A stretch of 49,616 bases of DNA from Candidatus Latescibacterota bacterium (GCA_022821275.1 JAJEDY010000064.1:1-49616); one strand, 5' to 3'. Positions 1 to 49,616 are shown, counted from the stretch's first letter. Notes: generated by a model from the sequence alone, not told the origin. Numbers and translations are program-made.

Positions 1-463
1 GTGTGCCGTGCAGGTAATCTATCCGCACTTGCAATTTGACAGCGGCTTCTCGTCCACCCCCAGGCCAGAGGTGAGCAAAGTCAGAGGGTAAACCGATGGT
101 TGTGCTATCTTGCACATACACAGCAGAAAACCTTTTCAACAACGCGATAGCGACCGCTTCGCCACCGATGACCTGAGAAACGGCAGACTCTAAGACCTGA
201 TGCAGACAGGCGGCACTATGTGCACGAAAGCGTTGATCTAACCCTTGTGCAGAGATCGGGACGCCTAATTGGGCAGCCATACTGGTCAAATTGTCTAAAC
301 TCGCCGCAGGATCGGATAGCCAGCCTAAGACGAGCGTTTGAACAAAGGCAGAGCCTGTCAATTTGGATTGGCGCTGGGTAAAGCCTGTTTTTTGCGCGAT
401 TTTATCCGCATTTGTTGTTAAAACCGTTTGGATCGCTTCAGCAATTTGAGGTATCTTATTCAT
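1..463 (-). CDS. IS4-type DDE transposase, N-terminal part (runs off left edge)
   Basis: About 154 N-terminal residues are present and the gene continues beyond position 1. The ATG at 463 follows an AGGAG ribosome-binding site. The protein opens MNKIPQIAEAIQTVL and reaches VQDSTTIGLPSDFAHLWPGG. The Asp of QDSTT fits the first catalytic Asp of the DDE domain in IS4-like transposases. The rest of the catalytic domain lies outside the window. It sits immediately downstream of hsdM on the same strand, where an hsdS or hsdR partner would be expected, so the element may have interrupted or displaced the restriction operon. The superfamily assignment is fairly sure; the exact IS family is not. Confidence 0.75.
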   Translation of the reverse strand, partial: MNKIPQIAEAIQTVLTTNADKIAQKTGFTQRQSKLTGSAFVQTLVLGWLSDPAASLDNLTSMAAQLGVPISAQGLDQRFRAHSAACLHQVLESAVSQVIGGEAVAIALLKRFSAVYVQDSTTIGLPSDFAHLWPGGGREAAVKLQVRIDYLHGT

Positions 464-530
464 GAGAGGCAACTCCTGTGAAGTTCATAACTGTCCATTT
501 AACAGCATGATACTTCACAGATTGCCTCTC
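464..530 (-). promoter_or_regulatory. Inverted repeat over the transposase ribosome-binding site
   Basis: Two arms, 464-484 and 512-530, are nearly perfect reverse complements, matching GAGAGGCAA and CTGTGAAGT with only a short bulge. They are separated by a 27-base loop. In a minus-strand transcript starting upstream of 530, the arm at 484-464, which contains the AGGAG of the transposase, would be base-paired. A transcript starting inside the loop would lack the other arm. IS10, IS50 and IS4 are known to protect themselves from read-through expression in this way. Confidence 0.65.
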
Positions 531-555
531 ACCAACCCTTAACTTGATGCGTATG

Positions 556-577
556 GGGGCGAAAGGTTTTTCGCCCC
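556..577. repeat. Perfect 9-bp-stem palindrome
   Basis: The sequence has arms GGGGCGAAA and TTTCGCCCC around a GGTT loop. It lies just past the hsdM stop codon. No T-run follows on the minus strand, so it is not a classical terminator, though it could stabilise the hsdM 3' end. The GGGGCG/CGCCCC arms recur in the repeat module near 12.5 kb. Confidence 0.6.
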
Positions 578-594
578 TACAATGAATCACATCT

Positions 595-2643
595 TTACCC
601 ATCCAAAATCCCGCCAACCGTTTCAACAATACCATCCGTTACATCTTCAATCATCTCGACAATACTATCCGTCACACCTATCAAATCCGTACCAATTTCA
701 TCTAATGCACGGGGCGGTTTGAACGTGTAGAAATACCGATTAAAGGGAATCTCGTAACCCACTTTGGTCTTGCTGTAATCTATCCAGGCATCGGGCACAT
801 GAGGCTGGATTTCGCGGACGAAATACGCGTCAATATCCTCTCGCAACGGCACATTCTCATAATCCCTCAAATCGGGATCGGGTTCTGGCTCGCCCTTGCG
901 ATTGGTACAAACATCAGCGGTCTCATCATACTCGCTCAGCGATTGATAAATCAACTTCAACTGAGCCGTTGTAATATTCACTTGCGCCTCTGTAAAAGCA
1001 CCCGTAAGAATGCCAATGAACTCATAGCGGTTTTTATACAGACAATCCCCCTCAAGCGTCGCCAGAACCTCGAGGACGCGCTGTTGCTGTTCTTGCGGCA
1101 AACGGGTAAAGCTCCTTGCCGATTTGAGAATCTCAATGCGATCTTCACACACCTGAAAATTGCGCTTGAGCGGACGCTCGACAGTAATGCGCTGATACCC
1201 AAAGTCAACATTGTCAAAAATCTTCACCCGGTCCCTGGATAAACCCTTTTCAGGACATGCCTCCACAACCTCAAAATCGCCAAACAACTGCGTAATCTCC
1301 GCGATCTGTCCATCGGAAATCTGCTTGCGCTTGCTACCCAGGCTCTGGCGCATCGCAACGTGAAAATCTGCGGCATCGATCAATTGCACTTTACCCTTGC
1401 GCTGCGGCGTCTTCTGATTCGTAATAATCCAGATATAAGTCGCAATACCCGTATTGTAAAACATATCCGTAGGCAGGGCTATAATCGCTTCCAAATAATC
1501 ATTCTCAATAATCCAGCGGCGAATCTCGCTCTCCCCACTGCCTGCGCTACCTGAAAAAAGGGGCGACCCATTGAGCACAACAGCCAAACGGGACAAATCG
1601 CCATTCTGATTGAACTTTGAAATCATGTGCTGCACAAAAAGCAAAGAACCATCGCTAACACGCGGAAGACCCGCGCCAAAGCGTCCTTTATAACCGAAGA
1701 GATTGGCCTCGTCCTTAATCTCGGATGCAACCTTCTTCCAATCGACCCCAAACGGCGGATTGGACAACATATAGTCAAACTGCTCATCGGGAAGGCCATC
1801 CTCTGTAAAACTATTGCCGGGATGAATATTCTTCGCATCTTGCCCCTTGATCATCATATCTGATTTACAGGTCGCATAACTCTCATCATTCAACTCCTGC
1901 CCGTACACAATCAAACTGGCTTCTGGGTTGAGTTCTCTGAGATACTCCTCCGCAATAGAAAGCATCCCGCCCGTGCCACATGCCGGATCGTACAACTTGC
2001 GAATAATACCGCGTGGGGTAAGCGCGGCCTCATCCTCTAAAAACAGAAGATTAACCATCAACCGGATAACTTCACGAGGCGTAAAATGCTCGCCAGCCGT
2101 CTCATTGCTCTGCTCGGAAAACCTGCGGATGAGTTCTTCAAAAATATATCCCATCTGCAGATTGGAAACGCGGTCTGGATGCAAATCCGCCTGTGCAAAG
2201 CGACTGACAATCAGATAGAGCAAATTATCCCGGTCAAGCCGCGCAATCTGCTCGGGCAAATTAAAACGATCTATAAAAATATCACGCGCATCATAAGAAA
2301 ACCCATTGATCATATTGTTCAAATTCGCAGCGATATTATCGGGATCGTCCAGCAACTTCTCAAAGGTAAACGGACTGGTATTGTGAAAATTATTTTCACT
2401 CGCCATATTGAGCATCGTCTCGCGCATTGTCTCGTCAATATTCTCGGGCAGATTTTCCAACTGCGCCTGCACAGCGTCTTTCGTCGGCACCAACACACAA
2501 TCGAGCCGTCGCAAAACCGTGAACGGCAGCACCACCTTCCCGTACTCCGATTGCTTGTAATTACCCCGCAGAAGTTCCGCAATAGACCAGATAAAACCGA
2601 TATGTTCACCAAAATCCGCACGGGTACTCGAACTATTTGCCAT
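595..2643 (-). CDS. hsdM: Type I restriction-modification DNA methyltransferase subunit M
   Basis: This is a 682-residue N6-adenine methyltransferase of type I systems, which methylates DNA with a specificity subunit HsdS. A helical N-terminal HsdM domain spans about residues 10-150. The catalytic domain follows, with the SAM-binding motif DPACGTGG near residue 219 and the catalytic NPPFG near 295. It is longer than enterobacterial HsdM (about 530 residues) because of a C-terminal extension, a form I recall from other type I systems. The ATG at 2643 has AAGGGG upstream. No hsdS or hsdR is visible: the gene is followed by an IS4-type transposase and preceded by repeats, so it looks orphaned unless partners lie beyond the left edge. 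Confidence 0.93.
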   Translation of the reverse strand: MANSSSTRADFGEHIGFIWSIAELLRGNYKQSEYGKVVLPFTVLRRLDCVLVPTKDAVQAQLENLPENIDETMRETMLNMASENNFHNTSPFTFEKLLDDPDNIAANLNNMINGFSYDARDIFIDRFNLPEQIARLDRDNLLYLIVSRFAQADLHPDRVSNLQMGYIFEELIRRFSEQSNETAGEHFTPREVIRLMVNLLFLEDEAALTPRGIIRKLYDPACGTGGMLSIAEEYLRELNPEASLIVYGQELNDESYATCKSDMMIKGQDAKNIHPGNSFTEDGLPDEQFDYMLSNPPFGVDWKKVASEIKDEANLFGYKGRFGAGLPRVSDGSLLFVQHMISKFNQNGDLSRLAVVLNGSPLFSGSAGSGESEIRRWIIENDYLEAIIALPTDMFYNTGIATYIWIITNQKTPQRKGKVQLIDAADFHVAMRQSLGSKRKQISDGQIAEITQLFGDFEVVEACPEKGLSRDRVKIFDNVDFGYQRITVERPLKRNFQVCEDRIEILKSARSFTRLPQEQQQRVLEVLATLEGDCLYKNRYEFIGILTGAFTEAQVNITTAQLKLIYQSLSEYDETADVCTNRKGEPEPDPDLRDYENVPLREDIDAYFVREIQPHVPDAWIDYSKTKVGYEIPFNRYFYTFKPPRALDEIGTDLIGVTDSIVEMIEDVTDGIVETVGGILDG

Positions 2644-2774
2644 GGATACCCCTTGTATTTGATATTACAGGCGACTCAAAACCACTCCGCAATGACAACC
2701 AAAATCACTGGATTACTGACGTTGTGCTTCGCGTGGCGGCTAAAACCCTGCCGCAATGACAACCAAAACCTTCT

Positions 2775-2850
2775 AGATCGCGGCTTAATCATGCCCCGTA
2801 GCGCTTTTGTACGGGGACCATGCCGTGATGACGGCGGCTTGTCCCTATCA
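2775..2850. repeat. Nested palindromic intergenic repeat module
   Basis: An outer dyad (GATCGCGGC near 2776, GCCGTGATG near 2822) encloses an inner hairpin with arms CCCCGTA and TACGGGG. The same outer sequence recurs at 12571-12602, and the inner hairpin resembles one at 12526-12548. It fills much of the gap between hsdM and the next gene. Upstream at 2670-2760 lie further short repeats of the type CCGCAATGACAACCAAAA. No gene is evident in this 286-base gap. Confidence 0.6.
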
Positions 2851-2929
2851 ACCAATAAAAAAAACGCTATACTTCTTTATCCCACAATATTAAAATGATC
2901 CCATAATACTAAAATCAGGAGACAATCTC

Positions 2930-4339
2930 ATGGCATCAGACATAAATTACGCAAGCTGGCCCCAGCATGTGGGGCGTCACATCGATGTGGGCGACCAGAA
3001 GCAACTCTTTCTGGACGACGGGTTTCTGGTAGAACGCGCCGAAGGGATTCGCTATGTCATGCACCAGCCGGTAAAACATTCACACAACCCGCTGCTCGTG
3101 CCCGACATGCCCTGGGAATTGCAGGTACAACTCTACGGTTCCGTCCTCTGGGATGAAGAAGACCAAATCTACAAAATGTGGTACACAAACCGCACCCATA
3201 AATACGGCAAAGACAGTGCAGTACTCATGGCCTATGCCACCTCTGAAGACGGGCTCAAATGGAGAAAACCCGCCTTCGACATCCTGCCCCATGAAGAATC
3301 TGCAAAAACCAACCTGCTACTGGATCCCGGACCTGGCGGAAGCGGCGGCGTATGCGTCTTAAAAACCCCCTCAGAAAAGGATCCCGACAAAAAATACAAA
3401 ATGCTCTACAAAACCATCGAAGAAGGCGGCGGACTAAAAATCGCATTCTCCCCAGATGGCATCCACTGGACAAAACACCCCAAAACCGTCTTACCCGGTG
3501 TCTTCGATACCTTCAACGTCGCAGTACAGGACAATGACAAATACGTCGCATACGTACGCATAAACCAGAGACCGCGAAAGCGACACCGCTCATTGGGACG
3601 CATCGAATCCAAAGACTTCATCCACTGGACCACGCCGATCAGTGTCCTCAGACCAGATGAGCACGACCCAGAAGACACAGACATCTACACATCCGCTGCA
3701 TTTAAGTACCCGCAAGCGGACTATGCCTATATTATGATGCCCAGCCTTTTTGATTGGCGAACCGGAAAACTTCAGGTACAATTGGCTACGAGCCGGGACA
3801 ATGCAAACTGGCGTCGAGCGGGAAATCGCGACATATTTATACCACTGGGAGAACCAAACAGTTATGAATCGGCAGAAATCATGGTCGGCGCGCCGTCAGT
3901 CGTAAAAGACCAAATCCACATCTACTACCACGGCAGCAACCGGCCACACTGGAACGGGATGGGACGTCCATTTGAAGAGAAAAGCGGAATAGGTCTGGCA
4001 ACACTACGCCTGGATGGATTCATCTCGATTGACGCAGGTGAAAAACCGAGTGGAGGCACAATCACAACCGTACCCATACAATTCTCGGGCACCCACCTGA
4101 AAATAAACGCAGATGCAACCTGGGGAGAGATATGCGTCGAAATTTTAAACGACGAAAATGAAGTAATCGAAGGATTTGATCGCCATTCGTGCGAACCCGT
4201 AATCGGCGACTCCGTGCGCCATCGCGTCTCCTGGTCGGACGGCGATGTACGCACCCTGATCGGAACAACCGTAAAACTGCGATTTTATATTCTCTGCGCC
4301 CGGCTTTATGCCTTTCAATTCAAAGCAAAGCACCCCTGA
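2930..4339 (+). CDS. GH32/GH43-like five-bladed propeller protein, putative glycoside hydrolase
   Basis: This 469-residue protein has no signal peptide. The N-terminal motif QLFLDDGFLV and repeated blade motifs (YKMWYTNR, KYKMLYKT, IHIYYHGSNRPH) are typical of arabinanase/invertase-like five-bladed propellers seen often in planctomycetes and related phyla. The C-terminal 80 residues look like a small beta-sandwich. The catalytic acids cannot be assigned by eye, so activity and substrate are unknown. The start has AGGAGA nine bases upstream. The gene ends 14 bases before a metallophosphoesterase and is probably co-transcribed with it. An imperfect tandem repeat of about 22 bases (CCCANAATANTAAAAT twice) lies at about 2880-2917 in the leader. 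Confidence 0.7.
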   Translation: MASDINYASWPQHVGRHIDVGDQKQLFLDDGFLVERAEGIRYVMHQPVKHSHNPLLVPDMPWELQVQLYGSVLWDEEDQIYKMWYTNRTHKYGKDSAVLMAYATSEDGLKWRKPAFDILPHEESAKTNLLLDPGPGGSGGVCVLKTPSEKDPDKKYKMLYKTIEEGGGLKIAFSPDGIHWTKHPKTVLPGVFDTFNVAVQDNDKYVAYVRINQRPRKRHRSLGRIESKDFIHWTTPISVLRPDEHDPEDTDIYTSAAFKYPQADYAYIMMPSLFDWRTGKLQVQLATSRDNANWRRAGNRDIFIPLGEPNSYESAEIMVGAPSVVKDQIHIYYHGSNRPHWNGMGRPFEEKSGIGLATLRLDGFISIDAGEKPSGGTITTVPIQFSGTHLKINADATWGEICVEILNDENEVIEGFDRHSCEPVIGDSVRHRVSWSDGDVRTLIGTTVKLRFYILCARLYAFQFKAKHP

Positions 4340-4353
4340 CCCAAGGAGACCCC

Positions 4354-5259
4354 ATGCCCTCACACTTTGTCTTTGTCACAGACAGCCATCACCACGCTGC
4401 AGCCGAAAAAGACTTCGGCGCGCCCAAAATGCTAACGCGCAGCCATGAAATACACCGTGCAATGACACCCGCCATCAACGCCTGCAACGCGGACTTCATC
4501 GTACACGGCGGCGACGTGGTCTGCGGCGGTGGCGCATTTGAAATGCCTTATGATATTTACTTGCAAACCATAGACGAAGCCAAAAAGGCATTTGACGGCC
4601 TTCACGCGCCCACATACTACGTCCCGGGCAATCACGACTGCGATGCCCAGGAAGGAAGTTTTGAGGCTTTTGCCAGACAATTTCCCATCCCCGAAACCCT
4701 GGACATCGTCGAAGCCGCGCCGCGCCTGCACCTGGCACTCGCCAACGTATATCCCGTCACCCCATTGGAAGACAGTTTGGGCACATGGACAGAAGCGCAC
4801 GACCGCATCTTGCGCGAAGCCGCTGCAAGAGCTTATAGCGACCGTTGCGCGCTCATCCTCTTCATTCACCCCTGGGTCTTCCCCCAATACGAAGCACAGG
4901 CCGACTTTGTACCGGGTGGCATTGTAGCCAACGCCGAGCAACTCATGGAAGCCGTAAAAGATCTGCCCGCTGTCATCGCCATCTTCACCGGACACAGACA
5001 CATCAACCGCATCCGCATGTATCGCGACTTCCTCATCGTTGACACCGCCTGCTTGATAGGCTTCCCATTGGGCTTCCGCGAAGTCTGGCTCACAGAAGAC
5101 GGCTATTTTAAAACGCGCTTCCGCACACTGGACCTGCCCGACCTGATGCAGGCCTCCTTTGACCGCTCACCCACACAAACAAATCAGATGTGGCAAGGAG
5201 AAGTCCACGACCGCGACACAGAAATTCTAATCCCGCGCCTAAAAGCACTTTGGGAATAG
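4354..5259 (+). CDS. Calcineurin-like metallophosphoesterase
   Basis: This 301-residue cytoplasmic protein carries the dinuclear-metal phosphoesterase motifs in order: TDSHHH near residue 9, GGDVVCGG near 50, GNHDCD near 90 and GHRHINR near 213. Such enzymes hydrolyse phosphomonoesters or phosphodiesters; the substrate is not identifiable. I chose the ATG at 4354 because AAGGAGA lies just upstream and the preceding gene stops at 4339. A longer reading from 4189 would overlap that gene without homology. Pairing with the propeller hydrolase suggests a catabolic unit, which is inference. Confidence 0.85.
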   Translation: MPSHFVFVTDSHHHAAAEKDFGAPKMLTRSHEIHRAMTPAINACNADFIVHGGDVVCGGGAFEMPYDIYLQTIDEAKKAFDGLHAPTYYVPGNHDCDAQEGSFEAFARQFPIPETLDIVEAAPRLHLALANVYPVTPLEDSLGTWTEAHDRILREAAARAYSDRCALILFIHPWVFPQYEAQADFVPGGIVANAEQLMEAVKDLPAVIAIFTGHRHINRIRMYRDFLIVDTACLIGFPLGFREVWLTEDGYFKTRFRTLDLPDLMQASFDRSPTQTNQMWQGEVHDRDTEILIPRLKALWE

Positions 5260-5260
5260 G

Positions 5261-6067
5261 TCATCGCCCCTGAAAATCCGGCTTGCGCTTCTCCATAAAT
5301 GCCGCGCGGCCCTCTTTGTAATCCTCACTCTCAAAACAGGCATCAATAACCCGCTGACACAAATCGAGATCGCGCTGATCGGCATCTTTGCCAATCTCTG
5401 CAATAATCTGCTTACTCGCGCTAATCGTAAGCGGCGCATTACCCGCAATAGTCTCCGCATAATCATCCACATAAGCGTCTAATTCATCCCGCGACAAAAC
5501 CCGGTTAATCAGACCCATGTGGTATGCCTCAGAAGCATTAAACCGACGAGCCGTGAACAAAATCTCGCACGCATTGGCAGGACCCACCAGCCCCACGAGC
5601 GGTTTGAGCGCACCGTACCCATACCCCAGGCCCAGCTTCGCAGCGGGAATGGCAAAAGACGAATCATCTGACGCAATCCGCAAATCGCAACACAGCGCAG
5701 TAGCAAGCCCCCCGCCAATACAATACCCCGCAATTTTTGCAATCGTGGGCTTGAGCACCTGCGCGAGCATCTCATAAGCGCGTCCCATCGTCGCGTTATA
5801 CACCTCCACCGCATCTGCCGACGCGCGTCTTTTCTCAAACTGCGAAATATCCGCCCCCGCAGAAAACGCCCTGCCGCCCTCGCCCGACAGCACAATAACG
5901 CGAACAGCATCATCCGATTCAAAATCGTCAATAGCCCGCGCCATCCCCTGCCACATATCATAAGAAATGGCATTGAGTTTCTCCGGCTGATTCAGGCGAA
6001 TATGCCCAACACCGCCATCTTTCTGCACAATAATTTTATCTGTCATTGAATACCCCACAGAGAACAT
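5261..6067 (-). CDS. Crotonase-superfamily protein lacking both hydratase glutamates
   Basis: This enoyl-CoA hydratase/isomerase-fold protein is about 268 residues long. The oxyanion-hole motifs AFSAGADIS and YCIGGGLATA are present. At the positions of the two catalytic glutamates of mitochondrial hydratase (CEL and QPE) it has LAT and IPA, so ordinary hydration is doubtful; it may act as an isomerase, lyase or thioester hydrolase. The ATG at 6067 shares one base with the upstream TGA and has GAGGAG 11 bases before it. An ATG at 6046 (MTDKIIVQ) would fit family lengths but has a poor ribosome-binding site. It is the last gene of the five-gene unit. Confidence 0.85.
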   Translation of the reverse strand: MFSVGYSMTDKIIVQKDGGVGHIRLNQPEKLNAISYDMWQGMARAIDDFESDDAVRVIVLSGEGGRAFSAGADISQFEKRRASADAVEVYNATMGRAYEMLAQVLKPTIAKIAGYCIGGGLATALCCDLRIASDDSSFAIPAAKLGLGYGYGALKPLVGLVGPANACEILFTARRFNASEAYHMGLINRVLSRDELDAYVDDYAETIAGNAPLTISASKQIIAEIGKDADQRDLDLCQRVIDACFESEDYKEGRAAFMEKRKPDFQGR

Positions 6068-7254
6068 CAAACGACATTCTCCTCTTTCATAGTCGCAATT
6101 TCATCTTTTGAAAACCCAAACTCGCTCAAAATCTCATCCGTATGCTCGCCTCGTTCCGGCGACGCCCTGTAAGGCAGATCTGGCGCATTACTCAAATTAG
6201 TCGCATTTCTCACCACATCGCAATCCCCCATAACGCTGTTATTCACCGAACGCGACATCTTCAAATGTTCGACCTGTGGATCAGACCACATCTCATCCAT
6301 CTTATAAATCGGCCCACACGGCACACCCGCAGCATTCAGCGCATCAATCCAATGGGCACTATCTCGCGTCGCAAAATACTTTTGCAAATTCTCGTTTAGC
6401 ACATCCCGATTTCTCAACCGCACTCCGCCATTGGAAAACCTCTGATCCCTGTACAAATCTCCAGCATCCAGCACATCGCACAAACGCTGCCACATAAGCT
6501 CACCACTACAGGCAATATTGATATACCCATCGCGGGTCTGAAACACACCCGTTGGAATACTCGTGGGATGATTATTACCCGCCTGCTCCGGCACCTCATT
6601 TGCAATCAACCATCGCGCCGCCTGAAAATCCAGCATCGCAATCTGAGCCTCCAACAACGACGTATGCACCCACTGCCCCTCCCCGGTCTCCTCGCGCTGA
6701 AGCAAAGCCGTGAGAATACCAATAGCGGTGTACAAACCAGAAGCGAGATCTGCAATCGGCACCCCGACGCGCACCGGACCCTGCCCCGGCAAACCCGTAA
6801 TCCACATCAATCCCCCCATACCCTGTGCAATCTGATCAAAACCCGGCCGCAACCTGTACGGTCCCTCCTGCCCAAACCCCGAAATACTCGCGTACACAAT
6901 ACCCGGATTCTCCCTCTTACACCTCTCATACCCAATATCGAGACGATCCTTCACATCCGGCCGAAAATTCTCCACAACCACATCCGCGCGCTTAACCATG
7001 CGGAAAAACGCCTCGCGCCCAGCATCGGCTTTGAGATTCAAAGTCATCCCGCGTTTATTCCGGTGCAAATTCTGAAAATCTGGCCCGTGACGCGGTCCCC
7101 CCATAGTCTTGGCCTCATCAATATTTTCTGGCGGCTCAATTTTAATAATATTCGCACCCCAATCCGCGAGCTGACGCACAGCAGTGGGACCTGCACGCAC
7201 GCGGGTCAAATCGAGCACAGTAAAACGGGCGAGTGGTGCATGTCCATTTTTCAT
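6067..7254 (-). CDS. Class III (CaiB/BaiF) CoA-transferase
   Basis: This 395-residue enzyme transfers CoA between carboxylic acids through an aspartyl-CoA intermediate. It opens with the typical LARFTVLDLTRVRAGPTAVRQ and contains KRGMTLNLKAD and VVENFRPDV. The Asp in IADLASGLYTAIG is the expected catalytic residue. It starts 15 bases after the dioxygenase gene with GAGGAG upstream and ends in a TGATG overlap with the crotonase gene. Placement between a dioxygenase and a crotonase suggests activation of an acid substrate to its CoA thioester before further breakdown. The substrate is unknown. Confidence 0.92.
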   Translation of the reverse strand: MKNGHAPLARFTVLDLTRVRAGPTAVRQLADWGANIIKIEPPENIDEAKTMGGPRHGPDFQNLHRNKRGMTLNLKADAGREAFFRMVKRADVVVENFRPDVKDRLDIGYERCKRENPGIVYASISGFGQEGPYRLRPGFDQIAQGMGGLMWITGLPGQGPVRVGVPIADLASGLYTAIGILTALLQREETGEGQWVHTSLLEAQIAMLDFQAARWLIANEVPEQAGNNHPTSIPTGVFQTRDGYINIACSGELMWQRLCDVLDAGDLYRDQRFSNGGVRLRNRDVLNENLQKYFATRDSAHWIDALNAAGVPCGPIYKMDEMWSDPQVEHLKMSRSVNNSVMGDCDVVRNATNLSNAPDLPYRASPERGEHTDEILSEFGFSKDEIATMKEENVV

Positions 7255-7269
7255 AACACAAGTAACTCC

Positions 7270-8073
7270 TCAATAACTTACGCGCTGCACACCCGGCGGC
7301 ATCTTGGGCGGCAGAGGCTGAACAATTTTACGTCGTTCGGGCGTCAAACGCGCAATCAACTCGGGCGAAGGCTGATAGCCATAGCGGTCATTGCCCCAGT
7401 GCGGACCATAGCGAATAATAGCAACGCGTCGTTCCCCCGGACGCGTGCGCTCTGACGAACCGTGCGCCATACAATCCACAAAAAAAATCGCATCACCTGC
7501 ATCGAGCTGAAGTTGAACAGCCGCTTCAACGCGGTCCAGCGAATGCCCGCTACCCGTACCCCTGGGATCATTAAACGCGGGATGAAGCAAATTGGACTTA
7601 TGCGAACCGGGAATCGCCATCGTCGCCCCATCGCCATCTCCAATATCGTTAAGCGCCAGCAAAATATTGATCTGTCCACACCGAAACTCATTATTGTGAA
7701 AGCGAAACTGCGTGCGAATACGCCGCTTATGCGCGCCCGAATGAATGCGCGTCGCACCGCCCAGAGACCGAATATCGATAAATGATTCATCTATAAAAAG
7801 ACCATCATCCCCACCGACAAAACGCCTCATGTGATGAATCCATGACGGATTGTCAATCAAGCGTTCAAAAGGTTCACCCATCTCAAAAATATTGTGCAAA
7901 TGTCGTGCGCCCCCGCTTCGATGAACCCACCCCCGCCATCCATCGGGTTCGAGATCGTCATACGTATCGATAATCTCATTGAGCGCGACGAGATGCCCGG
8001 CATCCACGGCATTCTTGAGCACAATATAGCCGCGCAAATCAAAAAGATACTCTTCCATTTCAGTCGGTTGCAT
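7270..8073 (-). CDS. Phytanoyl-CoA dioxygenase (PhyH) family protein with HxG motif
   Basis: This protein of about 267 residues belongs to the Fe(II)/2-oxoglutarate oxygenase superfamily, with the PhyH landmarks INILLALNDIG, AIPGSHKSN and a distal His in CMAHGSSE followed by RR. Where the facial triad normally reads HxD, the sequence is IHSGAH, that is HxG. Absence of the carboxylate ligand is known from Fe/2-oxoglutarate halogenases (SyrB2 HxA, WelO5 HxG), but a whole branch of environmental PhyH-like proteins may share it. Two ATGs (8076, 8073) overlap the stop codon of the HAD gene behind GGAGAGGA; 8073 is chosen for spacing. Confidence 0.8.
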   Translation of the reverse strand: MQPTEMEEYLFDLRGYIVLKNAVDAGHLVALNEIIDTYDDLEPDGWRGWVHRSGGARHLHNIFEMGEPFERLIDNPSWIHHMRRFVGGDDGLFIDESFIDIRSLGGATRIHSGAHKRRIRTQFRFHNNEFRCGQINILLALNDIGDGDGATMAIPGSHKSNLLHPAFNDPRGTGSGHSLDRVEAAVQLQLDAGDAIFFVDCMAHGSSERTRPGERRVAIIRYGPHWGNDRYGYQPSPELIARLTPERRKIVQPLPPKMPPGVQRVSY

Positions 8074-8750
8074 CATTCCTCTCCAAGAATATTGCACAAC
8101 GCCGATAAACTACTGATCTCATAATCAGGCTCAGGAATATCATCCCGCCGCACAGCCCCATCCCGATTGAGCCATGCAATGGAAATACCAGCTCGCCTTG
8201 CACCCACAATATCGTCCTCCTGAGAATCCCCAACATACAGCGTCTGATCGAGATCGGCACCGAGAGCCTCAAAAGCAGAAAAGAAAATATCGGGATTCGG
8301 CTTATAACACCGCGCGGACTCCGAACTAATCACAACCGGAAAACTCAGATCATTCGCACGCAAAGCCAAAGTGAGATGCTCGTGATCCGCATTGGAAATC
8401 ACGCCAGTTTTCACATCGGGCAAAGCATCAATAGCCGGTTTCACATCGCAAAAAACGGGCACGCGGCCAAAAGCGTCAAAAAGACCTGTCATATAAGACT
8501 CGGGATTCGCCCGCACATTCAAATCGTCAAACGTCTTCTCCAGACCGATAATATGCGCGTCCCAAAACGAAATAAAATCCCCCTCTCTCAACAGCGGAAA
8601 GAAATAGCGGTCCCAGTGATCGAGAAACGCCTCCTTACTCATATCGATCTGCAAATCATCCACAATAATCTGACACGCCTCATACAGCGCGTCAAAAGCC
8701 TTATCAAAAAGCGTCCCATACCCATCAAAAAAAATCGTGGTATAATTCAC
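8073..8750 (-). CDS. HAD-superfamily hydrolase, haloacid dehalogenase/phosphatase type
   Basis: This 225-residue protein carries HAD motif I as FFDGYGTLFD, motif II in GVISNADHE, motif III Lys in CYKPNPDIF and motif IV in YVGDSQEDDIVGA. A helical cap lies between motifs I and II. DxYGT in motif I resembles L-2-haloacid dehalogenases and some nucleotidases more than DxDGT phosphatases. The GTG start at 8750 overlaps the stop of the epimerase gene as GTGA, and its own stop overlaps the dioxygenase start, so translation is coupled. Substrate unknown. Confidence 0.88.
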   Translation of the reverse strand: MNYTTIFFDGYGTLFDKAFDALYEACQIIVDDLQIDMSKEAFLDHWDRYFFPLLREGDFISFWDAHIIGLEKTFDDLNVRANPESYMTGLFDAFGRVPVFCDVKPAIDALPDVKTGVISNADHEHLTLALRANDLSFPVVISSESARCYKPNPDIFFSAFEALGADLDQTLYVGDSQEDDIVGARRAGISIAWLNRDGAVRRDDIPEPDYEISSLSALCNILGEE

Positions 8751-9493
8751 CGATAATCCTCCGCATTCCCCTCGGGATCAAAACCCAGCACATCGCGCGC
8801 ATGCGTCATATCTCGATAGCTGTACTTATTATTCGAAACCACATAAAAAATATCAAACTTGAGATCATCGGACACCTCAATACACGACTCAACCATGCCA
8901 GCAATCGTATTTTGACTGCACCACACAGAATAACCGCGCGTCCCATTGGGCCGATCCTCAGCATTCACCGCACCAATACGCAGACAAATAACAGACAGAT
9001 CCGTACTATCGGCATAATGCCGCGCCAAAGCCTCGCCCCAGACCTTTGTACAACCATAAATCCCGCGCGGGCGCGTAGGCGTCCTGTGGGAAAACTTATC
9101 CCAGGACTCGGGCACCTCGTCGTATCGCCCCGCCACAATCGCATCATACGGCGAATCATTCTCCCAACCCGCTGTCACCGAACCGCTACTGGCAAAAATA
9201 ACGCGCTTGACACCCGCGCGGAGCGCCGCTTCAAAAACATTATAAGTCCCCACGATATTGTGCGCGACAAACCCCTCAAAATCGCTTCTAATCGCAGCAG
9301 CCAGATGAACAACCGTATCAACCCCCTCAAACGCCGGACAAATCGCGTCAAAATCCGAAATATCAGCCCGCCGACAATCCACCCCAGCCACATCGCGGCG
9401 ATTGAGCGCACGAAGTTCATACTTACCCTCAAGCTGCTCCCGAACAGCCCCGCCAATAAGCCCACTCATGCCTGTAATGAGAATTTTTTTCAT
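8747..9493 (-). CDS. NAD-dependent epimerase/dehydratase (extended SDR)
   Basis: This 248-residue Rossmann-fold protein opens MKKILITGMSGLIGGAV (a GxxGxxG nucleotide site). It also has VHLAAAI, the Ser region IFASSGSV, and YGCTKVWGEALA carrying the catalytic Tyr-x3-Lys. It resembles NAD-dependent uronate or sugar dehydrogenase/epimerase proteins. The ATG at 9493 has AAAGGA nine bases upstream; a TTG further out is unlikely. It is the first gene of the five-gene minus-strand unit. Confidence 0.88.
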   Translation of the reverse strand: MKKILITGMSGLIGGAVREQLEGKYELRALNRRDVAGVDCRRADISDFDAICPAFEGVDTVVHLAAAIRSDFEGFVAHNIVGTYNVFEAALRAGVKRVIFASSGSVTAGWENDSPYDAIVAGRYDEVPESWDKFSHRTPTRPRGIYGCTKVWGEALARHYADSTDLSVICLRIGAVNAEDRPNGTRGYSVWCSQNTIAGMVESCIEVSDDLKFDIFYVVSNNKYSYRDMTHARDVLGFDPEGNAEDYR

Positions 9494-9559
9494 ATAGTGT
9501 CCTTTTGTTGTGTCTCCTCGTTGTAGGAGGCTCTTGTGAATGCCCAATTAGCTCGCCCT

Positions 9560-9587
9560 TTGTCTTGGTCTCTTTTTTTTGTATATT
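9560..9587 (+). promoter_or_regulatory. Probable sigma-70 promoter for the small gene at 9633
   Basis: TTGTCT, 16 bases, then TATATT. The spacer includes an eight-T run. It lies about 45 bases before the start of the 69-codon gene. Confidence 0.45.
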
Positions 9588-9632
9588 TGCAAATCTTTAT
9601 CTGGAAAACGGTATTTTTTAAGGATTTCAATT

Positions 9633-9842
9633 ATGATGTTTGACTATCACAGTGCTGCACGTCGAACCGGCATCAAAAATGTGCATCTGGATCAAATATG
9701 CCATCAAGTCAGATCTGAATTTCCTGACGATGAGATGATGTTTGAACTCCACGTTCTAAGAGCCGTTCTGGCCATTGAATCGGGTCGGGTTTCACTCGAC
9801 CAGGTGTTGAAAGAGCCAGAAATGCAACCTCCAGCGACTTGA
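9633..9842 (+). CDS. Small protein of unknown function (69 aa)
   Basis: Two adjacent ATGs at 9633 and 9636 follow AAGGA with normal spacing. The product begins MMFDYHSAARRTG, is soluble and weakly acidic, and is rich in helix-forming residues (MMFELHVLRAVLAIE). No motif is recognised. A plausible promoter precedes it. It is divergent from the five-gene unit. Its size and sequence would suit a small regulator or antitoxin, but nothing shows that. Confidence 0.5.
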   Translation: MMFDYHSAARRTGIKNVHLDQICHQVRSEFPDDEMMFELHVLRAVLAIESGRVSLDQVLKEPEMQPPAT

Positions 9843-10035
9843 GCTATATTCAAACCAACTGTGTCCATCTCAGATTATCAGACTCGCTGGATAGCTCAAA
9901 TTACTCGCTGTCTTCTGTCGCATTCCCAATCAGAATACATTGAGAATCGGAATTTATCAAGACCGATTTTGCTCGTGGTCCTCTGCTCTCATGCTCAGCA
10001 ACAAATCTACTGAAACAATCAGTGAAGCCCCAATA

Positions 10036-10071
10036 GAAAAAGCCCAACGATTTAGAAGATGCCGTTGGGCT
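10036..10071 (-). terminator. Rho-independent terminator of the 10.1-10.7 kb unit
   Basis: The minus strand has arms AGCCCAACG and CGTTGGGCT (nine pairs, 13-base loop) followed by TTTTTCT. It lies 37 bases past the stop codon at 10108. The rest of the gap 9843-10107 shows nothing recognisable. Confidence 0.8.
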
Positions 10072-10107
10072 TCAAAAATAAGGTCCGATTGAACGGTTTG
10101 AAGGCTG

Positions 10108-10380
10108 TCAAACCGGGCTGTGGTGTTCTGGTTGAGAGACTACAGGGGCAATCCCTCGAATGGCATCCCAATCAATCACAGCAACCCACAAATTTTCTTT
10201 TTGGGAGTATCTAACCACACCATCAACTTCTAAATCTTCGCTGTAAAGGATCAGCGATTGCCCTTCTTTCAAAAAAATTTTCTGACATGTGAGGTCTTCC
10301 ACGGTCCCATTGCAGTTCAAACGCAACCTGCCTTTTACATCCGCGTTGTGAAAGTCTGCGAATATTCTTGGTTTGTTCAT
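10108..10380 (-). CDS. Unknown small protein (90 aa), second gene of a two-gene unit
   Basis: The ATG at 10380 has GGGAGA seven bases upstream. The product begins MNKPRIFADFHNADVKGRLR and reads as a small beta-rich domain (GTVEDLTCQKIFLKEG, LILYSEDLEVDGVVRY, LWVAVIDWD). It follows the 110-codon gene with one base between stop and start, so the two are co-translated, and a terminator follows. The arrangement resembles a toxin/immunity or regulatory pair, but I recognise neither family, so no function is assigned. Confidence 0.6.
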   Translation of the reverse strand: MNKPRIFADFHNADVKGRLRLNCNGTVEDLTCQKIFLKEGQSLILYSEDLEVDGVVRYSQKENLWVAVIDWDAIRGIAPVVSQPEHHSPV

Positions 10381-10381
10381 T

Positions 10382-10714
10382 TTACTTCTCCCGTGCAGGA
10401 TTTGGAATTGTTGGCACAAAAAGTTTACTAATTTGTTCGGGCGTAAGTCCAGTCAATGTCGCATGATAAGGGCTTCGCCCAGAAGTTCTCACCACATCAC
10501 CGCCAGCGTTTCGGATTTCACCAACGGTTGTCACGCCAACTTGTCCATGTGGAATCGTCTTTGCCAATTCAGAGATGGATACACCTTCATCACTTTCTAC
10601 TGATATGCCTGTGATCCCACTTGGATGTGCTCCGCTTCCACGTTGAATGTCTTCAGGTCGGTTTTTACCGCCACGAACAACAAGGGCATCGTCAGGAATT
10701 TTTGCAATTAGCAT
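10382..10714 (-). CDS. Unknown small protein (110 aa), first gene of a two-gene unit
   Basis: It begins MLIAKIPDDALVVRGG and contains GSGAHPSGITGISVE and a C-terminal stretch DVVRTSGRSPYHATLTGL. The VVRGG start, Gly/Ser-rich middle and SGRSPYHATL end look like a conserved compact domain of mobile or defence contexts, possibly an orphan effector-type domain. That is an impression, not an identification. It is paired with the 90-codon gene directly downstream. No signal peptide or membrane segment is present. Confidence 0.55.
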   Translation of the reverse strand: MLIAKIPDDALVVRGGKNRPEDIQRGSGAHPSGITGISVESDEGVSISELAKTIPHGQVGVTTVGEIRNAGGDVVRTSGRSPYHATLTGLTPEQISKLFVPTIPNPAREK

Positions 10715-10788
10715 ACAAAGAAATATAGCCCCTGCCAGATATCTGTCAACTCCTGATGTAATAAAACTCGCACTTCAGCCTCCAACGC

Positions 10789-11022
10789 TCACCGAGGCGA
10801 TCTTTCTCCAACTCCAAATTGTAGCGCGTCTGCAGAATGGTAATCGACGATCTCCACGTTGGTCGCACGCCTCGCGTTTCCTGCCTGTTCTTTGCGAGAA
10901 TAGAGCACGGGCCTTTGTTCATATACCGCGATTCTCCGCTTTAGCCTATATCGGATAGCTTCAACTAAAATAGGACTAAAACGGGTCAAGTCCATGCGAA
11001 ATCTACGTCTTCTCGACGGCAT
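10789..11022 (-). CDS. Doubtful 77-codon frame overlapping the AAA ATPase 3' end
   Basis: It starts [15 protein letters not shown], 20 bases inside the end of the ATPase gene. ATPases of this group are often followed by an overlapping RloB-like gene with a basic N-terminus, and this frame has that position and start, but it is far too short (RloB is about 200 residues) and shows no Toprim motif. It may be a decayed partner. A second frame at 10745-10870 also reads protein-like ([15 protein letters not shown]), which supports frameshift decay but does not prove it. Confidence 0.25.
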
Positions 11023-12367
11023 CAGTCCGTTCCTCTATTTCCTCCGTGGGATGAGGATTTGTGAGTGACCATCCCGGCACGATGTGAGGGATTCCTCCCA
11101 TCCGCCCCTGCAAATAGCTTTTCCGGATATCCTTGTCGTAACGAACATCTTTGTACTCGCTAAAAGAAAACAGACTCGACACGCCAGCCTCATCCCTTTC
11201 CGTCGCCCACATTTCATCCCGACGTAATAACTGCTGGTCCATCAGCATAACATTATGGGTCGTCAGCAACAGTTGTGTTCGGGTTTCCGTAGAGCAATTG
11301 GACAGGTATTCTTCAAGCAATTGGCGGATCAGCAGGGGATGCAGACTGCGGTCAATCTCATCAATGACATAGACCTTCTGCGACACTTGTGCTGAAAGCT
11401 CGAGAAAGGCGGGCAGGAGATCGATAACTCGTTGCGAACCCTCTGATTCTTGATAAATCTCAAACCTGGCCTCTGTACCATCCGATTTTGGGTGGAAAGT
11501 GACCGGCCTCTTGGCGATTAACTCCCCGTCCTTGCGGGTAACCACGATGCGATTGGTCTGCGGTTCCATCAGCAACCGAACAGCCATGCCTTCTTTGACC
11601 TCTTCCTGAAGCTCGGTCTTTAATGGCTCGGGAATCGATATATTTTCTAATGGAATTTCTTCACTGCCAAGATGTGCAATTCCGGTATCGAGCCGTGGCA
11701 ACATCTCGTTCATTGCCGTGTAAAGTGGATGTCCCTCATCAAGAAATATCTCGAAAAGATCAAACCGCGAGTCGGGCGCCACCAGTACAAGCGTATTCTC
11801 AAACCAGTCATAGACCGGCCTGAAATCGTCGATATTTTGGGATACGGAGTTGGTCAGGAAAAGCTGATTATCCCGAGTCCCCCTGAAAGTGAATTGCAAG
11901 AACATGTCTTTGGCGAGCAATGTGTCAAAGTTGAGATTGCCGTCACGACGATCATAGAGCACTTTTTCACTCGTACTCGTGATCTTCACCAGTCTTTCTT
12001 CCAGCACCACCTTTTGGGTCACTGCAAAGCTAAAATCGTAGATGGTCTCGTCAATCAGCAACTCAAAAGCAAACCGCGAAGGCCGACTTCTCCCTTCGGC
12101 ATCCAACCGAAATGTCTCAATTGGAATCAGGCTATCGGGTCTGGTACCTTTAATAACCAGCGTCTTGGCAAAATTCAGAGCCTTAAAAAAATTTGTCTTG
12201 CCCGATGCATTACCGCCATAAATCGCCGCGATAGGAAGAACCCGCGTTTGGTACTTGCCGAGCTTTGGAACGCGTTCTCCATGCTGACGCTCTCGGCTGG
12301 CAACCATCGAAAAGGTAGTTGGATCGCGGAAAGACATCCAGTTTTCGACTGAGAAACTGATTATCAT
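11003..12367 (-). CDS. AAA-family ATPase of the COG1106/RloC-like group
   Basis: This 454-residue ABC-type ATPase domain protein begins [19 protein letters not shown]. It has Walker [11 protein letters not shown] near residue 52, Walker [14 protein letters not shown] near 345 and a switch His in LLLTTHN. Such ATPases occur alone or with RloB/nuclease partners in anti-phage and mobile contexts. AGGAGGTGGTGAG precedes the ATG. No intact partner is visible downstream, where only short or broken frames remain up to 10714. A defence role is inference. Confidence 0.85.
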
Positions 12368-12507
12368 CTCACCACCTCCTAATGTGGTATTTTCGATTTA
12401 TATCACCTTAAATTTAGAGGGTTTTAGCTGAAAAACAAGTCGAAAAGAGAAAAAATCTCTTTAAATACCTTTTTTATTATAATTATCGAGTGTAATGGAA
12501 AAAAATA

Positions 12508-12625
12508 GGGCGGCCACAGGCATTGTCCCGTAATGTTTTTATACGGGAGGGTCGCCCCTACAACAAATACTGGATCGCGGCTCAACATCATGCCGCGATG
12601 ACGGGCGAGCCCCTACCAACCACCT
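12508..12625. repeat. Nested palindromic intergenic repeat module (second copy)
   Basis: Outer arms TAGGGCG and CGCCCCTA enclose a hairpin TCCCGTA/TACGGGA. This is followed by a second hairpin ATCGCGGC/GCCGCGAT at 12573-12600. The order and sequences match the module at 2775-2850 with the inner and outer parts rearranged. It occupies the 295-base gap between the AAA ATPase and the aldo/keto reductase, which holds no gene. Confidence 0.6.
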
Positions 12626-12662
12626 CACCTTTGCCGTTTGAAACGGCAAACTACATCTCACT

Positions 12663-13577
12663 TCACAGCCCCACGCCAAACGCCCTCTCAAATTCCCCCC
12701 ACAGATCAAGATCGACATCGGCAGTGGCATCGGTGAGCACCTCGTCGAGTTCGCGGGGAGAAGCTGGTCCTACCAGAAGCATGCCATTGCCCTTTAAGGG
12801 CGCCGCAAGGCAAAACTGCAGAGCAAAGCGGCGAATACTAATCCCGCGCGCATTGCACCACTCCCACATCGCAACAGCGCGATCACCCTGTCCCGGATAC
12901 CGGCGACCAGACAACTCGACATCGGGCCTGGGACCTGCCAGAACGCCCATACCCTGCACACTCGCCAGAATAACCCCCACATCGTGCTCAAGCGCGAGAG
13001 GAATCGTCGTCTGTGCAGCCGTCTGATTCAGCAGCGTATAATCGAGAAACGTAATAACAATATCGCAAACCCCCGTCTCAATCGCATAGCGGTGAAAATC
13101 GTGCGAACGGCAGCCAACACCCGTATAACCGATCAGACCCTCGTCTCTCATCTTCAAAAGCTCATCCGAAGCAAATCCCGGTGAATAAGCCTCTTCAATA
13201 TCCCGCGGGTCGTGGATAAGCACCGCATCGATATAATCCGTCTTGAGTTGTCTCAGACTATTCTCAACCGTCCACCGAATCGACTTCGCCGAAAAATCGT
13301 GCCGCCGATCCCGATGGGTACCCGCCTTAGTCTGCAAATAAACCTTCTCCCGGTACCCCCCTTGAAGCGCGAGCCCCACGCGCCGCTCGCTCTCGCCCCC
13401 ACCATAAGCAGCAGACGTATCGATAAAATTAATCCCCTGATCAATCGCCTCCCGCACAGTCGCAATCCCCTCATCATCAGAGACCCGCTGTGGACTACCG
13501 AGAAAAGCGCAGCCAAGACCAATCGCTTTGGGTTTAAGTTCAGTGCGACCAAGACGTCGCGTTTCGAGTTCGGGCAT
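12663..13577 (-). CDS. Aldo/keto reductase
   Basis: This 304-residue NAD(P)H-dependent oxidoreductase has a TIM-barrel fold. The catalytic tetrad is visible as Asp and Tyr in INFIDTSAAYGGGESE, Lys in LQTKAG and His in VLIHDPRD. It opens METRRLGRTELK-like (MPELETRRLGRTELKPKAIG) as usual for this family. The C-terminal cofactor segment LLVGPASPRELDE is also typical. AAGGAG lies just before the ATG at 13577. It follows a pectate-lyase-like gene on the same strand and may reduce sugar-derived aldehydes; the substrate is unknown. Confidence 0.92.
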   Translation of the reverse strand: MPELETRRLGRTELKPKAIGLGCAFLGSPQRVSDDEGIATVREAIDQGINFIDTSAAYGGGESERRVGLALQGGYREKVYLQTKAGTHRDRRHDFSAKSIRWTVENSLRQLKTDYIDAVLIHDPRDIEEAYSPGFASDELLKMRDEGLIGYTGVGCRSHDFHRYAIETGVCDIVITFLDYTLLNQTAAQTTIPLALEHDVGVILASVQGMGVLAGPRPDVELSGRRYPGQGDRAVAMWEWCNARGISIRRFALQFCLAAPLKGNGMLLVGPASPRELDEVLTDATADVDLDLWGEFERAFGVGL

Positions 13578-13604
13578 AGCATCTCCTTATTTGTATTGCG
13601 TTTA

Positions 13605-13636
13605 CAAATCTGCGTCCATCTGCGTTCATCTGCGGA
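13605..13636. repeat. CATCTGCG-type dispersed repeat at the 3' end of the lyase gene
   Basis: Three copies of a unit close to CATCTGCG occur in a row. The repeat contains the TGA stop of the gene at 13626. Related units lie at 41735-41765, 41881-41905 and 41932-41962. Confidence 0.55.
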
Positions 13637-15065
13637 TCACACTTCTCACATATCGTGCCAGCAAGCTCAGATTCCGAATAAACGTGCGACACGAAAGAAT
13701 CTCCGCCTCAATGCGCTCGCGCCGGTTCTCTGGATTTCTCAACGTCCCCTGCTCGACCCAGCGACCCTCATTATCAAGCGCATCAATAACCTCTTTCACG
13801 CGATCGGCACCCGGGCTGGTAACGCGCCCGCGCTCAGACAAAATCTTCTCGCGCCCCTCTGCCATCACGCGATTGTATAGAACCTCAACCCGCTCAATCC
13901 GATTTCCACTCACCTTAAACGCATAATGCGTAGGCAGGTCTGAATCGTCATACGTAAGCACATAATCGCGTGTAAAAAACAGTGGCCGATTGGTCTGAAG
14001 CTCGTAAAACCGCGCCAGACGACCATCGGACAAACGCGAGTGCTTTGCCCAATCGAGCGCGCTGGGAATCGGATCCAAAAAGCGTTCCTCCCCGGTCGCC
14101 AAATACAAATCCAAAAGCATTTGCAAAACCCCAAAACTCTCGCCACCCGTAACAGAAGGCGGCTCAAAACGACGCGCCCAGGTCGGCTCCATATCCAGAT
14201 TGTACTGCTGTGCCCACGCGGGCTGTGGCTCGGGCATCTGCGCCAGAATAATAAAATCGCCACCGCGCTTAGCCGCATCGAGAAAGCGATCATCCCCATA
14301 AACATCGTACGCCTCAACCATCGTCTCGATCACATCGGCAATCGCATTATCGTTAAACGTATAATAATCCAAATAGCGCGTATTGGGAAAAGTCCGCGAC
14401 CACGTTTTGGGATAACGCGCCTTCTTCACCGGAAATTTTTCATGATCGGGAAAAGCCTCAAACCGCTGCGGCCACGCCCCATTTGGATACTGCGCATTGA
14501 GAAGCGCATTGAGACCAAATTGCACCGCCGCGTGAATCTCCCCATCCTCAAAATTTTGCACCTTATCGACGCGCATCAACAACTGCAACGCACTCTGCGT
14601 ATTATTATCGTCAAGCGTCGTGCGATTGCGGCGATCACCCCTATGCACATCGCCCCGTTCGACATCGCGCCGAAAATGCCAGCGCTTGCTCTGCTCCGCA
14701 TCAAAATCGATGCGATAATCCCAACCTCCAGAAGCGAGCTGCCCCCAAACAAGCGCGCGCGCCGCCTCAACAGCACCATTGAGAAACAGCGTATCGCCCG
14801 TAGCCTCATAAGCCTCCAGAAACGCCATACCCACAGCAGGCGTACCCGGCGGCTGCACCCAGATCGTCGAAGGCGACGCCGCACCCTCGCCCTCGCGCAT
14901 AGAAAAATCTGTCTTATACCGCCACAAATAACCGCCATGAGACGCGACATCGGTGCGAAAATAGCGCGTCGCCATAACCATCGCATCAATCGCAGCCCGA
15001 TGAAGACCTTCATCTGCACTGAGCGGCGCACTGATCATCATGAGCAAAATAAAAAGTTTTTTCAT
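13626..15065 (-). CDS. Secreted pectate lyase-like protein (PL10-type)
   Basis: This 479-residue protein has a signal peptide (MKKLFILLMMISAPLSA). The body is an alpha/alpha-toroid with GGWDYRIDFD, NGAWPQRF, YTFNDNAIADVIETMVEAY and QPAWAQQYNLDMEPTWARRFEP, which match the landmarks of PL10 pectic acid lyases. PL10 enzymes cleave polygalacturonate by beta-elimination with Ca2+ and an Arg base. I cannot confirm the catalytic residues by eye, and planctomycete-type homologues are often longer. AAGGG precedes the ATG. The stop codon lies in a dispersed repeat. Confidence 0.75.
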   Translation of the reverse strand: MKKLFILLMMISAPLSADEGLHRAAIDAMVMATRYFRTDVASHGGYLWRYKTDFSMREGEGAASPSTIWVQPPGTPAVGMAFLEAYEATGDTLFLNGAVEAARALVWGQLASGGWDYRIDFDAEQSKRWHFRRDVERGDVHRGDRRNRTTLDDNNTQSALQLLMRVDKVQNFEDGEIHAAVQFGLNALLNAQYPNGAWPQRFEAFPDHEKFPVKKARYPKTWSRTFPNTRYLDYYTFNDNAIADVIETMVEAYDVYGDDRFLDAAKRGGDFIILAQMPEPQPAWAQQYNLDMEPTWARRFEPPSVTGGESFGVLQMLLDLYLATGEERFLDPIPSALDWAKHSRLSDGRLARFYELQTNRPLFFTRDYVLTYDDSDLPTHYAFKVSGNRIERVEVLYNRVMAEGREKILSERGRVTSPGADRVKEVIDALDNEGRWVEQGTLRNPENRRERIEAEILSCRTFIRNLSLLARYVRSVIRR

Positions 15066-15084
15066 CTCGAACCCTTGAAAAAGT

Positions 15085-15178
15085 TGTCAGTAGCCAGTAG
15101 TCAGTTATCAGCAGTCAGCAATCAGCTCAACCAACCAGCCTCCCAATTCCTAATTCCTAATTCTTAATTCCTAATTCA
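15085..15178. repeat. Short tandem heptamer-like repeats
   Basis: A run of CAGTNNTCAG/CAGCAATCAG units is followed by five copies of a unit close to AATTCCT. This intergenic array sits between the divergent lyase and pseudouridine synthase genes and resembles the STRR arrays of cyanobacteria and planctomycetes. Confidence 0.7.
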
Positions 15179-15209
15179 TCCCCCGTCAACCGCAAAATGC
15201 CCACATCAG

Positions 15210-15238
15210 TTGCGCTTTTAAGCATTAGCATGTAAATT
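15210..15238 (+). promoter_or_regulatory. Probable promoter of a near-leaderless rluA-type mRNA
   Basis: TTGCGC, 17 bases, then TAAATT. Transcription would start about 15245, three bases before the ATG at 15248, which has no Shine-Dalgarno sequence. Confidence 0.4.
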
Positions 15239-15247
15239 TCAATCACA

Positions 15248-15895
15248 ATGGACATCCTCTACCTCGACAATCACCTGCTGGTTGTACGCAAACCCGCGGG
15301 CATGCTCGTACAGGGCAACCACACTCGCGATGAAAACTTGCTGGACATGGGCAAAGCCTATCTCAAAGTCAAATTCAACAAACCCGGCAACGTATTTCTC
15401 GGACTCGTACACCGATTGGACCGTCCCGTATCGGGCGTAGTCGTCTTTGCGCGCACATCGACATCGGCACGCCGCTTATCGCAACAATTTCGAGAACGAA
15501 CCGTAAAAAAACGCTATATCGCTCTCGTACACGGCAAAACCCCTGAAAACGGCCATCTCGTAAACCACATCGCGCGGCGGCAAACAAAAAGCCGCATCGT
15601 AAACGCCCCTCATGGACAACGCGCAGAACTCGCTTACGAGCGAATGGCATACCACAACGGCGTCTCCTCCGTACGCGTGGACCTCGCCACTGGACGCCAT
15701 CATCAAATACGCGTACAATTCGCGGACATAGGCCACCCCGTATTGGGCGACTTTAAGTACGGATCGCGCAAACCATTTCCCAACCGCGCCATCGCCCTCC
15801 ACGCACAGAGCCTGACCATAATACACCCGACAAAAAAGGAACACATGACCTTTGAAACCCGGCCAGAAAAATTTTGGCCCAAATCTTTCACATAG
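15248..15895 (+). CDS. RluA-family 23S rRNA/tRNA pseudouridine synthase
   Basis: This 215-residue enzyme isomerises uridine to pseudouridine in RNA. The catalytic Asp is in LVHRLDRPVSG (about residue 59). The conserved KRYIALVHG and the Arg of GRHHQIRVQF follow, then GHPVLGDFKYG. It lacks the N-terminal S4 domain of RluC/RluD, so its size matches the short RluA/TruC-like group, and the target base cannot be named. The start has no ribosome-binding site but lies just after a promoter. It is followed 19 bases on by psd. Confidence 0.92.
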   Translation: MDILYLDNHLLVVRKPAGMLVQGNHTRDENLLDMGKAYLKVKFNKPGNVFLGLVHRLDRPVSGVVVFARTSTSARRLSQQFRERTVKKRYIALVHGKTPENGHLVNHIARRQTKSRIVNAPHGQRAELAYERMAYHNGVSSVRVDLATGRHHQIRVQFADIGHPVLGDFKYGSRKPFPNRAIALHAQSLTIIHPTKKEHMTFETRPEKFWPKSFT

Positions 15896-15914
15896 CTTTA
15901 AGGCACACCCAATC

Positions 15915-16811
15915 ATGACCGAGCAAGTCATCTATCGCAACCGCAAAACAGACGAAATGATCTCTGAACCACTCATATTGCCCCGCGTTCAATATGCAGT
16001 TGCGCGATCTCGCGTGGCGATATTTATTTACAACATCCTCCTGAACACATACCCATTTTGCTGGCTACTGGGCAAATGGATGGACCTATCGGGATCGCAA
16101 AAAAAAATCCAACCATTCATAAAAAAATACGACATCGACCTGGACGAAATCGAATTGCCTCTGGACCAATACAAAAATCTAAACGCCTTTTTCTCGCGCA
16201 AACTCAAACCCGACGCACGCCCCTTTATCGCCGACCCCCACATCTTCTGTTCACCCGCCGATGGAAAAATACTCGCATATCCCAAACTGGATGAACAAAC
16301 CCGTTTACCCGTCAAAGGATCCCATGTCGATATTGCACACCTCCTATCATCAAGAGAATCCGCAATCCCTTACAGGAATGGTGCTGCACTCGTCATTCGA
16401 TTGGCCCCGTCTGACTACCACCGCTACCACTTTCCCGTATCCGGCATCGCCACAGCATCTGCTGAAATTTTTGGACGATACTATCTCGTCAACCCCATTG
16501 CCCTCGACGTAAAACCCGACTTATTTGCCCACAACAAACGCGAAATAACATACCTCGAAACCGAACACTTTGGCCGCATCATGATCATGGAAGTAGCGGG
16601 CTGGGGCGTGGGGCGCATCGTCCAAACATACCAGCCGGGCACTGTCGAACGAGGGCAGGAAAAGGGCTACTTCCAATTTGGAGGATCTACTCTGGTACTC
16701 TTATTTGAACCCGGGCGCATTATCTTTGACAACGACCTCACCCGCGACACACAAGCAGGCATCGAAGTCCAGGTCCTCACAGGATCACAACTGGGCGTAC
16801 AGGACGTATAA
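15915..16811 (+). CDS. psd: Phosphatidylserine decarboxylase proenzyme
   Basis: This 298-residue enzyme makes phosphatidylethanolamine from phosphatidylserine at the membrane. It is made as a proenzyme that cleaves itself before the Ser of GGST (residue 258, in QFGGSTLVLLFEPG) to form the pyruvoyl group. Also visible are NAFFSRKLKPDARP, SPADGKI and the YHRYHFPVSG active-site His region. The layout fits the PSD-B/type II group. The ATG at 15915 gives the natural N-terminus MTEQVIYRNR. No pssA is in the window. Confidence 0.95.
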   Translation: MTEQVIYRNRKTDEMISEPLILPRVQYAVARSRVAIFIYNILLNTYPFCWLLGKWMDLSGSQKKIQPFIKKYDIDLDEIELPLDQYKNLNAFFSRKLKPDARPFIADPHIFCSPADGKILAYPKLDEQTRLPVKGSHVDIAHLLSSRESAIPYRNGAALVIRLAPSDYHRYHFPVSGIATASAEIFGRYYLVNPIALDVKPDLFAHNKREITYLETEHFGRIMIMEVAGWGVGRIVQTYQPGTVERGQEKGYFQFGGSTLVLLFEPGRIIFDNDLTRDTQAGIEVQVLTGSQLGVQDV

Positions 16812-16836
16812 AACCTTTAACCTGAAAACATCACCT

Positions 16837-18177
16837 ATGCCAACAATAAACCTCATCACTCTGGGCTGCCCCAAAAACACCGTCGATTCCGAGCGCATGC
16901 ACCACCTTCTCAAGCGCAATGGATACGACCTCTCGGACCGCGCGGAAGACGCCGACATCATTGTCGTCAACACCTGCGGATTCATTGAACCAGCCAAAGA
17001 AGAATCAATCGCAACCGTGATGGACGCCGCAGAATACAAAAAAAACGGACAATGTCGCGGCGTCATCGTCACGGGCTGCCTGGCCGAGCGATACCGAACA
17101 GAATTGGAAACCGAACTCGTCGAAGCGGACATGATCGTGGGCCTTGCCGGCGAACGCGACATCGTCGCACACTGCGATCATTTATTAGGCACATCGCGCA
17201 TACACACCATTCGAGATGCAGAGGCGCGTCATCTACTCACCCCAAAACACTGGGCGTACTTGCGAATCTCGGACGGATGCGACAGAACATGTGCATTTTG
17301 CGCCATCCCGAGCTTTCGCGGAAAAAACAAAAGCGAAAACCTGGACCGCCTCATCGCTGAAGCCTATCGCATGGTCGGCAACGGCGTGCGCGAAATCGCC
17401 CTCATCGCCCAGGACACCATGCGATATGGCGCAGACCTGTACGGCAAACCCCGGCTGATAGACCTGCTCAAAGAACTCATCCAAATCGAGAAACTCGATT
17501 GGGTGCGGATGTTATACGCCTATCCAACTGGTTGGCGCAATGAACTAATCGACCTTCTGGCAACCGAAGAAAAATTGTGCGCCTACATCGACCTGCCCAT
17601 CCAGCACGCATCAGATCCCATACTAAAAACCATGAACCGCGGCACCACAAAAGCGGGCATACGAAAACTTATCCACACCTTGCGCGAGCGCATACCAAAC
17701 TTAACCATCCGATCATCAATCATCACCGGATTTCCCGGCGAACGCGATGAGCACTTTGCAGAACTCATGGACTTTGTCGATGAAATGCAATTCAACCGCC
17801 TCGTCGGATTCACATATTCACACGAAGAAGGCACGCAGGCGGGCGCATTACAAGACGACGTACCCGAAGACATCAAGCGCGAACGATTGAACGACCTCAT
17901 GGCATTGCAAGCGCAAATATCGGGCGAATTGAACGCCGCACACGTGGGAAGCACCTTCAAAGTACTCGTAGATGAAGCCTCTGACGACCCGGCATATCAC
18001 TACATCGGGCGCACGCGCATGGACGCCCCAGAAATCGACGGCGCCGTATTTTTCACAGGTCCTGCAAACATCGGCGACTTTGTCGAAGTCGAAATCACCG
18101 ACGCAACCGAACACGACCTCATCGGACATGTCGTCAAAACCAACGCCCTATTGGAAATCGCGCCCATAAAAAACTGA
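16837..18177 (+). CDS. rimO: Ribosomal protein S12 methylthiotransferase RimO
   Basis: This 446-residue radical-SAM enzyme methylthiolates an Asp of ribosomal protein S12. The N-terminal MTTase domain has three cluster cysteines, in LGCPKNTVDSE, NTCGFIEPAKEES and TGCLAERY. The radical-SAM motif CDRTCAFC lies near residue 148 with CAIPSFRGK after it. A C-terminal TRAM domain ends the protein (about residues 375-440). RimO rather than MiaB is indicated by GCPKNTVDSE and IPSFRGKNKSE. The ATG at 16837 matches family starts; a longer frame from 16678 overlaps psd. Confidence 0.96.
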   Translation: MPTINLITLGCPKNTVDSERMHHLLKRNGYDLSDRAEDADIIVVNTCGFIEPAKEESIATVMDAAEYKKNGQCRGVIVTGCLAERYRTELETELVEADMIVGLAGERDIVAHCDHLLGTSRIHTIRDAEARHLLTPKHWAYLRISDGCDRTCAFCAIPSFRGKNKSENLDRLIAEAYRMVGNGVREIALIAQDTMRYGADLYGKPRLIDLLKELIQIEKLDWVRMLYAYPTGWRNELIDLLATEEKLCAYIDLPIQHASDPILKTMNRGTTKAGIRKLIHTLRERIPNLTIRSSIITGFPGERDEHFAELMDFVDEMQFNRLVGFTYSHEEGTQAGALQDDVPEDIKRERLNDLMALQAQISGELNAAHVGSTFKVLVDEASDDPAYHYIGRTRMDAPEIDGAVFFTGPANIGDFVEVEITDATEHDLIGHVVKTNALLEIAPIKN

Positions 18178-18186
18178 GGAAAAATA

Positions 18187-18651
18187 ATGACCATCATCGC
18201 TGCAATGGACAAAAACCGCGTCATTGGTCGGAACAACAAAATGCCCTGGCACATCTCTGAAGAATCTAGGCACTTTCGGCGCACAACAACCGGACACGTC
18301 CTCCTGGTAGGGCGCAAAACCTATGAATCCTGGGGCGGCAAACCCCTGCCGGACCGCCTGCATGTAATCGTGAGCCGCACCATGCCCGACACAAAAGGCG
18401 TAGATGTATGCAGATCGCTCGAATCAGCCATAGAAAAAGCCAGGTCCTATAGCCGCAAAGTATTCATCTGCGGAGGCGGTGAGATATATCGCGCCACGCT
18501 ATCAAAAGCCGACCAGATGATCCTATCGTACATCGACGATGAATACGCAGGCGATGAATACTTTCCCGAATTTGACGAAAATGAATGGGACATATTAAAA
18601 AAAGAGACACATGATCAATTCACAGTTGTATATTATGAACGCAAAAGTTAG
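18187..18651 (+). CDS. folA: Dihydrofolate reductase
   Basis: This 154-residue enzyme reduces dihydrofolate with NADPH. It has the canonical start IIAAMDKNRVIGRNNKMPWHI, GRKTYESWG, and FICGGGEIY of the cofactor site. The acidic active-site residue is Glu (PWHISEES) where E. coli has Asp27, a substitution seen in other DHFRs. GAGGA is six bases upstream. It precedes thyA by 78 bases; thymidylate synthase produces the dihydrofolate this enzyme recycles. Confidence 0.95.
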   Translation: MTIIAAMDKNRVIGRNNKMPWHISEESRHFRRTTTGHVLLVGRKTYESWGGKPLPDRLHVIVSRTMPDTKGVDVCRSLESAIEKARSYSRKVFICGGGEIYRATLSKADQMILSYIDDEYAGDEYFPEFDENEWDILKKETHDQFTVVYYERKS

Positions 18652-18729
18652 ACAGAGCACTTCTACTCGCTACGATTCTCCCCATTATGCTCCCCATCAA
18701 ATTGACATGTGAAGAGGGGGTATTTCTAT

Positions 18730-19569
18730 ATGCACACATATCTCGACCAACTGCAACACGTCCTGGACCACGGCGTAAAAAAGGGGGACCGCACGGGCGT
18801 GGGCACAATCTCGTGTTTCGGCCTGCATGCGCGCTATGCAATGGCAGACGGATTTCCCGCAGTAACCACCAAGCGACTGGTGTGGAAATCGATACTATCG
18901 GAACTCCTGTGGTTTATATCCGGATCCGACAACATCCACGACTTAAAAACCTATTTGAAAAGCAATCGGCTGTGGGATGGCAATTACGAGGACTATTTGA
19001 ACCGCCTGGGAACAGATAAAAACGACGGCAGCATGGGGCGTATTTACGGCGTACAGTGGCGACAATGGAAAGGCGCCAACGGAAAAGTGGTCGATCAGCT
19101 TCAAAATGCGATTGATTTAATCCGAGAAAACCCCGAATCCCGGCGCATCATGGTCAATGCCTGGAACGCAGCCGAAATAGACACTCAAGACGTGGCACTG
19201 CCCCCGTGTCACAACTTCTTTCAATTTTACGTTGCAGAAGGCACATTATCCTTACAAATGTACCAGCGATCCTGCGACATGTTCTTGGGCGTACCACTCA
19301 ACATCGCGTCCTATTCCGTATTGTTGCACATGGTCGCAAAAATCACGGGCCTCGTACCCTGTGAATTTATCCACGTTCTCGGCGACGCGCACATCTACTT
19401 AAACCACCTCGACGCAGTAAAAAAACAACTATCTCGCAAACCCTATCCCCTGCCCGAATTGCGGATCAAAGACCGCGGACAAACCGAAATTGACCATTTT
19501 GAAATGGACGACTTTGAACTCATAAACTACCAACACCACGATACCATCCGCGCGGAAATGGCTGTTTGA
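18730..19569 (+). CDS. thyA: Thymidylate synthase
   Basis: This 279-residue enzyme methylates dUMP using methylene-tetrahydrofolate. The catalytic Cys is in LPPCHNFFQFYV (residue 160). The phosphate-binding Arg is in SRRIMVNAWN, with further contacts in QRSCDMFLGVPLN and HVLGDAHIYLNHL. The ATG at 18730 follows GAGGGGG with a ten-base spacer; a GTG at 18709 is less likely. It pairs with folA upstream. Confidence 0.97.
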   Translation: MHTYLDQLQHVLDHGVKKGDRTGVGTISCFGLHARYAMADGFPAVTTKRLVWKSILSELLWFISGSDNIHDLKTYLKSNRLWDGNYEDYLNRLGTDKNDGSMGRIYGVQWRQWKGANGKVVDQLQNAIDLIRENPESRRIMVNAWNAAEIDTQDVALPPCHNFFQFYVAEGTLSLQMYQRSCDMFLGVPLNIASYSVLLHMVAKITGLVPCEFIHVLGDAHIYLNHLDAVKKQLSRKPYPLPELRIKDRGQTEIDHFEMDDFELINYQHHDTIRAEMAV

Positions 19570-19593
19570 AGCAAGTAAGAGGTAGCGCGACCA

Positions 19594-19731
19594 TTATTCT
19601 CTTTTATTGCGAATTGCGCGGATCATCTGCCACAAGATATATCCAATGCCGACTAAGATGAAAGCGGACGTGAGAACAAAAAAAATCTGGACGCCTAAAG
19701 GCAGGTTGTCAAATGGAATAATCGGATGCAT
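19594..19731 (-). CDS. Small single-span membrane protein (45 aa)
   Basis: The reading frame gives MHPIIPFDNLPLGVQIFF and continues through VLTSAFILVGIGYILWQM to the basic end RAIRNKRE. It has one transmembrane helix (about residues 13-36) and a positively charged C-terminal tail. Composition is typical of real small membrane proteins. The ribosome-binding site is poor. It is convergent with thyA and divergent from the gene at 19792, and fills the gap exactly. No family is recognised. Confidence 0.45.
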   Translation of the reverse strand: MHPIIPFDNLPLGVQIFFVLTSAFILVGIGYILWQMIRAIRNKRE

Positions 19732-19791
19732 GATAGGTAAACCAGTTCTTATCGCTTTTGCCGAGCGTCGCCTAAATAGGACGCGAATATC

Positions 19792-20505
19792 GTGAACACA
19801 TTACTCTTAATTTGTGCTGAAAGTAAAGTACAAGTTTCTCGCCAATTTATCAACGCGGCAATTGACGCCAAAATCGCCGATCAGGTAGTAGCCACTTCTT
19901 TTGATAAATTGGAAGAAAGCGTGCGTACCGCTGAAGGAATCGATCAAATTCTCATATTTCCCGCCCTCATTGCCCTGCCCGATGCAATGCGTGAAAACTT
20001 ATTGCAACGCATCGCATCTCTCCAAAACGAAACCCCACAAACACGCATCCTCCTCACCAACCCATTGGGCGGCGATCCCCGCTTATTCGACATGATCCAG
20101 GACCGCATGGCAGGCGCGCTAAAAAGTACGCAAAACACACCCATATTGACAATAGAAACACCGAATACCTCTCGAACCCTCGACTTTGAAAATTTCGCCA
20201 CACTACCCAATCAGATCGCCGATATAAGCACCCTCTTCCCCGACCGTCAGGGACAGGGCGTTTGGGTACGCGAAGTACTGGACCACACACCCAATGCCGA
20301 CGCGATCTTTTACGCAGACGCCGACCGTTTTTCAGCCACAGTCGATCTCGCCCTCGTCCGGGAACAAGGACTATTAATCTACGGACTGGAAGGACAACCC
20401 CTGCCCGCCAGCTATGGCGGACCCCTGCGACTGATCATACCCGGACACGACGACCGCTGTGCAAATGTAAAGGGCGTGGCGCGGGTCGAAATCGTTATGA
20501 GATAG
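19792..20505 (+). CDS. CbiX-like domain fused to a molybdopterin-binding-type domain
   Basis: This 237-residue protein starts at a GTG with TAGGAC upstream. Residues 1-110 follow the CbiX/SirB chelatase pattern (QILIFPALIALPD, RILLTNPLGGDPRLFDMIQDR) but lack the catalytic His residues of GHGSR and GxHxxxD. Residues 115-237 follow the sulfite-oxidase-type cofactor-binding domain (VWVREVLDHTPNADAIFYAD, FSATVDLALV, PASYGGPLRLIIPG) but without the Mo-ligating Cys region. The fusion probably binds a tetrapyrrole or cofactor rather than catalysing known reactions. It is followed 40 bases later by a PhyH gene. Confidence 0.6.
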   Translation: MNTLLLICAESKVQVSRQFINAAIDAKIADQVVATSFDKLEESVRTAEGIDQILIFPALIALPDAMRENLLQRIASLQNETPQTRILLTNPLGGDPRLFDMIQDRMAGALKSTQNTPILTIETPNTSRTLDFENFATLPNQIADISTLFPDRQGQGVWVREVLDHTPNADAIFYADADRFSATVDLALVREQGLLIYGLEGQPLPASYGGPLRLIIPGHDDRCANVKGVARVEIVMR

Positions 20506-20545
20506 CCAACGTCAGCCCGCCATTTTTACCAGGAGAAAACACACC

Positions 20546-21436
20546 ATGCCATTGACACAAAATCAAATTGACCAGTATCGCGATCGGGGATTCACGATTG
20601 CGGAAAATGTATTGGATGACGCGGCCTTTGAACCGATAGAACACGCTTATGACGTATTGATCAACCAAAAGGCGCAAGAGCTATTGGAAGAAGGGGCGAT
20701 CTCATCCGTACATGCAGACAAATCCTTCAGCCATCGGCTGGCTGCAATCGCCCAGGAATTAGACAATGAGGGATATGACGCACTGCGCAGTTTTGCAGGT
20801 GGATTCGACATCATGCGCGCACGCGTGAAACCGATGTTCGACATCTTCTTCAACAAACAATTATTATCCGCAGTCGAAAGCCTCATAGGACCAGAAATAA
20901 CCCTGAGTCCAATTCAGCATTTCCGCCCCTACTTGCCCGCGCGCGAAACACAACCCGGACAGGTACCCTGGCATCAGGACCAGGGCGTAACAAAAGAAGA
21001 AGCGGACATCTCGGAAATCATAACCTGCTGGATACCACTCGTAGATGTCACCCCAGAACGCGGATGCTTACAGGTATTGCCCGGCGTAGTACCCATGGGA
21101 CTCCTCGAACACCAGCGCGAAGGCGGCACCATGATCAAACCCATGTACATGCCGGAAATCGAACCCGTAAACTGCATCATGAAACGCGGCGACGTACTCA
21201 TGATGAGTGCGTACACCCCGCACAGAGGCCAGCCAAACCGCACAAACATAGTGCGCTGGAGCATGGACCTGCGATATCAAAAAACGGGCACACCCACGGG
21301 ACGTCCATTCTGGCCCGAATTTATCGTCCAGAGCAAAGAAAACCCCGCATCAGTGCAAAACAGCTTTGACGAATGGTGTACGCGGTGGATAACGGACCTG
21401 CGAGAGAGCAAGGGGACCCATCTGCATCGGGTATAA
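20546..21436 (+). CDS. Phytanoyl-CoA dioxygenase (PhyH) family protein
   Basis: This 296-residue Fe(II)/2-oxoglutarate oxygenase has the complete facial triad: HQD in VPWHQDQGV (about residue 143) and the distal His in YTPHRGQPNRTN, with Arg in RWSMDLRY to bind 2-oxoglutarate. The DSBH core includes CWIPLVDVTPERGCLQVLPG. AGGAG lies ten bases before the ATG. Unlike the relative at 7270-8073 it keeps HxD. It is convergent with the TauD-type gene. Substrate unknown. Confidence 0.9.
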   Translation: MPLTQNQIDQYRDRGFTIAENVLDDAAFEPIEHAYDVLINQKAQELLEEGAISSVHADKSFSHRLAAIAQELDNEGYDALRSFAGGFDIMRARVKPMFDIFFNKQLLSAVESLIGPEITLSPIQHFRPYLPARETQPGQVPWHQDQGVTKEEADISEIITCWIPLVDVTPERGCLQVLPGVVPMGLLEHQREGGTMIKPMYMPEIEPVNCIMKRGDVLMMSAYTPHRGQPNRTNIVRWSMDLRYQKTGTPTGRPFWPEFIVQSKENPASVQNSFDEWCTRWITDLRESKGTHLHRV

Positions 21437-21445
21437 CGTCCCACA

Positions 21446-22249
21446 TCATTCAAACGGAATATCATCCGCATTAAAAACCTGCGTGCGTTTCATCATGCGG
21501 CGTTCCGACGGAGGAAAAGGCTCGCGGCGATGCATTGTGGGGCGATTGTCCCACATCACCAGATCGCCGACCTGCCAGATATGGGTCCATAAAAACTCGG
21601 GATGGGCGGCGTGCTCAAAAAGCGCCTTGAGAAGCGCGTCGCTTTCATCGGCAGGCATATCGAGAATATATTTGGTCAAATGGGGACCTGCATAAAGCGA
21701 CTTGCGCCCGGTCTCTGGATGGGTGCGCACGACCGGATGGTCCACGCGCTCGGGTGGGTTTTGTTCCTCAACATAATGACGGTGTACGGCTCGCAATCCC
21801 GTGAGCCGTTTTTTCATCTCTTCATCTAATGCTTCATACGCGGCATAACAATTGCACCACTGGGTATTGCCCCCTGTACTGGGAATCTCAAGCGCATAGA
21901 GAACGGAAATCGTGCCCGGTCGCTTGAGATACGACAAATCGGAGTGAAAGCTAACCTCCCCATCGCCCAAAGCACCAATGGGCTGGCCATTTTCTTCAAT
22001 ATTGGAAACAATAAAAATCTCTTTGTGTTCCCGGTCGAGTTGTTTGCGAACGTGTTCTACCGCGCGACCAAAACAATTGGTAAAGCGAATCTGATCTTCC
22101 TCGCTCAAATCCTGATCGCGAAAATACACCACACAGTAATCGAGCAATGCCTGGCGAATCGCCTGAACGGTATCATCATCGAGTGCCCGCGAAAGATCAA
22201 GCCCCTGAATTTCCGCACCCAGTGCGCCGCCAGAAGGTATGACTTGCAT
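21446..22249 (-). CDS. TauD/TfdA-family dioxygenase
   Basis: This 267-residue Fe(II)/2-oxoglutarate oxygenase starts at 22249 (MQVIPSGGALGAEIQGLDLS), the natural family start. Metal ligands are His and Asp in SFHSDLSYLK and the distal His in WDNRPTMHRRE; the Arg of SERRMMKRTQV binds 2-oxoglutarate. The gene begins ten bases after the amidohydrolase stop with GGTGAGGT upstream, so the two form an operon. Family members release sulfite, phenols or amines from small substrates, and amidohydrolase pairing suggests breakdown of a small aromatic or lactone-type compound (inference). Confidence 0.92.
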   Translation of the reverse strand: MQVIPSGGALGAEIQGLDLSRALDDDTVQAIRQALLDYCVVYFRDQDLSEEDQIRFTNCFGRAVEHVRKQLDREHKEIFIVSNIEENGQPIGALGDGEVSFHSDLSYLKRPGTISVLYALEIPSTGGNTQWCNCYAAYEALDEEMKKRLTGLRAVHRHYVEEQNPPERVDHPVVRTHPETGRKSLYAGPHLTKYILDMPADESDALLKALFEHAAHPEFLWTHIWQVGDLVMWDNRPTMHRREPFPPSERRMMKRTQVFNADDIPFE

Positions 22250-22259
22250 AGTTCGTACC

Positions 22260-23090
22260 TCACCTATCCGACCATTTATACGCGACCTTTGCATTCTTCC
22301 AAAAATACTTCTCCAGCACCGCATCACCCTTCTGAGAAAAATAATCATACACGAGGCGTTGTGCCTCGGCAGGGGTGCGCTTGCTGCGTTCGAGAACCGG
22401 CCAATCACTTCCGTAAATCACGCGATCTTCGCCAAAAAGATGCCAGAGCGCGTCGAGTAAATACACATAAAAATCGGGATCTGTGGGCGCCGGAACAACC
22501 TGACAGCGCAAATCCATCAAACCCGACACCTTGCAAAAAATATTGGGCTGTTCGGCGGCTTTTTGCATAAGCTCCAAATGCTCGGGCGCAATGGGCTTGC
22601 CATCTGCCGGGACATTGCCGCAGTGATTGATCACAATGCGGAGATCGGGCAATCGACGCGCGATTTCCACAACCGCATCATTGATCCCAGAATCGAGTTC
22701 GAGATCGTATTCGACGAGCTTTTCAAAAGCCCCCGCCATCTCGCCCAAATCTTCGCGTTCCCACGGATGCGTGCGCGGACGAATGCCCAAAAAGAGCGGA
22801 TTGGGAGATAGGCGATTGACATACTCACCAAAATCCTCAGCACGCGGATCGAGATTGCCGACCAGCCCCCCGATAAACGGATCATACTCAATCACATCGA
22901 GAACCCATTGGTTATCTTCAACCCATGTACTCGCCTCAACAATAATAGCCCCCGTAACACCTTCAGACGCGACCAGTGCTCTGTAGTCTTCGGGCATAAC
23001 CCGGCGATAAATCTCGTCATCCGGCTCGGGAAAAGGCACACCCTCTGGGCGGGTGGGATCGTAAATATGGATATGCGTATCGACAATCAT
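22260..23090 (-). CDS. Amidohydrolase 2 (TIM-barrel metal hydrolase)
   Basis: This 276-residue protein opens MIVDTHIHIYDP with the HxH metal motif. Later landmarks are the His of IVINHCGN, CKVSGL, and the conserved Asp in VIYGSDWPVLE near residue 235. The family includes lactonases and decarboxylases such as L-fuconolactonase and 2-pyrone-4,6-dicarboxylate hydrolase. The sequence is closest in pattern to fuconolactonase-like proteins of environmental bacteria. It heads a two-gene operon with the TauD-type dioxygenase. Confidence 0.9.
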   Translation of the reverse strand: MIVDTHIHIYDPTRPEGVPFPEPDDEIYRRVMPEDYRALVASEGVTGAIIVEASTWVEDNQWVLDVIEYDPFIGGLVGNLDPRAEDFGEYVNRLSPNPLFLGIRPRTHPWEREDLGEMAGAFEKLVEYDLELDSGINDAVVEIARRLPDLRIVINHCGNVPADGKPIAPEHLELMQKAAEQPNIFCKVSGLMDLRCQVVPAPTDPDFYVYLLDALWHLFGEDRVIYGSDWPVLERSKRTPAEAQRLVYDYFSQKGDAVLEKYFWKNAKVAYKWSDR

Positions 23091-23101
23091 TTATTACCCC
23101 T

Positions 23102-23977
23102 CTATAATACAATTTCTTCTATGTCCATATGCTCGCGCAACCGCCCAAGTGCGCGGTCTTTGAGCTGGCGCACGCGCTCGCGGCTAATGTGAAAACGCTT
23201 GCCCACTTGCTCCAGCGATTCCGCGTTATCAACATCCAGGCCAAAATAGCGGTTGATAATCTCGGCTTCGCGCTCGGGCAAATCGGCCAGACCTTTGTGC
23301 AAAAGATCGCGCAATCGGCTGGCATGCACATTTTCATCTGGCTGGGGTGCATCATCGGGAACAACATCGGCAAACTGACGGTCGCCATCTTCATATACCG
23401 GCTCATCAAGAGAGACAGATGCGCGGCTCGTTTGAAGCGCTTTATGTACCCGTCGGGTTGAAAAATCAGTTTCTAAAGCCAACTCGTCAACAGTGGGAAC
23501 ACGACCGTATTTTTGTGCAAGTGTGGCAGACACCTTATTGAGCATATCGCGATCATCTATTTGATTGACCGGAAACGCGACCGGATGCGTCTGGCGATTG
23601 AGAGCAGAGAAAATGGCCTGGCGAATCCACCAAACCGCATAAGTGATAAACTTGTACCCTCGCTCTGGATCATAAGTTTGGGTAGCGCGTATGAGTCCCA
23701 TATTGCCCTCGGCAATGAGATCGGAAAGGGGCAAACCGCGTCCCGTGTATTCGCCAGCCACGCGCACAACAAAGCGCAAATTAGCTGTAATGAGATGATC
23801 CAGCGCCTTTTGATCGCCCTTGCGCGCATCATTTATGGCTTTGACTTCGTCCTCGCGGGAAAGGGGGGTATATTTGCGAATATCGCGCAAATAAAGATCT
23901 GTAAGCTGGTGTTGAGCCTGAGAAGGAGAATCGCTTCCAGTTAAGGATTCTGCTGATTTCTTTAATTCTTTTTTCAT
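23102..23977 (-). CDS. RNA polymerase sigma factor, short RpoD/SigA-like
   Basis: This 291-residue group 1/2 sigma factor lacks the long region 1.1. Region 1.2 is LTDLYLRDIRKYTPLSREDE. Region 2 includes NLRFVVRVAGEYTGRGLPLS, the DLIAEGNMGLIRA core-binding helix and the -10 recognition helix FITYAVWWIRQAI. Region 4.2 is LEQVGKRFHISRERVRQLKD. The ATG at 23977 overlaps the MerR stop codon as ATGA, which ties its expression to that regulator. It is either the housekeeping sigma or, more likely given MerR control, an accessory paralogue for a stress or metal response. Confidence 0.93.
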   Translation of the reverse strand: MKKELKKSAESLTGSDSPSQAQHQLTDLYLRDIRKYTPLSREDEVKAINDARKGDQKALDHLITANLRFVVRVAGEYTGRGLPLSDLIAEGNMGLIRATQTYDPERGYKFITYAVWWIRQAIFSALNRQTHPVAFPVNQIDDRDMLNKVSATLAQKYGRVPTVDELALETDFSTRRVHKALQTSRASVSLDEPVYEDGDRQFADVVPDDAPQPDENVHASRLRDLLHKGLADLPEREAEIINRYFGLDVDNAESLEQVGKRFHISRERVRQLKDRALGRLREHMDIEEIVL

Positions 23978-24480
23978 AATTTTAATTCCAGTGTCTCGGT
24001 AGTTGATGGGGAATGAAAAAACGGTACGGACTGACACGTCGGTTGGTTGAGCGTTTGACACGCTGGACAGAGACGCTCTTCAACTCTGAGATCACAGGGC
24101 AAACACGCGCAGATACTGGCTATGGTTTGGGTCAGTGTTTTGCGTATGTGCTTATAGTGTGCAATCTGTTCTTCAACTTCTTCAAGGCGTTCATTGAGAT
24201 CTTCGAGAATATCGTGTGCGAGTTCGCCTGCGGTTTTGTTTTGCTCCCGTTTGTCAATAATGACCTTGATATGTTCGAGATCAAACTCCATCTCTTTAAG
24301 ACTCAAGATCATGCGCAACCGCGTCAGTTGCTCGTGGGAATAACATCGAAAACCACCGCTACTTCGACACTCGGGACATATCAGACCCATCTCTTCGTAA
24401 TAGCGCACTGTGCGCGTAGTCGTACCGGCTTCTTTTGCCAATTTCCCAATATGCATCAAACCATCTTTGCATTTTGACAC
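23974..24480 (-). CDS. MerR-family regulator with Cys-rich tail
   Basis: This 168-residue regulator has the winged-helix motif MHIGKLAKEAGTTTRTVRYY and a long coiled coil (LEDLNERLEEVEEQIAHYK). The C-terminus holds six cysteines (SICACLPCDLR, ERLCPACQTL, PTCQS) suited to metal or thiol sensing. The GTG at 24480 has GAGGTGA six bases upstream; ATG at 24456 is the alternative. It overlaps the sigma-factor start. A strong promoter flanked by two matching dyads lies just upstream, so autoregulation is likely. Confidence 0.88.
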   Translation of the reverse strand: MSKCKDGLMHIGKLAKEAGTTTRTVRYYEEMGLICPECRSSGGFRCYSHEQLTRLRMILSLKEMEFDLEHIKVIIDKREQNKTAGELAHDILEDLNERLEEVEEQIAHYKHIRKTLTQTIASICACLPCDLRVEERLCPACQTLNQPTCQSVPFFHSPSTTETLELKL

Positions 24481-24516
24481 GACAAATCACCTCGTTTTCA
24501 TGAGCGGAACAGACAA

Positions 24517-24537
24517 ACTTTGACGTTACGTTAAAGT
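24517..24537. promoter_or_regulatory. MerR-type operator dyad, downstream copy
   Basis: A near-perfect 21-base dyad with half-sites ACTTTGACGT and ACGTTAAAGT. It lies just downstream of the predicted transcription start (about +4 to +24 on the minus strand), a repression-type position. Confidence 0.7.
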
Positions 24538-24547
24538 TGGACGAAAA

Positions 24548-24576
24548 AATATACCTCAACACAACATCAATGTCAA
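24548..24576 (-). promoter_or_regulatory. Consensus-like sigma-70 promoter of the merR-sigma operon
   Basis: The minus strand reads TTGACA (24576-24571), a 17-base spacer and TATATT (24553-24548). Transcription should start near 24541, about 60 bases before the GTG. MerR activators usually bind 19-20-base spacers; here the spacing is optimal, and the operators lie outside. Confidence 0.75.
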
Positions 24577-24582
24577 CGAAAA

Positions 24583-24603
24583 ACTTTGACGTTACGTTAA
24601 GGT
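24583..24603. promoter_or_regulatory. MerR-type operator dyad, upstream copy
   Basis: Identical to the downstream copy at 20 of 21 positions (half-sites ACTTTGACGT and ACGTTAAGGT). It lies just upstream of the -35 box. The centres of the two dyads are 66 bases apart, about six helical turns. Confidence 0.7.
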
Positions 24604-24619
24604 TTGGTAATCAGTGCTC

Positions 24620-25795
24620 TTAATGATGGAACAAACGCACCCCGGTCATAACCAGAAGCATACCGTATTCATCGCAGGCTGCGATAACATCGTCGTCGCG
24701 CACTGAACCCCCGGTCTCAACCACATATTTGACACCCGTACGAGCGGCGCGATCAACATTATCTCGGAAGGGGATAAACGCATCGGAACTGAGCACAATC
24801 TCGTCCATCTGTCCGATCCACGCCCGCCGCGCATCCTCCTCCAAAGGCAGGGGCACAGTATCGAAACAACCCGCCCAAACCCGACGTTCCTCATCGGTCA
24901 TATTGCCACGCAAAAACGCTTCAATCGCATTGATCTTTTCAGGGCGCTTCAGACCTCTTCTAAATTTGAAATCGAGAATATCCGGATGCTGGCGCAAATA
25001 CCACGCTTCGGCCTTACCCGCGGCAATATCCGTACACGCCAAACGATTTTGCTGCCCGGCACCATTGCCGATAACCTGTCCATCAAACGCAAAACACATC
25101 GAATTGGATTGCGTGTACTTTAGAACAAGTGTTGCCAAGAGCATATCGCGTTCTGCATCGGGAGACACCTCTTTATTCTTTGTCACAATATTCGTTAAAA
25201 TATCTGTATTAATGACTTTGGCATTGCGCGTCTGTTCCAGAACAACACCGAAAACATCGCGAGTCTCCGGACCAGCAGGTACATACGATTCATCCATCTG
25301 GAGAATGGGATAACTACCGCCCTTTTTCTTTTTTAGAATATCGAACGCCTCTGGTTGATACCCCGGAGCAATAATGCCATCGGACACCTCTCGGCTGAGC
25401 AAGCGCGCAGTCGATTGATCCACCTCATCGCTTAAAGCCACCCAATCGCCAAAAGAAGAAAGCCTATCCGCACCTCGAGCGCGGGCATAAGCCGTAGCCA
25501 GAGGCGAAAGAACGAGATCATCGACAAAATACGCCCTTTGCAGCGCGTCAGACATGGGCGTGGCAACAGCCGCACCAGCAGGGCTTAGGTGTTTAAAAGA
25601 CGCGGCTGCTGGCAGATTGAGCACCTCTTTAAGCTCGCGCACGAGTTGCCAGGAATTGAGCGCATCGAGCAGATTGATATAACCCGGCGCGCCATTGAGC
25701 ACCGTAAAGGGCAGTTTGCCGCTGGGAGAGTACGCACGCGCATCAGATTGATGCGGATTACAGCCATAGCGCAGAATCAGTCCATCTTGAGACAT
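24620..25795 (-). CDS. AICAR transformylase, stand-alone PurH C-terminal domain
   Basis: This 391-residue enzyme carries out the formyl transfer to AICAR in purine synthesis. It begins MSQDGLILRYGCNPHQ and contains the catalytic Lys-His in SFKHLSPAGAA. Later motifs are KYTQSNSMCFAFDGQVIGNG and SSDAFIPFRDN. The IMP cyclohydrolase (MGS-like) half of bifunctional PurH is absent, so that step must be encoded elsewhere. AAAGGA precedes the ATG at 25795. A ZTP riboswitch and terminator lie directly upstream, which fits control by the AICAR-derived alarmone. Confidence 0.92.
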   Translation of the reverse strand: MSQDGLILRYGCNPHQSDARAYSPSGKLPFTVLNGAPGYINLLDALNSWQLVRELKEVLNLPAAASFKHLSPAGAAVATPMSDALQRAYFVDDLVLSPLATAYARARGADRLSSFGDWVALSDEVDQSTARLLSREVSDGIIAPGYQPEAFDILKKKKGGSYPILQMDESYVPAGPETRDVFGVVLEQTRNAKVINTDILTNIVTKNKEVSPDAERDMLLATLVLKYTQSNSMCFAFDGQVIGNGAGQQNRLACTDIAAGKAEAWYLRQHPDILDFKFRRGLKRPEKINAIEAFLRGNMTDEERRVWAGCFDTVPLPLEEDARRAWIGQMDEIVLSSDAFIPFRDNVDRAARTGVKYVVETGGSVRDDDVIAACDEYGMLLVMTGVRLFHH

Positions 25796-25810
25796 AAGAC
25801 AATCCTTTTG

Positions 25811-25848
25811 AAAAAAACGAAAAAAGCCCAATCCTCTAATGGATTGAG
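25811..25848 (-). terminator. Intrinsic terminator of the ZTP riboswitch
   Basis: Arms GCTCAATCC and GGATTGGGC with a short loop are followed on the minus strand by a T-rich run. The hairpin starts inside the 3' end of the aptamer (CGCCTGGGC), so ligand binding should prevent its formation and turn the gene on. Confidence 0.85.
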
Positions 25849-25923
25849 CCCAGGCGATCGACCCTTGAATTTTAGTTCTAACGCTCCCCTCCGGTTATTT
25901 CCGGATATTCGCCAGTTGCGTCA
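25848..25923 (-). ncRNA. ZTP (pfl) riboswitch aptamer
   Basis: The minus strand shows all conserved blocks of the pfl motif. P1 is TGACGC/GCGTTA and the conserved ACTGGCGAAT follows. P2 is TCCGG/CCGGA, then GGGGAGC, a linker, and the 3' block CGCCTGGGC that forms the pseudoknot. It lies between an AAA ATPase gene and the AICAR transformylase gene, a known target of ZTP riboswitches. Confidence 0.9.
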
Positions 25924-25976
25924 GATACTATTGATAAAACCAATATAACGGGAGACTACATCTATGTCAACAGCCA

Positions 25977-27188
25977 TCAGCCCACGCCACTATCAGCACC
26001 CGATACAATTTCCGACGCACCTGTTTCAGTAGTCACAAAACAGAGCAATTGTTCGGGATCAGCCAGATCGAGAACAACGGGCGAATGCGTAGTGGTCAAA
26101 ATTTGGGCACGCGCTCTGTCCTCGTGCTGTGCAACAGCACTGAATGCTTTGAAAACCGCTTCTACTGCGCCGGAATGGAGACCGTTTTCCGGAACTTCGA
26201 GCAAACATATCCCATCGCCATCGGGCACATAAGTCAGCAATGTTAGAGCCAGCAATCGCAGGGTTCCATCGGACAACATCCACGACGGCGTTTCGAGATC
26301 ATTGTGGTGCTTAACCACGAGATAGCAGTGCTGATCTTCGGGACGCACAACCGTATAAACGGTGGATAAACCCGGTAAAACAGTGCGCAAAAGCGTCAGC
26401 CAGGTCGCATAGCTATCTGGCTCATTCTCCTTCAGTGCAGCAACCACCCAGGGCAGATTGGCACCATCGGACAACAGAGTGCGCGGTTGCCCCGGCGGAC
26501 TGGGGCGGCGAATGCGTTCTCCGTTGAGATCGAATTTGCAAATACTATTTGACAGCGTGTGTTTGAGCCAGGTAGCGACGGGAAAGCGCGACTCATCCTC
26601 GGGCAAATTGCCCAATGCCGAACGCCTCGCACCGAGCTTGAAAGAAGGATCCCATCCCGCACCGGATTCATCGTAAAATTTATCATTGCCACCGGGCACT
26701 TTATTGACAATCGTTTTGACGCCGCGCAACCTGGGCGTCGCCAGAGTTTGCGGTGTGGGGCTCTCTACGGCAAAAAGCGACTCTTGAACAGCGCGGTCAT
26801 CTCGCTGAATATCTGTGAGCAAAAGCACCCGCTCGGACAGAATCCCAACCTCACTGTTTTCTTCGGTCACGCCAATGGCGACCTCGTATCGACACCGCGA
26901 AAAATCCCGATCGGAAAACAGATTGGATTCGTGCGCGGGCACGGACAACTCAACAGCAATTTCAAATCGATCTGCAAAACCGTGCCAGGTCAAATCGCGC
27001 AAATCACTCGCCCGGCTGTAAATTGCAGCATCGAGGCCGTCGCGCACAAAATCTCCGAGAAACGCAATAGCGTCGAGAAAGGTCGTCTTACCGCTGCCAT
27101 TCGCACCAACCAGCATGTGAAAAGGCGCGAGATCCTGTTCGATATGACGCAAGCACTGATAATAAAGGGTTTCAAGACGCTGGATCAT
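25977..27188 (-). CDS. AAA-family (ABC-type) ATPase
   Basis: This 403-residue ATPase resembles the AAA_21/DUF2813 group. Walker A is VGANGSGKTTFLD near residue 28. The Walker B region is ICLLEVPENGLHSGA, with E-V-P-E in place of the usual D-E-P-E, and the switch His is in LTTTHSPVVLDLAD. The start has GGGAG six bases upstream. No nuclease or RloB-like partner adjoins it. Members of this group occur in DNA repair and defence; the role here is unknown. Confidence 0.85.
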   Translation of the reverse strand: MIQRLETLYYQCLRHIEQDLAPFHMLVGANGSGKTTFLDAIAFLGDFVRDGLDAAIYSRASDLRDLTWHGFADRFEIAVELSVPAHESNLFSDRDFSRCRYEVAIGVTEENSEVGILSERVLLLTDIQRDDRAVQESLFAVESPTPQTLATPRLRGVKTIVNKVPGGNDKFYDESGAGWDPSFKLGARRSALGNLPEDESRFPVATWLKHTLSNSICKFDLNGERIRRPSPPGQPRTLLSDGANLPWVVAALKENEPDSYATWLTLLRTVLPGLSTVYTVVRPEDQHCYLVVKHHNDLETPSWMLSDGTLRLLALTLLTYVPDGDGICLLEVPENGLHSGAVEAVFKAFSAVAQHEDRARAQILTTTHSPVVLDLADPEQLLCFVTTETGASEIVSGADSGVG

Positions 27189-27250
27189 GTGGAACTCCCA
27201 TATTAAGTTAGAAGCATATTACATGACAGAAAGAGAGGCGTCAAGAGCAA

Positions 27251-27982
27251 ATGCAAAAGAAAACAGTCTTAATCACCGGCGCAACGGACGGGATTGGTCG
27301 GGCACTTGCAAAAATCTATCAGTCGCGCGGCGATAGGTTGATACTGATGGGCAGACGCGCACTGGACACACTCAACGATGCGTTATACACCAAAAATACA
27401 TATTGTCGTACAGACCTATCGCAGGACAAGTGTGCAAATCGCGTATGCGCATTTCTAAACGCGCAAAAAATCGACAGCATAGATCTGGCGATTCAAAATG
27501 CTGGTACTGGATATTATGGACCCATCGCAGAACAAAGCGCGAAAAGCATCCGAGAAATCACAGCAGTCAACCTGATGGCGCCCTTGCGCTTGACACACGC
27601 CCTGATGCCATACCTGAAAAAAGCCAGTGGAAAACTCGTACTAATCGGGTCAATCACACATGCATTCCCCTGTCCCGATTACGCCGTGTACGCAGCGAGC
27701 AAAGAAGCCCTCAACACCCTGGGACGCAATCTACAAATCGAGGGCGACATAAATGTACAAATCATTCACCCGGGAGCGACGCGCACGGGATTGCATCGAA
27801 AAATTGGCATGGACAACGAAAAGACAAAGAAATTTCCATCTGCAGAAAGGGTCGCCCAAAAAATCACACAGGCGATAGATGGACGGCGTTTTGTCGCAAC
27901 AATTGGATGGCAAAACTCAGGGGCGCGATTTTTGGGACGCTATTGCGAAGGCATGGTCAACGCCATGGTGCGTACAACATGA
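27251..27982 (+). CDS. Short-chain dehydrogenase/reductase
   Basis: This 243-residue classical SDR has the cofactor motif ITGATDGIGRAL (TGxxxGIG), AIQNAGTGYYG (NAG), Ser in LIGSITHAF and YAVYAASKEAL (YxxxK). It overlaps the next gene as ATGA. The tandem pair suggests paralogous enzymes acting on related substrates or as a heteromer. Substrate unknown. Confidence 0.9.
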   Translation: MQKKTVLITGATDGIGRALAKIYQSRGDRLILMGRRALDTLNDALYTKNTYCRTDLSQDKCANRVCAFLNAQKIDSIDLAIQNAGTGYYGPIAEQSAKSIREITAVNLMAPLRLTHALMPYLKKASGKLVLIGSITHAFPCPDYAVYAASKEALNTLGRNLQIEGDINVQIIHPGATRTGLHRKIGMDNEKTKKFPSAERVAQKITQAIDGRRFVATIGWQNSGARFLGRYCEGMVNAMVRTT

Positions 27983-28725
27983 AACACGCGGTCATTACAG
28001 GCGCAGCGCATGGAATTGGCAAAGCACTTGCCCATCGCTTCGCACAGGAAGGATATGCCATAACGGGCGTGGATATAGATGCCGCGGGCGCGGCGAGAGT
28101 CGAACGAGAACTGAATGCGCGATTTGTCATTGCAGACCTGCGTGCTGATGCAGGCATCGCGCGCGTACTCCCCGAATTGCTCCAGGGAAAACCTATTGAC
28201 GTATTGATACACAACGCGGGCATCAACGCCGTGGGGCGATTTCCCGACATAAGCATAGAAAATCACGAACGCGTAATCGCAGTGAACTTCTACGCACCGA
28301 TGGTACTCACAGCGGCATTACTCAAAGCCGACCTGCTCGCAAAAGGCGCGTCCATAGTCTTCATCTCCTCCCTTTCCCACTACACGAGCTATCCGGGTGC
28401 TGCAACTTATGCAGCGACGAAAAGCGGATTAGCCTCCTACGCACGCAGTTTATCCATCGCGCTCGCACCGCAGAATATTCACGTCACAACAGTTTTTCCC
28501 GGCCCAACGCGCACAGCCCACGCACGGCGTCACAGCCCGCGCAACACGCGCGAAGAAAAACGCATGCCGCCCGAAAAATTGGCGCACCTCATCCTTCGTG
28601 GCATAAAAAAGAAAAAGCACCTCATCATACCAGGTGCAGTCAACCAAATACTCGCCCACCTGGGCAAGTGGTGCCCGCCCCTGATGGTATATGCGATGCG
28701 TAAGGTGATTTTGGAGAAGTTGTGA
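27979..28725 (+). CDS. Short-chain dehydrogenase/reductase, second of a tandem pair
   Basis: This 248-residue SDR starts at ATG 27979, overlapping the preceding stop. Motifs are ITGAAHGIGKAL, IHNAGINAVG, Ser in FISSLSHYT and YAATKSGLASY. The C-terminus (HLIIPGAVNQILAHLGKW) resembles the membrane-associated SDRs that end in a hydrophobic helix. An alternative longer frame from 27403 is spurious. Confidence 0.9.
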   Translation: MKHAVITGAAHGIGKALAHRFAQEGYAITGVDIDAAGAARVERELNARFVIADLRADAGIARVLPELLQGKPIDVLIHNAGINAVGRFPDISIENHERVIAVNFYAPMVLTAALLKADLLAKGASIVFISSLSHYTSYPGAATYAATKSGLASYARSLSIALAPQNIHVTTVFPGPTRTAHARRHSPRNTREEKRMPPEKLAHLILRGIKKKKHLIIPGAVNQILAHLGKWCPPLMVYAMRKVILEKL

Positions 28726-28749
28726 AATCCTTTAACTTTTGACCTGCCT

Positions 28750-29463
28750 CTACTCACACTTTTTTCCCACAAAAAAAGGACCCAGCGACTCGACATAAAG
28801 GGCGGTTTGCTGGGTTTTTCTCATATCCTGCACAACGCGAGAGAGCGGATAAAGCTCTGCACCGATCAAACCAATGACAAAATCATTATCATCGGCATCG
28901 AAGCCATAGCTGGCCAGGCGAACATCGTGTGCATAATCTTCGCGTCCATAAGCGCGTCCGATAGAAGCGTGCTCCATCAAAATTTTGCGCTGTTCCCTGT
29001 GGTCCAGGCGGGCAAAAGCCCCGTTGCGACGCAACGGGTACCAGATCGCCCAGGGCCATTCGGAATTGAGCACATTATCGCGCGGTCGGTCAATAAGGGC
29101 GTATTCGAGATCTGGCTCATAACCCGTGGCATACGTGCGCCCGAGCATTGTAAGTTCAGGACGGCGTGTACAGGCAGAAAATGGATCGCTATTGAGCAGC
29201 GCGCGAATATCAGTCACAAATAAATCCGGAGATTCGGCCAAAAAAACAATGCCAATGCCGTAGGGATCATGGGCATCGAGATAGAGCGCGACATCGAGAC
29301 CGCTTTGATCAAGCGCCTGAGATACGGCACCAACATTCCCGACATCCGTAAAAACCTGCAACTGCATGTAAAGCCGCCGACCACTCGTCTGCGGTTTCCC
29401 ATCAACAGGCGCGCCGTGTTCGAGAATATCGAGTTTTTCTTTTGATTCAGAGGGATGATGCAT
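28750..29463 (-). CDS. Chlorite dismutase/HemQ-family heme protein
   Basis: This 237-residue protein has the fold signature of the Cld family in its C-terminal half: WAIWYPLRRNGAFARL, then RKILMEHASIGRAYG with the proximal heme His, and a final DMRKTQQTALYVESLGPFFVG. Members either detoxify chlorite or act as coproheme decarboxylase (HemQ). The distal Arg/Gln cannot be placed with certainty, so function is open. AGGAG is nine bases before the ATG. It follows the VapC-like gene on the same strand. Confidence 0.85.
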   Translation of the reverse strand: MHHPSESKEKLDILEHGAPVDGKPQTSGRRLYMQLQVFTDVGNVGAVSQALDQSGLDVALYLDAHDPYGIGIVFLAESPDLFVTDIRALLNSDPFSACTRRPELTMLGRTYATGYEPDLEYALIDRPRDNVLNSEWPWAIWYPLRRNGAFARLDHREQRKILMEHASIGRAYGREDYAHDVRLASYGFDADDNDFVIGLIGAELYPLSRVVQDMRKTQQTALYVESLGPFFVGKKCE

Positions 29464-29493
29464 GTCAACAGACTCCTGATATTCAAAGGATAC

Positions 29494-29895
29494 TTACCAG
29501 ATCGTTGCTACTTGCGATTGCTGAATTTTTTCATCTTTACTGATCAGTGGCAATTCCATATACAGCGCAGTACCCGCAATGATGCGGTCAGGCATATCAG
29601 GCACTATTGTTCGGGGTATCTCAGCTATTTTGTCAATAATATCCTGAGTTAGATCTACCAAAACCAAATTGCTGTCACCTGCTTTTAGATTATCTTGAAG
29701 TAGTTGCTGATTTTCAAGTGGAATACGACCTTTTTCTGGTAAATAAAGAATCTCGACCAAACAGATCGTGGGTATGTAAATGAAAGCGTCGCCTTGTTCA
29801 CAGGCATCAAAAATTTGGCTGGCCCTGGATCCCAAAAGAACGCTACCCTCCAAATACCAGATCAAACCATGTGTATCTGTGACCGCACGAGTCAT
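29494..29895 (-). CDS. PIN-domain toxin, VapC-like
   Basis: This 133-residue predicted ribonuclease has PIN acidic residues in AVTDTHGLIWYLEG, in LVEILYLPEKGRI and in VPDMPDRIIAGTAL. The ATG at 29895 overlaps the stop codon of the small upstream gene as ATGA. That translational coupling, upstream antitoxin and size fit VapBC type II systems. Confidence 0.88.
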   Translation of the reverse strand: MTRAVTDTHGLIWYLEGSVLLGSRASQIFDACEQGDAFIYIPTICLVEILYLPEKGRIPLENQQLLQDNLKAGDSNLVLVDLTQDIIDKIAEIPRTIVPDMPDRIIAGTALYMELPLISKDEKIQQSQVATIW

Positions 29896-30131
29896 TGGGA
29901 AACCTCTCGAGGGAAATTGCCCCACATTTCCTTACGGTTTTCACGTATTTCTTTATCCGTGATGTCCAGCCCTTTCCAGATGCCTCTTAGGGATATTTTT
30001 TGAGTCTTCTTTATGCCTTTAAGATCTTGTTCAACTTGATCGGTCATACCCCGAATCAATTGAACTTTCTCCTCAACCGACAGAGAACGCGTTGTATTCA
30101 AAATTTCTGCCAACATAGAATCGGTTGCCAT
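29892..30131 (-). CDS. Antitoxin-like partner of the PIN toxin
   Basis: This 79-residue protein begins MATDSMLAEILNTTRSLSVE and has the short helical segments common to small antitoxins, with the C-terminal RENRKEMWGNFPREVS as the likely toxin-binding tail. GGAGG lies six bases upstream of the ATG. It is named by position only; the DNA-binding fold is not identified. Confidence 0.7.
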   Translation of the reverse strand: MATDSMLAEILNTTRSLSVEEKVQLIRGMTDQVEQDLKGIKKTQKISLRGIWKGLDITDKEIRENRKEMWGNFPREVSQ

Positions 30132-30282
30132 TTCAGGCCTCCAGGCGTGTGTTCTACTGCAAAATTTGCTTTCTTTCATCATTTCCAAAACGAAAGATAG
30201 GACTTGTCTCAAAAAAGAGCAAGCCCCAGATCAGCAGACTGAACAGGAGCTTAGTGAAGGGGCAGCATATCTGATCGTTAAA

Positions 30283-32484
30283 CTAAAAAAAAGACATCTT
30301 GTAGTGCACTTTAATGCTCCGCCCTATTTCGGGCATCACGGACCGAATGCGCGAGAGATGGTTGCGGTATTCCGTATCCAAAAGATTGTTCAAAGAGAGA
30401 ATAATACTATGGCGGGTATGATCGGTATTAATGTCGCGCTGGGCATAGACACTGAAAACGGCATAGCCATCCGTAGGCTCTTCAAATATATCCACGCGCT
30501 CCTGTCTCGCGACAAGCTCCGCAGTTCCTCCAACCGTAAGATAGGGATGCTGATATGTCGTACTTCCAACAAACTTGAGCGGCGGAATCTCGGGCAGAGG
30601 CAAATCCTCATCCCTGTTCTCGCCGCGCACATAACTGCCATTTAATTCCAGATTCAAACGGGTATTCAAACGCCACCCCAGATGCATCTCCAGGCCCAAA
30701 AATCGCGCGGCAACACCATCGGCAGCGTAAATCGGCAGAAGTTGGGCAAAATTGATCTCTCCAGTATTGCGCGGGGCAATATAGGTATCAAACTCGTTCC
30801 AATATCCACTCAAAACAAAATTGAAACCCGGTTGCAAATAGTGAAAAAAGACCTCAAAGCCCAGGCTCGTCTCGGCCTCGAGATTGACATTGCCCACCTC
30901 AAAAGTGTACGCAGCCAGATGCGGCCCATCGTTATAAAGCTCTTCAATCGTGGGCACGCGCTGGGATCGGCTTAAGTTTAAACCGCCAGTTAGCTGGTCG
31001 GTAAAGGACACAAGCGGACTAATCGCCGCGGACCAGGCGTGAAAGGTGCGATCTACATCGAGATCTGCAATGCTCTTTGTTCTTGGGCGCGGATCAAAGT
31101 CGGCATACGTATAACGCGCAGAAGCCTGAAATTCAATGTCGCGATAGATAAATTCGTGGTAGAAACCCAAGGAAGCATTTTGCTCTCGCGTGGGCGGCGT
31201 AAAAACAAACGCCCCCAATTTGAGATTGTGATGACCAAAGCCGAGAGCGAGAACGGTATTTCGCATCAGGCCGTGTGTATTCAAATGCAACTTGAGATCA
31301 CCGCGGTAGTCGTGGAACAAAAACTCGGACCCAATACTGCCACTGGATTCGTACTCGAAGTGATGATAGTAGGTCCTGGTAAAATCCATCTCTACGCTAC
31401 TGAGCACCTCGCGGTCAAAATGGAAGGTCGCCTTGCCATCAAACACCCGGCGATCAATATCCAGATCTACGCCATTGGGATGCCCGCCAATAAATCCACC
31501 GGGAATGCCGTATTGGGTATCGAACTGATCAAAAGAAGCACCGATATAGCCCCGGCCAGTGGGATATGACAGACCGAGCGTATGCGTACGCGTGTCAATA
31601 GGCGTATTGGCGAGCCTGCCAATAGGCGTTTGCACATCCCGGGTATTGCGGTACGTGGTCTCGGCATACAGCGCGAGCGGTCCCACAGGCACTGTGATTC
31701 CAGCGGCTGAGAGATATCCCCTATTAACCGTCTCGCCATAAGCACCAACACTGCCAAAAACGCGCTGCGGATGGTCTTCCGGAATCTTCTGTTTCACCAC
31801 ATTGATAACCCCGCCAATGGCCGATGCCGTGTGAAGCAGCGTGCGCGGTCCCCGGATAATTTCGAGGCGTTCGGAATTAAAAGGCTCGACAGTAACCGCG
31901 TGATCGGCAGAAGTGGCGGATAAATCGCGGGTCTCGATACCATCTATATTGATCTGCACGCGGTCGCCACTGAGACCGCGTATAACCGGGCGAGCAGGCG
32001 CAGGTCCCATGCTGCGGATGGCAACGCCGATTTCGTTTTTCATCGTCTCGGCAAGCGTGAGACTATACTTCTTCTGAAGTTCATCTCCAGAAAGCACGCC
32101 AGTCGCTTCGTGCAATGCTTCAAAGTGAGTTTCCGCATTTTTGCCTACCACATCAATGGTATCGACAAAAATTTCCTGAGCGACCATCTCGACGTACAAA
32201 ATGGGCAACTTCTCACCGGAGACCTTTATTTCCCGACTCACCAATCCATAGCCGACACGAAAAAAAGACAGACGATGATCGCCCTCCGACAGACGCAAGA
32301 CAAAACGGCCCCGTTCGTCGGTTGTCGTACCCACCGCGCCATCATTGAGTTCGATATCGACATCGCCAATTGCGCGTTGGGTTTTGCGATCAAAAACATA
32401 TCCCTCGAGCAAACGCGTCTCTTGCGATGCGCTGATCGCGAAAAAACAGAACACAAAAACGAGAATGAAAGCCGTTAATCTCAA
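30283..32484 (-). CDS. TonB-dependent outer-membrane receptor, ZnuD-like by context
   Basis: This 733-residue receptor has a signal peptide (about 20 residues) and a carboxypeptidase-like regulatory domain (LEGYVFDRKTQRAIGDVDIE). A TonB-box-like IDVVG follows, then a plug (PVIRGLSGDRVQINIDGIET, NSERLEIIRGPRTLL) and a 22-strand-type barrel ending in aromatic FF. The start is TTG with GGAG eight bases before it; no in-frame ATG exists nearby. His-containing loops (YYHHFEYE, FGHHNLKLG) fit metal capture. It ends the zinc-type locus, behind a terminator. Zinc is inferred from the neighbours. Confidence 0.9.
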   Translation of the reverse strand: MRLTAFILVFVFCFFAISASQETRLLEGYVFDRKTQRAIGDVDIELNDGAVGTTTDERGRFVLRLSEGDHRLSFFRVGYGLVSREIKVSGEKLPILYVEMVAQEIFVDTIDVVGKNAETHFEALHEATGVLSGDELQKKYSLTLAETMKNEIGVAIRSMGPAPARPVIRGLSGDRVQINIDGIETRDLSATSADHAVTVEPFNSERLEIIRGPRTLLHTASAIGGVINVVKQKIPEDHPQRVFGSVGAYGETVNRGYLSAAGITVPVGPLALYAETTYRNTRDVQTPIGRLANTPIDTRTHTLGLSYPTGRGYIGASFDQFDTQYGIPGGFIGGHPNGVDLDIDRRVFDGKATFHFDREVLSSVEMDFTRTYYHHFEYESSGSIGSEFLFHDYRGDLKLHLNTHGLMRNTVLALGFGHHNLKLGAFVFTPPTREQNASLGFYHEFIYRDIEFQASARYTYADFDPRPRTKSIADLDVDRTFHAWSAAISPLVSFTDQLTGGLNLSRSQRVPTIEELYNDGPHLAAYTFEVGNVNLEAETSLGFEVFFHYLQPGFNFVLSGYWNEFDTYIAPRNTGEINFAQLLPIYAADGVAARFLGLEMHLGWRLNTRLNLELNGSYVRGENRDEDLPLPEIPPLKFVGSTTYQHPYLTVGGTAELVARQERVDIFEEPTDGYAVFSVYAQRDINTDHTRHSIILSLNNLLDTEYRNHLSRIRSVMPEIGRSIKVHYKMSFF

Positions 32485-32502
32485 AAACTATCTCCATCTA
32501 AG

Positions 32503-32542
32503 AAAAAGCCCTCACGCTATCCGGGGAAAACCGGGTGAGGGC
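32503..32542 (-). terminator. Terminator or attenuator ahead of the TonB receptor
   Basis: Arms GCCCTCAC and GTGAGGGC with an inner CCGG/CCGG stem are followed by TTTTTC on the minus strand. It lies between the lipoprotein and receptor genes, within 20 bases of the receptor start, so it could set their expression ratio. Confidence 0.75.
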
Positions 32543-32549
32543 AAGGCAT

Positions 32550-33035
32550 TTACTGTACACGCACGGGAATGGGAATCGTGCGAAAATCTATATGATCATC
32601 GTGCGTGACTTCGAGGATAATAGTGGTCTCACCTACCTTGAGGCCGCGCAGTTGGAATTCAAACTTACCCACATCTGCAGGCTCCTGATGAACCTCGACA
32701 ACCGTGTTATCGGCAATCGTCGAGGTAAATTTGTCATCTGGCTCATCTGGCGGATCAATTTCATCGCCATCGTGGTCAAGAAACATAATGGTCCATTTGG
32801 CAGTCAGTCCACCATTGGGAACTTCAAGATGGTCTGCCCGACCGCCGCTGGCATCGATCTGCCCTTCAAAATAGCGGAAAAACCGATTGCCCGAATCTAT
32901 AAGGACCAGGCCCTCGGGCTCAAAATGTTCTTCGTGTTCAGACATGGGATCATCACTACCGCAACTAATCACAAACAGAGCCAGCACTGCCACAGCCGCA
33001 AAGGTACGTTGAAACGATTTTCTTGCAAAAAACAT
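32550..33035 (-). CDS. Acidic, His-bearing lipoprotein (probable metal binding)
   Basis: This 161-residue protein has a lipoprotein signal peptide ending VISC (lipobox), then an acidic/His stretch SDDPMSEHEEHFEPEG. The rest is a small beta-sandwich-like domain with DHDGDEIDPPDEPDD and EVTHDDHIDF. The D/E/H pattern fits divalent-metal binding. It lies between a His/Cys membrane protein and the TonB receptor, in the place of the periplasmic metal protein of zinc loci. AGGAG precedes the ATG at 33035. Confidence 0.8.
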   Translation of the reverse strand: MFFARKSFQRTFAAVAVLALFVISCGSDDPMSEHEEHFEPEGLVLIDSGNRFFRYFEGQIDASGGRADHLEVPNGGLTAKWTIMFLDHDGDEIDPPDEPDDKFTSTIADNTVVEVHQEPADVGKFEFQLRGLKVGETTIILEVTHDDHIDFRTIPIPVRVQ

Positions 33036-33086
33036 GATAGTCTCCTGAATGGTAAAACCTGTACAGGGCGCACGGGCAGAGAACAC

Positions 33087-33160
33087 ACAGAGGGAGGTCC
33101 TCTTGCCTGCGCCCGCGCAAAAAAGGCTTAAAGATACAGAAAGGAAAAATAATGCAAACT
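33087..33160 (-). promoter_or_regulatory. Structured leader of the lipoprotein gene
   Basis: The minus strand can form a large hairpin with outer arms GGCGCAGGC and GCCCGTGCGCC enclosing GAGG/CCTC. No T-run follows, and it does not match a riboswitch I know. Its role is unknown. Confidence 0.3.
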
Positions 33161-33182
33161 ACTGTAGTAGAAAATTCAGTAT

Positions 33183-33455
33183 TCAGGAAACCACTGGAGG
33201 GGATCGGCCCTGAGGCGAAAGAAAAAACTGGTGGGATAATAATGTGGAATGCGAAAAAAAAGAAAACCAATAGACGTATAACGCGCCAAGTGCAACTATG
33301 GCACTAATAAGACCACCAAAGCCATAAACCCAATGGCAAACAAGACAATGGATATCGTGTTCAACATGGTCGAATGCATGCCCAAAGGCGAGGGCAAACG
33401 CGCCGATGAACAATATGGCGATCAGTGTTTTGATAAGTGGATGTTTGAGATTCAT
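33183..33455 (-). CDS. Small membrane protein with His/Cys motif
   Basis: This 90-residue protein has two transmembrane helices (about residues 8-25 and 46-65) joined by a loop with GHAFDHVEHDIHCLVCHW, containing five His and two Cys. That is a plausible metal site at the outer face of the inner membrane. A third hydrophobic stretch is weak. AAAGGT is upstream, and a promoter with a dyad lies at 33501-33534. It starts the second half of the zinc-type locus. Confidence 0.75.
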   Translation of the reverse strand: MNLKHPLIKTLIAILFIGAFALAFGHAFDHVEHDIHCLVCHWVYGFGGLISAIVALGALYVYWFSFFSHSTLLSHQFFLSPQGRSPPVVS

Positions 33456-33500
33456 CTCAATATTGTACCTTTAACAGTCACACCGGTCCTTGTGACCTCT

Positions 33501-33534
33501 TGATAAATATGCAAAATATCACATCTTATTGCAA
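33501..33534 (-). promoter_or_regulatory. Promoter overlapped by a dyad (candidate Zur site)
   Basis: TTGCAA (33534-33529), 17 bases and CATATT (33511-33506). A 21-base dyad with ends TGATAAATA and AATATCA (33501-33521) covers the -10 box, and resembles in its TGATA..TATCA ends the dyad upstream of the Fur-family gene. It would control the small membrane protein, lipoprotein and receptor. Confidence 0.45.
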
Positions 33535-33638
33535 GTCTTGAAATGGTACAATGTGTTCGCTACCCGTATATCTATTTGTCCTTTGAGGAAAGTTTTCTAA
33601 TTGATTGCAATCGCAAAAGCAGATTTTAGTATGTATTT

Positions 33639-34157
33639 TCAATCTTTTTTCATATCTCCTTTATCCATCACCTCGGCTTTACTGATGCGAAAAAAGAGCT
33701 CGGTAGGATCTTTTTGCAACAATTCCAGGCGACCTGTAATCGCAATGGGATTATAAGTAAAATCAATTGGTTTGCTCGGGCGAATATCTACAAGCGACTC
33801 AGGTCCTCCCCCGCCTACACAAAACGAACAGCCCCCAAGTGAATACGGAGTCAAGACAAAACGCGTCTGTTTTTTTTGAGCCGACAGCGGAATCATAAAC
33901 CCGACAAGCTCGACGTACTTGCCATTCATTTTTTTCAATGTATCGGAAAATATGGGCACAAAGTTCGGCGCATAAGGATCATAACTCACCGTAGCAAGGG
34001 TTTCCCAAAGCGATCCCTTCATCATCTGGGGCAATGGAGACGCCTGAAGTTCTGGGCGATGGTCTGTTGACGAGGGCGGTGCCTCACTGCCAGTATCTAT
34101 TCTCAAAATCACAGCAAATAATAAAATAAACATTATCGTGCGCTGTATATACATCAT
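33639..34157 (-). CDS. DUF3299 periplasmic protein
   Basis: This 172-residue protein has an N-terminal signal sequence or anchor (MFILLFAVILRI). The core VELVGFMIPLS, FVLTPYSLGGCSFCVGGGG is the DUF3299 signature with a CxxC. Proteins of this family lie beside LolD/FtsX-type transporters in Zur regulons, as PA4066 does in Pseudomonas. The ATG overlaps the permease stop as ATGA. Function is inferred from the context. Confidence 0.85.
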   Translation of the reverse strand: MMYIQRTIMFILLFAVILRIDTGSEAPPSSTDHRPELQASPLPQMMKGSLWETLATVSYDPYAPNFVPIFSDTLKKMNGKYVELVGFMIPLSAQKKQTRFVLTPYSLGGCSFCVGGGGPESLVDIRPSKPIDFTYNPIAITGRLELLQKDPTELFFRISKAEVMDKGDMKKD

Positions 34158-35428
34158 GCCACCTCCACAAGTGTTTGTGCGACATCTGTCCGATAGACCT
34201 GAAGCGCGGGTATAAGAGCCGATACACTACCCAACACAAGCGCCAGACCAATGAGCCAGAATTCATCGGACAAAATAATCCATCCCGTCAAATTTATATG
34301 CTGTGCCTCGCGCACCCAGGTGCCAATCACTTCCGTGCTGGCATGCCCAAGCACAAAACCCAACCCCGTACCCATCAGTGTAAGCAAGACCCCCTCCAAA
34401 AGCACCTGTACAAAAAGTTTACCGCGACTTGCCCCCAGAGCACGCATCATAGCCAGATCGTATCGCCGGTCTTTCATCGCATTATAAAGTGCCACAAAAA
34501 TGCTCAACGCCGCTGCAAATACCAGAACCCCACCAAAAACCCGCACCACCTCCAACCCAACACCGAGCAAGGCAAAAAGGCGCGTTGTCTCAAATGCGGG
34601 GGACGCAGCCTGAAATTTTGTCTCTTTGTTCACATACCTCGGAAATGACACGGCTGCAATAGGTGAACGATAGCGAATCAACAAACTCGTGACTTCGCGC
34701 TCGGCATCGGCTTCACTGTCCATCGGCAAACTGAGAACATCGCGCGCGCTATCCTCATCGGCATGGCTTTCCATGTGATGATCCCGTCCATCGTCCTCTT
34801 CTTCATGCGGTTCGTGAACCAGCCAGACAGTCTCAACAGAAGTCAATAACAGACGGTCAATAATAGAACCCGTTGGTTGCAAAACACCCACCACGCGAAA
34901 CGGTTGCGATTCGTGTCGATCAGAAGCAGTCTCTGCGGTCAAACCGTGCGAACTAATAACCTCATCACCCAGCACCAGACCTGTCACGCCAGCAACCTGC
35001 GCGCCGATGACCACCTCGTATGGTGCATCCCAAAAGGTACCGTCAACCAATTCCGCCCGGTAGTGCCTGGCGTATTCGGATGTCGTGCCCACAATGCGAT
35101 AACCCCGATAATTATCCCCCAACGCCAGAGGTATCGCCTGTGCAACCGCTCTGTTTTTAGCCAGTTCACGCGCCTCTAAAAGCGGTATGTTTCCCGTTGG
35201 CACATCGACGTGAAAAACGCTGGACAAAATCAATTGCAGGGGACTGCCCTTCGCACCCACAACAACATCGATATTTTGAACATTGCGGTGCAAATTCTCT
35301 TCAAATTGTTCGCCAAAAAGCAACAAAACAACGACAATACCCGTTCCGAGTCCCAACAAAACCATATTGAGCAATGTATTCAACTTCCGCCGATAAATAT
35401 AGGCCAGACTAATTTTGAAGAGATTCAT
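34154..35428 (-). CDS. FtsX-type ABC transporter permease with His/Asp-rich loop
   Basis: This 424-residue MacB/LolE-type permease has one N-terminal transmembrane helix, a large periplasmic domain and three C-terminal helices (VFGGVLVFAAALSIFVALY, GVLLTLMGTGLGFVLGHA, LIGLALVLGSVSALIPAL). The periplasmic part has an acidic His-rich loop (HEPHEEEDDGRDHHMESHAD, about residues 205-230), suggesting metal binding. It overlaps both the ATPase and DUF3299 genes by four bases. It resembles PA4065 by context. Confidence 0.9.
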   Translation of the reverse strand: MNLFKISLAYIYRRKLNTLLNMVLLGLGTGIVVVLLLFGEQFEENLHRNVQNIDVVVGAKGSPLQLILSSVFHVDVPTGNIPLLEARELAKNRAVAQAIPLALGDNYRGYRIVGTTSEYARHYRAELVDGTFWDAPYEVVIGAQVAGVTGLVLGDEVISSHGLTAETASDRHESQPFRVVGVLQPTGSIIDRLLLTSVETVWLVHEPHEEEDDGRDHHMESHADEDSARDVLSLPMDSEADAEREVTSLLIRYRSPIAAVSFPRYVNKETKFQAASPAFETTRLFALLGVGLEVVRVFGGVLVFAAALSIFVALYNAMKDRRYDLAMMRALGASRGKLFVQVLLEGVLLTLMGTGLGFVLGHASTEVIGTWVREAQHINLTGWIILSDEFWLIGLALVLGSVSALIPALQVYRTDVAQTLVEVA

Positions 35429-36078
35429 GCGGGCAATTCCATCCGTTCATCGAGCGCAATACAATGGTCAAAACTGTCGGTAATGCGATGATCATGTGAA
35501 GCCACCACCAGAGTTGCCTCAACCTCTCGCGCCGATGACGTGAGCAAATCCAACACCTGCTTGCTGCGCGTGTCATCCAATCCAGATGTCGGTTCATCGG
35601 CCAATAGCAATTGGGGACGATTAATAACAGCCCGGGCGATAGCCACGCGCTGTTGTTGACCAAAACTCAGTTCCGATGGATAGGCGTGTTCGCGACCTGC
35701 CAGACCGAGAGTCGCAAGCACCTGTTGAACATGTGTTTTGTCCTGCTGTACACCGGCCATATAATGCGCCATAAGCAAATTTTCCAGCACCGTAAAAACG
35801 GGCAACAGGTAAAATTGTTGAAAAACAATGCCAATGCGTTGCCCGCGAAATCGATCCCGAGCAGTTTCTGTCAGTGCATAAATATCCTGTTCGGCAATAT
35901 GCACACTGCCCTGTGAAGGCTTTAACAAACCGGCGATAATATGCAAAAGCGTCGTCTTGCCGCTTCCCGATGGCCCGTGCAACAGCCATTTTTCACCGGG
36001 ATTGGCTTCAATATATTCGGGCAAGTCCAGTACAAGACGACTGCCATAAACATGCCCAACGTGTTTAAGTGCAAACAT
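35425..36078 (-). CDS. LolD-type ABC transporter ATPase
   Basis: This 217-residue ATPase has Walker A HGPSGSGKTTLL, signature LSFGQQQRVAIARA, Walker B LLLADEPTSGLD and switch His in VASHDHRI. The ATG at 36078 (MFALKHVGHVYG) is the likely start; a TTG lies five codons upstream. It is the first gene of the coupled ATPase-permease-DUF3299 unit, with ATGA overlaps. Confidence 0.93.
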   Translation of the reverse strand: MFALKHVGHVYGSRLVLDLPEYIEANPGEKWLLHGPSGSGKTTLLHIIAGLLKPSQGSVHIAEQDIYALTETARDRFRGQRIGIVFQQFYLLPVFTVLENLLMAHYMAGVQQDKTHVQQVLATLGLAGREHAYPSELSFGQQQRVAIARAVINRPQLLLADEPTSGLDDTRSKQVLDLLTSSAREVEATLVVASHDHRITDSFDHCIALDERMELPA

Positions 36079-36283
36079 AAGTATAGTATTCAAAAAACGC
36101 GATGTGTGACTTCAAAATGTGCCGTCAAAATCGAGCAGGTCTCTGTAATTGATGATATTGAGATGGAATTCCTGGCATGGAAATCGAGGCAAAAACAGGA
36201 ACAGGAGGGGAGCGATTAGACAGTGGACCGCGCAGGGGGCGACGCGACGATCCCCAATCGATTCCACCGATCCTGGGCGACCA

Positions 36284-36676
36284 TCATGCCGCATTGCCAC
36301 AAGCATCACAGGTTCCGAGCAACACCACTTCATGTCCCGTCATCTGAAACCCGTCTGGAACCAGGGAATCGAGGCCCTCGACACAACCGAAGAGGTCGAA
36401 CGCGTGGTCGCAGGTCGAGCAAAGAAAGTGATGGTGATGCTCGCGGTCCTTGGGCTCGTACCGAACGCCGCGGCCCAACCCCTCGACCGCCTCCAGCGTG
36501 CCGTCCTCAACACCCCGTTGGAGCGCGCGGTATACCGTGGCGAGACCGACACTCTTTCCGCTTCCGATCAGGCGGCTCCACAATTCCCTGGCGGATAGGG
36601 GGCCGTCCGCCTCGCCAAGGGCTCGCAAGACGGTTAGCTGTTGATTCGCTCTTTTCTGTTGATTCGTTCTTTGCAT
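36284..36676 (-). CDS. Fur-family regulator, probably Zur
   Basis: This 130-residue metal regulator has the DNA-binding half SVGLATVYRALQRGVEDGTL, then the metal-binding half DREHHHHFLCSTCDHAFDL with the regulatory His cluster. Two CxxC pairs (CSTC, CDAC) form the structural zinc site. Zur is inferred because the gene lies upstream of a zinc-type transport locus. It has no Shine-Dalgarno sequence and its promoter would place the transcription start at or next to the ATG. Its base composition looks richer in G+C than its neighbours. Confidence 0.85.
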   Translation of the reverse strand: MQRTNQQKRANQQLTVLRALGEADGPLSARELWSRLIGSGKSVGLATVYRALQRGVEDGTLEAVEGLGRGVRYEPKDREHHHHFLCSTCDHAFDLFGCVEGLDSLVPDGFQMTGHEVVLLGTCDACGNAA

Positions 36677-36683
36677 GGAGAAA

Positions 36684-36711
36684 TGATAATCGATTCTCAC
36701 ATCATTGTCAA
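36684..36711 (-). promoter_or_regulatory. Promoter and Fur/Zur-box-like dyad of the Fur-family gene
   Basis: TTGACA (36711-36706), 16 bases and TTATCA (36689-36684). A dyad with ends TGATAAT and ATTCTCA (36684-36699) overlaps the -10 box and spacer. Only seven bases separate -10 and ATG, so the mRNA should be leaderless or nearly so. Confidence 0.5.
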
Positions 36712-36812
36712 GACTTATACGACATGTTTTCCAGTAGCACAACCCCGCCGTCATCCAATATCCCAACCTATGGGTATCGCTGGCTGGAAACCCTCGAACA
36801 GAGCACCAACAA

Positions 36813-37889
36813 TTAAAACGCCTGACTCAAATTCTTTCGATGCAGAACGAACCAGATTACAATCGGAGCGCCAATCAAAGACGTCACCGCATTCAGCGGC
36901 AAAACAAATTGACTGCCCGGCAGATGGGCAATCAGATCGGATAGCAGTGCCAGCGTCGCCCCCAGGCAGGTGACTGCCGGCATAAGCACGCGGTGATCCG
37001 ACGTATGCAATAGACTGCGGCAAAGATGTGGCACAGCCAGACCCAAAAACGCAATCGGACCGCAAAAAGCAGTCGTCGCACCCGCCAGAATCGACGCACT
37101 GATCAAAACCCACAAGCGAATGCGCTTGACATTCAAGCCCATACTGCGCGCATAATTTTCCCCCAGCAACAGCGCATTGAGCGGTTTAATACACAAAAAC
37201 GCCAGCAAAAGACCCACAAAAATAGCAGAAATAAGCACGGGCATCTGTCGCCATGTCACACTGCCAAAACTGCCAAAAGTCCACAAAATATACGACTGTA
37301 TCTGCTCGGGAACGCTAAAATAAATCAAAATACTGACAAAAGCCCCGGTCGCGTACCCAAACATCAGACCCAAAATCAACAACGTCATCACATTCTGTAC
37401 ACTGCGAGACACCAGCAACACGCACCCCAGCACGGCGGCAGCACCCATAATAGCCGCAACCGCCAAACTCAAATCCCCCATCAAGCCCAACCCCGCGATA
37501 AGCACACTGCCCACCGAACCCACCGTCAGCACCACAATCGCAACGCCGAGACTCGCGCCTGCGCTGATACCCAGCACAAAAGGATCTGCCAGCGGATTGC
37601 GAAAAAGCGTCTGCATCTGCAACCCACTCACAGAAAGCGCTGCACCCGCCAGCACAGCAGTAATCGCCTTCGGCAGTCGAATCGTATGAACAATAATCGC
37701 CCATGCCGCAGAAGACACTTCTCCACCCGTAAGAATGCCAAATAAGGCCGCCAATGGAATATGAACTGATCCCAGCGACAAACTCAAACCGAACGCCATC
37801 AGAAGCAGGAAAAATAACCCCAGCATAATAACCGCATGCCGCGGACCCTCCCGCGCTTCATCCTCGTATTGAGCCTCCATTCCGATCAT
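36813..37889 (-). CDS. btuC: Cobalamin ABC transporter permease BtuC (FecCD family)
   Basis: This 358-residue permease has about ten transmembrane helices. Family motifs IRLPKAITAVLAGAALSVSG, FRNPLADPFVLGISAGASLG and the coupling-helix GPIAFLGLAVPHL are present. The family also transports iron-siderophores and heme, but this gene ends the riboswitch-controlled B12 locus, adjoins its ATPase by four bases and no other substrate genes are seen, so B12 is the likely cargo. Confidence 0.9.
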   Translation of the reverse strand: MIGMEAQYEDEAREGPRHAVIMLGLFFLLLMAFGLSLSLGSVHIPLAALFGILTGGEVSSAAWAIIVHTIRLPKAITAVLAGAALSVSGLQMQTLFRNPLADPFVLGISAGASLGVAIVVLTVGSVGSVLIAGLGLMGDLSLAVAAIMGAAAVLGCVLLVSRSVQNVMTLLILGLMFGYATGAFVSILIYFSVPEQIQSYILWTFGSFGSVTWRQMPVLISAIFVGLLLAFLCIKPLNALLLGENYARSMGLNVKRIRLWVLISASILAGATTAFCGPIAFLGLAVPHLCRSLLHTSDHRVLMPAVTCLGATLALLSDLIAHLPGSQFVLPLNAVTSLIGAPIVIWFVLHRKNLSQAF

Positions 37890-37893
37890 TCTC

Positions 37894-38889
37894 TCATCCC
37901 CTTAGTCCCGCAATCAAATCGCAAATAGAATCGTATTCTCGAACCACGCCACCGTGCTCAACACACCAGGCATCCCCTTCTCGAATATCGACACACCACT
38001 CAGCCCCCACATCTCTCACTTGAAACCCGGCCCTCTCCAGTGCGCGCTTTGTCCAATAAGCGCGTCGTCCTTCCCCAGAAACAGCAACTGTAGAGCAGCC
38101 ACGTTGGGCATTGAGCTTAAACGCACCCGTATCCGCATCAAAACGCACGCCATCACTTTGAAACGCGCCTTCAAATGCACCATTGAGAATTAAATCCTCG
38201 GGCGCACCAGTCTGTAACGCGCCCTCAAACGGCAAAAGAAAGATGCGGTCTGCACAGCGCAGTGCCAGATCCAAGTCATGCGTTGAAAGCAGAATCGCCT
38301 TATCCGTAGAATGTGCCAGATCCTGCAACAAAGCCATAATTTCAGCGCGACGGGGCAGATCGAGAAACGCCGTGGGTTCATCGAGAATCATAAGAACTGG
38401 CTCCTGCGCCAGCGCGCGTGCAATCATAACCTTTTGACGCTCGCCATCGCTGAGTTCGGCCACATTGCGATATGCCAAATCCTCAGCGCGGGCTGCCCGA
38501 ATAGCCCATGAAACAACCCGTTCATCTTCCTCTGTAAAACTCCCGATCCAATCCGTATGGGGATATCGCCCCAGACCGACCAGATCGCGCACAGCCATAA
38601 TACCCACACTAATGCGATCCGTAAGCACCACGCTAATCACCTGGGCAACCTCTATAGCAGACATATCCGCGATATCCTGACCCATAAGATAAACCTGCCC
38701 ATCGAGCGGCGGCTGCATCCCCACAAGCGTGCGAATAAGCGTAGATTTCCCCGCGCCATTGGGACCGAGCAAACACACAAACTCACCGCGATGGAGCGAC
38801 ACATCTATATCGCGCGCCACAACGCGAGACGGACGACGACCGTATTTATACCCCACAGCGAGATTTTGTGTTTTAAGAATCGCCAACAT
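37894..38889 (-). CDS. btuD: Cobalamin ABC transporter ATPase BtuD with C-terminal extension
   Basis: The 331-residue ATPase has Walker A LLGPNGAGKSTLIR, signature ELSDGERQKVMIARAL, Walker B VLMILDEPTAFLD and His in LSTHDLDLA. After about residue 240 comes an extra 85-90-residue domain (RRAYWTKRALERAGFQVRD, WCVEHGGVVREY) not found in E. coli BtuD; it may be regulatory. The start follows hicA by 14 bases with AGAGGTGC upstream. Confidence 0.88.
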   Translation of the reverse strand: MLAILKTQNLAVGYKYGRRPSRVVARDIDVSLHRGEFVCLLGPNGAGKSTLIRTLVGMQPPLDGQVYLMGQDIADMSAIEVAQVISVVLTDRISVGIMAVRDLVGLGRYPHTDWIGSFTEEDERVVSWAIRAARAEDLAYRNVAELSDGERQKVMIARALAQEPVLMILDEPTAFLDLPRRAEIMALLQDLAHSTDKAILLSTHDLDLALRCADRIFLLPFEGALQTGAPEDLILNGAFEGAFQSDGVRFDADTGAFKLNAQRGCSTVAVSGEGRRAYWTKRALERAGFQVRDVGAEWCVDIREGDAWCVEHGGVVREYDSICDLIAGLRG

Positions 38890-38903
38890 GCACCTCTGTC
38901 AAA

Positions 38904-39155
38904 TCATTTCAAAAGCCCAATACGCTCAAGATCGGTTTCACCCCACTGAACTTGTCGCTCAATGATTGATTTGAGCGTACCGACAGCAAAGGTCTGATTC
39001 ATATTATGGAGATGAATAGTCGTCATTCTCCCATCTGGGTGAACAAAAAAACGGGTCGCGCCTTTTCTTCTGTATTCACGAAACCCGTCTCTTTTTAGTG
39101 CCCGTATCAATCTACGTGCCGTCAACGAACGAAGCCTACTGTAATCAATCGCCAT
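38904..39155 (-). CDS. hicA: HicA-type toxin
   Basis: This 83-residue protein has the HicA dsRBD-like fold: LRSLTARRLIRALKRDGF, REYRRKGATRFFVHP and the catalytic-His region TTIHLHNMNQTFAVGTLKSI. HicA cleaves mRNA when not bound by HicB. It is one base after hicB and lies inside the B12 locus, between the cbiB remnant and btuD. Confidence 0.88.
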   Translation of the reverse strand: MAIDYSRLRSLTARRLIRALKRDGFREYRRKGATRFFVHPDGRMTTIHLHNMNQTFAVGTLKSIIERQVQWGETDLERIGLLK

Positions 39156-39156
39156 A

Positions 39157-39426
39157 TTAGATAGCTACAGTGACCAGAGGAACATCGCTGACCTGAATCT
39201 GTGATGATGGCTCAGAAGGGATCTCTTCTCCATTCTCAAGCAGATAAGCAACAAGAAGATCAACAGCATTTTCTAAATTCTCTAACGCCTCTTTCTCTGT
39301 ATATCCCCAACTCGCAGCCCCTCTATGCTCCAACGCGGGAATATAAGCTCTCCAGACCGCTTTAGCATCTGGATCATCGGGCCACTTGTCTTTCTCCAAG
39401 ACAGCCTTAAATAAATATGTTTTCAT
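39157..39426 (-). CDS. hicB: HicB-type antitoxin
   Basis: This 89-residue protein has the HicB RNase-H-like core: AYIPALEHRGAASWGYTEKEALENL, then LLVAYLLENGEEIPSEP. The order hicB-hicA is the reverse of the common hicA-hicB. AGGAGG is upstream. The module may have been inserted into the B12 operon, or kept there with the decayed genes. Confidence 0.87.
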   Translation of the reverse strand: MKTYLFKAVLEKDKWPDDPDAKAVWRAYIPALEHRGAASWGYTEKEALENLENAVDLLVAYLLENGEEIPSEPSSQIQVSDVPLVTVAI

Positions 39427-39471
39427 ACATATCCTCCTCAGAATAAGTACGAAAAAAATAGGGGTATGACC

Positions 39472-39872
39472 TCAGAAAGTCAATAAAACCGCCAGACCTG
39501 TCGCGAGCAAACAGGTGACAATCACAAAAACACACATACGGCGCATATCCCCGGGCTGACCGCCTTCGGGATCATCCCCATCGCCCAACCAAACATCTGT
39601 AACCTGCGTTCCCCCCTGCCAAACAGGACCGACCAATCGCCTCTGCAAAGCGCCTGCAGCTGTAGCTTCGCTCCACCCGGAATTTGGTCCTGGAACAAGC
39701 GCGTGTTGCCGCCACCCGATAAGCAGAGCCTTGTGTGCAGAACATCCGGGCATAAAAAACGCCACCAGCGCCATCTCCAAATACGTCAAACGCGCGGGCA
39801 TAAAATTGAGCACATCGTCCAGCCGTGCCCCACACCAGCCAAAACAGCGGTATTGCGGCGTCCCTGATGCGG
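39472..39872 (-). pseudogene. cbiB: 3' remnant of cbiB (adenosylcobinamide-phosphate synthase)
   Basis: The minus frame reads QYRCFGWCGARLDDVLNFMP, then ARLTYLEMALVAF, PGPNSGWSEATAAGALQRRL and VWLGDGDDPEGGQPGDMRR, ending in a hydrophobic helix. That is the C-terminal third of CbiB/CobD. The frame has no start codon suited to a full protein and is closed by TGA at about 39945-39943; the other two-thirds of about 300 residues are missing. The remnant is joined at about 39872 to sequence like the start of CbiZ. Confidence 0.7.
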
Positions 39873-39950
39873 CACCAGCAATTCCGCGATCAGAAAACGA
39901 CCATCGCGTTTCAAATCGTAATATTCGTGCTGATCGATAAACTCATCCAT
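39873..39950 (-). pseudogene. 5' remnant of a CbiZ-like gene
   Basis: The frame from the ATG at 39950, two bases after the cobO stop, reads MDEFIDQHEYYDLKRDGRFL and IAELLVPHQ. That resembles the N-terminus of some adenosylcobinamide amidohydrolases (CbiZ). Homology breaks at about 39873, where the cbiB frame begins. The match is short and from memory, so this is tentative. It would mean one deletion removed most of cbiZ and the front of cbiB. Confidence 0.4.
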
Positions 39951-39951
39951 C

Positions 39952-40503
39952 TCAAAAATCAATCCCGGGTTGGGCAACAATACCCTGATCACTAAACGGA
40001 TGCTTAATCTCGCGCATCTCGGTCACCATATCGGCAAAATCAACCAGCGCGTCTGGCGCATCTCGCCCCGTAATAATCACATGCAACATCTCGGGCTTGT
40101 GCTCCCGCAGCCAATCCACCACCTCTGTTGCATCCAACCAGCCAAAAGCCATCAAATACGTAAACTCATCCAGAATAAACAGATCGTAATCCCCACTCGC
40201 AATCCGCTCCTGCGCCACTTCCCAACCGCGCAATGCCCGAGCCTGTGTCTCATCGATATCCTTACTCGTCCACGTCCACCCATCGCCCGTACCAATCCAA
40301 TCGATCTCCATGCGCCTGGCCGCGCGAATCTCGCCAAAATTGGCATTCTCGTGCTTCAAAAACTGAATCACACCCACGCGCATCTTGCGCCCCCATGCGC
40401 GGGTCATCACCCCCAGCGCGGCTGTGGTCTTTCCCTTGCCATCCCCGGTATTGACCATCACCAGCCCCTTTTTCACATGCCGTTTGCGTTGTTTGGTACT
40501 CAT
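39952..40503 (-). CDS. cobO: Cob(I)yrinic acid a,c-diamide adenosyltransferase (CobO/CobA type)
   Basis: This 183-residue enzyme adds the adenosyl group from ATP to cobinamides and cobalamins. P-loop [15 protein letters not shown] lies near residue 17. Also visible are [17 protein letters not shown], and the [15 protein letters not shown] and [19 protein letters not shown] blocks. GAGAGG precedes the ATG at 40503, 13 bases after the propeller gene. In this locus it would adenosylate imported corrinoids. Confidence 0.95.
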
Positions 40504-40516
40504 AGCAACCTCTCTC

Positions 40517-41770
40517 TTATTCACCTTCAAATTCCGAAACAAAAATCAGAAAATCGGGAAAATCAACCGAACCATTGCCATCCAAATCGAACATAGCATC
40601 ACTCTCTGATTTCCCAAACGCGGAAGCAAAAGCCAGAAAATCGCTAAAATCAACCACACAATCGCCATTAAAATCAGCCACACTGCCCACAAACGCAATA
40701 CTCGCAGGCAACAGACCCGTACTGATCGGACCAGCCACAAGCTGATCCGTCTTCACGTCATAAACCTTCACACCAGTAGATGTCGGATCGACAAAACTCC
40801 CGCCATCCAAAACGTACAACCGCCCCCCAAACACCCCCAAACTCGGAACAAATCCGCCTGAAAGACCATCCAAAGGTGACGAAACAGACTGCATCCCCAA
40901 ACCGAACCGTTTGACCACATTGACAAAACTCGCATCTAAAACAACGACATACCCCTCATCATCGGAAACCATCGCCAGAGAACTCAAATTACCACCCAAA
41001 GCCATCTCACCCAGAACAACGCCATCGCTCCTCAAACTTGCCAGATCAATCACCTCAATCCCACCATCCGTCAAATCATCAAATGTATTGACCGTGCTCA
41101 AAAACCACTTATTCCCTCGCTGCACTGCGCCCGCGGGATTCTTACCCGCCATCACAATCCCCTGCACGCCCGCTGTATTTGCATCTATATCCACCACCTG
41201 ATCCGTCATCACATCGACAACCGCGATCACCGAAACATCCGTCGGCACAAACCCATTATCTCGATCCAGCCGTTGACACGCGGCAAACAAATAATTGTCG
41301 TACAACGCGAGCTGAGATACCTCGGGCAAACCATCTGCATCCGCAAATACCGCTAAATCTATCTCTCCCAATAAATCCCCTGTAACGGGATTTACAATTA
41401 GCAATTGCGTCTGCTCATACCGCGAAATATACGCTTTCTCCTCACTGACAAAAGCCATATCGTGCGGATTTGAACCATTGCCCGTCGAATACTGCGTCAA
41501 AGGCGTCTTCAGGTCACTGCGATCCAAAACAATCACATTATCCTGTCCCAAACGATTGATAACATACACCTTATCCCGATACGTCCGCACCGCCGCATCC
41601 GAATGAATAGTCAAATGATCATTTGTTGCCGTATTTGTGATGAGATCCAAACTCGAAAAACTACCACTGCTATAATCCGTCGTCGTAATAACCGCTTGAT
41701 TTGCTGATATGCTAAAAGAAAAAAACAAAAGCATCCACAGATGCACGCAGATATACACAGATAAATTCAT
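40517..41770 (-). CDS. Secreted BtuG-like beta-propeller with C-terminal dockerin-like repeats
   Basis: The 417-residue protein has a signal peptide (about 24 residues) and a YncE-like propeller ([54 protein letters not shown]). The final 65 residues hold two EF-hand/dockerin-like units ([40 protein letters not shown]). In Bacteroidota, BtuG is a surface propeller that binds B12 and sits on BtuB. This gene lies between a BtuB-like receptor and cobO under a B12 riboswitch, so a BtuG-like role is inferred. There is no lipobox. The start has GGAGAG. Confidence 0.8.
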
Positions 41771-41962
41771 GAGACTCTCCTCTCTTAAAAAAAACCGTTT
41801 GAATCAGGATTTTCAGGATTAAAGGATGAACAGGATACCTCTCTTCCACCACCCTCAATTCACACTTCTTAGCCCCCACCTCTCATCTGCGCCCATCTGC
41901 GAAAAACGCTCAAATTATTCGCGTTTTTTTCTGCGGATCATCTACTTAATCTGCATTTACAC
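41735..41962. repeat. Dispersed CATCTGCG-type repeats flanking the propeller gene
   Basis: Three stretches (41735-41765, 41881-41905, 41932-41962) contain units related to ATCTGCG/ATCTGTG. The first codes for the N-terminus of the propeller protein, and the last includes the stop of the receptor gene. Between them lies a GGATTTTCAGGATT-like unit at 41808. The gap 41771-41945 has no gene. Confidence 0.55.
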
Positions 41963-44141
41963 TCACAAAAACCGCGCGCCCTGGCAGCGGATAACCCCAG
42001 GTATCGGCGATTTGCGCCCCGGTTAAATTTTTAACCTCCAATCCAATGTGAAGCCGCATCCTCGTATCCACTTTCACGCCCGCATTGTGAACATGCCGCG
42101 AAATCAGTGGACGTCGATTCGCCCGGTCGAGAAAATTGCCATCTTCAAACGCATAGTCGTAAAACACAGTACAGCGTCCCAAACGCATCGTCGCACGCAC
42201 AAACAGCGCGTGTGGCGGGCGATTGGGCAAAATATTGCCAGTCAAATGCGGAATCTCGGACTTATCGATAGCCTTTTGATACGTGTAATTACCCGACAAA
42301 TCGACCCGAGAACCAAAGCGCCTTTGCGCGGTCATTTCAAACCCATACACACGCGCTTTGCCAATATTAACCGGACGCGACGTAGCCTGTGACGTGTGAA
42401 CAAACTGAATCAAATCCTCATAGCGATGGTCAAAAAACGCGCCTTCCAAAGTGGTCGTCCCATCTGCATAACGCAGACCCGCATCCCAGGTCAGACCATA
42501 CTCGGGCCTGAGATTGACATTGCCGACCACACCGCCGCGATCACCAAAAAGTTCGTAAAAAGAAGGCACGCGAAATACGCGCCCCGCATTGGCCTTAAAC
42601 ATCATAAAAGACGCCAGATCTAACCGCACACCCGAACGCAGACTGGTGAGACCGCGCGCATTGGCTGAATCGGGTGCGAGCGGCGAAAAATTAAAGGGAT
42701 TGGCACCGGTAAACGAACTGTGTATCCGCCGTTGCTCAGCGCCAAAAGACCAGATTCCAATCTCGCCCGGCAGTGAAATATCCAGACCCAGGCGCGAAGA
42801 AAAAATCCACCGCTGACTATCGAACAAACTGGCAACAGACCGGATGCGCGTCGTAGGCAAATAAGTCTCCCTGTGCAACCCAATCGCAGCGGCGATATCA
42901 CAGCGCGAAAACAGAACCGTTTGCAAACGGCTCTGCCACCCATAAGTGCGCGTGAGATAATCATTATCCTGGCGACCAATCCCAATTTCGCCATCCAGAT
43001 CGCGGAACCGCTCCCTGACATGCGTGACATAAAGCGATTGCCGCGTATTGATACCACGGAAAAAGGCGCGATCCTCATAAGCGACTTCCGTCATCGTCTG
43101 AAAAGCATCCAAATGTGCATTCTGTGACTGATTATTGCTAATACCTGGCATCCCCTGATATTTCCAGTACGCGGTCTCGTGGACAGATAAAATTCTATCC
43201 TCCCCAAAAGTGCGACGCCACTTACCCAAAATATTAAAAGATCGATGATCGTTATTCTGCCGCCTGCTCCAAACATCGTCATCGGCATTGTATTCTGTAC
43301 CATTATCATCGAGAAATCCAAAATCGTTATCGCTATGTGCATAATCGGCCACAACGAGAAACTCCGACTGACCAAATCCACCCGCGAACACACCGCTCAG
43401 CAACCGCGTATCAAAAGCACCCCACGATCCGCGAACCCCGTGAAACCATCGTCTTTGCGTCTGTCGCGTACGCACATGCACCGTGCCACCCAATCCATTG
43501 CCGCCAGCACCGGCACCGCGATACACCTCAATCTGCCCGACGTGAGCCAAAGGCAAATTGCTGAGATCTACCCCCCCACCAAAAGCGGTATTGAGCAAAA
43601 TGCCATCGAGATACACCTCAACCTGATCGGCTGATGAACCGCGCAGCGAAAGCGTGCTAAAAGTACCCAACCCACCCAGGCGCTTGACGTGTACCCCCGT
43701 AGCCTCAGCCAATACATCTGGCAGCGTCGTTTCTCTACCCTCAAAACTCGCACGCGTAATAACCGTCGCATACGCCGGATTCCTGTGAATATCACTGGCA
43801 CCTATCGGATCGGCAATCACCGAGAACTCATCCAGAGGAAGCATCCTGTGAGACAGCGCAATAAAAACCTCAGCCGTTTGGGTCACGCGAACCGTGCGTT
43901 GGACCACATCATAAGCCACATGTGTCAGGACAAGCGTATAAGAACCGGACATCAGATTGGAAAAAGCAAAGCGCCCATCCCCATCCGTCTGCGTCACAAA
44001 ATCCGTATTGAGAACGCGAACACGCACACTCTCGATGGGCATTCGGGTCTCTGCATCGGCAACGCGACCGACAATCTGCGCTGCCCAAAGCGGCGTATTC
44101 GCGCAGAGAATTAGCACAATTATAAAACGCATCATGTTCAT
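41946..44141 (-). CDS. TonB-dependent receptor, BtuB-like
   Basis: This 731-residue outer-membrane receptor has a signal peptide, then a regulatory domain (IVGRVADAETRMPIESVRVR). The plug contains RLGGLGTFSTLSLRGSSADQ and GQIEVYRGAGAGGNGLGG, and the barrel ends RAVFVSVNAD. The plug is typical of BtuB-like receptors. It starts three bases after the BtuF-like gene, both under the cobalamin riboswitch. Its stop lies within a dispersed repeat. B12 specificity follows from the context. Confidence 0.9.
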   Translation of the reverse strand: MNMMRFIIVLILCANTPLWAAQIVGRVADAETRMPIESVRVRVLNTDFVTQTDGDGRFAFSNLMSGSYTLVLTHVAYDVVQRTVRVTQTAEVFIALSHRMLPLDEFSVIADPIGASDIHRNPAYATVITRASFEGRETTLPDVLAEATGVHVKRLGGLGTFSTLSLRGSSADQVEVYLDGILLNTAFGGGVDLSNLPLAHVGQIEVYRGAGAGGNGLGGTVHVRTRQTQRRWFHGVRGSWGAFDTRLLSGVFAGGFGQSEFLVVADYAHSDNDFGFLDDNGTEYNADDDVWSRRQNNDHRSFNILGKWRRTFGEDRILSVHETAYWKYQGMPGISNNQSQNAHLDAFQTMTEVAYEDRAFFRGINTRQSLYVTHVRERFRDLDGEIGIGRQDNDYLTRTYGWQSRLQTVLFSRCDIAAAIGLHRETYLPTTRIRSVASLFDSQRWIFSSRLGLDISLPGEIGIWSFGAEQRRIHSSFTGANPFNFSPLAPDSANARGLTSLRSGVRLDLASFMMFKANAGRVFRVPSFYELFGDRGGVVGNVNLRPEYGLTWDAGLRYADGTTTLEGAFFDHRYEDLIQFVHTSQATSRPVNIGKARVYGFEMTAQRRFGSRVDLSGNYTYQKAIDKSEIPHLTGNILPNRPPHALFVRATMRLGRCTVFYDYAFEDGNFLDRANRRPLISRHVHNAGVKVDTRMRLHIGLEVKNLTGAQIADTWGYPLPGRAVFVSVNAD

Positions 44142-44144
44142 AAG

Positions 44145-45248
44145 CTATGGATCGAGCTTTCGATAGTACTTGAGTTCATGATCTAACAACAAATCGGGAT
44201 ATAAAATTTTAATAATATCAGCTAACACAACATCCGGCTCAATAAGCCCCGTCTCCCAATAATCATTGCCCCCATGCGCATTGAGGCGCGCATTGGCATT
44301 GAAAACATTCCCCTTCTTAAACGCTGTAAATCCTTTGTACCGCTCATCCTCGGCGACAACATCGTCTCGAGAGTACCACTCATTTCTCATCGTAATCCAG
44401 CAATCCGCATCGTGCGCCTTTTCGTAAACCGTTTCAAAATCGAGTGCCAAACTCTGTTGTGAATCATCTTCTCCCCACAAATAATTTGCACCCGCATCCC
44501 TGAGCAATTGCGCGGCATAAGTCTTACCACCAGACATAAACCAGGTCCCGCGCCAGAGAGACCCCACAAAAACAGAAGGACGCTTATCCGCTGGTAAATC
44601 CTGGACCAGACCTCTACGCGCCTCATACCTCGCAACAATGCTATCAAACTGGGCTGATGCCAGTTCTTCTTTCCCCAAAAAAGCACCAACGAATTTGATC
44701 CACTCCACGCGCCCCAGCAACGAAGGTTCCGCATAAGCGGCATTCACCACAACGGGCACACCCGCTTCACGAAGCGCGACAGAGGCATTGTCTGTCATAA
44801 CGAGATCGGGTTGGAGCATCAGAACTCTTTCCAAATCAATAGCCCTATCCCGCCCAACTTCTGTCAACTTACCCGCCGCAAAACGCTGGTTGACAGCCTC
44901 TGAACTGACGTATTTGATATTATCGATCCCAACCAGGCTATGCACCTCGCCGAGCTTTTCGATATGTGGTAAATGCGTCGTAGATGTCGTAATCAAAGTT
45001 CGCACGGGAATTTCTATTCTCGGAACACCCTCATAGCCATCGGGCGGCTCGTACCCGCGCTGCACCAGGATATACTGAATCTTTTCCCGCGATCCCCCCC
45101 CGGGCGTGAACACCGTTACAACCTTATACGCATCGAAATAATCAACGCGAAAACCCTGTGCATATTGCAAAGACAGTTGCGCCTGAACAGGTATGGTCCA
45201 AACCCCGATACAACATATCAACTGCATCCATATTCTTAGATTCAACAC
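44145..45248 (-). CDS. Periplasmic cobalamin-binding protein, BtuF-like
   Basis: The protein of about 367 residues has a signal peptide ending VQAQ and the class III binding-protein fold: RIEIPVRTLITTSTTHLPHI, LGEVHSLVGIDNIKYVSSEA, QPDLVMTD, and GKTYAAQLLRDAGANYLWGE. It feeds BtuCD. The start is uncertain: GTG at 45248, TTG at 45245 (best spaced from GAGG) or ATG at 45227. The start comes directly after the riboswitch terminator T-run, so translation initiates only on read-through transcripts. Confidence 0.88.
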   Translation of the reverse strand: MLNLRIWMQLICCIGVWTIPVQAQLSLQYAQGFRVDYFDAYKVVTVFTPGGGSREKIQYILVQRGYEPPDGYEGVPRIEIPVRTLITTSTTHLPHIEKLGEVHSLVGIDNIKYVSSEAVNQRFAAGKLTEVGRDRAIDLERVLMLQPDLVMTDNASVALREAGVPVVVNAAYAEPSLLGRVEWIKFVGAFLGKEELASAQFDSIVARYEARRGLVQDLPADKRPSVFVGSLWRGTWFMSGGKTYAAQLLRDAGANYLWGEDDSQQSLALDFETVYEKAHDADCWITMRNEWYSRDDVVAEDERYKGFTAFKKGNVFNANARLNAHGGNDYWETGLIEPDVVLADIIKILYPDLLLDHELKYYRKLDP

Positions 45249-45259
45249 ACACCTCGCAC

Positions 45260-45293
45260 AAAAAAACCCCTGACTTCCTCGTAGAAATCAGGG
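45260..45293 (-). terminator. Intrinsic terminator of the cobalamin riboswitch
   Basis: Arms CCCTGATTTC and GAAGTCAGGG (with a one-base bulge) are followed on the minus strand by seven T. It lies between the aptamer and the BtuF-like start. Confidence 0.85.
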
Positions 45294-45374
45294 ACATAGC
45301 TAAACGCGACAAAACCACATAGCGCACGCATTATCTCACCTTTTTCCCAATCCACGAGGAAATCAATAAGGCCT

Positions 45375-45524
45375 GAGATTCGGGCAGGTCTTCTGGCTTC
45401 TGGGTCTCGTGCGTCTCGCGCCTTCCCGATTTTACCAGTGGCATAATGCGAGAAACATCCCCAGTTACAGCGGCGGGACCGCAACGGAATTTCACCGTTT
45501 TCCCTATACTGCAACCCGAATCTG
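45375..45524 (-). ncRNA. Cobalamin (B12) riboswitch aptamer
   Basis: The minus strand has P1 CAGATTCGGG/CCCGAATCT. It then has the blocks GGGAAAACGGTGAAATTCCG, GCGGTCCCGCCGCTGTAACT, GCCACTGGTAAAATCGGGAA and the 3' B12-box region AGAAGACCTGCC, in canonical order. About 75 bases of leader (45300-45374) separate it from the terminator and form the expression platform. Binding of adenosylcobalamin should promote termination and switch the uptake operon off. Confidence 0.95.
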
Positions 45525-45544
45525 AATATTTTATGACATTTTAT

Positions 45545-45787
45545 TTAAAGCGCAACTTCCTCCACTGAAAGACCGCGATCTTTGAGATACGGCAAAAAAC
45601 CTTTTTTATTCACCGTTCGCAGTGCGCGGGCCGAAAGTTTGACACGCACAAAACGCCCTAACTCGGGAACGTAAATGCGTTTGCTCTTCAAGTTGGGTTT
45701 CTGCACCCGCTTGACTCTTCGTTTGGAGTGGGACACGTGATGACCACTCAGCGGTCCCCTACCCGTAATGCTGCAACGTCTGGCCAT
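45545..45787 (-). CDS. rpmB: Ribosomal protein L28
   Basis: The 80-residue protein has the L28 pattern [52 protein letters not shown]. It lacks the two CxxC pairs of the zinc-binding version. It follows rpmG on the same strand with 22 bases between. Confidence 0.95.
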
Positions 45788-45809
45788 TGGAAAATCCCCT
45801 TGTCAATAT

Positions 45810-45974
45810 CTATCGCTCTTCCCGATAGAGCACGCGCTTCCGCAGTATGGGATCGAACTTTTTCAATTCGAGGCGATCGGGATGATTCTGCCGATTTTTT
45901 TCCGTATGATAAAAGTGCGAACTCTCCGTACTTTTCATTCTAATATTTATGCGGCTACCCTGTCGCTTAGCCAT
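45810..45974 (-). CDS. rpmG: Ribosomal protein L33
   Basis: The 54-residue protein begins [20 protein letters not shown] and has [20 protein letters not shown]. The absence of Cys marks the zinc-independent form. The ATG at 45974 follows GGAGG upstream; a longer frame to 46025 is not needed. Confidence 0.93.
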
Positions 45975-46160
45975 AGCGTACCTCCAGTATCTTTTGTTAT
46001 TAGCCACCAACACGCGGCGGGGCAAGAAGTTGAAATATACAGTGTTGCCTCTATAACATCAAGAATTTTGTATTACACAGTCAAAATCCCGTTGGCAAAG
46101 ACAGATCCCATTCGCTATCATGCAGGCTGCATTCGCAAACACCCAAAAAAGGAGAAAACA

Positions 46161-46511
46161 ATGGCCGAAGAAACGATCTTCAGCAAAATTATCCGACGCG
46201 AAATCAACGCAGACATCGTTTATCAAGACGACCTGGTAACCGCTTTTCGGGACATCAATCCCCAGGCACCCACCCACGTATTGATCGTACCAAATAAATT
46301 GATTCCAACAATCAACGACATAACAAAAGAAGACGAACCCGCACTGGGGCGCATGATAACCGTCGCGGCAAAAATCGCAGCAGACGAGGGCATTTCAGAA
46401 AACGGGTATCGTCTCATCATCAATTGCAATCGCGACGGGGGCCAGGAAGTGTATCACATCCACATGCATCTGGTCGGCGGACGACCTCTGGGCAGAATGT
46501 TGGCGAGATAG
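46161..46511 (+). CDS. hinT: HIT-family nucleotide hydrolase, HinT-like
   Basis: The 116-residue protein hydrolyses purine nucleoside phosphoramidates. It begins [20 protein letters not shown] and ends with the histidine triad [19 protein letters not shown] lies just before the ATG at 46161. A longer frame starting at 45768 overlaps the ribosomal genes and is spurious. Confidence 0.95.
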
Positions 46512-46515
46512 AAGG

Positions 46516-46791
46516 TCATTGATCAGAAGGCGGAGGAACCGGATCGTACCCACCCCTGGCAAACGGACGACAGCGCAACATACGTCGTATCGCAAGAGAA
46601 AGAGCATACGCGAAGGAATGCTGGCGAAAAGCTTCAAGCGCGTAATGCGAACATGTGGGATGATAGCGACATGGACTGGGCACAATGGCAAAAAAGCGCA
46701 TCAGAGGCGACAGCACATATTGATAGCCCATGATAACCACACGCGCCATCGTTGCCAGCATCCTATCAACCATTTTTATAGGATTGACCAT
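46516..46791 (-). CDS. yidD: Membrane protein insertion efficiency factor YidD
   Basis: The 91-residue protein has the YidD signature: [49 protein letters not shown]. It is usually next to rnpA and rpmH but here stands between hinT and folE2, convergent with the former by four bases. A nearby internal Met (MVDRMLATM) is an alternative start. Confidence 0.93.
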
Positions 46792-46850
46792 TTTTTATTT
46801 TCAGGTATATTAGGCCGAACTTTTTTAAAATTCCCGTCACGGAGAACCGA

Positions 46851-47696
46851 ATGAATCTACCAGACATACAAAACTCACATGACAAACGCGGCATTGAAAT
46901 CGACCAGGTCGGCGTGTCCAATGTCCGCTATCCCTTGACCTTGCCGCTACGCGATAACGGCGAATTTCACACAGTGGCCAATCTATCCATGACCGTGAGC
47001 TTGCCCCACCATCAAAAAGGCACCCACATGTCGCGGTTTATGATTGCGCTGAATGAACAACACAAACACTTTACGCCTGACAGCGTACACATAGTACTCG
47101 AAGAAATGCTCGAATTATTGGAAGCCGAAGAAGCGTTTCTCAGTATGTCATTTCCCATTTTTTTAACGCGCAAAGCACCTATCACGGGCATTGAAGGCAT
47201 GCTGGACTACAACTGTGAATTCAGAGCAATGTTGACAAATGACGGCATACAAGACAAGCTAATCGGCGTACGTGCCAACGTGGCAAGCCTCTGCCCCTGC
47301 AGCAAAGAAATCAGCGATTACGGCGCGCACAATCAACGTTCCGAAATCACAATGGATGTGCGGCCTTATGAGGATGAATTTATCTGGTTTGAAGATTTGA
47401 TCGACATCGGCGAATACCATGCCTCGTGTCAACTCTATCCCATCCTGAAACGAACAGATGAAAAATACGTAACCGAGCGCGCATATAACAACCCCAAATT
47501 TGTCGAAGACATCGTGCGCGATGTGGCGACAGACCTGCTGGCAATGATGGACGAAGAGCGCATCGCGTGGTTTTACGTATCGAGCAACAACTACGAAAGC
47601 ATCCACAACCACGATGCTTATGCCAAAATTGAGCGCGGCGTGCGCGGTCCACTATTGACGCACCGCAAAGAAGCGGAAAACGCGTTGGTGATCTAA
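46851..47696 (+). CDS. folE2: GTP cyclohydrolase FolE2 (type IB)
   Basis: This 281-residue enzyme makes dihydroneopterin triphosphate from GTP, the first step of folate synthesis. Landmarks are GTHMSRFMIALNE, the substrate-site Cys and His in ASLCPCSKEISDYGAHNQRS and IGEYHASCQLYPILKR. FolE2 works with metals other than zinc, and in several bacteria it is induced by Zur. No Zur-type site is evident here. CGGAGAA precedes the ATG. It supports the folA-thyA pathway encoded nearby. Confidence 0.95.
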   Translation: MNLPDIQNSHDKRGIEIDQVGVSNVRYPLTLPLRDNGEFHTVANLSMTVSLPHHQKGTHMSRFMIALNEQHKHFTPDSVHIVLEEMLELLEAEEAFLSMSFPIFLTRKAPITGIEGMLDYNCEFRAMLTNDGIQDKLIGVRANVASLCPCSKEISDYGAHNQRSEITMDVRPYEDEFIWFEDLIDIGEYHASCQLYPILKRTDEKYVTERAYNNPKFVEDIVRDVATDLLAMMDEERIAWFYVSSNNYESIHNHDAYAKIERGVRGPLLTHRKEAENALVI

Positions 47697-47714
47697 CAAA
47701 ATATAACTTCAAAT

Positions 47715-47756
47715 AAAAAAAGGGCCTATGAGTTTATCTCTCAAAGGCCCTTTTTA
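47715..47756. terminator. Bidirectional terminator between folE2 and sufE
   Basis: Arms AGGGCCTATGAG and CTCAAAGGCCCT are flanked by A-rich and T-rich runs, so it works in both directions for the two convergent genes. Confidence 0.9.
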
Positions 47757-47768
47757 TTATTTCTCACC

Positions 47769-48188
47769 CTATGCCGCTGTGGCAAGCGCGAGTTCGTGAA
47801 TGCGCTTGACCATAGAGGCAAAGCCATTGGCGCGGTTGATACTGAGGTGTTTGGCGAGATCAAGCCTTTGAAAAATGCTGCGAATATCAGCCGTGAGAAT
47901 CTCTCGAGCGGTCTTGCCCGAATACAGCGACAACAAAATAGCGATCAGCCCCTTGACAATCTGGGCATCGCTATCTGCGCGAAATTCGATCACAGGGGGA
48001 TCGCCATCTCGCACATCAGTTACGAGCCACACCTGGCTCACACATCCCCGCACCAGATTGTCATCAACTTTGTATTTCTCATCAAAAGGCGGCAACTTGC
48101 GACCGAGTTCAATAATATACCGGTAGCGATCTTCCCAATCTGTGAGAACATCAAAATTCTGCATAATGCGATCGACCGTAATATCCAT
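47769..48188 (-). CDS. sufE: Cysteine desulfuration protein SufE
   Basis: This 139-residue protein takes sulfur from SufS for Fe-S cluster assembly. The active Cys is in DDNLVRGCVSQVWL near residue 50, followed by DSDAQIVKGLIAILLSLYSG. ATG at 48188 has GAGGTGAGAG before it; GTG at 48200 overlaps hemB and gives four more residues. Confidence 0.93.
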   Translation of the reverse strand: MDITVDRIMQNFDVLTDWEDRYRYIIELGRKLPPFDEKYKVDDNLVRGCVSQVWLVTDVRDGDPPVIEFRADSDAQIVKGLIAILLSLYSGKTAREILTADIRSIFQRLDLAKHLSINRANGFASMVKRIHELALATAA

Positions 48189-48196
48189 AAAATCTC

Positions 48197-49168
48197 TCAC
48201 CTCACCACCCGCGCAACATCGCGCGCAAAATAGGTCAGAATAAGATCTGCGCCCGCGCGTTTAATACTCACCAGAACCTCGTCTCGCACCCGAACTTCAT
48301 CCAGCCAGCCATTTGCGAAAGCCGCTTTGAGCATCGCAAACTCGCCGCTGACATTGTACGCGGCAACCGGCACGCCGAACTCTGTTTTCACCCGATAAAT
48401 AATATCCAGATAGGGCAATGCGGGCTTGATCATCACGATATCCGCGCCCTCCTCGATATCCAGAGCCACCTCGCGCATGGCCTCATCGCCATTTGCCGGA
48501 TCCATCTGATAGGATCGGCGGTCGCCAAATTGCGGCGCGGACTCTGCCGCTTCTCGGAATGGACCGTAAAAACCCGAGCAGTACTTGGCCGAATACGCCA
48601 TGATGGGGATATGGTCAAATCCCTGGGCATCCAGAGCAGAGCGAATAGCCCCAACCCGGCCATCCATCATATCGGAAGGCGCGACAATATCTGCGCCCGC
48701 GCGCACATGGGAAAGAGATTCTTTAACGAGCAGATCAACCGTTTCATCATTATCCACATCGTTATCCACAATAACACCGCAATGCCCGTGGTCCATATAT
48801 TCGCATAAACACACATCCGTAATCACATAGAGATCAGGCGTATGTTCTTTAATCGCAGATATCGCACGCTGAATAATACCATCATCGCAATAAGCCCCAC
48901 TACCCCGCGCGTCTTTGTGATCGGGAATACCAAAAAGAATCACCGCTGGAATGCCCAGATCGACAATTTCTCTACACGCCTCAACCACCACATCTATCGA
49001 CATCTGATGGTTGCCCGGCATAGACCCGATCTCTTTTTTCACACCTCTGCCCGGACACACAAACAGGGGCATAATCAAATCGTCAACGCGCACATAATTT
49101 TCGCGCACCATTCGGCGCGTCGTCTCACTCTGGCGCAAACGGCGCATGCGGGTAATGGGAAAAGTCAT
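48197..49168 (-). CDS. hemB: Delta-aminolevulinic acid dehydratase (porphobilinogen synthase)
   Basis: The 323-residue enzyme condenses two aminolevulinates for heme and corrinoid synthesis. The zinc Cys set [14 protein letters not shown] is present, so it is the Zn form. Active-site lysines lie in [14 protein letters not shown] and [10 protein letters not shown]. It lies between cysS and sufE with short gaps. Confidence 0.97.
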
Positions 49169-49187
49169 AAAAATCTTCCGCCTTCTA

Positions 49188-49616
49188 CTAAGCCAACTGC
49201 TTCACAGCCATCGTCCCTTCCGGCGCAGTGCGAACCTCATAGCCCGCATCGATGAGATCCTGCCGCAGACGATCGGCAGTATCGTAATCTTTGGATGCGC
49301 GGGCCTCGTCAATCTGTTTGCAGATCGCCTCGCTGGTATCTGTCTCCTCCGATGATTCAGCCTTGACATCGGCAATTCCCAGCACACTATTAATCTTATC
49401 AAACACATCCAGCGCTTCGGACGGATCATCTACCCCTTGCCCCATCCAATTATGCACCACAGCAAGTGCTGCACTGATATTGAGATCGCTGGACAGCGCA
49501 CTGAGAAAATCGGCAACAACGGGATGATCGTTGCCAACCTCCGTCGCACTGCCATTCGCCGCCTGGGCCAGCCCCTGCCCAAACTCGTGAAATCTTCGCA
49601 CGGCATTGGCCGAATC
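49188..49616 (-). CDS. cysS: Cysteinyl-tRNA synthetase, C-terminal part (runs off right edge)
   Basis: Only the C-terminal 142 residues are in the window: the DALR-type region ([37 protein letters not shown]) and the anticodon-binding end ([38 protein letters not shown]). The catalytic domain lies beyond 49616. It precedes hemB by 19 bases on the same strand. Confidence 0.88.

Follow-up and report, generated by a model that had tools for sequence, protein, structure and literature searches.

The closest described relatives of this locus are the BtuB1G1, BtuB2G2, and BtuB3G3 systems of Bacteroides, with which it shares a propeller gene beside a BtuB receptor, a cobalamin riboswitch, and the best matches in the PDB. 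In Bacteroides the lid has an N-terminal lipid as its anchor. XusAB, also of Bacteroides, similarly combines a TonB receptor with a surface propeller, the lid being a lipoprotein. Two further groups are relevant to the far end of the propeller protein. Dockerin type I proteins and those annotated by NCBI as 'GC-type dockerin domain-anchored' are secreted and bear loop-helix EF units in tandem at one terminus, with the residue spacing of Ca2+ ligands, and the T9SS type A sorting domain (TIGR04183), which goes with PorU, takes the corresponding position in the propeller orthologues of sister lineages.

The locus described here is a riboswitch-controlled vitamin B12 uptake operon of the BtuB-BtuG kind, and is a variant with an unusual anchor. 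It lies in a window (the whole stretch of DNA analyzed) of 49,616 nucleotides from a Candidatus Latescibacterota bacterium (GCA_022821275.1, JAJEDY010000064.1:1-49616), on the minus strand from 36813 to 45534, as do all features located below. In transcription order it has a cobalamin riboswitch, a terminator hairpin, and genes for a BtuF-like protein, a BtuB-like receptor, the propeller, CobO, a CbiZ/CbiB remnant, a HicB/HicA-like pair, BtuD, and BtuC. The riboswitch aptamer (RF00174; 45366 to 45534) scores 114.6 bits (gathering score, 31.5; E = 4.2e-28) and covers the full model, 1 to 189. Behind it the sequence has an intrinsic terminator-like hairpin (45266 to 45295) followed by TTTTTT; 0.6 such hairpins are expected by chance in that part of the sequence, and the terminator is called because of its position behind the aptamer. 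The BtuF-like periplasmic binding protein (Peripla_BP_2; 44145 to 45248; PF01497, E = 2.8e-25) has a GTG start. The CobO/BtuR corrinoid adenosyltransferase (CobA_CobO_BtuR; 39952 to 40503; PF02572, E = 6e-62; PRK05986 and TIGR00708 above cut-off) sits in a reading frame of 39952 to 40542, with the ATG at 40503, behind a purine-rich site, as the better start. The BtuD-like ABC ATPase (37894 to 38889) has as its best NCBIfam match the corrinoid ABC transporter ATPase PRK09536, and the BtuC-like permease (36813 to 37889; FecCD, E = 2.3e-75) has BtuC, each below the cut-off of the respective model.

The riboswitch score, the hairpin, and these family matches bear out the sequence-only reading of a riboswitch and terminator leading a same-strand run of BtuF, BtuB-like, propeller, CobO, BtuD, and BtuC genes. 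All of the genes it named are right, but its list lacked the two elements between CobO and BtuD, namely the HicB/HicA-like pair and the remnant (39472 to 39950; PF03186 positions 198 to 277 only), in which a deletion has fused the first codons of CbiZ to the final 110 or so codons of CbiB. Both cbiZ and cbiB are whole at this position in the relative L070.

The propeller gene (40517 to 41770) codes for a BtuG-like secreted beta-propeller of 417 aa with a signal peptide and a dockerin-like tail, as assigned by fold and profile comparison. Its structure model has a mean pLDDT of 88.3, mostly >90 in the propeller domain (residues 25 to 361; 40688 to 41698), and two helices in the tail (375 to 384 and 404 to 413). 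When the propeller model is compared with the PDB using Foldseek, ranks 1 to 13 are all the seven-bladed BtuG (E = 5e-17 to 5e-15), and a profile of 29 orthologues searched against all PDB sequences returns BtuG-type entries as its nine best matches, with NirF following at 9e-4. The BtuG-like identity proposed from the sequence is thus supported by both comparisons, and the protein would bind B12 and act as a lid. At about 17% identity to BtuG it represents a distant branch; the profile alignment to BtuG spans part of the propeller and not all of it. DUF5074, which we take to be the Pfam family of BtuG, matches 7 of the 29 orthologues, the window propeller not among them, and is insensitive as a phylum-wide marker (7 of 64 genomes). 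The signal peptide of the window propeller has no lipobox, as had been stated beforehand, and the C terminus of the protein has no match to TIGR04183/PF18962. Compared with the Bacteroides lids, then, this one differs by its low identity, its missing lipobox, its C-terminal dockerin-like tail, and its occurrence outside the Bacteroidota.

The BtuB-like TonB-dependent receptor (41946 to 44141) carries an N-terminal CarboxypepD_reg domain and is assigned by plug and barrel matches together with PDB sequence and fold comparison. Of its 11 best matches among PDB sequences, ten belong to BtuB or to B12 receptors of Bacteroides, and TIGR01779 gives 129.6 bits (cut-off, 599.7). By fold, the siderophore receptor XusA ranks first in Foldseek (4e-35 versus 3e-33 for BtuB), with mostly BtuB entries after it, and XusB (3e-12) is the next propeller after BtuG; receptor and propeller could therefore be read as a XusAB-like siderophore system. 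We consider this very improbable, as the propeller favors BtuG by about four orders of magnitude, CobO and BtuF/C/D are encoded in the locus, CbiZ and CbiB are present in relatives, and a cobalamin riboswitch was detected in 25 of the 27 loci examined for one. XusAB differs in ligand and regulation and gives the weaker propeller match, whereas the window locus is B12 regulated.

The linkage to B12 genes extends well beyond the window. The propeller is found in 53 of 64 Latescibacterota genomes, and in 35 of 40 Latescibacterota loci the gene immediately upstream of it codes for a BtuB-type receptor. Among 80 GTDB loci from Latescibacterota, Eisenbacteria, Krumholzibacteriota, and proteobacterial metagenome-assembled genomes (MAGs), 76 have a BtuB-type receptor near the propeller, directly upstream in 68, and in three of the four loci without one the sequence ends within 300 nt. 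The two loci that tested without a riboswitch end inside the receptor gene. A propeller placed away from B12 genes in neighboring genomes would have spoken against the earlier interpretation, and these counts show the opposite. Riboswitch-linked loci occur in Krumholzibacteriota, Desulfosarcinaceae, Deferrisomatales, and Gammaproteobacteria, and the Eisenbacteria propellers also lie beside BtuB-type receptors. Wexler et al. 2018 (PMC6143338) reported that BtuG occurs exclusively in Bacteroidetes and discussed it as a response to competition in the gut; riboswitch- and receptor-linked propellers outside that phylum indicate that the lid is much more widespread than reported.

The propeller ends in a dockerin-like EF-hand pair (residues 364 to 417; 40520 to 40681), assigned from a borderline PF00404 match and from homologous modules in the genome. 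Both EF loops fall within the final 52 residues, and each retains all of the side-chain Ca2+ ligand positions (1, 3, 5, 9, and 12): D366-N368-D370-D374-D377 in loop 1 (D366 to D377; 40640 to 40675), which runs into the model helix 375 to 384, and D395-D397-N399-D403-D406 in loop 2 (D395 to D406; 40553 to 40588), which runs into helix 404 to 413. This arrangement of two loop-helix repeats with Ca2+ ligand spacing is that of dockerin type I and predicts Ca2+ binding. The two EF-hand/dockerin-like units that had been read at the end of the propeller therefore stand as far as the loops and their full ligand sets go, but this protein taken singly does not exceed the Dockerin_1 cut-off of 22.9 bits, scoring 22.9 when the genome was searched and 19.0 by hmmscan; the family matches 10 of 29 aligned orthologues. 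Apart from scoring near or below curated cut-offs, the tail differs from dockerin type I and GC-type proteins in having no terminal GC and in being carried by a vitamin-uptake lid.

The module is not peculiar to the propeller. The same genome has about 55 matches to it, and about 50 such modules on proteins of many kinds; a B12-specific propeller-dockerin fusion, as the sequence-only reading had it, is rejected on this ground. Of 105 loops, 96 have Ca2+ ligand residues at all five positions. In 23 of 42 closed reading frames the module lies ≤12 aa from the stop codon, and in others it is directly after the signal peptide or internal. Placement either at the C terminus or directly after the signal peptide argues for retention or docking as its role, and against both an export signal and a device specific to B12, since a docking module tolerates a change of place and a C-terminal export signal would not.

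The orthologous lids end in different ways after a common last propeller strand, TGLPPxxIAFVG. Tails were classed for the propeller tree by automatic labels plus inspection by eye. The dockerin-like pair is found in Latescibacterota families f1, f2, and f3. In most other Latescibacterota the tail is a T9SS-type C-terminal domain, with a YPNPFN...LLK tail matching T9SS/FlgD-Ig families in f4, f6, f7, and f9 and also in Krumholzibacteriota and part of the Eisenbacteria. Tailless propellers, mostly with a lipobox, occur in f10, as second copies in f7, in part of the Eisenbacteria, and in most of the proteobacterial MAGs. On the propeller tree, one or two changes suffice to explain the dockerin tail, and a single clade of dockerin-tailed propellers is not rejected (p-AU 0.44). 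A second and unrelated family, an HExxH-motif protein, has a dockerin-like tail in f1 to f3 and a FlgD-Ig-type tail in f4, so that tail exchange is observed in two protein families. The dockerin-like tail differs from the TIGR04183 domain in fold and sequence.

T9SS tails and lipoboxes are kinds of signal known to place proteins on the outer face, and the dockerin-like tail probably does the same for the lid. Because the two ends of a propeller come together at its closing blade, attachment through either one can keep the lid at roughly one and the same hinge. The proposal that the B12-capturing protein is held differently here is supported as an idea; the lineage-wide exchange with T9SS tails and the missing PorU lay beyond what the sequence-only reading could see. 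The shared position in two protein families, together with the retention of SprA in f1 to f3, could also mean that the module is an export signal replacing the T9SS C-terminal domain. We think that improbable, however, given that its Ca2+ ligands are conserved and that it often follows the signal peptide immediately, a position in which a C-terminal signal for the T9SS would fail; the N-terminal copies in particular lowered this explanation.

The module is common where PorU is missing and T9SS tails are few. The PorU sortase (NF033707 over cut-off) is found in none of 22 f1 to f3 genomes, whereas 37 of the 42 remaining genomes have it and the five that do not are 57 to 87% complete; because the f1 to f3 genomes are related, this count is no test of independent events. 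Median numbers per genome are 25 dockerin modules and 13 T9SS tails in f1 to f3, compared with 4 and 57 in f4, and 2 and 22 in f5 to f10. The T9SS is not gone from f1 to f3, as these genomes retain SprA and 6 to 22 T9SS-tailed proteins each. A PorU2-like C25 protein, about 1,900 aa long when it lies entirely within a contig, is present once each in 20 of the 22 genomes. The lineage seems to have switched from one mode of surface-protein attachment to another. Families f1 to f3 may be one clade in which the absence of PorU and the spread of the tail are a single evolutionary event, the link between the two being a correlation. We put forward only tentatively that the whole lineage swapped T9SS/PorU attachment for Ca2+-dependent, dockerin-like docking across its surface proteins, including the BtuG-type lid, with a docking receptor that is no classical cellulosomal scaffold.

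As to that receptor, the genome has two Pfam cohesins over cut-off, each in a long protein on contig C69, and both proteins end with a dockerin-like module, the cohesin, and a T9SS tail. They could be anchoring proteins, and this order, resembling that of an anchoring scaffoldin, would suit classical docking, in which the tail binds a cohesin of T9SS-exported proteins such as these. This is nevertheless unlikely, since about 50 modules would have to share proteins with a single cohesin each, such cohesins are present also in f4, where dockerin tails are rare, and none were detected in congeners G030 and G036, which have 26 and 21 dockerin-like modules (fragmented assemblies of 420 to 470 contigs, 93 to 95% complete). 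Dockerin type I systems differ further in that no scaffoldin with many cohesins was found in the genome under study. A canonical cohesin as the partner is doubtful for these reasons, the suggestion made beforehand having been Ca2+-dependent docking or an unknown cohesin, and cellulosome-type docking was lowered as the main explanation.

A somewhat less unlikely alternative is that BtuB itself holds the lid and that the EF-hand pair is just a Ca2+-stabilized cap or adhesive module with no anchoring duty. The large BtuB2-BtuG2 interface in Bacteroides (3463 Å2 and about 40 hydrogen bonds; PMC10404256) is consistent with this, as is the occurrence of the module inside proteins. It does not readily account for an EF-hand pair exactly at the T9SS-tail position in orthologues of two families, or for the T9SS tail or, in most tailless cases, the lipobox of the other lid forms.

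We therefore favor, with a probability of about 0.6 for the explanation as a whole, uptake of the BtuB-BtuG kind with the lid docked by a Ca2+-binding dockerin-type tail that is the general surface-retention module of the lineage. The signal peptide would export the propeller, which would sit outside the outer membrane as a B12-capturing lid on the BtuB-like receptor, with the C-terminal EF-loop pair docking it to the cell surface through bound Ca2+. The corrinoid would be carried in by BtuF and BtuCD and then adenosylated by CobO. On many secreted proteins of f1 to f3, a lineage with no recognizable PorU, the module would serve the same general retention function, and loss of PorU may have driven the exchange of anchors.

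Among the papers searched, none joins BtuG with dockerin, or type IX secretion with Latescibacter. What is new here is the anchor of a BtuG-like lid. Orthologous lids with three anchors offer a natural experiment on the role of the dockerin-like module outside cellulosomes, and connect it with the lack of a known attachment enzyme. On the distribution seen here, propeller-type B12 capture would be older or more widespread, and not a gut trait.

Between CobO and BtuD, the B12 operon carries a CbiZ/CbiB remnant (39472-39950, minus strand) in which the first codons of CbiZ are joined to the last third of CbiB. Both cbiZ and cbiB are whole in the B12 locus of a relative (L070:6451-8555, genome G037), and in the window most of the two genes has been lost by internal deletion. 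A HicB-like/HicA-like gene pair (38905-39426, minus strand) also lies within the operon, with the CbiB remnant on one side and BtuD on the other, and the G037 locus has a Cache-domain protein with a type IX secretion (T9SS)-type tail (L070:4806-6389, minus strand) between CbiB and BtuD.

The opening codons of the propeller gene contain a ATCTGCGTNCATCTGYGG repeat (41735-41752, minus strand), and further copies are present in the window at 13608-13635 and 41885-41902 (4 matches versus 0.03 expected). The propellers in the window and in locus L158 share a signal peptide start that differs from the MRWLLVVLFFATDVL type of relatives, and it looks as if the repeat has replaced the gene start in both. 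A propeller group in loci L189, L213, L215, L216, and L220, has a long N-terminal extension following a poly-glycine lipobox-like start (GCGGGGG...), and these propellers adjoin the receptor.

Locus L086 contains two cobalamin riboswitches (13160-13383 and 16800-16996), one preceding the receptor gene and the other a BtuD/BtuC-like set. The window also has a ZMP/ZTP riboswitch (25841-25929, minus strand; 57.9 bits).

Elsewhere in the same genome, two adjacent very long proteins (G000:C69:279-8499; L090) have the C-terminal order dockerin-like, cohesin, and T9SS sorting domain, and are possible surface anchors for dockerin-tailed proteins.
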